Below, piece after piece: positions 1-43,776 of a stretch of DNA of 43,776 nt; positions within the stretch are counted from its first letter, which is position 1, and every line of letters begins with the position of its first letter. The DNA is from a virus: positions 1 through 43,776 of IMG/VR virus record IMGVR_UViG_3300025009_002634. One strand, 5' to 3'. The notes under the pieces are model-generated. The model saw nothing but the letters and a program-made list of their open reading frames with translations, did not search any database and was not told the DNA's origin. The position numbers and the translations under genes are program-made.

Positions 1-1185
1 ATGCCAACAAATCAGCTCACAAACGCACGGTGCGCCGGCATCAAGCCGACCGACAAGGCGCAGAAACTTTTCGACGGCGGGTCGCTTTTTCTCTACGTTT
101 CCACAAAAGGCGCCAAGGTGTGGCGCCTAGCCTACAGGGTCAACGGAAAACCTCAGACCCTGGTGATAGGCCCATACCCTGCCGTGAGCTTGCAGGAGGC
201 ACGCCAGAAGCGCGATGAGGCCAAGGCGGTACTCAGGGCAGGGCAGGACCCGAACGCGGCGCGCAAGGCTTCGCACAACGCCGTCACGCTGGACGAGGCC
301 CACACCGCCTACTGGTCCGGACGCAAAGACCTGTCAACCTCCTACCTTGAGAACGAGCGCAGGGCCTTCGAGATGCACGTTCAGCCGATGCTGGGCGCCC
401 GGATCATGAAGGACATCACCCGGGCCGACGTGCTGGCCACGCTGAACACCTTGGATGCCCGCGGAAAGCACGACTACGTGCGCAAGGTCAGGATGTGGCT
501 GGCGCAGCTGTGGGACTGGGCCATCGAGCAAGGCCATGCCACGGAGAACCCACCGCGCAGCATCAAGCCTGAACGCGCCTTCGGGAAAAAGCAGGTGGAG
601 CACTTCGCCGCGCTTGAATTGCGCGAGGTGCCTGCCTTCATGGATCGCCTGGCCATCGAGGGCGAGCTTCAATCCGTCCTGGCGCTGCGCCTGCTGGCCC
701 TGACGTGGGTCCGCACAAACGAACTCAGGTTCATGCGCTGGGATGAAATCGACGGCGACACATGGCTAATCCCGGCCGGCAAGATGAAGCGGCGCCGGGA
801 GCATGTGGTTCCGCTGTCCAGGGCTGCGCAGGATCTGCTGAAGGTGCTCAAGCCGCGCGCCGGCTCAAGCGTCTACGTGCTGCCCGCCGAGCACCGACCG
901 GATCGACCGATCAGCGAGAACGCGATACTGGCATTGTTGGCGAGGATGGGCTACAAGGGGCGCATGACAGGGCACGGGGTCCGAACAATCGCCAGTACTT
1001 GGGCGCATGAACACGGCTACCTGTCGGATGCCGTGGAATTTCAGCTATCGCATGTGCCGGAAAACAAGGTCAAGTCAGCCTACAACCGAGCCACACATCT
1101 ACCTCTCAGGCGGAAGATGATGGAAGACTTTTCGGCGTGGCTCAACACCAAACTGACAGATGCACAGGACACTTCAGGCCGGTGA
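1..1185 (+). CDS. int: Tyrosine-type site-specific integrase (P4/DUF4102 type)
   Basis: 394-residue tyrosine recombinase expected to integrate and, with an excisionase, excise the prophage. Residues ~1-90 match the DUF4102 arm-binding domain (DGGSLFLYV, then VWRLAYRVNGKPQTLVIGPYP), followed by a core-binding domain (~95-195) and the catalytic domain. The catalytic set can be read as R238 (WVRTNEL), H325 and R328 (HGVRT), H351 (LSHVPE) and nucleophile Y361 (SAYNRAT). Length is normal for the family. The ATG is the first base of the window, so its promoter and attP are not visible. It converges on the leftward early operon with one base between the two stop codons. Confidence 0.96.
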   Translation: MPTNQLTNARCAGIKPTDKAQKLFDGGSLFLYVSTKGAKVWRLAYRVNGKPQTLVIGPYPAVSLQEARQKRDEAKAVLRAGQDPNAARKASHNAVTLDEAHTAYWSGRKDLSTSYLENERRAFEMHVQPMLGARIMKDITRADVLATLNTLDARGKHDYVRKVRMWLAQLWDWAIEQGHATENPPRSIKPERAFGKKQVEHFAALELREVPAFMDRLAIEGELQSVLALRLLALTWVRTNELRFMRWDEIDGDTWLIPAGKMKRRREHVVPLSRAAQDLLKVLKPRAGSSVYVLPAEHRPDRPISENAILALLARMGYKGRMTGHGVRTIASTWAHEHGYLSDAVEFQLSHVPENKVKSAYNRATHLPLRRKMMEDFSAWLNTKLTDAQDTSGR

Positions 1186-1186
1186 T

Positions 1187-1588
1187 CTAATAGATGGCCT
1201 GCAGCGCGAGCCAGTTGTCAAGCGAGAAGGTTCCAGCTTCGTCCATGCGTTCTGCCAATGTAGCGGAGATGCCTCGAAGTTTCATCTGTTCAACTGAAAT
1301 TGCAGTCAAAGCGTCTCGCGCTTCCTGCATCAGCGGCATCACCATTTGCAACTTCGCCAGCATGTAATTCGGCGGTAGTTGTTCGTGTTTCGGCGCGGCG
1401 CACCTCCTGCAAAGACCTGCCGCGTCCATGAGTTTCTCTACTTCGCTCGGCTGGGTGACGGATTTGATCGCTTCAATTGCATCATCAATCGTCTGTAGGT
1501 CTTCCTTTGGAAGACGGCCAGCGCCAATGATCCTGACGTTTAGCAGCCGACATATCAGCGAGTCGTCCATGCGTGGGATGGCGTTCAT
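1187..1588 (-). CDS. Hypothetical phage protein, last gene of the leftward early operon
   Basis: 133-residue protein of unknown function. A longer reading reaches 1669, but the ATG at 1588 is preferred: it follows AGGAGAG at good spacing, and the longer frame would run through the 29-residue zinc-knuckle gene just upstream. The start overlaps that gene's stop (ATGA). The protein is helical, with one CxxC (LCRRCAAP, ~residue 60) and no recognisable catalytic motif. As the distal gene of the PL operon it should be made early after induction. Confidence 0.7.
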   Translation of the reverse strand: MNAIPRMDDSLICRLLNVRIIGAGRLPKEDLQTIDDAIEAIKSVTQPSEVEKLMDAAGLCRRCAAPKHEQLPPNYMLAKLQMVMPLMQEARDALTAISVEQMKLRGISATLAERMDEAGTFSLDNWLALQAIY

Positions 1589-1674
1589 AAGCTCTCTCCT
1601 AAAAACATCTCCACGCAGCGTTTGCACAGGATCAGTCCACGCATCGCCGGCCGTCCGCAGTGTTCGCATTTCAT
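1585..1674 (-). CDS. 29-residue zinc-knuckle microprotein
   Basis: Very short ORF starting MKCEHCGRPAMRG and continuing ILCKRCVEM. The CxxC-x11-CxxC arrangement can bind one zinc ion. It is supported by AAGGA about 6 bases before the ATG at 1674 and by an ATGA overlap with the next gene at 1588. Function is unknown; nucleic-acid binding or a protein-interaction knuckle are both plausible. It is one of several small cysteine-pair proteins in this prophage. Confidence 0.55.
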   Translation of the reverse strand: MKCEHCGRPAMRGLILCKRCVEMFLGESL

Positions 1675-1683
1675 TCGTAATCC

Positions 1684-1845
1684 TTAGTTGTCCGCAGTGC
1701 AGACCGTCACAGCCTTAGCGGCTCCGTTTGTTTCAATCAGCAGGCCGCACACCTGTTCATCAGTTTCTGTGTCGCAGTTGTAGGCGTACACCGTCGCATC
1801 CTGTGGCGCCTGTTTCAGGGCTTCAATTAGGTCCTTGACTGTCAT
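1684..1845 (-). CDS. Small hypothetical phage protein
   Basis: 53 residues starting MTVKDLIEALKQAPQDATVYAY. The ATG at 1845 has AGGAAACACG in front of it; a longer reading to 1908 lacks such a site. The N-terminal 'LIEALKQAPQDATVY' pattern resembles short phage and plasmid proteins beginning with an amphipathic helix followed by 'P.DA.V' and a beta-rich half. No catalytic residues are visible. The gap to the upstream excisionase-like gene (1846-1917) shows no obvious promoter, so it probably shares the PL transcript. Confidence 0.6.
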   Translation of the reverse strand: MTVKDLIEALKQAPQDATVYAYNCDTETDEQVCGLLIETNGAAKAVTVCTADN

Positions 1846-1917
1846 CGTGTTTCCTATCCGGGCATCATCCCAACTATTAAATCGAACCGACGCCGAGGCG
1901 AGGTTCATCGGTGGCGC

Positions 1918-2106
1918 TCATACCTTCACCCCATGCGCAACCAGGGTGGACCGCTTCCACCCCGAGGTCTTGCGTGACAGCGCCACATCGTAGGGCGGCA
2001 GCTTCTTGGCGTTGTACATCTTGCGCACGGTGTCGCTGCACACATGGAGCATCTTCGGCAGATCGCCGCGCTTGATGATCTCGTTTGGGTCTTGTTCGGT
2101 GGTCAT
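1918..2106 (-). CDS. Excisionase/AlpA-like small DNA-binding protein
   Basis: 62 residues with a winged-helix/MerR-like N-terminus (IIKRGDLPKMLHVCSDTVRKMY), a pattern typical of AlpA-type phage regulators and recombination directionality factors. The basic C-terminal half (ALSRKTSGWKRS) fits DNA binding. The ATG at 2106 overlaps the upstream stop (ATGA). Position near the end of the early operon, less than 1 kb from the integrase, makes an excisionase role likely but unproven. In most lambdoid phages xis and int are co-oriented; here the integrase faces the opposite way. Confidence 0.6.
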   Translation of the reverse strand: MTTEQDPNEIIKRGDLPKMLHVCSDTVRKMYNAKKLPPYDVALSRKTSGWKRSTLVAHGVKV

Positions 2107-2330
2107 GATTCAGCTTTCTCGCAATGCCCTGCGGGCATGATCTTCCGCAGCTCGTCGTGGATGCTCGTCGCGCACTGGTGGCAGATGTGGTGCTCGCACT
2201 CGCTGGGGCGCTTTAACACAGAATCTCCGCCCGCAACGAAGTGAACGCCGAAGCCTTCTTTCGCTGCGAATCCACCAGGCTTGATGGTGTCGCGGCACAG
2301 GTTGCATTTGAAGGTTCGCTCGGTTGTCAT
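2103..2330 (-). CDS. Small zinc-finger protein
   Basis: 75 residues starting MTTERTFKCNLC. The start at 2330 is chosen for AAGGATGCGCC upstream; the longer frame to 2366 has no ribosome site. Metal ligands appear as CNLC near residue 9-12 and CEHHICHQC near residue 47-55, forming a probable treble-clef or zinc-ribbon. It overlaps its neighbours by 4 bases on both sides. A DNA/RNA-binding or adaptor role is inferred only from the fold. Confidence 0.65.
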   Translation of the reverse strand: MTTERTFKCNLCRDTIKPGGFAAKEGFGVHFVAGGDSVLKRPSECEHHICHQCATSIHDELRKIMPAGHCEKAES

Positions 2331-2722
2331 GGCGCATCCTTTCCGTGTGCTGGGTGGTCCAAGCAATCAATCCACTCTCTGACCTTTGCGTTGTCTAGGC
2401 ACAACCCTCGCTTCGCGGAGAAAGCCCGGATTGCGTCCACTGCTGGCGCCGCGTCGTCTGACGCTGAAAACACGATCTGATCTTTTTGAGATGTCAAAAA
2501 ACCCAGGAAATCGAATAGTGCGCCTGAGACAACGGAGTGCGCCACAGGCTCACCCGCAGGCTGCGCAAGCTGTCGCTCCAGTTCGGCGATGCGTGCCAAC
2601 AGCGGGGCTTCTGCTGCAGCTTCGATGGCGCGTGCATATACCCGGTACGCAGGGTATAAGTACCTTGCGCTGACTCCCCATTGTTCGTACGTGATGGCGT
2701 CAATTTTCTTGTCGGTCAGCAT
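2327..2722 (-). CDS. Hypothetical phage protein with short coiled coil
   Basis: 131 residues from the ATG at 2722, preceded by a strong AAGGAG. The N-terminus (MLTDKKIDAITYEQWG, then YRVYARAIEAA) resembles accessory phage proteins with the 'IDAIT...YARAIEAA' pattern; a short heptad-like helix (LLARIAELERQLAQ) follows. The C-terminal half has no known motif. It overlaps the downstream zinc-finger gene by 4 bases. No function can be assigned. Confidence 0.65.
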   Translation of the reverse strand: MLTDKKIDAITYEQWGVSARYLYPAYRVYARAIEAAAEAPLLARIAELERQLAQPAGEPVAHSVVSGALFDFLGFLTSQKDQIVFSASDDAAPAVDAIRAFSAKRGLCLDNAKVREWIDCLDHPAHGKDAP

Positions 2723-2723
2723 G

Positions 2724-3218
2724 TCAATCTCCTTTGCTGCCGTGGGCACTCAGCCTTGATTCAATAGCGCTGCGCTCTTGGAAGTACGGTTTTAGTGATG
2801 CTGCCGCATGTGCCAACTCATCCACCAGTTCCATAATTTCCGCGATCTGCTCATCGCTCAGTGGTCGCGCAATGGGCGCGGCTTGCTGCGCGGCTTGTGG
2901 CGCCTGCCGCGAGTTGCACTCAGCACACGGCTGATCGACAAAGTGCCGGAAGGTCTGGCACGTTACGCCGTGGGCCTCGTAGGATTCAACGACCTTTAGC
3001 AGATCGAAGTAACGAGAGGCCAAGACAGCGTTCGTCTCGTTGACGGAATCGGTTGCATCTCCTGCCTGCACTGGCTGCGGCTGGGGGGATGCTGCGATCA
3101 GTGCGTGCTCAGCCAAATATGCAAGCTGCCTGTACTCGTGTAACGTGAGTGGCGGGAAGATGCCAGCATCTACGGAGCGGCGGATCATAGAAATTGTTGC
3201 CGCTGTTATCTGTCCCAT
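2724..3218 (-). CDS. Hypothetical phage protein
   Basis: 164 residues. The ATG at 3218 (MGQITAATISMIRRSVD) is preferred to a TTG two codons upstream because GGGAGGG sits 6 bases before it. A CxxC is present (QPCAECNSRQ), and the C-terminal half contains a helical stretch (LSDEQIAEIMELVDELAHAA). It lies in the cargo part of the PL operon among other unassigned early genes, separated by 1-2 bases from each neighbour. No enzyme motif is visible. Confidence 0.65.
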   Translation of the reverse strand: MGQITAATISMIRRSVDAGIFPPLTLHEYRQLAYLAEHALIAASPQPQPVQAGDATDSVNETNAVLASRYFDLLKVVESYEAHGVTCQTFRHFVDQPCAECNSRQAPQAAQQAAPIARPLSDEQIAEIMELVDELAHAAASLKPYFQERSAIESRLSAHGSKGD

Positions 3219-3220
3219 GA

Positions 3221-3703
3221 TCAACCCTCCCTGGCAGTTGTGAACGCCGGGATGTTGTCGCGCGGCACCTTTGCTTGCAGTTTCTCGATGTGTGCAGCCT
3301 GAGCCGCAACTAGTGTTTGGTAGTCACCAACGCCATAGAAGCGAAGCAGTTGGCCGTCAGGCATCGTGGACGCTCCAAGCTCTTCGTATGCAGCGTCAAA
3401 GGTACTGATTTCGTGAGACCAGTAATCCATGTCGGCAACGGTGGTAGTTGCGGCCTTGCAGCGCACCAACGCCCTTCTCCACGCTTCTTTGTGCGACAAG
3501 AAGTCGGTGGGTACACAGCTCTGTGCTTTCGCATTCGGCACCGCTGGCGTGTTTGCTTCAATAGCCGCGCGGGCGTTCCATGCTTCCCATGCGCCTTGGG
3601 TGCAAAGTCTTGTGTAGGCCCCGTTTTCAGGGTCCATTGACGACCAATATTGAGTTGGAAGCCACGCTTCAAACGCCTCGCGCTCTTTCAGGTTGTCGCT
3701 CAT
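3221..3703 (-). CDS. Hypothetical early phage protein (FEAW...GAWEAWNARA pattern)
   Basis: 160 residues. The N-terminal region (EREAFEAWLPTQYW, then LCTQGAWEAWNARAAIE) is a pattern I associate with small phage proteins of unknown function that begin 'FE.W....' and carry 'GAWEAW.AR'. The C-terminus (VAAQAAHIEKLQ) is probably coiled coil. The ATG at 3703 follows AAAGGAAAA and overlaps the upstream stop. Function unknown. Confidence 0.7.
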   Translation of the reverse strand: MSDNLKEREAFEAWLPTQYWSSMDPENGAYTRLCTQGAWEAWNARAAIEANTPAVPNAKAQSCVPTDFLSHKEAWRRALVRCKAATTTVADMDYWSHEISTFDAAYEELGASTMPDGQLLRFYGVGDYQTLVAAQAAHIEKLQAKVPRDNIPAFTTAREG

Positions 3704-4329
3704 GGTGTTTTTCCTTTCAGGGATTCAATGGCGGCAACGCAGATGTCACACGCCTTGTTGTACCCAGCTTCATATTCGCCTTCTGGCTCTCTGAATCCTT
3801 CGCCATCAACGGCCTGCTTCGCCTCTTCAAGCGCATCAATCCGCGCCTGCTTTACCGCTTCCTTGAGTGACGCATCAATTTCGGCGTCAAGCTGCCCGCC
3901 GTGTGTTAGTCCGTTCAGCACCATGGCTTGCACAGCGAGGTTCGTTACGCGGGCGTTAAGTTCATCAATCTGGTCTTGCTCGTACAGGTCTTCGACGTCG
4001 ATAGTTGTCAGCACGCGGCTGCAGTCATCAAGCGCTCGGCACGCCAGCTTTGAAAACTCCTGCAATTGGATTTTCTGCTCACGAAGCGTCTGCAGTTCAT
4101 CAAGCAGGGCGAGGATGGCGGATGGGTTTGTGGAAGCTATCCACTCAGCTTCTTTCTGAGCCATGCCGTCGCTGCTGCTGTAGTAGCACTGCGTAATGGT
4201 CCGCCCAGTAGCAACCACTCGGAATCGAACCCGGTCAAGCGGGTCACCTTTTACTGGATCGCCGTCCCAGTGCCAAGGCCCCGGCGTTGCAGCCTCCGCC
4301 AGCTCGCGCAGCTTCTGTTCGTCAATCAT
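3700..4329 (-). CDS. Ead/Ea22-like phage protein
   Basis: 209 residues from the ATG at 4329, preceded by AAGGAGAGCAAC. The N-terminus (LRELAEAATPGPWHWDGD) and the following 'WIASTNPSAILALLDELQTLREQ' are hallmarks of the Ead/Ea22-like family, early non-essential proteins of lambdoid phages with no firmly known function. The middle is predicted helical. The C-terminus (GYNKACDICVAAIESLKG) resembles the tail of other accessory phage ORFs and may be a fused module. A 42-base gap separates it from the upstream PAPS-reductase-like gene, with no promoter evident. Confidence 0.75.
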   Translation of the reverse strand: MIDEQKLRELAEAATPGPWHWDGDPVKGDPLDRVRFRVVATGRTITQCYYSSSDGMAQKEAEWIASTNPSAILALLDELQTLREQKIQLQEFSKLACRALDDCSRVLTTIDVEDLYEQDQIDELNARVTNLAVQAMVLNGLTHGGQLDAEIDASLKEAVKQARIDALEEAKQAVDGEGFREPEGEYEAGYNKACDICVAAIESLKGKTP

Positions 4330-4371
4330 TGTTGCTCTCCTTGAAAATTTGTTTTGCACATGTATCTGATC

Positions 4372-5145
4372 TCATGCTGCGTATTCCTGTTCGGCGCCAT
4401 CGCAGAACAATCCGCACGCTGGCAGCGGTTCTCCGCGATGCGCTTTGCCTTCTGGCAACTGACGAAGTGGAAAGCGTTGTCCTTTGAGTGGCCCTGAACG
4501 GTGGCGCAGGATGTATGCGCCTTCACCATGCAGTGCGGCAACCTTGTCTTCGGCCTGGGCCAGCCGCTCGAACTGCGCCGGGAAGTCTTCTCGCACAGCT
4601 CGGAAATAGCCAAGACCACCTTTCACGCACCCGATGCAGTTGGCGTTGTCGTAGCCAAGCAGGTACATCTCTGGCAGCTTGATCCCGGCGCGCTCGACCA
4701 TCGCCTTGCAGTCCTGTTTTGTCAGCCCGCGAGCAATCAGCGGGGCAATAATCTTGCGGTCTGGCCAGGCTTCCAGCCAATCGGTGTAGCGGTCCTCTTC
4801 CTCGGCGGTGTATCCAAGAACCAGCGTGTCGCCAGGCTGCTCAAACGTCCGCAGCAGGCCGCGCTTAATGCGTGTGGTACATGCAGCGCCGTACTGCCCC
4901 TTGATGTAGCCCACCGTTTCAAAAACCTTGATCGCGCTTGCGTCGTACTTGGTGTCCCTCAGGTTGGTGATTGACTTACCAAACCAGCGCTCGCAGTCAT
5001 CCGCAAAGCGCCGGTTGTCTGGGTGCTCTTCTTCAATGTAGGCATTCAAGATCACACACCTGTCCAGTCCGTGTACCGACAGGGAAAGTTTCGTGGCTAC
5101 AGCAGAAGCAGCGCCGCACGAGAACTGGCAAACGATGCGGCTCAT
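4372..5145 (-). CDS. PAPS-reductase/ATP-pyrophosphatase-like enzyme
   Basis: 257 residues from the ATG at 5145 (AAGGAGAGCAACC upstream; the frame stays open to 5472 but the strong site marks this start). QFSCGAASAVA at residues 7-17 is a variant of the SGGxxS loop that binds ATP in the adenine-nucleotide alpha-hydrolase/PAPS reductase superfamily. EEEHPDNRRFADDCERWFG and the CTTRIKR segment match phage members of this family. Two cysteine pairs follow (NCIGC, and CGLFC near the C-terminus). The substrate is unknown. Sulfur or nucleotide chemistry, such as thio-modification of nucleic acid or sulfur assimilation, is family-based inference; no dnd partners are nearby. Confidence 0.8.
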   Translation of the reverse strand: MSRIVCQFSCGAASAVATKLSLSVHGLDRCVILNAYIEEEHPDNRRFADDCERWFGKSITNLRDTKYDASAIKVFETVGYIKGQYGAACTTRIKRGLLRTFEQPGDTLVLGYTAEEEDRYTDWLEAWPDRKIIAPLIARGLTKQDCKAMVERAGIKLPEMYLLGYDNANCIGCVKGGLGYFRAVREDFPAQFERLAQAEDKVAALHGEGAYILRHRSGPLKGQRFPLRQLPEGKAHRGEPLPACGLFCDGAEQEYAA

Positions 5146-5378
5146 GGTTGCTCTCCTTGTGCTTTGGCAATCGCTGCGCGGGCTGCTGCGATGAACTCGC
5201 TGTGAACCATCGTTGCTGACGGTGACCAGTAAGAGACATTGTTGCCCGGGCTCTTTGGAGCGTACTTCTCTGGGCCATTCGCGTTTTCGTCCCTGTCCGC
5301 AACAATCGCTTTCAGCGCCTCCAGCAGTTCCGCATTGATTGCAGACAGGCGGTACTGCTCTGGTGCGTGGAAGCTCAT
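5142..5378 (-). CDS. Small hypothetical phage protein
   Basis: 78 residues from the ATG at 5378 (MSFHAPEQYRLSAINAELLE). Pattern words are 'LLEALKAIVADRD' in the N-terminal half and 'FIAAARAAIAKAQGEQP' at the C-terminus, seen in many short phage proteins that pair an 'LLEALK' helix with an 'AARAAIAKA' tail. Ribosome site AAAGGCGG. It overlaps both neighbours by 4 bases, so translation is probably coupled. Function unknown. Confidence 0.65.
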   Translation of the reverse strand: MSFHAPEQYRLSAINAELLEALKAIVADRDENANGPEKYAPKSPGNNVSYWSPSATMVHSEFIAAARAAIAKAQGEQP

Positions 5379-5629
5379 TGCGCACCGCCTTTCTTCTCGG
5401 CTTCCCACTGCTTGCGGCGCGCGCCAAGGTCGTGGGCACCGAAGCCGACGAACACGACCCAGCGAGAGACAAGCAGGATGCCGATCAAGGCTGGCCAGGA
5501 CTTGACCTCAAGGCCGAAGCCGTAGACGAAACCCACGATGGCGGTTGCCATGTCCACGGCCCAGAAGGCGTAGTGGCGAAGCGCTGGCATCAGCAGGCCG
5601 GGCTTCTTGTTGTCGTTGGTCGTACTCAT
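5375..5629 (-). CDS. Small inner-membrane protein
   Basis: 84 residues with two predicted membrane segments: ~residues 22-41 (FWAVDMATAIVGFVYGFGL) and ~46-65 (ALIGILLVSRWVVFVGFG). A charged C-terminal tail (RRKQWEAEKKGG) probably faces the cytoplasm. The ATG at 5629 follows AAAGGCGG. Expressed in the early operon, it could be an exclusion or host-membrane-modifying protein, but nothing in the sequence decides this. It is not in the lysis module, which argues against a holin role. Confidence 0.65.
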   Translation of the reverse strand: MSTTNDNKKPGLLMPALRHYAFWAVDMATAIVGFVYGFGLEVKSWPALIGILLVSRWVVFVGFGAHDLGARRKQWEAEKKGGAQ

Positions 5630-5862
5630 GCTTCACCGCCTTTCTTGAGGGCTTCATCAATGGCAGAGCGCAAGGCCAGAAGCTGGTCGCGTCCTACTAC
5701 AGTCACACTGGATGCAGGGGTGTAGGTGCCCTCGTCGGTGTCGCTGCTTTCCATCACAACGACCATCGGTGCGTGCTTGATGGCATCGCGCGGACGGCGC
5801 CAAGACGCCACCCTGCCGACGCAATCAAGTGGAACTGCTCCAAACTCAAAATAGACGTTCAT
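5626..5862 (-). CDS. Small hypothetical phage protein
   Basis: 78 residues starting MNVYFEFGAVPLDCVGR at the ATG at 5862, after GGAGGCTGTGGA. The longer frame to 5934 lacks a ribosome site. The C-terminus (LLALRSAIDEALKKGGEA) is a short amphipathic helix. It overlaps the exonuclease stop region and the downstream membrane-protein start by 4 bases each. No known motif. Confidence 0.6.
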   Translation of the reverse strand: MNVYFEFGAVPLDCVGRVASWRRPRDAIKHAPMVVVMESSDTDEGTYTPASSVTVVGRDQLLALRSAIDEALKKGGEA

Positions 5863-7754
5863 TCCACAGCCTCCACAGCGCAAGCAGCCAGGACGTGCGC
5901 GCTGATGGCCCTGCAGATCGCAGGCAGATCGCATTCCCTGTAAAACCGCGAAGCCTTCACCTGCTCGACCGGATCAAAGCCCAGCGCTGACAGGCCGGCG
6001 ACGTTGATGCTGACCGGGGCGATTGCTGCGTTGAGCTGGGTCAGGGTGAGGCGGGCGCCGTCGTCTTCTGGCGTACCGATGTCCGGCTTCGATGCGAGGT
6101 CAACGCCGAACGATATTGGCCTGTAGCCACGCGACACGACCGCAGCCGTTGCCATCTTGTCGATGGTGGTGTTCAGCGTGTCCTGAACTGCTGGAGACTG
6201 AATGGCGTAGGCCAGCGCATCGGCGCCTTGCTGGCTGATTTCGGCCTGCTCTTCACGGATGCGCGCAGCGCTCACAGCTTCGGCCTGCTCACGGGCGATG
6301 CGGTCAGCCTCAACCTGCACAGCATTGGCACGCTCGCGCTCCAGCCGTCCAGCCTCTTCCTGCTCACGCTTGCGCGCCATTTCTTCCGCTGCCTCGCGGA
6401 CCTTGCGCGCGGCCTCAGCCTCACGCTCCAGCCGCGCCGCTTCCTCTGCCCGGATGCGCTCGCGTTGCGCTTCTTCTGCGGCCTTGGCGACGGCAACTCG
6501 CTGAGCGATCACTGCGGCGAAGTCGTCCGTTGCCTTGACCACCAGCGTTGCCAGATCAGGAGGGATTCCAATCCCAGCATCGCGCAGGGCTGCGAGGTTG
6601 GAATGGATGCGGTTCGCGATGTCGTTGGCCGCGATCTTGACCCGGGCCAGCTCAGTGTCCACCGCGTTCGTGATGCTGTCGATGGTCCGCAAGCCCTTGA
6701 TCGCGCCGCCGAAGTCATCCGGCACCTGGGGCATGTAGTTGGCAGGCATGGCCGCGTTCAGCTCGCGGATGTGCTTCGCCATGGCGGCAACACCGCTGGC
6801 CACGATGTCGGCCTTCATGGATTCCTTGCGTGCCTTCACCAGCTTGTCCAAGTCCAGGCGAACGCGGCGCGCTTCGGCGCTGATTTCGTCCATGGTGCGG
6901 AACAGGGCATCGATGCTGGCCGTCTGGCTCAGTGCATGGTCCTTCGCGGCCTTGATGCGGTCCTCGATGTCGCTGCACCACTTCACAGCCTTCTCGGCAT
7001 CGGCAAAGTGAACATCGGTGGTCAGCTCGCGGTTGACCGAGCGGATCGCGCCCAGCGCTGTTTCCTTGAACTCATCCAAGTTGCTGGCCGACACGCCGCC
7101 TTGAATGACGATGTGCAGTGCGGGCAGGGTTTCCGGGGCCTTGCCGGTGGGCTTGACTTCGGCGGCTGTTGGTGTGAACTCGATCAGGTCTTTGGCGAAC
7201 TGTTTCCATCCCGCGATCAGCGCGGCGCGGCGCTCAGGCTTGCTGGTGTACCAGCACTGTGCCCACTTACCCGGTGTGCCATCGCTGGTGACAAACAGGA
7301 TTCGCTGTCCACCTGAAACCAGAAGCTGCTGTTCAAGCTGCCAGACGTAGTACAGCGGCGGCTCGCCGACCTGTGCAATGTGACTGGCGATTTCTTCGGA
7401 GTACAGCTTGTGTTCGTAGCCAATGGAATAGTCCATCGTGAGTCCATCGAAGCTCGCCAGAAGCGGCAGGCCTTCGACCTCAAGCGATCCGACAACTGGA
7501 TAGAGGTCTTCACCGATTTCGACCTCGGCAAGAGGTCGCGCAGCGGATTCCGTGGCGTGCCCTGGCGCAAAGACGCGGACTTCCACAAAGTCGCTCACGT
7601 CGGCAACGATGCCGGTCTTCGTCTCGCGCAGCAGTTCGTTGCGCTGCTTGGTCGGGTGACAGCCCTTCATTGCGGCAGCGTTGCTGGCCGTGTAGTAGCG
7701 GCTGCGCAGTGCGGCCCATTCCGGGCTTCCTTGGATTTCTGAGTGCAGGTGCAT
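5859..7754 (-). CDS. YqaJ-family (RecE/lambda-exo fold) recombination exonuclease with long coiled-coil tail
   Basis: 631 residues. The N-terminal ~210 residues match YqaJ viral recombinases: QGSPEWAALRSRYYTASN (residues 8-25), GHATESAARPLAE (~65-77), then active-site candidates D103 (SFDGL) and E114/K116 (YEHK), the D..ExK pattern of the PD-(D/E)XK exonuclease fold. Such enzymes resect double-stranded DNA to give 3' overhangs for an annealing protein. Residues ~400-510 are a charged Ala/Glu/Arg-rich coiled coil, making the protein about twice the length of a bare YqaJ domain. The likely partner is the 303-residue protein encoded at 8006-8917. Confidence 0.88.
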   Translation of the reverse strand: MHLHSEIQGSPEWAALRSRYYTASNAAAMKGCHPTKQRNELLRETKTGIVADVSDFVEVRVFAPGHATESAARPLAEVEIGEDLYPVVGSLEVEGLPLLASFDGLTMDYSIGYEHKLYSEEIASHIAQVGEPPLYYVWQLEQQLLVSGGQRILFVTSDGTPGKWAQCWYTSKPERRAALIAGWKQFAKDLIEFTPTAAEVKPTGKAPETLPALHIVIQGGVSASNLDEFKETALGAIRSVNRELTTDVHFADAEKAVKWCSDIEDRIKAAKDHALSQTASIDALFRTMDEISAEARRVRLDLDKLVKARKESMKADIVASGVAAMAKHIRELNAAMPANYMPQVPDDFGGAIKGLRTIDSITNAVDTELARVKIAANDIANRIHSNLAALRDAGIGIPPDLATLVVKATDDFAAVIAQRVAVAKAAEEAQRERIRAEEAARLEREAEAARKVREAAEEMARKREQEEAGRLERERANAVQVEADRIAREQAEAVSAARIREEQAEISQQGADALAYAIQSPAVQDTLNTTIDKMATAAVVSRGYRPISFGVDLASKPDIGTPEDDGARLTLTQLNAAIAPVSINVAGLSALGFDPVEQVKASRFYRECDLPAICRAISAHVLAACAVEAVE

Positions 7755-7774
7755 GGTGTTCTCCGGTGTGTGGT

Positions 7775-8002
7775 TCAGTGGGCTGTGGTCTTGACGAACT
7801 TGTCGGCTTGGCCTTCCATGCCTTTGAGTTGGGCCTCAATGAAGCCTTTGGCATATTCGGTTCCGAAGCTTCCCCAAAGCGCGCTCCAAAAAACCAGCAG
7901 AACAGCCGTCATGTGGTCTTCCATCTGATCCTTGTTGGCTTTCGGAATCTGCTCAAGCACGCCCATGGCGAACTTGATTGCGGTGTCATCGTTGTGCGCC
8001 AT
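7775..8002 (-). CDS. Small hypothetical protein between annealase candidate and exonuclease
   Basis: 75 residues. The ATG at 8002 follows GGAGGG; a GTG one codon upstream is also possible. It begins MAHNDDTAIKFAMGVLEQI and has a moderately hydrophobic middle (MTAVLLVFWSALWGSF) that may be one membrane segment or a buried helix. It lies inside the putative recombination pair. No family recognised. Confidence 0.6.
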   Translation of the reverse strand: MAHNDDTAIKFAMGVLEQIPKANKDQMEDHMTAVLLVFWSALWGSFGTEYAKGFIEAQLKGMEGQADKFVKTTAH

Positions 8003-8005
8003 CAC

Positions 8006-8917
8006 TCAGCCCTCCAGCCCAGCCAGGAACTCGGCGTGCGCTTCCTGTTCCGCAGCGCTCATGGCCGGTTCAGCGGGCACCTCGTTCTTGATCGGCGCAT
8101 CGGTCACGTCCTGCGGCTTCGCCAGATCGCGGATTCCCTGCTTCTGGGCTTCGGACAGCACTCCCTTGGTGCCCACCATGGCGATCAGTTCGTCGGGCGT
8201 CTTGCGGCCAGACTTCACGATGCCCGCCCACTGCGGCAGGTTCTTGGTGAAGTCGGCGGCGGAGTAGGGCTGCAGTTCTGCGCGTGCCTGCGGCTGGGGC
8301 TCGTTTTGCTGATCCTTCCCATGCCGCATCAAGTGGTCTCGCAGCGCCTCGTCCATGTCCTCAAGGTCCTGGCCGAACATGTCACCGCAGGCCGTCACGT
8401 TGATGGTCATGGCGATCTTGGCGCGCTTGTTCGCCATCTTGAGAATGGTGTTGGCCAGGTCGGCGGGCTCGGTGCGTACCTGCTTGGTCTTGTACTTGCC
8501 CGACTTGATGCGGCGCATGTTCGCCGGGGTGGCGTCGAATTCCTCGTCCCAGGCCTTGCGCCATTTGTATTTCTCTTCACCGCTGGACGCCTCGCCCATG
8601 CCGGTGCCGAGAACAACACCGTTCACCTGATGCACGCCGGTGCATGTCACGCGGTAACGCACCGTGTCGGCAGTCGAAAGGTCCTCGACTTGATAGGTGT
8701 CGGCCACGCGGAAGGCCATGCACAGCACCTCGGCGCCCTGCTTGTACAGCGTGGGTTTGTCGGTGCCCGGGATGATCCCGTAATGCACGTCGGGCTTCAT
8801 CACCGCGCGCATCACCTCTTGAACAAGCGCGACGTGGCTGATGATGTCGGCGACGGCCATGCGGCCAGATGCCTGCGCCAGCGCGCCGGCTTGTTTTGTT
8901 TGAATCTCGTTGCTCAT
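8006..8917 (-). CDS. Putative single-strand annealing/recombination protein
   Basis: 303 residues. The conserved block MKPDVHYGIIPGTDKPTLYK (residues ~40-59), followed by GAEVLCMAFRVAD, is shared by phage proteins usually encoded beside YqaJ-type exonucleases. Later regions (DLANTILKMANKRAKIAM, then VTACGDMFGQDLEDM) resemble the core of that group. By analogy with RecE/RecT and lambda Exo/Beta pairs, the product would coat and anneal single strands. I infer this mainly from context and cannot show the Rad52/RecT fold by eye. The C-terminus is Pro/Ala/Glu-rich and probably flexible. Confidence 0.6.
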   Translation of the reverse strand: MSNEIQTKQAGALAQASGRMAVADIISHVALVQEVMRAVMKPDVHYGIIPGTDKPTLYKQGAEVLCMAFRVADTYQVEDLSTADTVRYRVTCTGVHQVNGVVLGTGMGEASSGEEKYKWRKAWDEEFDATPANMRRIKSGKYKTKQVRTEPADLANTILKMANKRAKIAMTINVTACGDMFGQDLEDMDEALRDHLMRHGKDQQNEPQPQARAELQPYSAADFTKNLPQWAGIVKSGRKTPDELIAMVGTKGVLSEAQKQGIRDLAKPQDVTDAPIKNEVPAEPAMSAAEQEAHAEFLAGLEG

Positions 8918-8938
8918 GTGGTTCTCTTGTGTGGTTGG

Positions 8939-9226
8939 TCAGGCGAACATCGCCAGGCTGTCTGTGTCGCTGTCGTAGCGAACGCCGCAGCGAATCAGTG
9001 TCAGGATGTCTTCTTCCGTCGCCACTGCGGCCAACTTTTCACAATCGGCGTCTAGGAAAAACTCGTCGTGTTCCGCTGCGCAAACCATGTCTCTGCCTTT
9101 GTTCGGCAACAGTTTGTCCAGCAGCAAGAACGCGCAAAGGTCAGGCCTGTTGTGCATCGGCTTTTCAACCATCTTGAAATTCAGGTACTCGTCTTCGTGG
9201 CGTTCAAATGCTTCTTGCAAGTCCAT
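8939..9226 (-). CDS. Hypothetical early phage protein
   Basis: 95 residues from an ATG at 9226 (MDLQEAFERHEDEYLNFKM). The ribosome site is weak (GTGAGAAC). A longer reading to 9364 overlaps the upstream gene and looks like shadow sequence. The protein is acidic, with a helical N-terminus, LCAFLLLDKLLP in the middle and an acidic end (TEEDILTLIRCGVRYDSD). No known family. Confidence 0.6.
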   Translation of the reverse strand: MDLQEAFERHEDEYLNFKMVEKPMHNRPDLCAFLLLDKLLPNKGRDMVCAAEHDEFFLDADCEKLAAVATEEDILTLIRCGVRYDSDTDSLAMFA

Positions 9227-9234
9227 GGCAGTTC

Positions 9235-9624
9235 TCACTGTGAAACGTAGAAAGTGCAGGCCAGCGCCAGCATTGCGGCGATGACCAGCGCGGCGGTCTT
9301 GAGCGCAGAGCCCTGGCGGACAACGGACTTGACGGGCTCGATCATTTCGATGGGCAGATCGCACTTGAGCTGCGAGTCGAGAAACGGGACGTCGATTACG
9401 GGCAGACTCACCATGGCGTCAAGGCCGGGATGCGCGGGGCACAGGTGGTCAAAGCAATCCGGGTCACGAGCGCAGACGCCGAAGCCGCATTCGGACACCG
9501 CTTTCTTGTCGATGAGTCGCGCGGCGCTTGCCGAGCCTTCGTTGATGCTGCGCTTGTGCTGGCCAACCGAACGGTTGATCCATTCGGTCACGTCTTTCAT
9601 AGCGGGGTCGGTGTTGGTGCTCAT
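9235..9624 (-). CDS. C-tail-anchored hypothetical membrane protein
   Basis: 129 residues from the ATG at 9624 (MSTNTDPAMKDVTEWINRS). The soluble part carries a Cys/His cluster (CGFGVCARDPDCFDHLC, ~residues 45-61) that could bind metal. The C-terminal ~20 residues (ALVIAAMLALACTFYVSQ) are a single predicted membrane segment, so the domain would be displayed on the cytoplasmic face if tail-anchored. No strong ribosome site; it overlaps the upstream stop by 4 bases. Function unknown. Confidence 0.62.
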   Translation of the reverse strand: MSTNTDPAMKDVTEWINRSVGQHKRSINEGSASAARLIDKKAVSECGFGVCARDPDCFDHLCPAHPGLDAMVSLPVIDVPFLDSQLKCDLPIEMIEPVKSVVRQGSALKTAALVIAAMLALACTFYVSQ

Positions 9625-9779
9625 GGTTTCAGGTTGTCCAGTTGGTCGGAGAGGTTGCACAGGTGCAGGATGATTTCCGGAACATCTGCATGGCCTGGGT
9701 CGATCTGCGTCAAGGCCAGCTCGTACCACCAGATGCGGGCGCGGATCAGGTATTCGGTGAACAGGGTCAGGAGTGGCAT
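9621..9779 (-). CDS. Small hypothetical protein, translationally coupled
   Basis: 52 residues starting MPLLTLFTEYLIRARIWWY at the ATG at 9779. Its start overlaps the stop of the 27-residue gene upstream (TGATG), and its stop overlaps the start of the membrane-anchored protein downstream. It is amphipathic and helical, with an aromatic cluster (RIWWYELAL). A longer frame to 9992 exists but would run through the upstream genes. No function can be given. Confidence 0.55.
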   Translation of the reverse strand: MPLLTLFTEYLIRARIWWYELALTQIDPGHADVPEIILHLCNLSDQLDNLKP

Positions 9780-9862
9780 CAGGCCCCCGGCAATTTGGTA
9801 AGCAGCATCGCCAGCGTTGACAGCGCGCAAGCGGCCATGACTAAGTAGTCGGCGCGGGTCAT
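9779..9862 (-). CDS. 27-residue single-span membrane microprotein
   Basis: Tiny ORF starting MTRADYLVMAACALSTLAML; nearly the whole peptide is one hydrophobic segment after a short charged start. Its start codon overlaps the upstream stop (ATGA at 9859-9862) and its stop overlaps the next start (TGATG), the coupling used throughout this operon. It is too short for similarity to be judged by eye. It may be a membrane toxin, exclusion peptide or simply a coupling ORF. Confidence 0.45.
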   Translation of the reverse strand: MTRADYLVMAACALSTLAMLLTKLPGA

Positions 9863-10203
9863 GCTGAAACCCCGGTGGCTTTTGCAATGGCGGCGCGGGC
9901 ATACTCGAATGCCTCACGCAATCCCCAGTTCTCCACACAGTCATTGCATGGTGGCGAAATGTGGCACCGGCAGTCAGGTGCTGGAGGATCAATGCTGCGC
10001 TCGACCATCATTTCAAGAGCCGCCAAAAGACTGGGCGCCGCTGCGATCAGGTGAGCATCAGGCATGTCGCACTGATCTTGGCCTTCAATCTTCCGTTCGA
10101 TCACGGCAACACCGGGTTCGATGAAGATGTATTGGTCTGACTTTTCGCCAGACGCATAAAGCTCGCTGATGGTCCACGGACCCGGTGTGTGCTGCGCGTT
10201 CAT
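9859..10203 (-). CDS. HTPGPW-type phage protein
   Basis: 114 residues. MNAQHTPGPWTISELYASG and later DAHLIAAAPSLLAALEMMVE follow the 'HTPGPW ... A.LIAAAP.LL.AL' pattern that is common among accessory proteins of temperate phages and whose role is unknown. A Cys/His-containing insertion (CRCHISPPCNDC) follows, then a tail EYARAAIAKATG. The ATG at 10203 overlaps the upstream stop. It is related in style to the Ea22-like protein at 3700-4329. Confidence 0.75.
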   Translation of the reverse strand: MNAQHTPGPWTISELYASGEKSDQYIFIEPGVAVIERKIEGQDQCDMPDAHLIAAAPSLLAALEMMVERSIDPPAPDCRCHISPPCNDCVENWGLREAFEYARAAIAKATGVSA

Positions 10204-10610
10204 CACGCCACCTCACTGTTGTGAAAAGCGAAGCAGCGGCCCATGCGCTCAACCAACCCGCGAGCCTGAGACGGTGCATTCACCAAGTCAGCGCCAAAAG
10301 CCACATTCAGCAGAAGCTGCATGGCCTCTGCCATCACCGGGCCGTTGGTGTAGTCCAGTGCTTCTGTCATGACTTCCGTCAGGGTCTGCTGGCGCTGCGG
10401 GAGGTTCTTTTCATCCCAGCGCATTCCGAGTTGCTGGCGGCGCTCGTTGTCGATCACCAGCGGCGCCCACGGTGCCAGTGCGTTGGCATCGCAAGCCATC
10501 GCGGCGCGGTTGAATCCGGCCAGCATGTCGGCGTAGCTCGACGGCTCTTGGGTTGCGGTGGCATCCATGCAGGCGGGGCCTGAGTCGATGCGTTCGATGT
10601 TGAGTTCCAT
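10203..10610 (-). CDS. Hypothetical protein, first gene of the PL operon
   Basis: 135 residues from the ATG at 10610, preceded by GGAGCGAAGC and ~40 bases downstream of the predicted PL start point. It is the first early product made leftward, the place where lambdoid phages often encode an antiterminator. However, it is acidic rather than Arg-rich and shows no N-type box, so I do not call it one. Readable segments include SSYADMLAGFNRAAMACDAN and LPQRQQTLTEVMTEALDYT. Function unknown. Confidence 0.68.
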   Translation of the reverse strand: MELNIERIDSGPACMDATATQEPSSYADMLAGFNRAAMACDANALAPWAPLVIDNERRQQLGMRWDEKNLPQRQQTLTEVMTEALDYTNGPVMAEAMQLLLNVAFGADLVNAPSQARGLVERMGRCFAFHNSEVA

Positions 10611-10655
10611 GCTTCGCTCCACTTGGTTGACCGCTGTTCGTTGCGGCATGGAGAG

Positions 10656-10684
10656 AATTTACCCGCAGGTAATCCATGTGTCAA
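10656..10684 (-). promoter_or_regulatory. PL: leftward early promoter
   Basis: Read on the minus strand, a perfect -35 box TTGACA (10684-10679) is followed after exactly 17 bases by TAAATT (10661-10656), giving a start point near 10649 and a leader of ~40 bases. One operator covers the spacer and -10, and another abuts the -35, so repressor binding should block polymerase. Its architecture closely matches PR at 12018-12045. Confidence 0.8.
10659..10672. promoter_or_regulatory. Operator OL1 (within PL spacer/-10)
   Basis: TTACCCGCAGGTAA, a 14-base near-palindrome matching consensus TTACCCNNGGGTAA with one mismatch. It overlaps the PL -10 box, so either the S24 repressor or the Cro-like protein could occlude the promoter. 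Confidence 0.75.
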
Positions 10685-10697
10685 TACCTACGGGTAA
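10684..10697. promoter_or_regulatory. Operator OL2 (abutting the PL -35)
   Basis: ATACCTACGGGTAA, the second PL operator. It starts 25 bases from OL1, about two and a half helical turns and similar to the 24-base OR1-OR2 spacing. One half-site (GGGTAA) is perfect and the other (ATACCT) is degenerate. Confidence 0.7.
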
Positions 10698-10715
10698 ACT
10701 TTTTTCAGGTGGACG

Positions 10716-10742
10716 AAAAAAAACCCGCGCGAGGCGGGCTTC
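10716..10742 (-). terminator. Intrinsic terminator of the repressor/exported-protein operon
   Basis: On the minus strand, AAGCCCGC and GCGGG form a GC stem around a short loop, followed by eight T residues (the A-run at 10716-10723). It lies downstream of the exported-protein gene and just before PL, insulating lysogenic transcription from the early operon. Confidence 0.75.
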
Positions 10743-10761
10743 ATGAGGCGGTGCATAGACC

Positions 10762-11250
10762 TCAGTTTTTGAGCGGCTTCGTTTCGGCCTTGACCTTGCG
10801 AGAAAGCAGGACGATCTGGGCAGCAGATTCACTGCCATAAGACCTGACTTCTTTTTTCAGCTTTGACTTGATTGATGGAATCGCCCAAAGTGTGTCAGCC
10901 ACGGCCCCCCACTCGGCTTCGCACATAGGGGCAATGACCGTTGCCACATCTGACACGGAAGACACCCCGTCATCTAACGCGAGCGCTCTGTCTATCAGGC
11001 AGTCACGCCAGCGATCCTTAGCTTCTTTTCTGGATTTTTCGCCTGGGTCTGGTATTCCCATGCTGGTGAGGCAGGCGCTGCTGTCAGCGAAAGGGATGTT
11101 TTTCGGATCTGGAACTTGTCTGTCGATGATGCACCTTGCGTAGACGGTGGCGTCATCCAAAGTTGCCCCCGCTTGTGGTGCTGCCACTACTGGCGAAAGG
11201 ATCAGAAGGCCGACTGCCATTGATTTCATGCGAGATACGAAATGCGTCAT
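10762..11250 (-). CDS. Predicted exported protein, cotranscribed with the repressor (candidate lysogenic-conversion gene)
   Basis: 162 residues with a signal peptide: positive start (MTHFVSRMKS), hydrophobic core (MAVGLLILSPVVAAP) and a probable cleavage near AGA/TL (~residue 29-30). The mature part contains four cysteines (ARCII, SACLT, RDCLI, MCEAE) that could form two disulfides in the periplasm. AAGGGCATCC precedes the ATG. It starts 10 bases after the repressor stop and ends before a terminator, so it should be expressed in the lysogen. No known family; superinfection exclusion or host fitness are possibilities only. Confidence 0.75.
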   Translation of the reverse strand: MTHFVSRMKSMAVGLLILSPVVAAPQAGATLDDATVYARCIIDRQVPDPKNIPFADSSACLTSMGIPDPGEKSRKEAKDRWRDCLIDRALALDDGVSSVSDVATVIAPMCEAEWGAVADTLWAIPSIKSKLKKEVRSYGSESAAQIVLLSRKVKAETKPLKN

Positions 11251-11259
11251 TGGATGCCC

Positions 11260-11979
11260 TTAAAACTGCTCGCTTTTCCAGACCGTGAGCACCTTGCCAA
11301 GAACCTCGAAGTCCATCGTCTTCTGGTCAATGTCGAACGGATCGTAGTCGGGATTTTTTGACTTGGCACGCAGCACCAGGCCTGCCGCAGTCGGGATACG
11401 CTGCAGGGCCTTGATGAACCCATGGTCGCCAACCCTGAAGAAATAGACGGCATCGGTCTCAACAACATTGACGCCACGGTCAACCAGCAGGGGGTCTCCA
11501 GGGTTGAACATCGGGCGCATCGAAGGACCGAAGCCGGTCACGATGCACAGGTTTTCGATTGAAGAGTAGCTGCGCACGTTGTGCCGAACCCACTCGCGGT
11601 CCACGCGCCACCCTTTGATGACTCCCGGCTGGTCGTCAAGCAGCAGACGCCCGCCACCCATGCCACCCCCGGCGTCGAACTGTCGAATCTCCACGTCTTC
11701 TGTCTCGATCTTTAAAGCGGTTGCTTGGACTGCTGGTGGCCGGTGCAGTTGGTGCAGGTTGGTCTGGATCTCGTCCATCCATCCCTCGTACCTCTTGGCC
11801 CCTCTCTCAAAGTTTCGGGCCGTCTTCTCGCCGATGGCTTTGTACCCGTCGTCGCCAGGCTCTTTCAGGTTTCTGCTGATGTAGCTGGCGGCAACACCAG
11901 ACGCGCGCGATAGCTCGGCCTGCGTCATCCCCTTGAGGATTTCGCGGAGCTTGTCTCTTCGGCGGTCGAAAACGTCCAT
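11260..11979 (-). CDS. S24/LexA-like prophage repressor (CI-type)
   Basis: 239 residues from the ATG at 11979. The N-terminal helix-turn-helix is residues ~16-37 (GMTQAELSRASGVAASYISR). The C-terminal S24 peptidase-like domain has the serine in GPSMRP (S153) and the lysine in HGFIKALQRI (K190), the Ser-Lys dyad of LexA/CI self-cleavage. A possible cleavage bond is A103-G104 in the Gly-rich linker FDAGGGMGGG. It should bind the TTACCCNNGGGTAA operators at PL and PR and lose activity after RecA stimulation. The frame is open to 12063, but a start there would lie inside the operator region. No clear ribosome site precedes the ATG. Confidence 0.92.
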   Translation of the reverse strand: MDVFDRRRDKLREILKGMTQAELSRASGVAASYISRNLKEPGDDGYKAIGEKTARNFERGAKRYEGWMDEIQTNLHQLHRPPAVQATALKIETEDVEIRQFDAGGGMGGGRLLLDDQPGVIKGWRVDREWVRHNVRSYSSIENLCIVTGFGPSMRPMFNPGDPLLVDRGVNVVETDAVYFFRVGDHGFIKALQRIPTAAGLVLRAKSKNPDYDPFDIDQKTMDFEVLGKVLTVWKSEQF

Positions 11980-11989
11980 GCCAAAGAAG

Positions 11990-12003
11990 GTACCAGAGGG
12001 TAA
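11990..12003. promoter_or_regulatory. Operator OR3 (repressor side)
   Basis: GTACCAGAGGGTAA, the most degenerate of the three PR-side operators. It starts 15 bases from OR2 and 11 bases upstream of the repressor ATG, where binding would feed back on repressor transcription. No convincing -35 for the leftward repressor promoter was found; TAAATT at 12007-12002 (minus) is a possible -10. Confidence 0.62.
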
Positions 12004-12004
12004 T

Positions 12005-12018
12005 TTACCGCAGGGTAT
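12005..12018. promoter_or_regulatory. Operator OR2
   Basis: TTACCGCAGGGTAT, abutting the PR -35 (TTGACT begins at its last base). It corresponds to OL2 at PL. Its position would let a bound repressor both block PR and touch polymerase at the divergent repressor promoter. Confidence 0.72.
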
Positions 12019-12045
12019 TGACTTTAGATTACCCACGGGTAAACT
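12018..12045 (+). promoter_or_regulatory. PR: rightward early promoter
   Basis: TTGACT (12018-12023), a 16-base spacer, then TAAACT (12040-12045). The expected start point is ~12051-12053, at or next to the ATG of the Cro-like gene, so the message would be leaderless or nearly so. OR1 overlaps the spacer and -10. Confidence 0.75.
12029..12042. promoter_or_regulatory. Operator OR1 (perfect palindrome)
   Basis: TTACCCACGGGTAA: the arms TTACCC and GGGTAA are exact inverted repeats around two bases. It is the best match to the consensus and probably the strongest site. It overlaps the PR -10. Confidence 0.8.
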
Positions 12046-12052
12046 CCACGGT

Positions 12053-12340
12053 ATGGACTTCAAAACTTACTTCACCGGCCTGCCCATCGCTGAGCGCGAA
12101 TCTTTTGCCCAACAGGCGGGGACAAGCCGGGGCTACTGCAACCAGGTGGCCTATGCGAACAAGCAGATCGAACTCGGCATGGCCGATGTTTTCGTGGCTG
12201 TCTCCGGCGGCATCTTGGATCTGGACAACCTGCCCCTGACTGACCGAGCCGCAGCGCAGCGAATCATTCGGGAGCGTGTTGCAGAACCCGCACCCGCTGG
12301 CATCACAGCCGAGGCAAGCCCCGTAGAGCAAGGGGCCTGA
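12053..12340 (+). CDS. Cro/YdaS-like transcriptional regulator
   Basis: 95 residues starting MDFKTYFTGLPIAERESFA, with a probable helix-turn-helix ESFAQQAGTSRGYCNQVA and IELGMADVFVAVSGG after it. The arrangement resembles YdaS/Cro-type proteins encoded divergently from an S24 repressor. The ATG at 12053 is used although no Shine-Dalgarno precedes it, because PR is predicted to start transcription within 0-2 bases of it. It probably binds the same operators and favours lytic growth. The C-terminus is disordered and Ala/Pro/Glu-rich. Confidence 0.82.
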   Translation: MDFKTYFTGLPIAERESFAQQAGTSRGYCNQVAYANKQIELGMADVFVAVSGGILDLDNLPLTDRAAAQRIIRERVAEPAPAGITAEASPVEQGA

Positions 12341-12343
12341 CCA

Positions 12344-12568
12344 ATGAGCCTCCCCCTCATAGACCTTCGCGCCAAGGTCACGCCAGAGGCTGACGCGGTT
12401 CTTGAAGCCATCCAGCGTTCGACTGGCAAAGACAAGTCCGAAGTTGTCCGCGACGTGCTTCACAAGTGGGCTGTTTCCGAGATTCATGCAGCCAGTGTGC
12501 TGCAGCAGATTCTGAAACGCGAGGGACTCGTCGGCGCGGATCAGGGAACCGTAGGGAGTAAGGCATGA
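12344..12568 (+). CDS. Small probable ribbon-helix-helix/DNA-binding protein
   Basis: 74 residues. 'LRAKVTPEADAVLEAIQRST' followed by 'GKDKSEVVRDVLHKWA' reads as a beta-strand plus two helices, the ribbon-helix-helix pattern often seen in phage regulators. The C-terminal helix continues (SEIHAASVLQQILKREG). It starts 4 bases after the Cro-like stop and overlaps the next ORF by 4 bases. It may be a cII-like or accessory regulator; the fold call is tentative. Confidence 0.65.
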   Translation: MSLPLIDLRAKVTPEADAVLEAIQRSTGKDKSEVVRDVLHKWAVSEIHAASVLQQILKREGLVGADQGTVGSKA

Positions 12569-12687
12569 ACTCCGAATTTCTGGCGCGCGCTGCCCGCTTT
12601 CTTGTCCACGTTTTCCGCATGCGATCGATCCGCCTGGCGCTGTGGGTTGACGCTTTCGAGAACCACAAACCTCATCACGGCAAATGA
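12565..12687 (+). CDS. 40-residue basic microprotein
   Basis: Short ORF starting MNSEFLARAARFLVHVFRMR; an amphipathic, Arg-rich helix continues to IRLALWVDAFENHK. Both ends overlap neighbours by ATGA (start with the upstream stop, stop with the ParB-domain start), supporting translation. Four arginines alternate with hydrophobics, so membrane association or RNA binding are possible. No family recognised. Confidence 0.5.
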   Translation: MNSEFLARAARFLVHVFRMRSIRLALWVDAFENHKPHHGK

Positions 12688-13505
12688 ACTACACCCAGCA
12701 CCCACTGAGCGCGGCCTTCCCGGCCATGAGCTCCGACGACTTTCAAGCGCTCAAGGCCGATATACAAGCCAACGGCCAGCGCGAACCGATCATTGTTCAT
12801 GATGGCATGGTGCTTGACGGATGGCATCGGTATAGCGCATGCGTTGAGCTCGGTATCAAGCCACAGCAGTTCTCTTTCGATGCATCTGCCGACCCTGTGG
12901 CTTTTGTTCTGAGCAACAACCTGCACCGCCGTCACCTCACGGGATCGCAGCGCGCAGCTGCTGTTGTGGCCTGCTCCGAGTGGGCTCCGGCAAGCCGCCC
13001 GAAAAAGGAGGAAGTAACTTCCACCTTTTCCAAAAACGATGACATGGCGAAGGCTGCGGGCGTGACCACGCGCACGATCCGGGACGCAAAAGTTGCGCAC
13101 AAAGCCGGGCTCACAGACATGGTTAAAGAGGGTGCTTTGTCTGTGGCTGAGGCCGCACAAGTCGCCCGTGGCACTGAGCCGAAGAAGCCCAAGCGAACCC
13201 TGAACCAGCCCGAGCAGGCGCCTGACGCTGGCGACGAACTGGCCGAAGCGCACCACGCAATCACCGACTTGGCCGCAGAGAACGAGCGCCTTTCGGATCG
13301 GCTGGCCGTTGAAGCAATGGATGCCAGCGAGGAAGAAAAAACCGCTGCATCGCAGACCATCGCCGAGCTCCGCGAGCGCGTGCGGTGCCTGGAAATCGAA
13401 GTCTCTGCACTCAAGGCATCGCGCGACACCTACATGCGCGAATCGAACGAGCGCATGAAGCAGATCAACTACTGGCGCAAGCAGGCGGAGAAGGCAGCAG
13501 CATGA
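12684..13505 (+). CDS. ParB/Srx-fold nuclease-domain protein
   Basis: 273 residues. Residues 1-100 contain the ParB N-terminal hallmarks: HPLSAAFPAMSSDDFQALK, then NGQREPIIVHDGMVLDGWHR with the DGxHR signature, then LSNNLHRRHLTGSQRAAAV. A helix-turn-helix follows (MAKAAGVTTRTIRDAKVA), and the C-terminal third is coiled coil. Proteins of this design sit in phage replication modules and probably bind DNA near the origin or regulate early genes; a partition role is unlikely without a ParA. It overlaps the helicase gene by 4 bases. Confidence 0.82.
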   Translation: MNYTQHPLSAAFPAMSSDDFQALKADIQANGQREPIIVHDGMVLDGWHRYSACVELGIKPQQFSFDASADPVAFVLSNNLHRRHLTGSQRAAAVVACSEWAPASRPKKEEVTSTFSKNDDMAKAAGVTTRTIRDAKVAHKAGLTDMVKEGALSVAEAAQVARGTEPKKPKRTLNQPEQAPDAGDELAEAHHAITDLAAENERLSDRLAVEAMDASEEEKTAASQTIAELRERVRCLEIEVSALKASRDTYMRESNERMKQINYWRKQAEKAAA

Positions 13506-14992
13506 GCCATTCAGACCTCCAACTTTTTGACTACCAAGAAGCCATCCTTGGCAAGCTGCGCGAGGGCTTCATGGGTGGCCACCGATCGCAGATGCTTGTC
13601 GCGCCCACGGGCGCAGGCAAGACCGAGATGGCGATGGAGTTGCTGGAGGCCGCAGCCATCAAGGGCAACCGCGCCGCGATGGTGCTGGATCGGATCGTGC
13701 TGTGCAACCAGACCAGCGAGCGCCTGGACAAGTACGGCATTGGACACGGGGTGCTGCAGTCTGGGCACTGGAGGTTCCGCCCGCAAGAACTGATTCAGGT
13801 GTGCAGCGCGCAGACGCTGGAGAAGCGCGGAAGTTTCCCAAACCTGAAATTGCTGATCGTGGACGAGGCGCACAACACGCGCCGTCAGACGGTCGAGTTC
13901 ATCAACAACAACCCGCAAGTGAAGATCGTCGGCCTTTCGGCTACGCCATTCACCAAAGGCCTGGGCAGCATCTACAGCCATGTGGTTTCCGCGATCAGCA
14001 CGGGCGAGCTCGTGGAGCGCGGTCGGCTTGCACCGCTGCGCGTGTTCATCGCCAAGGAAATCGACATGACCGGCGCCAAGAAGGTGGCCGGGGAGTGGTC
14101 ATCAAAGGAAACCGAATCGCGCGGCATGCAGATCACTGGCGATGTCGTGTCGGAGTGGGTGAAGAAAACCCACGAAGTGTTCGGCGGTCCGCGCAAGACT
14201 GTTGTGTTCGCATCTGGCGTTGCTCATGCCGCTGACTTGGCGAAGCAGTTCGGCGAGGCAGGGTACAACTTCGTGAGTCTGTCCTACAAAGACGACGACG
14301 AGTTCAAGGCCGAGGCCATCCGGGACTTTTCCAAGCCCGACACGTCGATTCACGGGCTGATCGCCACGGACATTCTCACGAAGGGGTTCGACGTGCCCGA
14401 CGTGATGATCGGCGTGAGCGCGCGACCGTTCTCGAAGTCGTTTGCCTCGCATGTCCAACAGATGGGCCGCGTGATGCGATCCAACCCCGGCAAAGAGTTT
14501 GCACTGTGGCTGTGCCACTCCGGCAACTACCTGCGCTTTGCTGAGGAGTGGGAGGACGTTTACACCAACGGCGTGAATGCGATTGACGAAGGCAAGGACA
14601 AGCCGCGCCGCGAGCTCACCAAAAACGAGAAGGAAGCCGCCAAGTGTCCGCGCTGCAGCGCCTTCTGGCCTGGCCGTTCGGACGTGTGCGCGTGCTGCGG
14701 GTTCATGCGTGCCAAGCGCTCGGAAATCGTCGTTAACCCTGGCGAGCTCCAAGAGCTCACGCCGGGCGGCAACGTGAAAGACCAGGCGATCAAGCAGCAG
14801 TGGTACAGCCAGCTTCTGGGTATTGCAAAGGAGCGCGGCTATTCCGATGGCTGGGTGTCGCACAAGTACCGCGAAAAGTTCACCGTGTGGCCGCGAAATG
14901 TTGAGCCTGTGCCAATGCCTGCCTCGCTTGAGGTGGCGCGCTGGGTCAAGAGCAGACAGATCGCCTGGGCGAAGTCTAGGAAGGCAGCATGA
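13502..14992 (+). CDS. SF2 DNA helicase with zinc ribbon
   Basis: 496 residues from the ATG at 13502, overlapping the ParB-gene stop; an open frame from 13385 lies inside that gene. Walker A is APTGAGKTE (K40), motif II VDEAH, motif III LSATPF, and motif VI QQMGRVMRS. A four-cysteine ribbon (CPRCSAFW, then CACCG) follows the RecA-like domains at ~residues 385-405. The architecture matches phage DEAD/DEAH replication helicases, and the neighbouring Toprim primase supports a replication role in unwinding the phage origin. Confidence 0.92.
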   Translation: MSHSDLQLFDYQEAILGKLREGFMGGHRSQMLVAPTGAGKTEMAMELLEAAAIKGNRAAMVLDRIVLCNQTSERLDKYGIGHGVLQSGHWRFRPQELIQVCSAQTLEKRGSFPNLKLLIVDEAHNTRRQTVEFINNNPQVKIVGLSATPFTKGLGSIYSHVVSAISTGELVERGRLAPLRVFIAKEIDMTGAKKVAGEWSSKETESRGMQITGDVVSEWVKKTHEVFGGPRKTVVFASGVAHAADLAKQFGEAGYNFVSLSYKDDDEFKAEAIRDFSKPDTSIHGLIATDILTKGFDVPDVMIGVSARPFSKSFASHVQQMGRVMRSNPGKEFALWLCHSGNYLRFAEEWEDVYTNGVNAIDEGKDKPRRELTKNEKEAAKCPRCSAFWPGRSDVCACCGFMRAKRSEIVVNPGELQELTPGGNVKDQAIKQQWYSQLLGIAKERGYSDGWVSHKYREKFTVWPRNVEPVPMPASLEVARWVKSRQIAWAKSRKAA

Positions 14993-15813
14993 ACTTTGTG
15001 CAGTTCTGCGGCGTGCATGGCGTCACATTGCGCCAACTTCCACCGGTTGGCCGCTGGGTTCGCGTGCCCACCGACGACAAGCCGCACAGCAAGAACGGCG
15101 CCGTGAAGTTCATGGGCGATGTGGGCTTTGTGCAGAACTGGGCGACTCAGACAGAGCCCGCCGTCTGGCGCGAGCAAGGTCAATCAACAGAGGCTGTGGC
15201 CCGCGTTCGGCAAATCGCCGACCAGGGCGCGCGGGAAGCCCGAGAGGCTGCACAGAAGGCCGCCAGCAGGGCGCAATACATCCTGTCCGAGTGTGAGCTC
15301 GCGCCGCATCCATATCTCGCGTCCAAGGGCTTCCCTGAAGACCTGGCGAACGTGTGGAACCGGGAGGCCGACAACGTGATGGTTATCCCCATGCGCTGCG
15401 GTGGGCAGATCGTCGGATGCCAGCTGATCAAGCCAGAGGGCGACAAGAAATTCTTGTACGGCCAGCGCTCAGGCGGCGCCGAGTTCGTCATGGGGCAGCG
15501 GGGCATTCATGTGCTTTGCGAGGGCTACGCGACCGCACTGTCGGCCCGTGCAGCCCTGAATAACCTGAAGACACCCTATGTGCTGCACACCACGTTCAGC
15601 GCCGGGAACATGAAAAAGATTGCTCAAGCCCTGCCAAGTGGCGTGGTGCTGGCGGACAACGACGCCAGCCGCACGGGTGAGCGCGTAGCGAAGGAGATCG
15701 GATGGCCGTACTGGATGAGCGATGTAGTGGGCGAGGACTTCAACGACGCGCACCAGCGCATGGGCGTGTTCAGCGTTGCGATGCAACTGAAAAAGGTGCT
15801 GCAGATGCGGTGA
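14989..15813 (+). CDS. Toprim-domain DNA primase-like protein
   Basis: 274 residues. The C-terminal half has a Toprim fold: VLCEGYATALSARA (catalytic Glu), VVLADNDASRTGE (DxD-like metal site) and GEDFNDAH. Upstream, LAPHPYLASKGFPEDL and VIPMRCGGQIVGCQLIKPEG are found in primase/helicase-type phage proteins of the P4-alpha group. There is no helicase domain of its own; that function is probably supplied by the preceding gene, with which it overlaps by ATGA. The N-terminal ~90 residues are not a classic zinc-binding domain. Confidence 0.88.
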   Translation: MNFVQFCGVHGVTLRQLPPVGRWVRVPTDDKPHSKNGAVKFMGDVGFVQNWATQTEPAVWREQGQSTEAVARVRQIADQGAREAREAAQKAASRAQYILSECELAPHPYLASKGFPEDLANVWNREADNVMVIPMRCGGQIVGCQLIKPEGDKKFLYGQRSGGAEFVMGQRGIHVLCEGYATALSARAALNNLKTPYVLHTTFSAGNMKKIAQALPSGVVLADNDASRTGERVAKEIGWPYWMSDVVGEDFNDAHQRMGVFSVAMQLKKVLQMR

Positions 15814-15971
15814 GCAGATCGCACACAGCACCGCGCCGGTTGGTCATCCCTTTGGCGGCGCGGGAAGAACCCCCTACCAAAGGAAAGACGCAGAAACAGG
15901 GGGAACGGTGGCGAAGCCAGAGCCGTTGCGTTGAACGTCTGGCGGGTCTACGTGGCTCCAGAGGGCAGTAG
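15810..15971 (+). CDS. Possible small basic ORF (GTG start)
   Basis: 53 codons from a GTG overlapping the primase stop (GTGA). The product is Arg/Lys-rich (TKGKTQKQGERWRSQSR) and low in hydrophobics. The ribosome site is poor and distant. The same bases form inverted repeats, so the DNA may instead serve as RNA structure or an origin. Coding status is uncertain. Confidence 0.3.
   Translation: MSRSHTAPRRLVIPLAAREEPPTKGKTQKQGERWRSQSRCVERLAGLRGSRGQ
15849..15883 (+). other. Nested inverted repeat in the largest gap of the PR operon
   Basis: CCTTTGG at 15849-15855 pairs with CCAAAGG at 15877-15883, enclosing GGG-AAGAA-CCC at 15862-15872. It lies just after the replication genes, where genes are otherwise packed end to end; the stretch 15814-16028 holds only this structure and the weak GTG ORF. 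It could be an RNA element or part of a replication origin. There is no U-tract, so it is not a typical terminator. Confidence 0.45.
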
Positions 15972-16028
15972 TGAAGGACTCAGCAGGATGGCTGGGTCCG
16001 TCCACCAAAGGGCAGATAGAGGAAAGAG

Positions 16029-16196
16029 ATGAATTCTGTAGGTCTTCAAAAGAGTCAACCGGTGATCAAGCAATGCAAGAACTGCCAGCACATCAACCCG
16101 AAAGCGAACACCGCAATGGCGGCGCAGGGTTTTGCGCTGTGCAACCTTGGGCCGAAGTGGGAGTTTCACCCGCCGACCGGCTTGTGCAATCAATGA
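16029..16196 (+). CDS. Small zinc-ribbon-like protein
   Basis: 55 residues starting MNSVGLQKSQPVIKQCKNC. Potential metal ligands are C16, C19, C38 and C53 (KQCKNC, ALCNLG, GLCNQ). GAGGA sits 5-6 bases before the ATG, and the stop overlaps the next start (ATGA). Small proteins of this form occur in Nin-region-like clusters. Function unknown. Confidence 0.65.
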   Translation: MNSVGLQKSQPVIKQCKNCQHINPKANTAMAAQGFALCNLGPKWEFHPPTGLCNQ

Positions 16197-16504
16197 AAAG
16201 GGAAGTCGTGAGAAAGCGCGGAAAGATCGATGCCAACCAGACGGAAATCGTCAAGGCGCTGCGCCAGGCGGGCGCTACTGTGCAGAGCCTTGCGGCTGCT
16301 GGCGGTGGTGTTCCTGACTTGCTGGTGGGATTCCAGCGCAAGACGGTGCTGATCGAGATCAAGGATGGCAGCAAGAAGCCAAGCGCCCGCGAACTGACCA
16401 CGGATCAGGTCGAGTGGCACCTGAACTGGCGCGGTGGCCCTTGCATGGTGGTCAACAGCGTTGGCGAGGCGCTGGCCGCAATCGGGATTGAGGTGCAGCC
16501 GTGA
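16193..16504 (+). CDS. VRR-NUC/PD-(D/E)XK-like nuclease
   Basis: 103 residues. QAGATVQSLAAAGGGVPDLLVG followed by KTVLIEIKDGSKKPSARELT gives the D...ExK metal-binding core of the VRR-NUC/Holliday-resolvase-like superfamily, and the length suits a minimal nuclease domain. Position among NinB and a Ref-like protein suggests processing of recombination or replication intermediates, perhaps junction cleavage. The start overlaps the zinc-ribbon gene; the stop overlaps the next GTG. Confidence 0.8.
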   Translation: MKREVVRKRGKIDANQTEIVKALRQAGATVQSLAAAGGGVPDLLVGFQRKTVLIEIKDGSKKPSARELTTDQVEWHLNWRGGPCMVVNSVGEALAAIGIEVQP

Positions 16505-16707
16505 ACTGCGTCCTCTGCAATCGCCGAATGCTGACAGCCGCCGTGCTGATTGGAGCCTATCCCGTAGGTCCGAAGTGCGCCCGCCGCGCTGGCCTCATGC
16601 CGCTGGCCGCAAGGCGCACGGGGTTGGTCAAGCCTGGGCCGATGTACCGCAATCACGCGACCCGGCAGGAAATCGCGCAGCTTGAGCTTTTCGAGGTGGC
16701 GGCATGA
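16501..16707 (+). CDS. Small cysteine-pair protein (GTG start)
   Basis: 68 residues beginning NCVLCNRRMLTAAVLIG and continuing PVGPKCARRAGL: a CxxC pair plus a single cysteine, likely a partial zinc-binding motif. It starts with GTG overlapping the nuclease stop (GTGA) and ends overlapping ninB (ATGA). The C-terminus is basic, then ends QLELFEVAA. This is a typical Nin-region-type small protein with no assigned role. Confidence 0.65.
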   Translation: MNCVLCNRRMLTAAVLIGAYPVGPKCARRAGLMPLAARRTGLVKPGPMYRNHATRQEIAQLELFEVAA

Positions 16708-17108
16708 AAAAGACATTTGTACTCGCACACCAAACAGCACGATACAGCGCCGTGAAGGCCGTTCAAAGCGCGCCAGACGGTTACATGGTGCAAGTGTCGG
16801 AGCCAACCCGAACGCTTGAGCAGAACGCCGCGCAATGGCCGTACCTGCAAGGCTTCGCAGATCAGAAGCAGCTTTGCATCAACGGCTCAATGCAGCATGT
16901 GACGCCAGACGATTGGAAGGACGTTCTGACCGCCTGCTGGAACGGCGAAACGCGGATGGCTGCATTTGATGGGAAGGTCATCATGTTGCCGCAGTGCACC
17001 AGATCAATGCTGAAGTCGGTTTTCAGCGACTGGATGGAATATCTGGTTGCGATGGCTGCACAGAGTGGCGTTGAACCGGTCTACAAGTCCGAACGGATGG
17101 CCGCATGA
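16704..17108 (+). CDS. ninB: NinB-like recombination mediator
   Basis: 134 residues. EPTRTLEQNAAQWPYLQGFA, then VTPDDWKDVLTACW and later MLPQCTRSMLKSVFSDWMEYL, match the NinB (lambda Orf) family, a single-strand-DNA-binding mediator that helps load recombinases in place of RecFOR. Length is close to lambda NinB (~146). Neighbouring nuclease and Ref-like genes complete a recombination cluster. Starts and stops overlap neighbours by 4 bases. Confidence 0.9.
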   Translation: MKKTFVLAHQTARYSAVKAVQSAPDGYMVQVSEPTRTLEQNAAQWPYLQGFADQKQLCINGSMQHVTPDDWKDVLTACWNGETRMAAFDGKVIMLPQCTRSMLKSVFSDWMEYLVAMAAQSGVEPVYKSERMAA

Positions 17109-17383
17109 CCCGCGCCGAAATGATCCATAAGGGCAAGCTGGCCGAACTCGGTTGCCTGGCCTGCCTGCGCATCCACGGACCGCACGCACCCGGACCCGTT
17201 GAGTTGCACCACTACCGCGGCGGCGGCTGGGGCCGGGGCGATTTCAGGACGCTGGTGCCTTTGTGCCCAGACCACCATCGCGGCCCGCTCGGAATCCACG
17301 GCCTCGGAACCAAGGGATTCGACAAGCACTACCCATTCACCCAGCGCGACCTGCTGGACGACGCACTGAGATTGACAGCATGA
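17105..17383 (+). CDS. Ref-like RecA-dependent HNH nuclease
   Basis: 92 residues. GCLACLRIHGP, VELHHYRGGGWGRGD, LVPLCPDHHRG and IHGLGTKGFDKHY follow the Ref/HNH pattern (recombination enhancement function of phage P1 and relatives). Ref cuts DNA within RecA filaments; this shorter form keeps the ELHH and CPDHH metal/catalytic residues. It directly follows ninB, consistent with a recombination role. The similarity call is from memory of the family and is not tested. Confidence 0.78.
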   Translation: MTRAEMIHKGKLAELGCLACLRIHGPHAPGPVELHHYRGGGWGRGDFRTLVPLCPDHHRGPLGIHGLGTKGFDKHYPFTQRDLLDDALRLTA

Positions 17384-17910
17384 GGATCGACCAACTCAAC
17401 GACGAGCAGCGCGCTTTCGTGGAATCCATCTACGCACAGTGCACCGAAGAGGGCGACTGCATGATCTGGGAAGGCCGGGTCACGTCATCCGGCTACCCGC
17501 GAATCTGGGTCGACGGGAAGAACATGATGGTTCGCCGGTTGCTGGTGGAGCTCAAGATCGGCCGCCCGCTGGCCCGCGGGGAAATCGCCGCCAGCAAGTG
17601 CAAGGACCAGATGTGCCTCTGCTGGTCCCACGCCAAGGCCATGACGACGGCCGAGCGCCGCGCAGAAACCGGTGCAGATGGGGGGTACAGCTCGCACACC
17701 AAGGGCCTGCGGATTTCTATCAGTCACAGGAAAACCGCGAAGCTGGAAGGCGGGGAGGCATCGGCTGCTGCCATCCGCATGGACTCCAGGGCCAGCCATG
17801 TCGTCGGGCCGGACTACGGGATCAGCGCCAGCATGGTGCGCAAGATTCGCCGCGGTGAGGCATGGAAAGCTATTCAAAGCCCGTTCGCTGGCCTGGGAGC
17901 TCGCGCATGA
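17380..17910 (+). CDS. HNH-endonuclease-like protein, apparently degenerate
   Basis: 176 residues from the ATG at 17380. The N-terminal half resembles phage HNH endonucleases (DCMIWEGRVTSSGYPRIWV, then VRRLLVELKIGRPLARGEIA). Where the family normally has H-x-C...C-x-x-x-H, this protein reads ASKCKDQMCLCWSHAKAM, so the first metal/catalytic histidine appears to be serine. A C-terminal helix-turn-helix-like part (GPDYGISASMVRKIRRGEAW) suggests DNA binding. It may be an inactivated homing-type nuclease kept as a DNA-binding protein, or a divergent active form. Confidence 0.7.
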   Translation: MRIDQLNDEQRAFVESIYAQCTEEGDCMIWEGRVTSSGYPRIWVDGKNMMVRRLLVELKIGRPLARGEIAASKCKDQMCLCWSHAKAMTTAERRAETGADGGYSSHTKGLRISISHRKTAKLEGGEASAAAIRMDSRASHVVGPDYGISASMVRKIRRGEAWKAIQSPFAGLGARA

Positions 17911-18161
17911 GCTGCGAAGCCTGCACAACCGCCAGCCACAACCCGATCACCGGGCGCTTTCACGCTGGTTGCGATGACTGCGCTGCCAGGGCACTGGCCG
18001 GCGGGCGTGAGCTGTTCGATTGCCTGAAAAATAAGCAACGCACCCCCGAATACGACGCCGCGCTGACCAAGATGTTCGGCGAAGGCAACGAGGAAGCCGG
18101 CCATGCGCGTGTGCGCGAGTGGTCGAAGAAGATCAACCAGCACAAGAAAGGCAACTCATGA
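17907..18161 (+). CDS. Small zinc-ribbon-like hypothetical protein
   Basis: 84 residues: MSCEACTTASHNPITGRFHAG followed by CDDCAARAL gives paired CxxC knuckles ~20 residues apart. The C-terminal half is charged (YDAALTKMFGEGNEEAGHARV). The ATG at 17907 overlaps the HNH-like stop, and the stop overlaps the next microprotein. Function unknown. Confidence 0.65.
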   Translation: MSCEACTTASHNPITGRFHAGCDDCAARALAGGRELFDCLKNKQRTPEYDAALTKMFGEGNEEAGHARVREWSKKINQHKKGNS

Positions 18162-18259
18162 CCTACCTCGCATTCACAGTCGGCCTGTTCGCGGGAGCCT
18201 GCCTCGGGGTGGCCGCCATGGCGCTGGCGCAGATCAACAGAACGAAGGACCGCTCATGA
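18158..18259 (+). CDS. 33-residue single-span membrane protein (DUF3789-like)
   Basis: Tiny ORF: MTYLAFTVGLFAGACLGVAA starts a hydrophobic segment and a short basic tail (INRTKDRS) ends it. This form, with a GLFxGAxxGV core, recalls DUF3789 microproteins in phages. It overlaps both neighbours by ATGA. A membrane role is likely but unspecified. Confidence 0.6.
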   Translation: MTYLAFTVGLFAGACLGVAAMALAQINRTKDRS

Positions 18260-18450
18260 AGCAGGTATGGCCACTCCCCCCCAAAGCCCAGGAAGAGCTG
18301 CGCCAAGCCGCCGCCGTCCCCATCGACAAAGACCCAGACGCCCGGGTCAAGGCCATCGACCGCACCACAGACAAGCTCCGGGTGCTGTTCCCCGAGCATT
18401 TCCGCGACGAGGAGGACACCAATGGCAACCCCCCTGGTAGCAGTGAATGA
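18256..18450 (+). CDS. Small hypothetical protein
   Basis: 64 residues starting MKQVWPLPPKAQEELRQAA; charged, no cysteines and no membrane segment, with a C-terminal stretch ending NGNPPGSSE. It is placed between the microprotein and an HTH gene with which it shares 29 bases in another frame. No family recognised. Confidence 0.55.
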   Translation: MKQVWPLPPKAQEELRQAAAVPIDKDPDARVKAIDRTTDKLRVLFPEHFRDEEDTNGNPPGSSE

Positions 18451-18655
18451 GAGGGGCCGGCTTATCGGCCAGGACCACCCCAACACCCGGCACACCGACC
18501 GGGAGATCGGAATGGCCCGGCGCCTGAAGGCAGAAGGCTGGTCTCTCAAGCGGATCGCCGACGCCATGGACACCAAGAAGAGCACCGTAGCATCATGGCT
18601 TAGCGGCCGTCGTCGCAACCAAACCCCTAGTGAGTGGAAATATGGCCGAAAGTAA
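18422..18655 (+). CDS. Small helix-turn-helix protein upstream of terminase
   Basis: 77 residues. ARRLKAEGWSLKRIADAMD followed by TKKSTVASWLSGRRRNQTP is a clear resolvase/homeodomain-like HTH with a basic tail. It sits just before the terminase small-subunit gene, overlapping it by 14 bases. It could regulate late genes or help terminase recognise DNA; neither is shown. Confidence 0.68.
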   Translation: MATPLVAVNERGRLIGQDHPNTRHTDREIGMARRLKAEGWSLKRIADAMDTKKSTVASWLSGRRRNQTPSEWKYGRK

Positions 18656-19223
18656 GAAGACCAGGCCGAAAGGCGTTCTCCACCCTGAAACGCCACTGAC
18701 CAAGAGGCAGGAAGAGTTCTGCCGTCAGTACATGATCGACCTGAACGGAACCCAGGCGGCCATCCGTGCCGGCTACAGCAAGAAAGGTGCCCATGTCCAG
18801 GCTGCTCAATTATTGAGCAATCCTAAAGTGAGGTCATTCGCCAACACCCTGAAGACCGAGAGGGCTGAGCGCACCGAGATCACATCCGACCGGGTGCTGA
18901 TGGAGATCGGCCGGCTGGCGTTCGCTGACATCCGCCGGGTGTTCACAGAGGATGGGAAGCTGCTGCCGGTGCACCTGCTGCCGTCTGAGGTTGCCGCATC
19001 GATCTCGGCCATCGAGGTGGTGACCAGCAAGGCGCCAGGTGGTGAGCCCGGGGACGTTGAGCACACAGCCAAGATCAAGTTCTGGGACAAGCGCGGGAGC
19101 CTGGAGCTTCTGGGCCGCCACCTGAAACTCTTCACCGACAAGATCGAGCTTGAAGTGGGCGACGAGCTGGCCACGCGCCTCAAGGAAGCGAGGGAGCGTG
19201 TCGCTAAGCAAGTACGAGGCTGA
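18642..19223 (+). CDS. Terminase small subunit
   Basis: 193 residues from the ATG at 18642; a GTG four codons upstream is possible. LTKRQEEFCRQYMIDLNGTQAAIRAGYSKK is split here as 'LTKRQEEFCRQYMIDLNG' and 'TQAAIRAGYSKKGAHVQAA', the Terminase_2 N-terminal signature with its HTH. LLSNPKVRSF and the later EVVTSKAPGGEPG and KIKFWDKRGSLELLGRHL are also family-typical. It recognises the packaging site and stimulates the large subunit. It overlaps the large-subunit gene by 26 bases. Confidence 0.9.
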   Translation: MAESKKTRPKGVLHPETPLTKRQEEFCRQYMIDLNGTQAAIRAGYSKKGAHVQAAQLLSNPKVRSFANTLKTERAERTEITSDRVLMEIGRLAFADIRRVFTEDGKLLPVHLLPSEVAASISAIEVVTSKAPGGEPGDVEHTAKIKFWDKRGSLELLGRHLKLFTDKIELEVGDELATRLKEARERVAKQVRG

Positions 19224-20667
19224 ACTGATCGAGGAGGCCGCGCGGTACAGCCTGGACCCGCTGGGCTTCGTGCTCTTTGCCTTCCCGTGGGGATCTGGGG
19301 AGCTGACGAACTACGGAGAAGGCCCTGACGACTGGCAGCGCGGCGTGCTGGAGGACATCGGCAAAGCCCTGCGTGCTGGTGCATCGGTGCAGGATGCTGT
19401 GCAAATCGCTGTGGCATCCGGCCACGGCATCGGCAAGTCCGCCCTGGTGGCCTGGATCATCCTGTGGGCGATCACGACCTACGAGGGCACCAAGGGCGTG
19501 GTGACGGCCAACACCGAGAACCAGCTCAAGACCAAGACCTGGGCCGAGGTGGCAAAGTGGTATCGCCTGATGCTGTTCAGGCACTGGTTCACCCTGACTG
19601 CCACCGCGCTGTTCAGCGTCGACCCTGACCACGAAAAGACCTGGCGCATCGACATGGTGGCCTGGTCCGAGCGCAACACCGAGGCGTTCGCCGGCCTGCA
19701 CAACCAGGGGTCACGCATTCTGCTGGTGTTCGATGAGGGCTCAGCCATCCCTGATCTGATCTGGGAAGTGTCCGAGGGCGCGCTGACCGACGAGAACACC
19801 CAGATCATCTGGGCCGTGTTCGGCAACCCGACGCGGAACATCGGGCGATTCAGGGAGTGCTTCGGCAAGTTCAAGCACCGTTGGATCGTCAGGCAGATCG
19901 ACAGCCGCACGGCCAGAATGACCAACAAGCGCCAGTTGGCCAAGTGGGTCGAGGACTACGGCGAGGACAGCGACTTCGTGCGCGTGCGCGTTCGCGGCGT
20001 GTTCCCGGCCGCCGGCAGCAACGCCCTGTTCGGACCGGACGAGATCGAAGCGGCAATGGCCAGGGCGCCCTACAAGCAGGACATGCTGGAGCAGCATGCC
20101 GAGGTGCTGGGCGTGGACGTGGCTCGCCAGGGCGACGACGCCAGCGCTGTTGCCCGCCGCCGTGGCCCGCAGGCTTGGCCCATCAAGGAACTGCGCATTC
20201 CAGACACCACGCTGGTGGCCGCTCAGGTGGGCATCGTCATGGACGAGGTGGACCCGGATGCTGTGTTTGTGGACGCGACCGGCGGCTACGGCGTGGGCGT
20301 GGTGGATGCCATGCGCCAGGCCAACCGCAGCCCGGTGGAGGTCTACTTCAACGGCACGGCGCTGGACCGGCGCTACTTCAACAAGCGCAGCGAGATGTAC
20401 TTCCTGCTGGCCAAGTGGGTGCGTGCTGGCGGTGCGCTGCCATACGACGAGGGCCTCAAGGAGGAACTGCTGGCCATGACCTACACGTTCCAGGGCGACA
20501 AGTTCCGGCTGGACAGCAAGGACGACATCAAGCTGATCCTCGGCCGCTCCCCAGACAAAGCCGACTCCCTGGCCCTGACCTTCGCCATGCCGGTAGCCCG
20601 CCGGCCACGGCTTCCCGGCGTGCTGCAGGGCGTCACGCAGCGCATCGACCATGACCCCTACGCCTGA
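19198..20667 (+). CDS. terL: Terminase large subunit
   Basis: 489 residues, starting at a GTG (19198) inside the small-subunit gene with GGAAGCGAGGGAGC upstream. The ATPase motor has Walker A SGHGIGKSAL (K80) and Walker B ILLVFDEGS (D179-E180). The RNase H-like nuclease acidic residues appear in GVDVARQGDD, VFVDATGGYG and ADSLALTF. It packages DNA into proheads and cuts concatemers. Full length, no disruption. Confidence 0.95.
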   Translation: MSLSKYEAELIEEAARYSLDPLGFVLFAFPWGSGELTNYGEGPDDWQRGVLEDIGKALRAGASVQDAVQIAVASGHGIGKSALVAWIILWAITTYEGTKGVVTANTENQLKTKTWAEVAKWYRLMLFRHWFTLTATALFSVDPDHEKTWRIDMVAWSERNTEAFAGLHNQGSRILLVFDEGSAIPDLIWEVSEGALTDENTQIIWAVFGNPTRNIGRFRECFGKFKHRWIVRQIDSRTARMTNKRQLAKWVEDYGEDSDFVRVRVRGVFPAAGSNALFGPDEIEAAMARAPYKQDMLEQHAEVLGVDVARQGDDASAVARRRGPQAWPIKELRIPDTTLVAAQVGIVMDEVDPDAVFVDATGGYGVGVVDAMRQANRSPVEVYFNGTALDRRYFNKRSEMYFLLAKWVRAGGALPYDEGLKEELLAMTYTFQGDKFRLDSKDDIKLILGRSPDKADSLALTFAMPVARRPRLPGVLQGVTQRIDHDPYA

Positions 20668-20669
20668 CC

Positions 20670-21227
20670 ATGAACAACTTCACACAGATCAAGATGCCCA
20701 AGCTCGACACCGCGCTGGCATTGAACGACCTGGCCGCCAACAGCGACCTGTTCCAGCAGATCACCATCCGGCAGCTGTTCATCGGGTCCGACCACAAGGA
20801 CACGGAAACCATCTACCTGCGTGGCCCGCGCGGGTTCACGCCTGAGCAGTACATGACGCCCGGAGAGTCGGTCAACTACAGCCAGAACATCAGCGCCCTC
20901 AACAGCGTGGCCGAGCTGATCGACGCATGCACCGACGCGCTGTCCGCTCAGGACCTCGGCCACGTCCTGGTGGTCAAGCTCAAAGCCGGCGGCGTGGTGA
21001 CAGAGCACATCGACGAGGGCGCGTATGCCGACCACTACAAGCGCTTCCACCTGGTGTTGAGCACGAACGACGGCTGCACCATGAAATCAGGCGACGAGAC
21101 CATGCACATGGCCGCCGGAAACCTGTACCTGTTCAACCACAAGCTGCCCCACAGCTTCACCAACGCTGGCGACACCGACCGCATCCACGTCATCTTCGAC
21201 TGCATACCTGGGGTGCGCGTGAAGTAA
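20670..21227 (+). CDS. Aspartyl/asparaginyl beta-hydroxylase-like 2OG-Fe(II) oxygenase
   Basis: 185 residues with a double-stranded beta-helix C-terminal half. Predicted iron ligands are H113-x-D115 (TEHIDEGAY) and H161 (HKLPHSF), with R171 (TDRIHVIFD) placed to bind 2-oxoglutarate; R125 (YKRFHLVL) is also family-conserved. The spacing matches the Asp/Arg hydroxylase domain. A hydroxylated target (capsid, portal or host protein) is unknown. It starts 2 bases after terL and is followed by an acetyltransferase, before the portal gene. Confidence 0.8.
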   Translation: MNNFTQIKMPKLDTALALNDLAANSDLFQQITIRQLFIGSDHKDTETIYLRGPRGFTPEQYMTPGESVNYSQNISALNSVAELIDACTDALSAQDLGHVLVVKLKAGGVVTEHIDEGAYADHYKRFHLVLSTNDGCTMKSGDETMHMAAGNLYLFNHKLPHSFTNAGDTDRIHVIFDCIPGVRVK

Positions 21228-21232
21228 CAGCC

Positions 21233-21250
21233 GCCGGGGACACTCCCGGC
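21233..21250 (+). other. GC hairpin immediately before the acetyltransferase start
   Basis: GCCGGG (21233-21238) and CCCGGC (21245-21250) pair around a 6-base loop, ending one base before the ATG at 21252. No U-tract and no separate Shine-Dalgarno, so the structure may limit initiation or depend on coupled reading from upstream. Confidence 0.5.
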
Positions 21251-21251
21251 C

Positions 21252-21698
21252 ATGAACATCCGAGAGTCCAACGTCACCGAAATGCTCGAACTGGCGCCGT
21301 TGCTGTTCCGCGAGCACTGGGAAGAGATCGCGCGCAACAAGCAGCTGATGGTGCTGGACCCTCATGAGCCCTCGTATCGGGCCATCGAGGACGCCGGGCA
21401 GCTGATGATACTGGCAGCTTTCAAGGGCGATCAGCTGGTGGGCTACAGCGTCAACTTCCTGCTGACACACCCGCACTACGCCGGGCTGACCGTCTGCCAG
21501 AACGACATCGTCTATGTCCACCCCGACCACCGCAACGGTGGTTTCGGCATTCGGATGATGAAGATGACCGAGCAGGAGGGCAAGGCCCGAGGCGCTCAGA
21601 TGATGCTCTGGCACGCCAAAGAGAACACCCCGTTGGCCGAAATCCTCCCACGGATGGGCTACGGGGTGCAGGACATCGTCTATTCGAAGGAGATCTGA
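21252..21698 (+). CDS. GNAT-family N-acetyltransferase
   Basis: 148 residues. The acetyl-CoA-binding motif A is VYVHPDHRNGGFGIRMMKM (~residues 91-109), with the preceding beta strand (LTVCQNDIV) and the C-terminal motif-B region MMLWHAKENTPLAEILPRMGY. Substrate unknown; phage GNATs between terminase and portal occur in podoviruses with BPP-1-like heads. It has no visible Shine-Dalgarno. Either a virion-modifying or host-modifying role is possible. Confidence 0.85.
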   Translation: MNIRESNVTEMLELAPLLFREHWEEIARNKQLMVLDPHEPSYRAIEDAGQLMILAAFKGDQLVGYSVNFLLTHPHYAGLTVCQNDIVYVHPDHRNGGFGIRMMKMTEQEGKARGAQMMLWHAKENTPLAEILPRMGYGVQDIVYSKEI

Positions 21699-21699
21699 C

Positions 21700-22140
21700 A
21701 TGGCAGTTTCAGCAGTGATCGGCGTGGCAACCGTGGTTGGAGCCGCCAGCGCGGAGAAGTCCAATCAGACCGCCAAGAAGGGCCAGCGCCAGGCCGCCAA
21801 GCAGTTCGATGAGCAGGCTGCTATGGAGAAGGACCGCATGGCCAAGGAGATGGAGCTGGCAAACGCCAGCCTGTCCCAGCAGCAGGCCGCCCTTGGCCAG
21901 CAGTGGGCCGCCCTCAGTGCCCAGAAGGATGCCGCAGCCAAGGCGCAGGCCCTGGCCGAGCGCAACGCGCGTGACGCCGACATCGCCAACAACAAGGCAA
22001 CCCGCAAGGCCCCGAACATCGGCGCCATGCTGACCGGCAACGACAAGGCCGGGGCACTGGGCGCCGGTTCCACCCTCCTGACCGGTGCCGGTGGCGCCGC
22101 TCCTGGCACGCTGGGCAAGACCACGGCACTGGGGGCCTGA
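21700..22140 (+). CDS. Small Ala/Gln-rich virion-associated protein
   Basis: 146 residues with a short hydrophobic N-terminus (MAVSAVIGVATVVGAASAEK), a long helical middle rich in Ala/Gln/Lys and a Gly/Ala-rich C-terminus (GAGSTLLTGAGGAAPG). AAGGAGATCTGAC gives a strong ribosome site. The composition resembles small helical proteins next to portal genes in podoviruses, possibly an ejection or connector component. No catalytic motif. Confidence 0.65.
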   Translation: MAVSAVIGVATVVGAASAEKSNQTAKKGQRQAAKQFDEQAAMEKDRMAKEMELANASLSQQQAALGQQWAALSAQKDAAAKAQALAERNARDADIANNKATRKAPNIGAMLTGNDKAGALGAGSTLLTGAGGAAPGTLGKTTALGA

Positions 22141-22141
22141 C

Positions 22142-23806
22142 ATGGCAGAGCCAGAAGGCACGCAGGCCATCGACCTGTTCCGGCAGCGTCACGCCACGCT
22201 CAAGACCGAGCGCTCGACGTGGGACGGCCAGTATCAGGAGATCGCGACCTACCTGAAGCCGCGTGCCGGGCGATTCAACATCGGCGAGCAGAATGACGGC
22301 AAGCGCAAGCCCGGCAAGATCATCGACTCTGCCGGGTCTCGAGCCCTTCGCACGCTGGGCGCTGGCCTGATGGGTGGGGCCACGAGCCCGGCCCGCCCGT
22401 GGTTCCGCCTGTCCACTCCAGACCCTGAGATGGCCGACTTCGGCGCCGTCAAGGCTTGGCTGCACGAGGTGCAGCGGGTGATGATGACGGTATTCCAGCG
22501 CTCCAACAGCTACCGCGCGCTGCACACCATGTACGAGGAGATCGGCGCGTTCGGCACCGGCTGCTCGGTGGTTGTCGAGGACTTCCAGGACGTGATCCGC
22601 CACCACTCGCTGACCATCGGTGAATACACCCTGGCGCAGGATGACCGCGGCGTGATCAACACCATGTACCGCGACATGGAGCGCACCGTTTCCCAGGTGG
22701 TGCAGCAGTTCGGCATGGCCAACGTGTCGCCCACGGTGAAGAACATGTACGACCGGGGCCTGCTGGGCTCGAAGGTGCACCTGATCCACCTGATCGAGCC
22801 TCGACTGGACCGCGACCACCGGCTGAAGGACAACCGGAACATGCCGTTTCGGTCCGCCTACTTCGAAGCCGGGTCCGACAACCAGCGCTTCCTGCTCGAC
22901 AGCGGGTTCAAGACCTTCCCAGCCCTCACACCGCGCTGGACCACGACATCCGGAGACACCTACGGCGAGAGCCCGGCCATGGAGGCACTGGGCGACTTGA
23001 AGCAACTCTACCACCAGCAGCTGCGCAAGGGCCAGGGCATCGACTACAAGACCAACCCCCCGTTGCAGGTCCCGCTGGAGATGCAGAACCAGAAGCTGTC
23101 CATGCTCCCTGGCGGTGTGAGCTACGTCAACATGAACAGCCAGCACGGCCGGATTCAGACCGCGTTCGACGTGAACATCGACCTTAGCCACCTGCTGGAA
23201 GACATCCACGACGTGCGCGGGCGCATCGAGTCGGCCTTCTACAGCGACCTGTTCATGATGATCGCGAACAGCACGCGCACCAACATGACGGCTACCGAGG
23301 TGGCCGAGCGCCACGAAGAGAAGCTGTTGATGCTGGGACCGGTGCTGGAGCGCCTGCACAACGAGCTGCTGGACCCCATGATCGACATGACGTTCAACCG
23401 GCTGGCCGAGGTCGGTGCCTTGCCTCCACCTCCTCCAGAGCTGCAGGGCGTCGAGTTGCGCGTCGAGTACGTGTCCATGCTGGCCCAGGCTCAACGGGCG
23501 GTGTCAACCAACAGCATCGATCGGTTCGTCGGGAATCTGGGCCAGGTCGCCATGATCAAGCCCGAGGTGCTCGACAAGTTCGACAGCGATCGATGGGCAG
23601 ACGAGTACGCCGACATGCTGGGCATCGACCCGAACCTGATCATCCCGGGCGAGCAGGTGGCCGTGATCCGCCAGCAGCGTGCCGAGGCCATGGCCCAAGC
23701 CGAGCAATCCCAGCAGGAGCAGCAGCAGGCTGCAACGATGAAGGATGTGGCCCAGGCTGAAGCCGTGGCGCCGCAGAACGCAATGGCCATGTTCTCTGGC
23801 TACTGA
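22142..23806 (+). CDS. Portal (head-to-tail connecting) protein
   Basis: 554 residues from the ATG at 22142, one base after the previous stop. It matches the podovirus head-tail connector family: ERSTWDGQYQEIATYLKPR at the N-terminus, AGSRALRTLGAGLMGGATSP, PWFRLSTPDP and IGAFGTGCSVVVEDF. The C-terminus is Gln/Ala-rich (QSQQEQQQAATMKDVAQAEA), as in the barrel region of many portals. It forms the dodecameric DNA channel. Confidence 0.94.
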   Translation: MAEPEGTQAIDLFRQRHATLKTERSTWDGQYQEIATYLKPRAGRFNIGEQNDGKRKPGKIIDSAGSRALRTLGAGLMGGATSPARPWFRLSTPDPEMADFGAVKAWLHEVQRVMMTVFQRSNSYRALHTMYEEIGAFGTGCSVVVEDFQDVIRHHSLTIGEYTLAQDDRGVINTMYRDMERTVSQVVQQFGMANVSPTVKNMYDRGLLGSKVHLIHLIEPRLDRDHRLKDNRNMPFRSAYFEAGSDNQRFLLDSGFKTFPALTPRWTTTSGDTYGESPAMEALGDLKQLYHQQLRKGQGIDYKTNPPLQVPLEMQNQKLSMLPGGVSYVNMNSQHGRIQTAFDVNIDLSHLLEDIHDVRGRIESAFYSDLFMMIANSTRTNMTATEVAERHEEKLLMLGPVLERLHNELLDPMIDMTFNRLAEVGALPPPPPELQGVELRVEYVSMLAQAQRAVSTNSIDRFVGNLGQVAMIKPEVLDKFDSDRWADEYADMLGIDPNLIIPGEQVAVIRQQRAEAMAQAEQSQQEQQQAATMKDVAQAEAVAPQNAMAMFSGY

Positions 23807-23816
23807 GGAGACCCCA

Positions 23817-24110
23817 ATGATCAACATGAAGCGCAAGCCGTCCAAGGTCAATGTGCTGGAGCCGCAGTGCTGCTCTCCCGACGAGAGCCCCTATCCCTAC
23901 GGCCTGCACATCTCTCTGTCCACCGAGGAACTGGCCAAGCTCGGCATCAAGGACATGCCCGACGTTGGCACCGTGATGACGCTGCACGCCAAGGTGCTCG
24001 TGACCAGTTCCAGTGAGTCGAAGTACGAGGGCAAGCCAACGGCATACGACATGGGCCTGCAGATCACCGACATGGAGCTGTTCGCTCCCGGCAAGACCAT
24101 CTACAGCTGA
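23817..24110 (+). CDS. Small capsid-associated protein (staple/cement-like)
   Basis: 97 residues starting MINMKRKPSKVNVLEPQCC. The basic N-terminus, then PYPYGLHISLSTEELAKLGI and VGTVMTLHAKVLVTSSS, follow a pattern I associate with podovirus 'capsid staple' or structural accessory proteins. GAGGAGACCCCA precedes the ATG at 23817. Its place between the portal and head genes supports a virion role; the exact name is less sure. Confidence 0.65.
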   Translation: MINMKRKPSKVNVLEPQCCSPDESPYPYGLHISLSTEELAKLGIKDMPDVGTVMTLHAKVLVTSSSESKYEGKPTAYDMGLQITDMELFAPGKTIYS

Positions 24111-24124
24111 TCGAGGAATTCAAA

Positions 24125-25444
24125 ATGACAAAGCTCAAATCAGGCTCTCCGTTCGTCTACGACGACGCAACCGATGACATCGTCGGCATCCGTGATGCAG
24201 ACGGGGGTGAGAAGTCGCTAGTGACGATGGGCACCACCGGCCTAGCAATCGGCGGGTCTGAGCCTACCCAAGCTCAGCGGGCGCAGATGCGGGATTCTTT
24301 GTCTGGCGGTAGCTCGATGAATGCTCTCAGGACAATGCTTCTGTCGAGAATGCCTGTCTCTTGGGATTTAATGGTTGGTGCTCCAACTATCACGCTTGGT
24401 GTAGCAAACGCGGCGTCTGCAATTTCAGGTGCTGTAAATATTGCAAAAGACTCAGCATTGATTCTTGAGTCAACGCGATGCGAGACGGGTGCAGCTTTTC
24501 CCAGCACCTTGTTCCGCCTTCCGGTAAATTACGACGCTCAGGCATCTGGTGTTGCTGCCGCATTTACCGCTGCAACGGTTGCATCTTGGACCATCATCAC
24601 GGATGCTGTTCAAGTAGAGTTCAAGATAATGGGGCAAGGCTTTTCCAGCAATGGAAGGATTTGGGTTACTGAAAACGGAGTTCGAAAAATGGCCGGAATA
24701 GTACCAGCCGTTCCTTCCAATGGCAGTTCTTATTGGGTGCTTGTTGAATTTTCTGCTTCTGGTATGCGGGAAATAGAGGTTGAGCTTTCTGGCGGAAAAT
24801 TTGGAGGCTGGAACATATCGTCCTCCGCGGTCATCGGTAAAAAAGAGCAAGTCGGCCCTTCTGTGATGATTTTGGGAGACTCATTCTCAGAGGGTAGCGG
24901 GTCCACTGCAGGCTATCACGACGGATGGGCTGCTAGGTTTTTGAGAATAATTGGCGCTACCAAGAAAACAGTTTCAGCCATAGGATCAACTGGTTATCTT
25001 GCCAATAACAATGGGTTGAAGAAAAGCCTACTGGAGCGGTACGAGCATGATGTTGTTGGGCTCCCGCACGACGTCATTATTCACACCAATGGATTGAACG
25101 TCACAGCAGTAGACCATACGGCAGCCGCAAGCGAAGTATTCGCCGGAATCAATGCTGGGATTCCGGGGTGTTTACAAATAGCATTCGGCCCGTTTCAGCC
25201 ACATTCCCTTGATGTAGAGGCCCGGCGTGTTGCAATAGCAACTGCCGCCGCAGAGAACGGTGTTTTGTTTATTGACAATGTGACTGATATGGAGATCACA
25301 GGCACAGGGAGACTTGGTGCGCCAGCCGGAAACGGAAACTCAGATATTGTAATTAACCCAGACAATACACACCCAACCCCGTATGGTCACCAGCACATTG
25401 CCGAATGGCGCTTTCGTGCTTTGTGTAAAGCACTGTCTTTGTAA
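24125..25444 (+). CDS. SGNH/GDSL hydrolase (probable carbohydrate esterase) with phage N-terminal module
   Basis: 439 residues. The C-terminal ~200 residues are an SGNH esterase: VMILGDSFSEGSG carries the nucleophile S253 in GDS, and D413-x-x-H416 (NPDNTHPTPYGH) completes the triad. Residues 1-60 (SPFVYDDATDDIVGIRDADG) look like a virion-attachment module. From about residue 55 the DNA is clearly richer in A/T than the flanking head genes, suggesting a swapped domain of foreign origin. It probably deacylates host surface polysaccharide. Two terminators follow it, isolating it from the next head gene. Confidence 0.8.
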   Translation: MTKLKSGSPFVYDDATDDIVGIRDADGGEKSLVTMGTTGLAIGGSEPTQAQRAQMRDSLSGGSSMNALRTMLLSRMPVSWDLMVGAPTITLGVANAASAISGAVNIAKDSALILESTRCETGAAFPSTLFRLPVNYDAQASGVAAAFTAATVASWTIITDAVQVEFKIMGQGFSSNGRIWVTENGVRKMAGIVPAVPSNGSSYWVLVEFSASGMREIEVELSGGKFGGWNISSSAVIGKKEQVGPSVMILGDSFSEGSGSTAGYHDGWAARFLRIIGATKKTVSAIGSTGYLANNNGLKKSLLERYEHDVVGLPHDVIIHTNGLNVTAVDHTAAASEVFAGINAGIPGCLQIAFGPFQPHSLDVEARRVAIATAAAENGVLFIDNVTDMEITGTGRLGAPAGNGNSDIVINPDNTHPTPYGHQHIAEWRFRALCKALSL

Positions 25445-25481
25445 ACACCAACCCCGATCCAGTCTGCACCGACACCCCAAC

Positions 25482-25505
25482 AAGCCCGCACTGTGCGGGC
25501 TTTTT
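25482..25505 (+). terminator. Strong intrinsic terminator after the SGNH gene
   Basis: AGCCCGCA and TGCGGGCT form a perfect 8-base stem around a CTG loop, followed by TTTTT. It lies 37 bases after the esterase stop. This should stop most unmodified transcripts before the capsid genes. Confidence 0.88.
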
Positions 25506-25537
25506 CATTTCCGGGTGAGCAAGCTTTCACCATAACG

Positions 25538-25560
25538 AACCCGCCTTGTGCGGGTTTTGT
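25538..25560 (+). terminator. Second, weaker terminator
   Basis: ACCCGC and GCGGGT pair around CTTGT, followed by TTTGTTCTTT. Tandem placement ~50 bases after the first terminator reinforces the stop. Confidence 0.7.
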
Positions 25561-25594
25561 TCTTTCTGATCCAGCCTGCAGCAAGGCCCGTGCG

Positions 25595-25625
25595 CGTGAC
25601 TCCATGACCCAGCAATAGAGTCACG
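25595..25625 (+). promoter_or_regulatory. 8-base perfect inverted repeat over the initiation region of the Bbp19-like gene
   Basis: CGTGACTC (25595-25602) and GAGTCACG (25618-25625) are exact complements with a 15-base loop, ending 3 bases before the ATG at 25629. As RNA it would hide the weak ribosome site (GAG); as DNA it could be a protein-binding site. Confidence 0.55.
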
Positions 25626-25628
25626 GCC

Positions 25629-25967
25629 ATGAGTGAGCACGACCCTACGGACTTCGAAGCGAATGAGCGTGAGCAGGTGCTTGAAAAGCGCCGCCTCAAG
25701 AACGCACAGATCGTCGAGCAGGACGACGTCAAGTGGCTCATGGGAAGCAAAAGGGGGCGCCGCATCGTCTGGCGGACTCTGGAGCGAACAGGGGTTTTCC
25801 GGCTGAGCTTCAACACCAATGCCATGCAAATGGCCTTCAACGAAGGCAACCGGAATGAAGGAAACGCGCTGCTGACCATGGTCAACGCGCACGCCCCTGA
25901 CCTGTACATCGAGATGTTGAAGGAACACACAAATGGACCCGCAAGTGATGGACGCTCAAGCCAATGA
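25629..25967 (+). CDS. Bbp19-like phage protein
   Basis: 112 residues. DVKWLMGSKRGRRIVWRTLER followed by TGVFRLSFN and NEGNRNEGNALLTMV matches the Bbp19-like domain named after a protein in the BPP-1 head module (family function unknown). It overlaps the scaffold gene by 35 bases. Its presence is one of the clearest ties to the BPP-1-type head-gene set. Confidence 0.82.
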   Translation: MSEHDPTDFEANEREQVLEKRRLKNAQIVEQDDVKWLMGSKRGRRIVWRTLERTGVFRLSFNTNAMQMAFNEGNRNEGNALLTMVNAHAPDLYIEMLKEHTNGPASDGRSSQ

Positions 25968-26583
25968 TGGCGTCACGTCTCCGGCCGCAACTCCCGCCGC
26001 TGCACCCGCTGCTCCCGCAGTAGCGCCCAGCGTCGACCAGAGCGGCCAACAGCAGGGGGCAACCCAGCCGGTTGTTGCAACGCCTCCGGCTCCGGCCGCA
26101 CAGGCTCCTGCAGCACCGGCACCGGCAGTACCCGAGACCTACACGTTCAGCCTTCCCGACGAGGTGGTGCTGAGTGGTGAGGCTCTCGCGGCCTACGCCG
26201 ATGTCGCCAAGGAACTGAAGCTGCCGCAAGACCAGGCTCAAACGATCCTGGCCAAGGTGGCGCCATCGATGCTCGCCCACCAGGCGGCTGAAGTGGCCAA
26301 GGTTCACGCGCAGTGGAGCGAGCAGTCGATCAACGACAGCGAGTTCGGCGGCGAGAACCTGGAGAAGAACCTGGGCGTTGCCAAGCGCGCGGTGGATGCC
26401 TTCGGCACGCCTGCACTCAATGACCTGCTGAACAAAACCGGCCTCGCGAGCAACCCGGAAATCATCCGCTTGCTCTACCGCGCCGGCAAGGCGATCAGCC
26501 CCGATGGCTTCACTCCTTCGAGTGGCTCCGGGCCTGCATCCCGACGTGACCCAGCCGAAGTCCTCTTCGGCACCCAAAGCTGA
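25933..26583 (+). CDS. Probable head scaffolding protein
   Basis: 216 residues. The first ~70 are a Pro/Ala-rich disordered stretch; then TYTFSLPDEVVLSGEALAAY and ELKLPQDQAQTILAKVA lead into a helical C-terminus (AVDAFGTPALNDLLNKTGL). The layout, and its place directly before the major capsid gene, are those of podovirus scaffolds (sometimes annotated protease), which assemble the prohead and then leave it. No protease triad was seen. Confidence 0.78.
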   Translation: MDPQVMDAQANDGVTSPAATPAAAPAAPAVAPSVDQSGQQQGATQPVVATPPAPAAQAPAAPAPAVPETYTFSLPDEVVLSGEALAAYADVAKELKLPQDQAQTILAKVAPSMLAHQAAEVAKVHAQWSEQSINDSEFGGENLEKNLGVAKRAVDAFGTPALNDLLNKTGLASNPEIIRLLYRAGKAISPDGFTPSSGSGPASRRDPAEVLFGTQS

Positions 26584-26613
26584 ACCAACGCCATAACCCC
26601 ATAGGAGATCAAA

Positions 26614-27630
26614 ATGGCTGCACTCGAAAACAAGTTCCCCACCATGCTGGATGTCGCCCGCCGCCTTGACCCGGGTGGCAAGATCGACATCATCAGCGAG
26701 ATCCTGACGCAGGAAAACCCCATCAACGAAGACATGGTCTACGTGGAAGGCAACCTGCCAACGGGCCACAAGTCGACCGTTCGCACCGGCATTCCTGCCC
26801 CCACCTGGCGCAAGCTGTACCAAGGCGTTCAGCCCGGCAAGTCGCGTACCGCTCAGGTTACCGACTCGTGCGGCATGCTGGAAGCCTACGCCGAGGTCGA
26901 TGTGGCACTGGCCGACCTGAACGGCAACACCGCCGCGTTCCGCATGAGCGAAGACCGCGCCTTCATCGAAGGCATGGCCCAGGAGATGGCGTCCACCATC
27001 TTCTACGGCAACGAGGCCAGCAACGAAGCCGCCTTCACCGGCCTGGCTCCGCGATACAACTCGCTGTCCGCAGAGAACGCCGACAACATCATCAACCACG
27101 GTGGTGCAGACGCCGCCGGCAGCACCTCGGTGTGGCTGGTGCTGTGGGGAGACTCGACCGTTCACGGCATCTACCCCAAGGGGTCGAAAGCTGGTCTGTC
27201 CATGACCAACAAAGGGCAGATCACCATCGAGAACGTGGACGGTGCCGGTGGCCGCATGGAAGCCTATCGCACGCACTACCGGCAAGACGCCGGCCTGGTG
27301 CTGCGCGACTGGCGCTATGTCGTGCGCGTGGCCAACATCGACGTGTCGGCCCTGACCGTCGATGGCACCGCCGCTGACCGCGCGACCGCCCAGAAGGCGC
27401 TGATCAACTCCATGGTCGCTGCCACCGAGCGCATTCCGAACTACAGCCGTGGCCGCGCCGTCTGGTACGGCAACCGCACGATCCGCGAAGCGCTGCGCCT
27501 GGGCATCCTGGAAAAGGTCTCCAACAACCTGTCCTGGGAAACGGTCGAAGGCAAGCGCGTGATGACCTTCGACGACGTGCCGTTCAAGCGCACCGATGCG
27601 CTGCTGAACACCGAGGCCCGCGTCGTGTAA
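26614..27630 (+). CDS. Major capsid protein (BPP-1-like, HK97 fold)
   Basis: 338 residues. N-terminal LENKFPTMLDVARRLDPGGK, then QENPINEDMVYVEGNLPTG, KLYQGVQPGKSRTAQ and GMAQEMASTIFYGNEASNE are typical of BPP-1-type podovirus capsid proteins. TAGGAGATCAAA precedes the ATG. Its position after the scaffold and before the cement protein agrees. Intact length. Confidence 0.93.
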   Translation: MAALENKFPTMLDVARRLDPGGKIDIISEILTQENPINEDMVYVEGNLPTGHKSTVRTGIPAPTWRKLYQGVQPGKSRTAQVTDSCGMLEAYAEVDVALADLNGNTAAFRMSEDRAFIEGMAQEMASTIFYGNEASNEAAFTGLAPRYNSLSAENADNIINHGGADAAGSTSVWLVLWGDSTVHGIYPKGSKAGLSMTNKGQITIENVDGAGGRMEAYRTHYRQDAGLVLRDWRYVVRVANIDVSALTVDGTAADRATAQKALINSMVAATERIPNYSRGRAVWYGNRTIREALRLGILEKVSNNLSWETVEGKRVMTFDDVPFKRTDALLNTEARVV

Positions 27631-27636
27631 TGCACA

Positions 27637-27656
27637 CCCCCGGCTTCGGCTGGGGG
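27637..27656 (+). other. UUCG tetraloop hairpin between capsid and cement genes
   Basis: CCCCCGGC (27637-27644) and GCTGGGGG (27649-27656) form an 8-pair stem (one G-U) capped by TTCG closed by C-G, the exceptionally stable cUUCGg loop. There is no T-run after it, so it is more likely to protect or partly attenuate the capsid mRNA than to terminate fully. Confidence 0.7.
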
Positions 27657-27683
27657 GTCACAAACCCAACATAGGAGATCATC

Positions 27684-28145
27684 ATGATCGTCGACAAATT
27701 CAATCAGTTCTGCGATGCCGTCGCTCTGAACACTGGCGCCGCGGCGTCCTACCTCATCGGTGACCAGATCGACCTCGGCACGGTGCCCGCCGACCTGGGC
27801 CACGCCGATCAGCTGTACCTGGTGATCAAGGTGACCACCGCGATCACGGCCGCTGCCACCGGCACCCTGTCGTTCACGCTCGCTTCGGATGCTGCTGCGG
27901 CCCTCACGCCGGCCAGTGCTTCGAAGCACCTGACGACTCCGGTGTTCGACGCTGCTGCCGGTATCGCTGCCAACACCATTCTGTACGCCGGCAAGCTGCC
28001 GTTCGCAGGCAATGTGCCCTACGAGCGCTACCTCGGCATCCTGCAGAACACGGGCGTGGCCGCCATCACTGCGGGTGCTGTGGATGCGTTCCTGTGCAAG
28101 GACCTCGCTGCCTGGAAGGCCTACCCGAACGCCGCTGGCGCCTGA
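27684..28145 (+). CDS. Capsid cement/decoration protein (Bbp16-like)
   Basis: 153 residues, Ala/Thr-rich and beta-structured. QFCDAVALNTGAAASYLIG and LGTVPADLGHADQLYLVI, followed by FTLASDAAAALTPASA and GKLPFAGNVPYERYLGI, match the Bbp16 cement family that clamps the BPP-1 capsid. TAGGAGATCATC gives a strong ribosome site. Confidence 0.85.
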   Translation: MIVDKFNQFCDAVALNTGAAASYLIGDQIDLGTVPADLGHADQLYLVIKVTTAITAAATGTLSFTLASDAAAALTPASASKHLTTPVFDAAAGIAANTILYAGKLPFAGNVPYERYLGILQNTGVAAITAGAVDAFLCKDLAAWKAYPNAAGA

Positions 28146-28160
28146 TAGCGGAGACCAGCC

Positions 28161-28421
28161 ATGAAAGTGACGCACACCAAGATGGTCTTTTCCGGCGGCT
28201 CCCGCGTTCCTGCCGGCACGCCCTTCGAGGTGGCCGACGACGCGGTGCTGGAGCCCGGCATGGTCAAGGTGGAAGACGAGGCGCCAACCGCCAAGGTCAA
28301 GGCCGCCAAGTCCGAGCCAACCGCCAAGGTCAAGGTGGAAGGCAAAGAGCCAGACACCATGGCCGCGATGACCAAGCTCCAGGCCGAGGCCGACAAGAAG
28401 GCCGACCCAGCCCGGGGCTGA
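28161..28421 (+). CDS. Small hypothetical virion-region protein
   Basis: 86 residues. An N-terminal beta-like part (HTKMVFSGGSRVPAGTPFEV) is followed by a Lys/Ala/Glu-rich tail with a repeated 'PTAKVK' motif (two copies ~15 residues apart). It lies between the cement protein and a terminator. Function unknown; possibly a minor capsid or linker protein. Confidence 0.6.
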   Translation: MKVTHTKMVFSGGSRVPAGTPFEVADDAVLEPGMVKVEDEAPTAKVKAAKSEPTAKVKVEGKEPDTMAAMTKLQAEADKKADPARG

Positions 28422-28439
28422 TCCACAGCCCAGGCCGAC

Positions 28440-28475
28440 AAGGGGCTGCGCTCTCACGGGTGCAGCCCCTTTTTT
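28440..28475 (+). terminator. Intrinsic terminator ending the head-gene block
   Basis: AGGGGCTGC (28441-28449) and GCAGCCCCT (28462-28470) form a 9-base stem with a 12-base loop followed by TTTTT. It separates the capsid genes from the tail genes. Confidence 0.85.
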
Positions 28476-28490
28476 CATAGCGAGGACCAC

Positions 28491-29141
28491 ATGGCTTCAG
28501 AAGTCCAAATCTGCAACCTGGCACTGGCACACAACGGCGACAGCGCCACCGTGACCAGCATCAACCCACCCGAGGGGAGCGCACAGGCCGAACACTGCGC
28601 GCGCTTCTATCCCATCGCACGCGACACGGTTCTTGAAGACCCGAAGGCTTCATGGAAGTTTGCGACCAAGCGCAAGACCCTGGCGCAGATCAGCTACGAC
28701 ACGACCACCAAGTGGGCCTACGCCTACGCCCTTCCATCCGATCAGCTGCGCATCGTCGCTGTCACCCATCCCGATGCTGTGGACGACGAGATCGACGACG
28801 GCAGCATGCGCTCCGGTGAGCAGTACGAGATGGAATCTCTGGCAACCGGCCAGGTGGTGATCCGCTGCAACGTCGAGCTGGCCGAGGTCAAGTACATCTA
28901 CCGCGTGACCGACCCATCCAAGTTCTCCAACCTGTTCACGCTGGCCGTGAGCTGGCGCCTCGCCGGAATGTTGGCCGGCCCGCTGATCAAGGGTGACGCC
29001 GGGCGCAATGCGGCACAGTTCTGCGAAAGCATGGCGCTGCAGTGGATCGGCAAGGCCAGCCTGGCGGATGCTGGACAGAGCCACGACGAGAAGGGCCCGT
29101 CCAGCATCGGCTACATGCCCTACCACCTGCAAAACCGATAA
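28491..29141 (+). CDS. Tail tubular protein A-like head-tail adaptor
   Basis: 216 residues. EVQICNLALAHNGDSATVTS, QAEHCARFYPIARDTVLE and WKFATKRKTLAQIS are typical of the T7 gp11-like adaptor family, which rings the portal and receives the nozzle. The C-terminal helices (FTLAVSWRLAGMLAGPL) also match. It starts 16 bases after the terminator hairpin; GAGGACCAC is its ribosome site. Confidence 0.88.
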   Translation: MASEVQICNLALAHNGDSATVTSINPPEGSAQAEHCARFYPIARDTVLEDPKASWKFATKRKTLAQISYDTTTKWAYAYALPSDQLRIVAVTHPDAVDDEIDDGSMRSGEQYEMESLATGQVVIRCNVELAEVKYIYRVTDPSKFSNLFTLAVSWRLAGMLAGPLIKGDAGRNAAQFCESMALQWIGKASLADAGQSHDEKGPSSIGYMPYHLQNR

Positions 29142-29150
29142 GGAGACAGC

Positions 29151-31592
29151 ATGTCTGACGCACGGACCTTTTCACGGTCGTTTGCCGGTGGCGAGGTGAC
29201 GCCCGAGTTCTGGGGCCGCATCGATGACATCAAGTACCAGACCGGCCTGGCCAAGTGCCGGAACATGATCGTGCTGCCGCACGGTCCCATCACCAACCGG
29301 GCCGGGTTCGGGTTCGTGCGCGAGGTCAAGACCAGCGCCAAGAAGACCCGCGTGATCCCGTTCTCGTTCTCGGTCACGCAGACCATGGTGCTGGAGTTCG
29401 GCGAGGGCTATGTGCGCTTCCACACGAACGGTGCCACTCTGTTGGCTGGCACGCCTGACGCTTACCTCGCCACCAAGACCGTAACCGCGGTTGACACCGG
29501 CACCGAGACCCTGACCAGCGTTGCCCACGGCTACGCCGACACCACACCGGTTCGCTTCGAAAGCACGACCACGCTTCCGCCCCCGCTGGTTGCAGACGCC
29601 ACCTACTACGTGGTCAGCGCTGCGGCCGACACGTTGAAGGTTGCCGCCACGTCTGGCGGTGCTGCCATCGACCTTACCGGGGCAGGGTCCGGGACCATCA
29701 CGTTCGGCCGCTACTACGAGGCCGGCGACCTGGTGGCCAGCGGTGGGACGAACTATTACTGCACCGTCGCACACGCCCAGGAGACACCACCGAACGCATC
29801 GTTCTGGTACGCCTTGCCCAGCACCATCTACGAGATTCCGACGACCTACACCGAGTCGCAGCTGTTCGACATCCACTTCGTGCAGTCGGCCGACGTGTTG
29901 ACCCTGGTGCACCCTGATCACCCTCCGCGCGAGCTGCGCCGGCTGGGTTCTACCAAGTGGGTTCTGGCGACTATCGCGTTCGCCCCGGACATAGACCCGC
30001 CAACGGGTGCACCGACTGTCACAGCCACGCGCGCGGCAAGTCCTACCGATCTGCAGCACTACAAATACAAGATCACCGCGGTGAAGGAGAGCGAAGAATC
30101 GCTCGGCGGGACCGAGGGCCAGACCAACATCACGAACAACCTGCTGCAGACAGGCGCGTCCAACGCGATTGTGTGGACCGCCGTCACCGGAGCGACCCGC
30201 TACTACGTCTACCGCCAGGACAACGGCCTGTTCGGGTACGTTGGGCAGACCGACGAGCTGACGTTCAAGGACGACGGCATCACGCCAGACCTGAGCCGGA
30301 CGCCGCCGCTGTTGCGTGACCCGTTCGTCTCCGCCAACAACTACCCGGCGGCCGTGGCCTACCACCTGCAGCGGCGCATCTTTGCGGGCACCAACACGCA
30401 GCCGCAAAACATCTGGGCGACACGGACCGGCACCGAGAAGAACCTGACCTACTCGCTCCCGGCGCGCGAGGACGACAGCCTGTCTTACAAGATCGCCGCG
30501 CGCGAGGTGAATTCCATCCGCCACATCGTCCCGCTGCAGGACATGGTGCTTCTGACCAACTCGGCAGAGTGGCGCGTCGAGACCGAGGGCGGGATCACCA
30601 CCAAGGCTTCGCCGCAGTCCTATGTGGGGTCGAACAACGTGCAGCCGCTGCTGGTGAACAACTCGATCCTGTACGCGGCCGCGCGCGGCGGGCACGTCCG
30701 GGAAATGGGCTTCAACAACGACGCGGGCGGATACATCACGGGCGACCTGTCGCTGCGGGCGCCCCACCTGTTCGATCAGAAGTCCATCGTTGACATGGCC
30801 TATTCGAAGGCGCCGATCCCGATCTGCTGGTTCGTGTCCAGCTCTGGAACGCTGATCGGCCTGACCTACATCCCGGAGCAGCAGATCGGCGCCTGGCATC
30901 GGCACGACACCCAGGACGGTCTGTTCGAATCCATCGTCGTGGTGGCAGAGGGCGAGGAAGACGTTCTCTACGCCGTGATCAAGCGGACCATCGGAGGGGT
31001 GGACAAGCGCTACATCGAGCGCCTGCACACCAGGTCGTTCGGCGACCCTGACGATGAGCTTGACTTGGTGCAAGAGGAAGCGTTCTTCGTAGATTCAGGC
31101 CTGACCTACGAGGGTGCCCCTACTGACGTGGTCATCAACCTTGGTCACTTGGAGGGAATGGAGGTGTCGATCCTGGTCGACGGCGCTGTCCACCCACGCA
31201 GGACGGTGACGGGAGGCCAGATCACATTGGATGTTGAGGGCTCTTTGATCCACATAGGTCTCCGTATCCTGGCCGACGTCCAGACGCTGCCGGTGGCCAT
31301 CGAACTGCGCAGCGGTGGCTTCGCCCAGGGCCGCGTGAAGAACGTGAACAAGGTCTGGCTGCGCGTGTACCGCTCGTCTGGCATCTTCACCGGGCCGTCG
31401 CTGGACATGCTGGTCGAGGCCAAGCAGCGCACCACCGAGCCGTGGGGTTCCCCGCCCAGGCTCAAGACCGAGGAGGTCGAGGTGGTGAACAAAGCGGCGT
31501 GGACCGACAGCGCGTCGGTGTACATCCGTCAGGCCGACCCGCTGCCGCTCACCATCTCGTCGATCTCGCTCGAAGTCGCCATCGGCGGGTGA
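29151..31592 (+). CDS. Tail nozzle/tail tubular protein B-like protein
   Basis: 813 residues. The N-terminus SFAGGEVTPEFWGRIDDIKY and LAKCRNMIVLPHGPITNRAGF are hallmarks of podovirus nozzle proteins. Inserted modules are visible: a YYEAGDLVASGGTNYYC segment like a small carbohydrate-binding domain and an FN3-like part around TGATRYYVYRQDNG. FGYVGQTDELTFKDDG continues the latter. The core returns with RREL and QRRIFAGTNTQPQNIWATRT. It forms the tail tip channel. Confidence 0.88.
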   Translation: MSDARTFSRSFAGGEVTPEFWGRIDDIKYQTGLAKCRNMIVLPHGPITNRAGFGFVREVKTSAKKTRVIPFSFSVTQTMVLEFGEGYVRFHTNGATLLAGTPDAYLATKTVTAVDTGTETLTSVAHGYADTTPVRFESTTTLPPPLVADATYYVVSAAADTLKVAATSGGAAIDLTGAGSGTITFGRYYEAGDLVASGGTNYYCTVAHAQETPPNASFWYALPSTIYEIPTTYTESQLFDIHFVQSADVLTLVHPDHPPRELRRLGSTKWVLATIAFAPDIDPPTGAPTVTATRAASPTDLQHYKYKITAVKESEESLGGTEGQTNITNNLLQTGASNAIVWTAVTGATRYYVYRQDNGLFGYVGQTDELTFKDDGITPDLSRTPPLLRDPFVSANNYPAAVAYHLQRRIFAGTNTQPQNIWATRTGTEKNLTYSLPAREDDSLSYKIAAREVNSIRHIVPLQDMVLLTNSAEWRVETEGGITTKASPQSYVGSNNVQPLLVNNSILYAAARGGHVREMGFNNDAGGYITGDLSLRAPHLFDQKSIVDMAYSKAPIPICWFVSSSGTLIGLTYIPEQQIGAWHRHDTQDGLFESIVVVAEGEEDVLYAVIKRTIGGVDKRYIERLHTRSFGDPDDELDLVQEEAFFVDSGLTYEGAPTDVVINLGHLEGMEVSILVDGAVHPRRTVTGGQITLDVEGSLIHIGLRILADVQTLPVAIELRSGGFAQGRVKNVNKVWLRVYRSSGIFTGPSLDMLVEAKQRTTEPWGSPPRLKTEEVEVVNKAAWTDSASVYIRQADPLPLTISSISLEVAIGG

Positions 31593-31638
31593 TCGGTGCG
31601 CGTCACCGAGGCCAAGAACCACATGATCGGAGCCCACA

Positions 31639-32478
31639 ATGATCACTTACTCCAGCAGCTACAACGCGGCCAACACGCTCGACCTCCGGGACGCTGCGAA
31701 CTACGGCAACTACGGTTCAGGAGCGGCGAAGTCCAGCATGGGCAGCTACGGCATGTACGCCGGCGCCATCAGCAGCACGGTGCTTGGGATTCAGGACTCC
31801 ATCAACAGCTCAAAGCTGGCCAAGATGCAGTACCAGCTGAGCGCTCGACAGCACAGTTTTGCCCTGGAGCAAAACACCTGGCAGAACGGAATGATCGATC
31901 TGCAGCGCAAGTCGATTGGCATCCAGGGCGAGCAAGCCCGGATGGCCGGCCGGTCTGCGATGGTCGAAGCCAAGCTGCACGAGGCTCTCGCACGCATCAA
32001 CGCCCGGCTGGCTGAGAGCGCGGCACAGGGGGCGCTGCATTCCGGCCAGCGTCAGGAGCAGGCCAAGCGACTGGAGACCGCGGCGTTCAAGGCCAAACAG
32101 CGTGTGTCCATCGCCGCCAACGGCATCGACCTGTCCAGCGAGACCGCGGTGGGTGTTCTGACCAGCACCGACATGATCGGCGAGATCGACGCCAACACCA
32201 TCAGCGCCAACGCCATCCGGGCCGCGTGGGGCTACCGCACCGAGGGGGTGAACAGCATGACGGCGGGCTTGATGGCCGGCGCCAACGGGCGCATGTCAGC
32301 GGCCAACGCGAACGCCAACGCCGCGGCCATCGAAAGCGGCAAGCCTTCCTACGTGACCGCCCCTCTGGCCAGTGCCCCATTCAAGCCGGCCGGGTCCAGT
32401 CAGGGGATCAGCAACGCCTTGCTGAGAGGTGCGACCCAGGTCGCCGCCACCTACTACCAATACAACCGGGGCCGATAA
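31639..32478 (+). CDS. Internal virion protein (T7 gp14-like)
   Basis: 279 residues. The helical middle QYQLSARQHSFALEQNTW and the block RVSIAANGIDLSSETAVGVL, followed by STDMIGEIDANTISANAIRA, are common to gp14-like ejection proteins. The Ala/Asn-rich C-terminus is flexible. It is expected to leave the virion first and form an outer-membrane pore for DNA entry. Forty-six bases separate it from the nozzle gene. Confidence 0.8.
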   Translation: MITYSSSYNAANTLDLRDAANYGNYGSGAAKSSMGSYGMYAGAISSTVLGIQDSINSSKLAKMQYQLSARQHSFALEQNTWQNGMIDLQRKSIGIQGEQARMAGRSAMVEAKLHEALARINARLAESAAQGALHSGQRQEQAKRLETAAFKAKQRVSIAANGIDLSSETAVGVLTSTDMIGEIDANTISANAIRAAWGYRTEGVNSMTAGLMAGANGRMSAANANANAAAIESGKPSYVTAPLASAPFKPAGSSQGISNALLRGATQVAATYYQYNRGR

Positions 32479-32479
32479 G

Positions 32480-34309
32480 ATGCCAACCGTCCCACTCGTC
32501 AACTCGCCCAGCGTTTCCCCGACCACCACGTCAGGCGCGCGCTACTCGGCGCCCGGGCTGGTGAAGCCTGACGCACCAAACGGTGCCCGCTTCAACACCC
32601 GGCCGCAGGAAGTCCAGGTCGACACGCGCCAGCTCATGGCCGACGCCAACCGGCCCAACCCGATGCGCGAGAGCCTGAGCAGGCTCAGCGACATCGCCAT
32701 GAAGGTGCAGCTGGATGCCGAGGAGCAGGCCAACCAGGTGCGGGTTAATGAGGCCCTGAATCAGGCGGTGCAGTCGCGGCTGGCGCTGACCTACGACCCT
32801 GAGCAGGGCTATGTGCACCTCCAGGGCAAGGCCGCACTGGACCGCCCGGACAAGAAGTCGCTCAGCGTCGAATACGGCGAGAAGTACCAGGAGACGCTGA
32901 GCAGCATCGCCGCCGGCCTGGGCAACGACAAGCAGCGCGCCATCTTCATGGAGAAGGCCGGAGCCCTGTCCACCCAGTTCCAGGGTGGGCTGATGGAGCA
33001 CACCGCGAAGGAGTTCTCCAACCACTCGCTGAGCGTGCAGTCCGGGACGATCGCCACGAACATCGGTCAGATGGGCCTGATGTTCGGCGACCCGGATGCG
33101 CTGGCCCAGTCGGTCAGTGCGATCAAGGCCGCGACCGCCGAGGAAGGAAGGCTGCGCGGCTGGTCTGGGTCGGAGGTCGAGGCGACCACGATCAAGAACC
33201 TGAGCATGGGCCACGCCACCGTGATCAAGTCGGCCATCGATGCCGACATGCACGAGTTCGCCGATGAGTACTTCAAGATCCACAAGGGCGAGCTCAGCAA
33301 CGAGGCCCGGCTGACCGTCACCAAGCTGGTCGACGAAGGCGTGATGGAGGCCAAGGTGCAGCGCGTGAGCGACGGCCTGCTGGACAAATACGGCGCCGAC
33401 ACCTCGGCCGCCATGTCCGAAATCCGCGAGAAGTACCAAGGCAAGGAACGTGCCGAGATCGAAACCCGCGTGATCGCCCGGGTGAAGCAGGAGCGCGACT
33501 TCCTCAAGCAGCGCCAGGACGACGTCATGACCCAGGCGTGGACCACGCTGCAGAGCGGCGGCAAGCTGTCGCCTTCTGTTCTTGCACAGATGCACCCCGA
33601 GGACCGGGAGAAGCTGCGCAAGTACCAGCGCAGCCGGGCCGAGGAAGGCAACGTCGCGCGCAAGACCAACATCGCCGCATGGCTGGCTTTCGCCGACACG
33701 CCGCCGGCAGAACTGGCCAAGATGACGGCGGGGGACCTGCTGCGCAACTACGGCAACCACATGAGCGACTCCGACCTGAAGTCCGCCCAGGGCAAGATCG
33801 TCGCCGCGCGCGCCGCGGTGGAGAAGGGCGACCATTCCGGCCTGCAGCTGTTCACCGTGCAGGACGCGGTGAAGACCGGAGCCCGCGACCTCGGAATCAT
33901 CCCGAAGACCGGCAGCAAGCTGAGCGACTCCCAGCAGGAAGCGCTCGACACCTTCAAGCACAAGATCCAGGACAAGGTCAACAACTGGGAGGCCCAGAAC
34001 CCGGGCAAGCGCGCCAGCAACGAGCTGATCGGAGAGATCGTCCAGAAGGAGAAGGTCAACGTCGCCCGGGTTCGTGGGTTCTTCCGGGACGAGACAAAGC
34101 CTGTCATCACCATGGACGACGACGACCTGGGCAAAGCCTACGTCACGGTCCGCGCGGCCGACGGCAAGGGCATCGACAAGGTGCCGCTGGCATCTGTCCC
34201 GGCCTCCTACCGCATGGACGCCATCCAGCGGCGCAAGGCCCGCGGCCTCCCCGTCACCGAATCCGCAATCGCCCAGATGTGGGTGGCAGACGGCAAACCG
34301 AAGAACTGA
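32480..34309 (+). CDS. Internal virion protein (T7 gp15-like position)
   Basis: 609 residues, almost wholly helical after a disordered N-terminus. No catalytic motif. QLMADANRPNPMRESLSRLS, then PEQGYVHLQGKAALDRPDKK, resemble podovirus internal proteins that sit between the gp14-like and giant gp16-like proteins. It probably forms part of the periplasmic DNA-translocating tube. It starts one base after the previous stop; no strong Shine-Dalgarno, so coupled translation is likely. Confidence 0.75.
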   Translation: MPTVPLVNSPSVSPTTTSGARYSAPGLVKPDAPNGARFNTRPQEVQVDTRQLMADANRPNPMRESLSRLSDIAMKVQLDAEEQANQVRVNEALNQAVQSRLALTYDPEQGYVHLQGKAALDRPDKKSLSVEYGEKYQETLSSIAAGLGNDKQRAIFMEKAGALSTQFQGGLMEHTAKEFSNHSLSVQSGTIATNIGQMGLMFGDPDALAQSVSAIKAATAEEGRLRGWSGSEVEATTIKNLSMGHATVIKSAIDADMHEFADEYFKIHKGELSNEARLTVTKLVDEGVMEAKVQRVSDGLLDKYGADTSAAMSEIREKYQGKERAEIETRVIARVKQERDFLKQRQDDVMTQAWTTLQSGGKLSPSVLAQMHPEDREKLRKYQRSRAEEGNVARKTNIAAWLAFADTPPAELAKMTAGDLLRNYGNHMSDSDLKSAQGKIVAARAAVEKGDHSGLQLFTVQDAVKTGARDLGIIPKTGSKLSDSQQEALDTFKHKIQDKVNNWEAQNPGKRASNELIGEIVQKEKVNVARVRGFFRDETKPVITMDDDDLGKAYVTVRAADGKGIDKVPLASVPASYRMDAIQRRKARGLPVTESAIAQMWVADGKPKN

Positions 34310-34312
34310 CAC

Positions 34313-37300
34313 ATGAACCCTTCAGACATCCTGCTTGACGAGGAAGAGCGCGGCCAGAAGCAGGGAGGCATGGTCGTTGACATGCCGAGCGCGCGCCGCA
34401 ACAGCGACATGGTGCTGGATCAGGAGGTCGAGCAGCAGACCACGCGCCTGACCTCCACGCTGGACATGGCGCTTCCTCGGAACCCGGACAAGGCTGCAGA
34501 GGCCAAGGGTCTGGCCGAGCGCTTCCGCATGGACATCGACACCGCGGCGGCCAAGCAGGACGAGCTGGCCCGGATCGCGCGGCAGCAGGACATCACCCGG
34601 ATGGTCGCCGACTCGCCGGTTCTCGCCCGTCAACTGTCCGACCTGAACTTCGCCGAGCTGGCCCACGACAACGTCGAGAACATGGGCGCCATCGAGCGCA
34701 CCATCCGGGGGCTCGGCCCGGCCGCCATGTCTGGCCTGCTGGGCGCAAGCTCCGGGGTCGTTGGCATGGTTCAGGCGCCCGTCGATCTTCTGGCGCCCAT
34801 CATGGACCCGCTGGCCGGCACCATCCTCCCGGAAAACCCGCTGCGCCGCGTGTCGTCTGGCCTGTCCGACTACCGGCAATCGATCGATGCGAGCTCCAAG
34901 GCGTGGATGCCAAAGGGTGAAAGCACGGTCGAGCGCGGGATTTACTCGGGTGTCGGCTCGCTGGCAAGGAACATGGCCGCGCTTCCGCTGGCGCTGGCTC
35001 CGGGCGGTCAAGGCGCCGCGCTCACCGGCATGACGGCGCCCGTGTTCGGGCAGGAATACGGCCAGGCGCGCGACAAGGGGATTGCACCGGTGCAGGCAGC
35101 GACCTACGGCGCATCGCAGGCGGCCATCGAGTACGCGACCGAGAAAATCCCCGTGTCCCGCCTGATCGGCGACCTGTCGGCAAACACCGGGCTGGGAAAG
35201 ATGCTGCTGCGCCAGGCTGCGGCAGAAGTCCCCGGAGAGCAGGTGGCCACGGTGCTTCAGGACCTGAACGAGTGGGCGGTGCTAAAGCCAGAAGCCACGT
35301 TCGCCGATTACCTAAAGGAGCGTCCCGGCGCAGCGGCTGAAACCCTGATCGCCACCCTGGTCGGTGTCGGCGGGCAGACCACGATCATGAAGGGAATCGA
35401 CAGCGCCATCAACAGGTCAGAGCGCAAAGCTCAGCAGGCTGTGGAGGCCGAATACAAGGCAAACACGTTCGCCCAACTGTCCGATCTGGCCAAGGCGGAC
35501 AAGGTTCTGCAGCGCGAACCAAAGAGCTTCCAGGCTTTCGTGAAGGAGGCCGCTGCCGAAGGCGAGGTGACCGACGTCTACATTGATGGGCGCGTGCTCA
35601 ACCAGATGGCGCAGGATCTCGGCGTCCAGATGGACAAAATGCCGCAGGTCATACAGGACCAGCTGGAGAACGCGGTTCTCACCGGCAATGACGTCGTGAT
35701 CCCGGTCGATGTCTACGCCGCCGAGATCGCTCCCACCGAGTACGCCCAGCCGCTGCTGGACCACCTGAAGTTCAACCCGCGGGACATGAGCAAGGCCGAG
35801 GCCACGGTGTTCATGCAGGAGCGGGCCCAGGAGCTGCAGGACGAGGTCGATGTCGTGATGGCACAGTCCCAGAACGCCGAGGTCTACCAGGCCAGCGCCG
35901 AGGCCGTGAAGGGCTACTTCGCCCAGCAACTTGACGCCACCGGCCGGTTCCGCCCCGAGGTCAATGCCGCCTACAGCACGCTGCTGTCCAACTTCTACGC
36001 CGTGACCGCGGCAAAGTTGAGCCTGACCCCGGAACAGCTGCTGCAGAAATACCCGATACAGATCCAGGCCGAAGGCGTTGGAAAGCCTGTCGGCGGCACA
36101 CTGATGAATCAGGACGGCCAGAGCGTGAGCCAGGGAGAGCCGGCAATTCCATCTGGCGAACTGGCCGACTCCCTGCCAGGAACTGATGGCAGCAATGTCA
36201 CAGACCCGGCCATCATGCCGGCCGAGAATGTCGGGCAGACGGTCGATCCAATCAATGAGCAGGCGGCCATCAACACGCCGCGCCGGGATTTTCTTGAGCA
36301 GTTTGGCGCTATGCGCATCCTGAACAAGGACCAGAAGAACCCGCGCGCGCAGATCGCCATCGGGGCGGACATCACTCAGACCCAGAGCGTGATCACGCTG
36401 TTCAAGACGGCCGATCTGTCATCGCTTTTGCATGAAGCCGGCCACTTCTTCCTTGAGGTCCAGATCGACATGGCCGTGCGTATTGCGCAAGGGGCCCAGA
36501 CCTTCGGCGCGGACACGAACAACGAGCAGGAACAGCGCCTGCTGGAGGACACCAACGGCCTGATGAAGTGGTTCGGCCTGGAATCCATAGACCAGTGGTA
36601 CAACCTGCGCCCGGATCAGCGTGAGTCCTACCACGAGAAGTTCGCCCGCGGCTTCGAGGCTTACCTGTTCGAAGGAAACGCACCGGGCGTCGAGATTCAG
36701 TCGCTGTTCCAGCGCTTTCGCTCATGGATGATCTCGATCTACCGCGACATCAAGGCGCTGAACGTCGAGCTCAACGACGAGGTGCGCAGCGTGATGGACC
36801 GCATGCTGGCCACCGAGGAGCAGATCGAGATTGCCAAGGCCGCGCGCTCCATGCGCCCGCTGTTCGAATCCGCCCAGCAGGCCGGCATGAGCGAACAGGA
36901 GTTCGCCGCCTACCAGGAGCTTGGTTCTTACTCCACCGAGACGGCTATCGAGAAGTTGCAGGCCAGCGCGCTGCGCGACATGGCCTACACCAGAAACGCG
37001 CGCGGTCGTGAGATCAAGAAACTGCAGAAGGCGGCGGCCGTTGAGCGATCGAACCTGCGTATCGAAGTCGCCAAAGATGTCATGAGCCGGCCGATCTACC
37101 AGGCCTGGCAGTGGCTGACCGGAGCAGCACAGGAAGGGCAGGAGGCTGGCTCCAACAAGCTTTTCCTGAACCCGGCAAACCCGGAGATCTCGCCCGCCGA
37201 TGCCGAGTCGCTGAAGAAGCGCCGCATGGTGTCCAAGAACGGCATGGAGCCAGACCTGGCCGTGGACATGATCCCGGGCCTCAACGGTCAGTTCAAGACC

Positions 37301-40249
37301 GGCGGCGAACTGGTGCGTGCGCTGGTGGCGGCAGAGCCGCCGAATCAGGTCATCGAGGCCATGGTCGACAAGGCCATGCTGGAGTTGCGCGGCGAGCTGG
37401 CCACGCCGGAAGCCATCGAGCAGGCGGCAGACCGGGCTATTTACAACGACGCCCGCGCCCGATTCATTGCGTCCGAGCTGAACGCCATCCGCCAGGCCAC
37501 CGGCAAGCCGAAGATCCTGAACGCGGCCGCGCGCGACTTCGCAACTCGCATGATCGACTCGCTGCAGATTGGAAACATCAAGCCGCACCTCTATTCAAAC
37601 GCCGAAGCCAAGGCGGCCCGCGCGTCTGCGAAGGCGTTCAAGGCTGGAGACATCGAGGCCGCCGGTATCGAGAAGCGCAACCAGCTGGTGAACGCCTACG
37701 CCGCAAAGATCTCGGCAGATGCCCTGAACGAGGTGCAGCGCGACCTGAAGTTCTTCCGCAGCGTGGCCAAGTTCGGTAACAAGAAGCTGGTCACCAAAGG
37801 GGTTGATCCGGACGTTGCAAACGTGGCCAAGTTCCTGCTGGCCCAGTACGGCATCGGAGAGAGTGGTGGCGAGCGCGCCGCGAACTATCTGGAGATCCTG
37901 AAGACCAACAACCCAGAGATGTACGCAATCCTGCAGCCGACCATCGAAGCTGGGCTTCTGGGTGCCAAGCCGATGGACGAGATGACCATGGAAGAGTTCC
38001 GTGGCCTGACCGACGAGATCGGGGCCATCATGCACCTGGCCAAGAACAGCCGGATGATGGAAGTCGGCGGCAACCTGCTGGACCGCCAGGACATCGTCGA
38101 CGAGCTGGATGCCAGGCTGGAGGAGATCGGTGTTCCGGATCAGATCCCGGGCGAGGCGTCGGCCATAACGCCGATGGAGTCCGCCGGGCAGAAGCTGCAG
38201 TATGCGGGGGCTCTGCTGCGCCGCGTCGAGCAGTGGGCCGAGGCGAAGGACGGTAAATTCGGCGGGCCGTTCCTGCGCTTCCTGTTCCAACCGGTGAAAG
38301 AGGCCGCCGACCGCTATCGCGCCGACCGCGCAGTGACGCGCCGCGCATACCTCGATCTGATCAAGACCATCGCCCCATCCATGAAGGCCGGCGTGATCGA
38401 CGCACCTGAGCTGGGATACACATTCGGGCGCGGGCACAACGGCGTCGGCATGGCCGAGTTGCTGCACGCGGTGCTGCACACCGGCAACGACTCCAACAAG
38501 CGCAAGCTGCTGCTGGGCCGCGGGTGGGCAAAGGATCTCGGCGAAGGCCAGATGGACACGACCCAATGGGATGCGTTCATGGACCGCATGCACCGCACGG
38601 GCGTGATCGGCAAGCAGCACTACGACTTCGCCCAGGGCGTGTGGAACCTGCTCGACAGCATGAAGCCGCTGGCACAGAAGGCGCACCGCGACGTTTTTGG
38701 ACGCTACTTCGAGGAGGTCACGGCCAACGAGTTCTCCACGCCGTTCGGGGTCTACCAGGGTGGCTATGTTCCTGCCCAGGCCGACCCGAGAATCGTGAAG
38801 GACGCCAGCCTGCGCGAGTTGTCGGAGCAGGAAAACCAGAACATGGCCTACTCCTTCCCGACGACCAGCAAGGGGTTCACCAAGTCGCGCGTCGAATACA
38901 ACCGCCCGCTGAAGCTGGACCTGCGCAGCCTTACCCAGCACATCGACAAGGTGCTGCTGTTCGCCCACATGGAGCCGGTGGTGCGCAACGTGAACCGCGT
39001 CATCACGGACAAGAGCCTGAGCACCAAGCTCGCGCGCGTCGACCCGGCGGCCATTGACGGCATGCTGGTGCCATGGATCAAACGCGCGGCATCGCAGCAG
39101 GTGGAGACGCCCATCGTCGGGGACGGCAGCCTGTCAAGAATCCTGTCGACCATCCGCTCGCGCTCTGGCATGGCGCTGATGTTCGGCAATATCTCCAACA
39201 CCATCCAGCAGATCACCGGTCTCCCAGGTGCAGCAGTGAAGGTCAAGCCGAGCCTGCTGATGAAGGCCACTGCCAACTACATGGCGAGCCCTCGCAAGAT
39301 GGCCAAGCAGGTGTCCGAAGCGTCGATCTTCATGCAGAACCGAATGGAGAACGAGATCTCGGCGATCCAGAATCAGATGTCCGACATCCTGCTGGACCCG
39401 AGCCTCTACGAGCGTGGGCAGGCCTGGACCATGAAGCACGGGTACTTCCTGCAGTCGGCCATGGACAACGTGGTTGGGCCCATCGTCTGGACCGGCGCCT
39501 ACAACCAGGCTATCGAAGAAGGGCAGTCGAACGACGACGCGGTGCGCTTCGCGGATGGCGTGATCCGCCAGACCCAGGGGTCAACCCTGCCAGAGGACGT
39601 GAGCCGCATCGAGACAGGGCCCGCCTACGGCCGCCTGTTCACGCAGTTCATCGGCTACTTCAACATGCTGGCGAACACCAACGCCACCGAGCTGAAGAAG
39701 GTCGCAGACGGGGTGGGTCTTCGCAAAGGGGCAGGGCGCGCGCTCGGCATCGTGTTCTTCGGAATGCTCGCTCCCGCGTGGATTGCCGAGGCCATAGCCA
39801 TCGCCATGCGCGGCGGGCCCGGGGACGATGACGACGACGGCTGGTATCTGGACGACTGGCTGTCCGAGGTGCTGCTGCTGGGATCGGCCAAGTTCGCCCT
39901 GGCCGGCATCCCGTTCGTTGGGCAGTTCGCAAACGCCGGCATCAGCCGTTTCAACGGTAACCCGATGGACGACCGCGTGAGCCTGTCGCCTGGAGTCAGC
40001 CTGCTTGAAGGGTCTGTTGGTGCTCCGTACTCGGTCTATCAGGCGCTGGTAAACGACGGCAACAAGGCGCGCGCAGTGAAGGATGTCGGGACAGCGGTGT
40101 CGATCATGACCGGCTTGCCTCTGTATTGGGCCGCGCGCCCGTTGAGCTATCTGGTCGGCGTGCAGGACGGCCGCATCGAGCCGACCGGCGTGGTCGACTT
40201 CAGCCGTGGGATGTTGACAGGCACCGCCAGCCCAGAGAGCAAGGAGTAG
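34313..40249 (+). CDS. Giant ejection/polyvalent protein with zincin-like metallopeptidase motif
   Basis: 1978 residues, in the T7 gp16 position. The N-terminal region has Gly/Ala-rich membrane-active segments (GPAAMSGLLGASSGVVGMV; NMAALPLALAPGGQGAAL). A zincin site is at H707-E-A-G-H711 (SSLLHEAGHFFLEV), with a likely third ligand in the downstream helix EKFARGFEAYLFEG. The C-terminal part (NISNTIQQITGLPGAAVKV; DAVRFADGVIRQTQGSTLP) resembles large polyvalent-protein domains of the LPD38 kind. Two hydrophobic segments near the end (IVFFGMLAPAWIAEAIAIAM) suit inner-membrane insertion. I see no transglycosylase motif. Confidence 0.82.
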   Translation: MNPSDILLDEEERGQKQGGMVVDMPSARRNSDMVLDQEVEQQTTRLTSTLDMALPRNPDKAAEAKGLAERFRMDIDTAAAKQDELARIARQQDITRMVADSPVLARQLSDLNFAELAHDNVENMGAIERTIRGLGPAAMSGLLGASSGVVGMVQAPVDLLAPIMDPLAGTILPENPLRRVSSGLSDYRQSIDASSKAWMPKGESTVERGIYSGVGSLARNMAALPLALAPGGQGAALTGMTAPVFGQEYGQARDKGIAPVQAATYGASQAAIEYATEKIPVSRLIGDLSANTGLGKMLLRQAAAEVPGEQVATVLQDLNEWAVLKPEATFADYLKERPGAAAETLIATLVGVGGQTTIMKGIDSAINRSERKAQQAVEAEYKANTFAQLSDLAKADKVLQREPKSFQAFVKEAAAEGEVTDVYIDGRVLNQMAQDLGVQMDKMPQVIQDQLENAVLTGNDVVIPVDVYAAEIAPTEYAQPLLDHLKFNPRDMSKAEATVFMQERAQELQDEVDVVMAQSQNAEVYQASAEAVKGYFAQQLDATGRFRPEVNAAYSTLLSNFYAVTAAKLSLTPEQLLQKYPIQIQAEGVGKPVGGTLMNQDGQSVSQGEPAIPSGELADSLPGTDGSNVTDPAIMPAENVGQTVDPINEQAAINTPRRDFLEQFGAMRILNKDQKNPRAQIAIGADITQTQSVITLFKTADLSSLLHEAGHFFLEVQIDMAVRIAQGAQTFGADTNNEQEQRLLEDTNGLMKWFGLESIDQWYNLRPDQRESYHEKFARGFEAYLFEGNAPGVEIQSLFQRFRSWMISIYRDIKALNVELNDEVRSVMDRMLATEEQIEIAKAARSMRPLFESAQQAGMSEQEFAAYQELGSYSTETAIEKLQASALRDMAYTRNARGREIKKLQKAAAVERSNLRIEVAKDVMSRPIYQAWQWLTGAAQEGQEAGSNKLFLNPANPEISPADAESLKKRRMVSKNGMEPDLAVDMIPGLNGQFKTGGELVRALVAAEPPNQVIEAMVDKAMLELRGELATPEAIEQAADRAIYNDARARFIASELNAIRQATGKPKILNAAARDFATRMIDSLQIGNIKPHLYSNAEAKAARASAKAFKAGDIEAAGIEKRNQLVNAYAAKISADALNEVQRDLKFFRSVAKFGNKKLVTKGVDPDVANVAKFLLAQYGIGESGGERAANYLEILKTNNPEMYAILQPTIEAGLLGAKPMDEMTMEEFRGLTDEIGAIMHLAKNSRMMEVGGNLLDRQDIVDELDARLEEIGVPDQIPGEASAITPMESAGQKLQYAGALLRRVEQWAEAKDGKFGGPFLRFLFQPVKEAADRYRADRAVTRRAYLDLIKTIAPSMKAGVIDAPELGYTFGRGHNGVGMAELLHAVLHTGNDSNKRKLLLGRGWAKDLGEGQMDTTQWDAFMDRMHRTGVIGKQHYDFAQGVWNLLDSMKPLAQKAHRDVFGRYFEEVTANEFSTPFGVYQGGYVPAQADPRIVKDASLRELSEQENQNMAYSFPTTSKGFTKSRVEYNRPLKLDLRSLTQHIDKVLLFAHMEPVVRNVNRVITDKSLSTKLARVDPAAIDGMLVPWIKRAASQQVETPIVGDGSLSRILSTIRSRSGMALMFGNISNTIQQITGLPGAAVKVKPSLLMKATANYMASPRKMAKQVSEASIFMQNRMENEISAIQNQMSDILLDPSLYERGQAWTMKHGYFLQSAMDNVVGPIVWTGAYNQAIEEGQSNDDAVRFADGVIRQTQGSTLPEDVSRIETGPAYGRLFTQFIGYFNMLANTNATELKKVADGVGLRKGAGRALGIVFFGMLAPAWIAEAIAIAMRGGPGDDDDDGWYLDDWLSEVLLLGSAKFALAGIPFVGQFANAGISRFNGNPMDDRVSLSPGVSLLEGSVGAPYSVYQALVNDGNKARAVKDVGTAVSIMTGLPLYWAARPLSYLVGVQDGRIEPTGVVDFSRGMLTGTASPESKE

Positions 40250-40308
40250 GTGCGCGTGTGAACTCCGGCCAGCGATAGCCTACCGGCCATCATTCTGGAG
40301 ATCACGCA

Positions 40309-41721
40309 ATGCCCATTTCTTCAACCAACCGAAAGGCGGGTCCGTTCCATGGTGATGGGATCGTTGATACCCTGCCTTTCGAGTTCAAGGTGTTCAACGA
40401 CACCGAGCTGTTGGTGATCAAGGCCGACGCGCTGGGCGCTGAGTCGACTCTTGTTCTGACCACCGACTACACCGTCACGCTGAACTCTGACCAGGAGGTT
40501 GACCCCGGCGGCGAGGTGGTGCTTGTCGCGCCCCTGCCGTTGCTCGAAAGCGTTGTCGTCACCAGCGATCTTCCAGAGCTTCAACCCATCGACATCACCA
40601 ACCAGGGCGGGTTTTACCCGGCGGTGATGAACCAGGCGCTGGACCGCTTGACCATCCTGACGCAGCAGCTGCGCGTGGACGTAGGGCGGTCTGCGAAGCT
40701 GCCCATTACCCGCACCGAGGACGCTGATGCGCTGCTGGCAGACGTGGTTCTGCTGGCCGACAACATCGCCAGCGTGCTGACGGTGGGAGGATCGATCGGT
40801 TCTGTGAACGCCGTTGCTGCCGTTGCCGCCGATGTGGCTGCTGTGGCCGCCGCCCTTGACGACATCGCTGCAGCCCTTGCTGATCTCCCGTCCCTGGCGG
40901 CCAAGGTGAGCAAAGCCGGCGACACGATGACGGGGCACCTCGTTGCCATCGCTGGCGCCACAGGATCACAAGTCCCCCGACGCTCCGAAGTCGTCGGTAG
41001 CACGGGTGACGAAACCATCGCCGGGATAAAGACCTTCAGCAGCGCGCCGGTTGTCCCGGCCAGCGCGACCGGGTCTCATGCTGTGCGGGCGGACGAGACG
41101 GTGCGCAACGTGGGCGGCGCCGCACGGTTCCCGACGTGGACCACGGCAGGCCGTCCGGCGACACCGGCCGATGGCGACACCGGGAAAAACACCGATCTTG
41201 ACTGCAACGAAACATGGAGCGCAGCGTACTCGGCCTGGATTCAGGAAGGGCTGCAGAGCGGGGCCGAAGCGGCACTCGCGGGCACAGCCTTCGACTTCAC
41301 AGGCATACCGGCGTGGGCCGCGCAGGCGACGCTGGAGTTCTATGGCCTGAGCACGAACGGCACGTCTGAGCCCTTGTTCCAGCTCATCACCAGCGCTGCT
41401 GTCACGTCGGGCTACGCGGCGGCATCGACCGGAACCTCAGGCACAGCTTCATCTAGCCGGTCCAGTTCCGCTGGCGTGCAGCTTACGAGCACTGCAGCGG
41501 CCAACGTCCTCCACGGCAAGCTGGAGCTGAAGCGCTCCAAGGCATCCGCCTTCCGTTGGTGGATCAGTGGGGAAGTGCAGGTTGTTGGGCAGGTCGGAAC
41601 CATGACGCTCTCCGGTTTCATCGATCTCGGTGCGGACGTGCTCACCGGAGTTCGCGCGACCACCACGGGCGGCGCAAACACCTTCGACGCCGGGACTGGC
41701 GTGCTGTCTTGGAGGGCTTGA
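40309..41721 (+). CDS. Tail fibre/receptor-binding protein (T7 gp17-like N-terminus)
   Basis: 470 residues. DTLPFEFKVFNDTELLVIKA, TTDYTVTLNSDQEVDPGG and GGFYPAVMNQALDRLTILTQ form the T7-type tail-fibre N-terminal domain that attaches to the tail. An Ala/Val-rich shaft (VNAVAAVAADVAAVAAALDD) is followed by a probable trimeric coil and a beta-rich tip (ELKRSKASAFRWWISGEVQ). CTGGAGATCACGCA supplies a good ribosome site. Host specificity probably lies in the last ~180 residues. Confidence 0.86.
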   Translation: MPISSTNRKAGPFHGDGIVDTLPFEFKVFNDTELLVIKADALGAESTLVLTTDYTVTLNSDQEVDPGGEVVLVAPLPLLESVVVTSDLPELQPIDITNQGGFYPAVMNQALDRLTILTQQLRVDVGRSAKLPITRTEDADALLADVVLLADNIASVLTVGGSIGSVNAVAAVAADVAAVAAALDDIAAALADLPSLAAKVSKAGDTMTGHLVAIAGATGSQVPRRSEVVGSTGDETIAGIKTFSSAPVVPASATGSHAVRADETVRNVGGAARFPTWTTAGRPATPADGDTGKNTDLDCNETWSAAYSAWIQEGLQSGAEAALAGTAFDFTGIPAWAAQATLEFYGLSTNGTSEPLFQLITSAAVTSGYAAASTGTSGTASSSRSSSAGVQLTSTAAANVLHGKLELKRSKASAFRWWISGEVQVVGQVGTMTLSGFIDLGADVLTGVRATTTGGANTFDAGTGVLSWRA

Positions 41722-42074
41722 TGCGATACGTACACGACGCCATCACCGGCAAACGCACAGAGTTGCCCGACCTGCCGCCAGTCGAAAGGGCGCCCGCCGA
41801 GGTGCAGGCCGAGTACATCGCCAAGCTGGACGAGCACATCGACTCTGCTGCGCGAGCCCGCGGCTATGACAACCGCGTCACCTGTGCTATGCGCGCCGGG
41901 TACGCCGGCCCGTACCAAGCCGAGTGCCTTGCGTTCGCGCAGTGGATGGATGACTGCTACCAGCGAGGCACGAAGGCGCTGGCCGCCGTGCTGGCAGGAA
42001 AGCGCCAAATGCCGACGCCTGAGGCGTTCTTTGCCGAACTGCCGGAGATGGTGTGGCCGGAGGCTGTGCAGTGA
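41721..42074 (+). CDS. Tail-fibre-associated or assembly protein (putative)
   Basis: 117 residues from the ATG at 41721, which overlaps the fibre stop (TGATG) and has GGAGGGCTTG upstream. SAARARGYDNRVTCAMRAGY and GPYQAECLAFAQWMDDCYQR form a helical module that I recall C-terminal to or just after tail-fibre genes (DUF4376-like). It may be a fibre chaperone. The C-terminus is FFAELPEMVWPEAVQ. Confidence 0.65.
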   Translation: MRYVHDAITGKRTELPDLPPVERAPAEVQAEYIAKLDEHIDSAARARGYDNRVTCAMRAGYAGPYQAECLAFAQWMDDCYQRGTKALAAVLAGKRQMPTPEAFFAELPEMVWPEAVQ

Positions 42075-42433
42075 ACGAAGACCCGAACGCCTTCTATGCC
42101 TTCCTGAGCGCAGTTGGCGCATTCATTCTCAAGATCGTTCAGAGCCACTTCTTCATTGGTCTTCTGGGCGCCATCGTGTCCCTGCGCGGAGTGCCGGGAT
42201 CGACGTGGAAGGCCCGCTACTTCAATGTGTTCTGCGGCATGGTCATCGCCGGGGCTTGCACGGCCGGGCTCTCGGAGTGGATGAGCCTCAAATCTGAGGG
42301 CGCCATCGGGGCGATGGCTTTCGCGCTTGGCTTGTTCGGCCTGAACCTCGTGGATGTCCTGCGCGAGCGCGCCGTGGAAATGATCCGCACCGTCAAGCTC
42401 TCTGACTTCATCCCATGGAAGAAGGGGGACTGA
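42071..42433 (+). CDS. Holin-like membrane protein 1
   Basis: 120 residues from a GTG overlapping the previous stop (GTGA). Three predicted membrane segments: FLSAVGAFILKIVQ to IGLLGAIVSL (~8-38), VFCGMVIAGACTAGLSEW (~52-69) and AIGAMAFALGLFGLNLVDV (~78-96). A charged tail (IPWKKGD) follows. The topology and place just before the endolysin suit a class I holin, which would open the inner membrane for lysis. Confidence 0.75.
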   Translation: MNEDPNAFYAFLSAVGAFILKIVQSHFFIGLLGAIVSLRGVPGSTWKARYFNVFCGMVIAGACTAGLSEWMSLKSEGAIGAMAFALGLFGLNLVDVLRERAVEMIRTVKLSDFIPWKKGD

Positions 42434-42435
42434 CC

Positions 42436-42810
42436 ATGCTGACACCAACGATGCAGATGATCAGCGTGCTTTCAAGCATGTTCGTGGTCGCGGTGCTGGT
42501 GACGGTGATCCTTCGCCACGACATCAAGGAGGGCGTGATCATCAAGATCGGCCTCATCTTCACATGCATGTCGCTGCTGGCCAGCCTGTTCCTGTCGATG
42601 CAGGACCACGCGCCCGCACAGGGCTGGGTCAACGCCGGCCTGTCGCTCCGGGTTGGCCTGGCCATCACCTGCGCCGGCATAGTCTGGCGCGCCCATTTGT
42701 TGGGCAACCTGCGCCGCAGCCGTGATGGATGCAAGGGACCGGCGCGGATCGTTGACGACATGGCCGACATGCTGAAAAGCGACTGGGCCGACTTGGACGA
42801 CAAGCCATGA
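42436..42810 (+). CDS. Holin-like/antiholin-like membrane protein 2
   Basis: 124 residues from the ATG at 42436. Membrane segments: ISVLSSMFVVAVLVTVIL, IIKIGLIFTCMSLLASLFL and LSLRVGLAITCAGIVWRAHL. A soluble C-terminal tail ends DWADLDDKP. It overlaps the endolysin gene by ATGA. Two adjacent holin-like genes suggest a holin plus antiholin or a two-component holin; which is which cannot be decided by eye. No Rz/Rz1 pair was found. Confidence 0.68.
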   Translation: MLTPTMQMISVLSSMFVVAVLVTVILRHDIKEGVIIKIGLIFTCMSLLASLFLSMQDHAPAQGWVNAGLSLRVGLAITCAGIVWRAHLLGNLRRSRDGCKGPARIVDDMADMLKSDWADLDDKP

Positions 42811-43295
42811 GCACACCAACCAGCTTTGACGAATGCTTCCGCGTGCTGCTTGGCACCGAGGGCGGCTATGTTGACCACCCGGCAGACCCGGGTGGGGCAA
42901 CCCGCTGGGGAGTCACGGAGCGCGTGGCGCGCGCGGCCGGCTACGTCGGCGACATGCGCGAGTTCCCGGAGTCCGAGGCCAAACGGGTCTACCACGCAAG
43001 CTACTGGTCACCGCTGCGCGCCGATGAACTTCCGCCTGCCCTGCGCCATGCCTGCTTCGACGCTGCCGTCAACAGCGGGGTGGTGCAGTCCGCCAAGTGG
43101 CTGCAGCGCGCCATCGGCGCCAAGGACGACGGCGTGATCGGATCGCAGACCATCATGATGGCGCGCGCATCGACGCCTGATTTCGTGCTGCGCCGGATGC
43201 TGTCGCAGCGCCTGCGCTTCATGACCGACCTGAAGACCTGGCCACACTTCTCGCGCGGCTGGGCGCGGCGCATCGCCGACATGCTGGAGGGCTGA
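42807..43295 (+). CDS. GH108-type endolysin (N-acetylmuramidase)
   Basis: 162 residues. TEGGYVDHPADPGGATRWGV contains the EGGY catalytic Glu and the GGATRWGVT hallmark of GH108; ELPPALRHACFDAAVNSG and KWLQRAIGAKDDGVIGSQT belong to the following peptidoglycan-binding-3-like part. No signal peptide, so release depends on the holins. It cleaves the glycan strand of peptidoglycan at lysis. Confidence 0.93.
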   Translation: MSTPTSFDECFRVLLGTEGGYVDHPADPGGATRWGVTERVARAAGYVGDMREFPESEAKRVYHASYWSPLRADELPPALRHACFDAAVNSGVVQSAKWLQRAIGAKDDGVIGSQTIMMARASTPDFVLRRMLSQRLRFMTDLKTWPHFSRGWARRIADMLEG

Positions 43296-43296
43296 C

Positions 43297-43776
43297 ATGA
43301 CCGATGAACTTCAAGTCGTCCGCTACAGGTCAGGTTATCGCTACGTGCTTGATGAGCAGTACGAACAGTACGTGGCAAGCGCCGGAATCTTCCCCGTCGA
43401 ACCCGGTGGCAATGAGTTTGTACAGCTCACCATTGACGGCCGGCTGATCATGCGCCGCTGGTATGCATGGGACGGCGCCAGCGGCCCGGCTTACAACGAC
43501 AAAGCGTTCGTTCGGCCCTCGCTCACACACGATGGCCTGTGCCAGCTCTGGCAGCTTGGAATCGTTGACGATGCCGGGCGTGCTGCCGCAGACAAGCTGC
43601 TGGGCAAGATGCTGCGCCACGACATGCAGATCGTCGCCGCGCGCATGCCGTGGGTGACCCGAAAAGCATTCACCGCGCTGTCCTACGTCCGCCCGCTCTG
43701 GGTGGTGCGCGGCGTCAGTTGGTACAGCGAGCACATCGCGAACAAAGACCCGGGCGAAGTCCTGACCGCGCCATGA
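43297..43776 (+). CDS. DUF1353 family phage protein
   Basis: 159 residues. RRWYAWDGASGPAYNDKAF is the DUF1353 signature, followed by HDGLCQLWQLGIVDD and a His-containing helix. The family sits next to phage lysis or tail genes and has no established function. It starts one base after the endolysin stop, and its stop codon is the last base of the window. Confidence 0.85.
   Translation: MTDELQVVRYRSGYRYVLDEQYEQYVASAGIFPVEPGGNEFVQLTIDGRLIMRRWYAWDGASGPAYNDKAFVRPSLTHDGLCQLWQLGIVDDAGRAAADKLLGKMLRHDMQIVAARMPWVTRKAFTALSYVRPLWVVRGVSWYSEHIANKDPGEVLTAP

Follow-up and report, generated by a model that had tools for sequence, protein, structure and literature searches.

The gene at positions 24125-25444 of the window (the whole stretch of DNA analysed here, a 43,776-bp virus record) probably encodes a virion-attached, exchangeable glycan O-acetylesterase in which a foreign two-domain unit sits behind a short anchor, and we put the probability of this reading at about 75%. 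The late region of the window is that of a BPP-1/epsilon15-type podovirus (short-tailed), with terminase, portal (PF12236), Gp10-like (PF21628), the gene in question, Bbp19-like (PF25181), protease/scaffold and GP7-type capsid genes following each other, so that portal, Gp10-like, Bbp19 and GP7 capsid stand in the order typical of this backbone. The phage is probably temperate, given an integrase-like ORF (1-1185) identified by eye at the left end of the window. Bordetella phage BPP-1 has the same backbone (portal-bbp20-bbp19-protease-MCP), but its slot, as we call the site between the portal and Bbp19 borders, is empty. BPP-1 also has no gene at the site at which the window carries, between TerL and a GNAT gene, an Aspartyl/asparaginyl beta-hydroxylase-like gene (20670-21227; PF05118, E 1e-14). 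The features referred to below are as follows.

22139-23806, plus strand: portal or head-tail connector, upstream border of the slot (PF12236, E 7.5e-179)
23817-24110, plus strand: homologue of the Gp10-like capsid decoration protein (PF21628, E 5.3e-10; phmmer match to epsilon15 gp10, 3j40_N, E 2.9e-4)
24125-25444, plus strand: slot gene, ORF for an anchored SGNH esterase-like protein of 439 aa with an ATG start (PF13472, PF00657)
24125-24241, plus strand: conserved N-terminal anchor, aa 1-39, SPFxYDxxTxDIVGxxDxDGxE (alignment A1; 79 viral loci)
24242-24577, plus strand: linker, aa 40-151, with predicted helices at 49-60 and 63-73 and the GC3 break at codon 56
24578-24817, plus strand: beta-sandwich domain, aa 152-231 (AF2 block with pLDDT 75-92; Foldseek matches to CE2 esterases)
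24860-25441, plus strand: SGNH hydrolase domain, aa 246-439 (invariant residues in alignment A2; model)
24881-24883, 25097-25099, 25361-25363 and 25370-25372, plus strand: codons of Ser253, Asn325, Asp413 and His416 (alignment A2, which also marks Gly290)
25482-25502, plus strand: intrinsic terminator 1, 9-pair stem and T run (-15.8 kcal/mol, z -2.3)
25537-25557, plus strand: intrinsic terminator 2, 8-pair stem and T-rich tail (-13.0 kcal/mol, z -3.5)
25629-25967, plus strand: Bbp19-like protein, downstream border of the slot (PF25181, E 6e-15)
26614-27630, plus strand: major capsid protein, GP7 family (PF20911, E 7.6e-134)
40309-41721, plus strand: separate tail fibre gene with a T7-type N-terminus (phrog_1640, E 2.8e-20)

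An earlier note on this DNA described an SGNH gene that interrupts the portal-to-capsid gene order. The placement is right, given that the ORF lies between the Gp10-like and Bbp19 genes and has a Pfam Lipase_GDSL_2 match, but a better description is a permanent variable slot with this gene as one of its occupants. In 80 viral loci collected through the neighbouring Bbp19 protein, the segment from portal to Bbp19 ranges in length from zero to about 4 kb, and the slot proteins of several loci start like the window protein (SPFLYDxxTGDIVGVKDPDGSE). An alignment of this N-terminal anchor recovered 79 viral loci when used as query; a hand-made consensus query found no matches. These loci hold 74 distinct anchored proteins, 68 of them with a portal or Gp10-like gene upstream and 63 with Bbp19 or the major capsid protein downstream, and most of those lacking the expected neighbours are limited by contig ends. 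Anchored genes located elsewhere were found in three loci (L129, L151 and L097), and in a fourth (L150) the anchored gene precedes the terminase genes of another phage. The idea that the anchor travels with the Gp10-like gene was rejected: of 65 checkable cases, 15 have the latter directly upstream and in 36 it went undetected within the fetched flank, and it is therefore not required.

Aligned with eight anchored proteins, residues 1-40 of the window protein score z 14-23 and the remainder z about 0. The kept start and exchanged catalytic end proposed in the earlier note are thus borne out, with a conserved length of some 35-40 residues instead of 55-60. That proposal was to fall if all relatives carried the same gene at this place; they carry other slot genes, and it therefore passes this test. 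Searches of genome contigs by anchor and by portal returned no relatives, and a near-identical relative of the window with another cargo was not found. Residues 1 to about 40, the conserved part, would form an attachment module common to the slot proteins.

Behind the anchor, of about 35-40 residues, at least eight unrelated C-termini occur in about 70 distinct viral proteins, a conserved N-terminus with unrelated C-termini at one locus that makes these proteins modular. The majority (54 members) carry C1q-like knobs, followed by a 10-member family and a 2-member family of Sf6-type tail needle knobs (PF16532, E 8.8e-33). The singletons are the window protein, another SGNH protein unrelated to that of the window (L098; PF13472, E 1.5e-8), a polysaccharide deacetylase just below cut-off (L081; PF01522, E 3.3e-4) and the cargoes of L101, L078 and L150. 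L101 joined the 54-member cluster only through chaining; its reading as a sialate-esterase-type enzyme, made from motifs by eye and without Pfam or PDB support, was dropped. In one further locus (L028) a polysaccharide deacetylase (PF01522, E 1.4e-5) that lacks the anchor occupies the slot. The C1q-like cargo was modelled at a pLDDT of 91.9 and matches BxpB, BclA, TNF ligands, C1q and the phi812 spike knob. C1q/TNF-type folds form trimers in their known members, and the predicted fold suggests that the slot knobs do so too.

Several loci show further arrangements. The anchor is fused directly to the Sf6-type knob in L106 (36-596) and L127 (5415-5975), which leaves no room for the needle's coiled coil. 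In L008 (1944-5398) the anchored knob is preceded within the slot by a gene with collagen repeats (PF01391, E 1.3e-9) and by one of 843 aa. In L129 (4668-6198) and L097 (1391-2614) the anchored knob gene stands directly before tail tubular protein A, and in L129 the Gp10-like gene accompanies the displaced gene. Limnohabitans phage DC33 (PQ492659.1, L084) is recorded under Inoviridae, yet its genes and the description of its micrograph are those of a tailed phage. Neither virion proteomics nor a structure turned up for any phage with the anchor, and the papers on DC33 and the Caulobacter phages gave no proteomics.

The base composition of the slot gene changes shortly after the anchor. Its GC content is 0.506, compared with 0.616 for the window, and its GC3 is 0.47, compared with a mean of 0.84 and a minimum of 0.58 in 60-codon windows of the other genes. 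Maximum likelihood places a GC3 change point at codon 56 (38-85 within 2 lnL), where GC3 falls from 0.70 to 0.44 (permutation p 0.0115, 0.009 on repeat). The composition is therefore not uniform and the earlier placement of the shift at about codon 55 was correct (p ~0.01), but the claim that the start resembles the rest of the phage holds only in part, given that 0.70 exceeds the remainder of the gene and still lies below the phage mean. The anchored protein of L101 (5010-6911) is a second case of AT-richer cargo behind the anchor, with a GC3 of 0.68 up to codon 38 and of 0.40 beyond it (p 0.028).

A natural swap in isolated phages has the same form. The Caulobacter phages JessA, RapA, SR18 and BL94, distant relatives of BPP-1, have the same slot between the Gp10-like and Bbp19 genes and, like the window, combine a short conserved start with an exchanged end. 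JessA is 97.7% identical to SR18 up to position 5056 of its locus (L215) and 99.5% identical from 6267; the corresponding values against BL94 are 97.2% up to 5058 and 98.3% from 6267. Identity breaks about 17 codons into the ORF starting MALPISDLTLATLSKG and returns at the final coding base of the JessA slot gene, just ahead of its stop codon. Two different SGNH enzymes serve as cargo, one in JessA and RapA (PF13472, E 9e-16) and another in SR18 (E 4.4e-9), whereas in BL94 this start is fused to an unrelated protein of 680 aa; all are annotated merely as hypothetical. Within our collection the JessA start occurs in these four phages only and is unrelated in sequence to the window anchor. Judged by sequence, the swap is the window's architecture with a different anchor. 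In JessA and SR18, unlike the window, the enzyme is preceded by the anchor as a short ORF of its own: in JessA a 44-aa ORF (5006-5140) overlaps the SGNH ORF (5137-6270) by 4 bases. Translational coupling or a frameshift fusion is a possible explanation for the split anchor of JessA as against the fused one of BL94.

The catalytic end has the hallmarks of an SGNH hydrolase. PF13472 (Lipase_GDSL_2) matches aa 249-423 with E 2.9e-6 and a score of 28.3, below the curated cut-off of 32.9, and PF00657 matches with E 2.6e-5 and a score of 24.9, above its cut-off of 23.6. The block I GDS nucleophile is Ser253 in GDSFSEG, invariant in alignment A2, and Ser253, Gly290 (block II), Asn325 (block III) and the block V DxxH pair Asp413/His416 are common to six phage esterases; block III has GLN where GxND is usual. 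The AF2 model is mostly confident in both domains and low at residues 1-47, which include the anchor, and 72-151, and together with Foldseek it gives an SGNH alpha/beta fold. The best Foldseek matches include the CE2 carbohydrate esterases 2wab, 2wao and 2waa (E 2e-12 to 2e-11; for 2wab E 2.0e-12 and a TM-score of 0.63 by target), which share the combination of beta-sandwich and SGNH domain and align across both domains over about 330 columns. A phmmer search of the PDB gave no CE2 sequence match at E up to 10, and the modelled protein is therefore called CE2-like in fold and not a CE2 member. The CE2-like fold and the characterised phage SGNH proteins suggest glycan O-deacetylation as the predicted activity.

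Among named phages the closest homologue is GOATification gp4, with 27% identity over window aa 53-439 (E 4e-11), and the part of the protein that other phage esterases share starts near aa 53. Alignment A2 proved too divergent for use as a search query; a three-sequence SGNH alignment used in its place found 44 viral loci with related modules, mostly behind other N-termini, and the full SGNH search of viral contigs returned only two anchor relatives.

The earlier note called polysaccharide-modifying enzymes attached near the head unusual. Esterases in head modules are uncommon, but precedents exist. In the Gordonia phages, GOATification gp4/gp5 and Hollow gp12 are SGNH esterases encoded right after the portal gene, as in the window, although the phage type and the N-terminal module are unrelated. 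GOATification gp4 and gp5 (L164, 3410-6511) are 65% identical over an 85-aa start and have no further significant similarity, which at the level of sequence is a third instance of a shared start with different ends, in an unrelated phage type. The Hoc-like protein of Enterobacter phage PG7 joins an N-terminal capsid-binding domain to a C-terminal GDSL lipase/acylhydrolase (PMC10385173) and so resembles the window protein in layout, but its anchor is the Hoc domain of a T4-type phage, whereas that of the window is about 40 aa and the window protein matches no capsid-binding domain of the Hoc type and no Ig-like domain in Pfam or PHROG. Virions of Vibrio phage Peru-2 contain abundant GDSL esterase P2_42; it is not resolved in them, and its authors suggest the internal core (PMC13320782). 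PG7 and Peru-2 were the only cases that we found in the literature when looking for head-attached esterases. G7C gp63.1 and Klebsiella prophage receptor-binding proteins also place SGNH esterases on phage surface proteins, and the Klebsiella tail fibres are active esterases (PMC13123978); these are tail fibres or spikes, whereas the window gene lies in the head module.

Both terminators reported behind the slot gene exist and fold better than shuffled sequences. Terminator-like sites in the region number 12, not clearly above the 9.5 of shuffles (sd 3.2), and a stricter plus-strand scan from 18601 retains only these two, one at 33556 inside a coding region and a very strong one after the cement-type gene (28440-28471; -28.6 kcal/mol, z -4.2), the operon position of which is comparable to that of an annotated terminator within the late region of epsilon15. 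Of the 153 loci covered by the strict scan, only a few have a terminator upstream of Bbp19 (the window, L005, L061 and L081/L089), with enrichment behind enzyme cargo (Fisher p 0.006, from very few cases). JessA and RapA also have a terminator behind the slot. The JessA hairpin (6406-6433) belongs to the conserved flank and not to the swapped segment, and is therefore resident; the idea that terminators hitchhiked with the cargo was dropped. This resident hairpin and the late-region terminator of epsilon15 speak against taking the terminators as a clear mark of insertion; the pair behind the slot gene suggests regulated read-through instead.

The main alternative concerns location and is compatible with the enzymatic reading: the slot protein may be a component of the tail or adsorption apparatus, with the anchor binding the tail or the portal-tail junction and the head-module position being merely gene order. 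We regard this as possible but somewhat doubtful. Two anchored proteins carry the Sf6-type tail needle knob and two loci have the anchored knob gene directly before the tail tubular protein gene, both of which favour neck or tail, and the JessA cargo and the window module resemble tail fibre or spike modules elsewhere. Against it, the window phage encodes a T7-type tail fibre elsewhere, and the slot protein is therefore an additional component. The nearby homologue of epsilon15 gp10, a capsid decoration gene adjoining the slot, and the Gordonia homologue, which matches a PHROG annotated as head decoration, favour the head.

Two readings that take the protein off the particle surface fare worse. 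Packaging inside the head and ejection with the DNA, for action in the periplasm or on acetylated peptidoglycan, is unlikely: the virion-abundant P2_42 and weaker-scoring Foldseek matches to peptidoglycan O-acetylesterases fit it, but the same anchor bears C1q-like and Sf6 needle knobs, which are external receptor-type domains. A moron, here an esterase for lysogenic conversion that the prophage expresses and that has nothing to do with the particle, would account for the AT-richer composition and the terminators behind the gene, both typical of morons, and would suit a phage that is probably temperate. We consider it very improbable, given that no promoter-like site was found upstream on the plus strand, that the gap to the Gp10-like gene is only 14 bp, that no signal peptide is evident by eye and that the N-terminus is common to knob proteins of the same slot and needless for a cytoplasmic enzyme.

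Under the preferred reading of a virion-attached esterase, residues 1 to about 40 would attach the protein to the particle, and from about residue 53, as the start of the homology and the nearby break in composition show, a foreign unit of beta-sandwich and SGNH domain has been joined to the anchor. Next to the separate tail fibre, the enzyme would deacetylate capsule, O-antigen or exopolysaccharide during adsorption. The slot gene probably shares a transcript with the portal and Gp10-like genes. The two terminators that follow it probably reduce or gate the transcription that reaches the capsid genes, and late-operon antitermination would overcome them.

The window gene belongs to a recurrent exchange slot, and anchored, swappable receptor-binding or glycan-modifying phage proteins are a known theme. 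A broader proposal, to which we give a little less than even odds, is that BPP-1-type podoviruses keep a permanent display slot within the head module. There a short anchor would fix exchangeable cargo, among it knobs, SGNH esterases and polysaccharide deacetylases, to capsid or neck, glycan-modifying activity would reside on the head and not on the tail, and recombination bounded by the anchor and the gene end would replace the cargo. The Caulobacter isolates make this idea testable in laboratory strains. If true, a whole phage lineage would have a second site, encoded in the head module, for adsorption and glycan modification in addition to the tail fibre, and cargo would swap cleanly behind an anchor of about 40 aa (about 17 aa in the Caulobacter phages). 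This would change the reading of such genes, currently annotated as hypothetical, and would offer a compact display anchor of natural origin.
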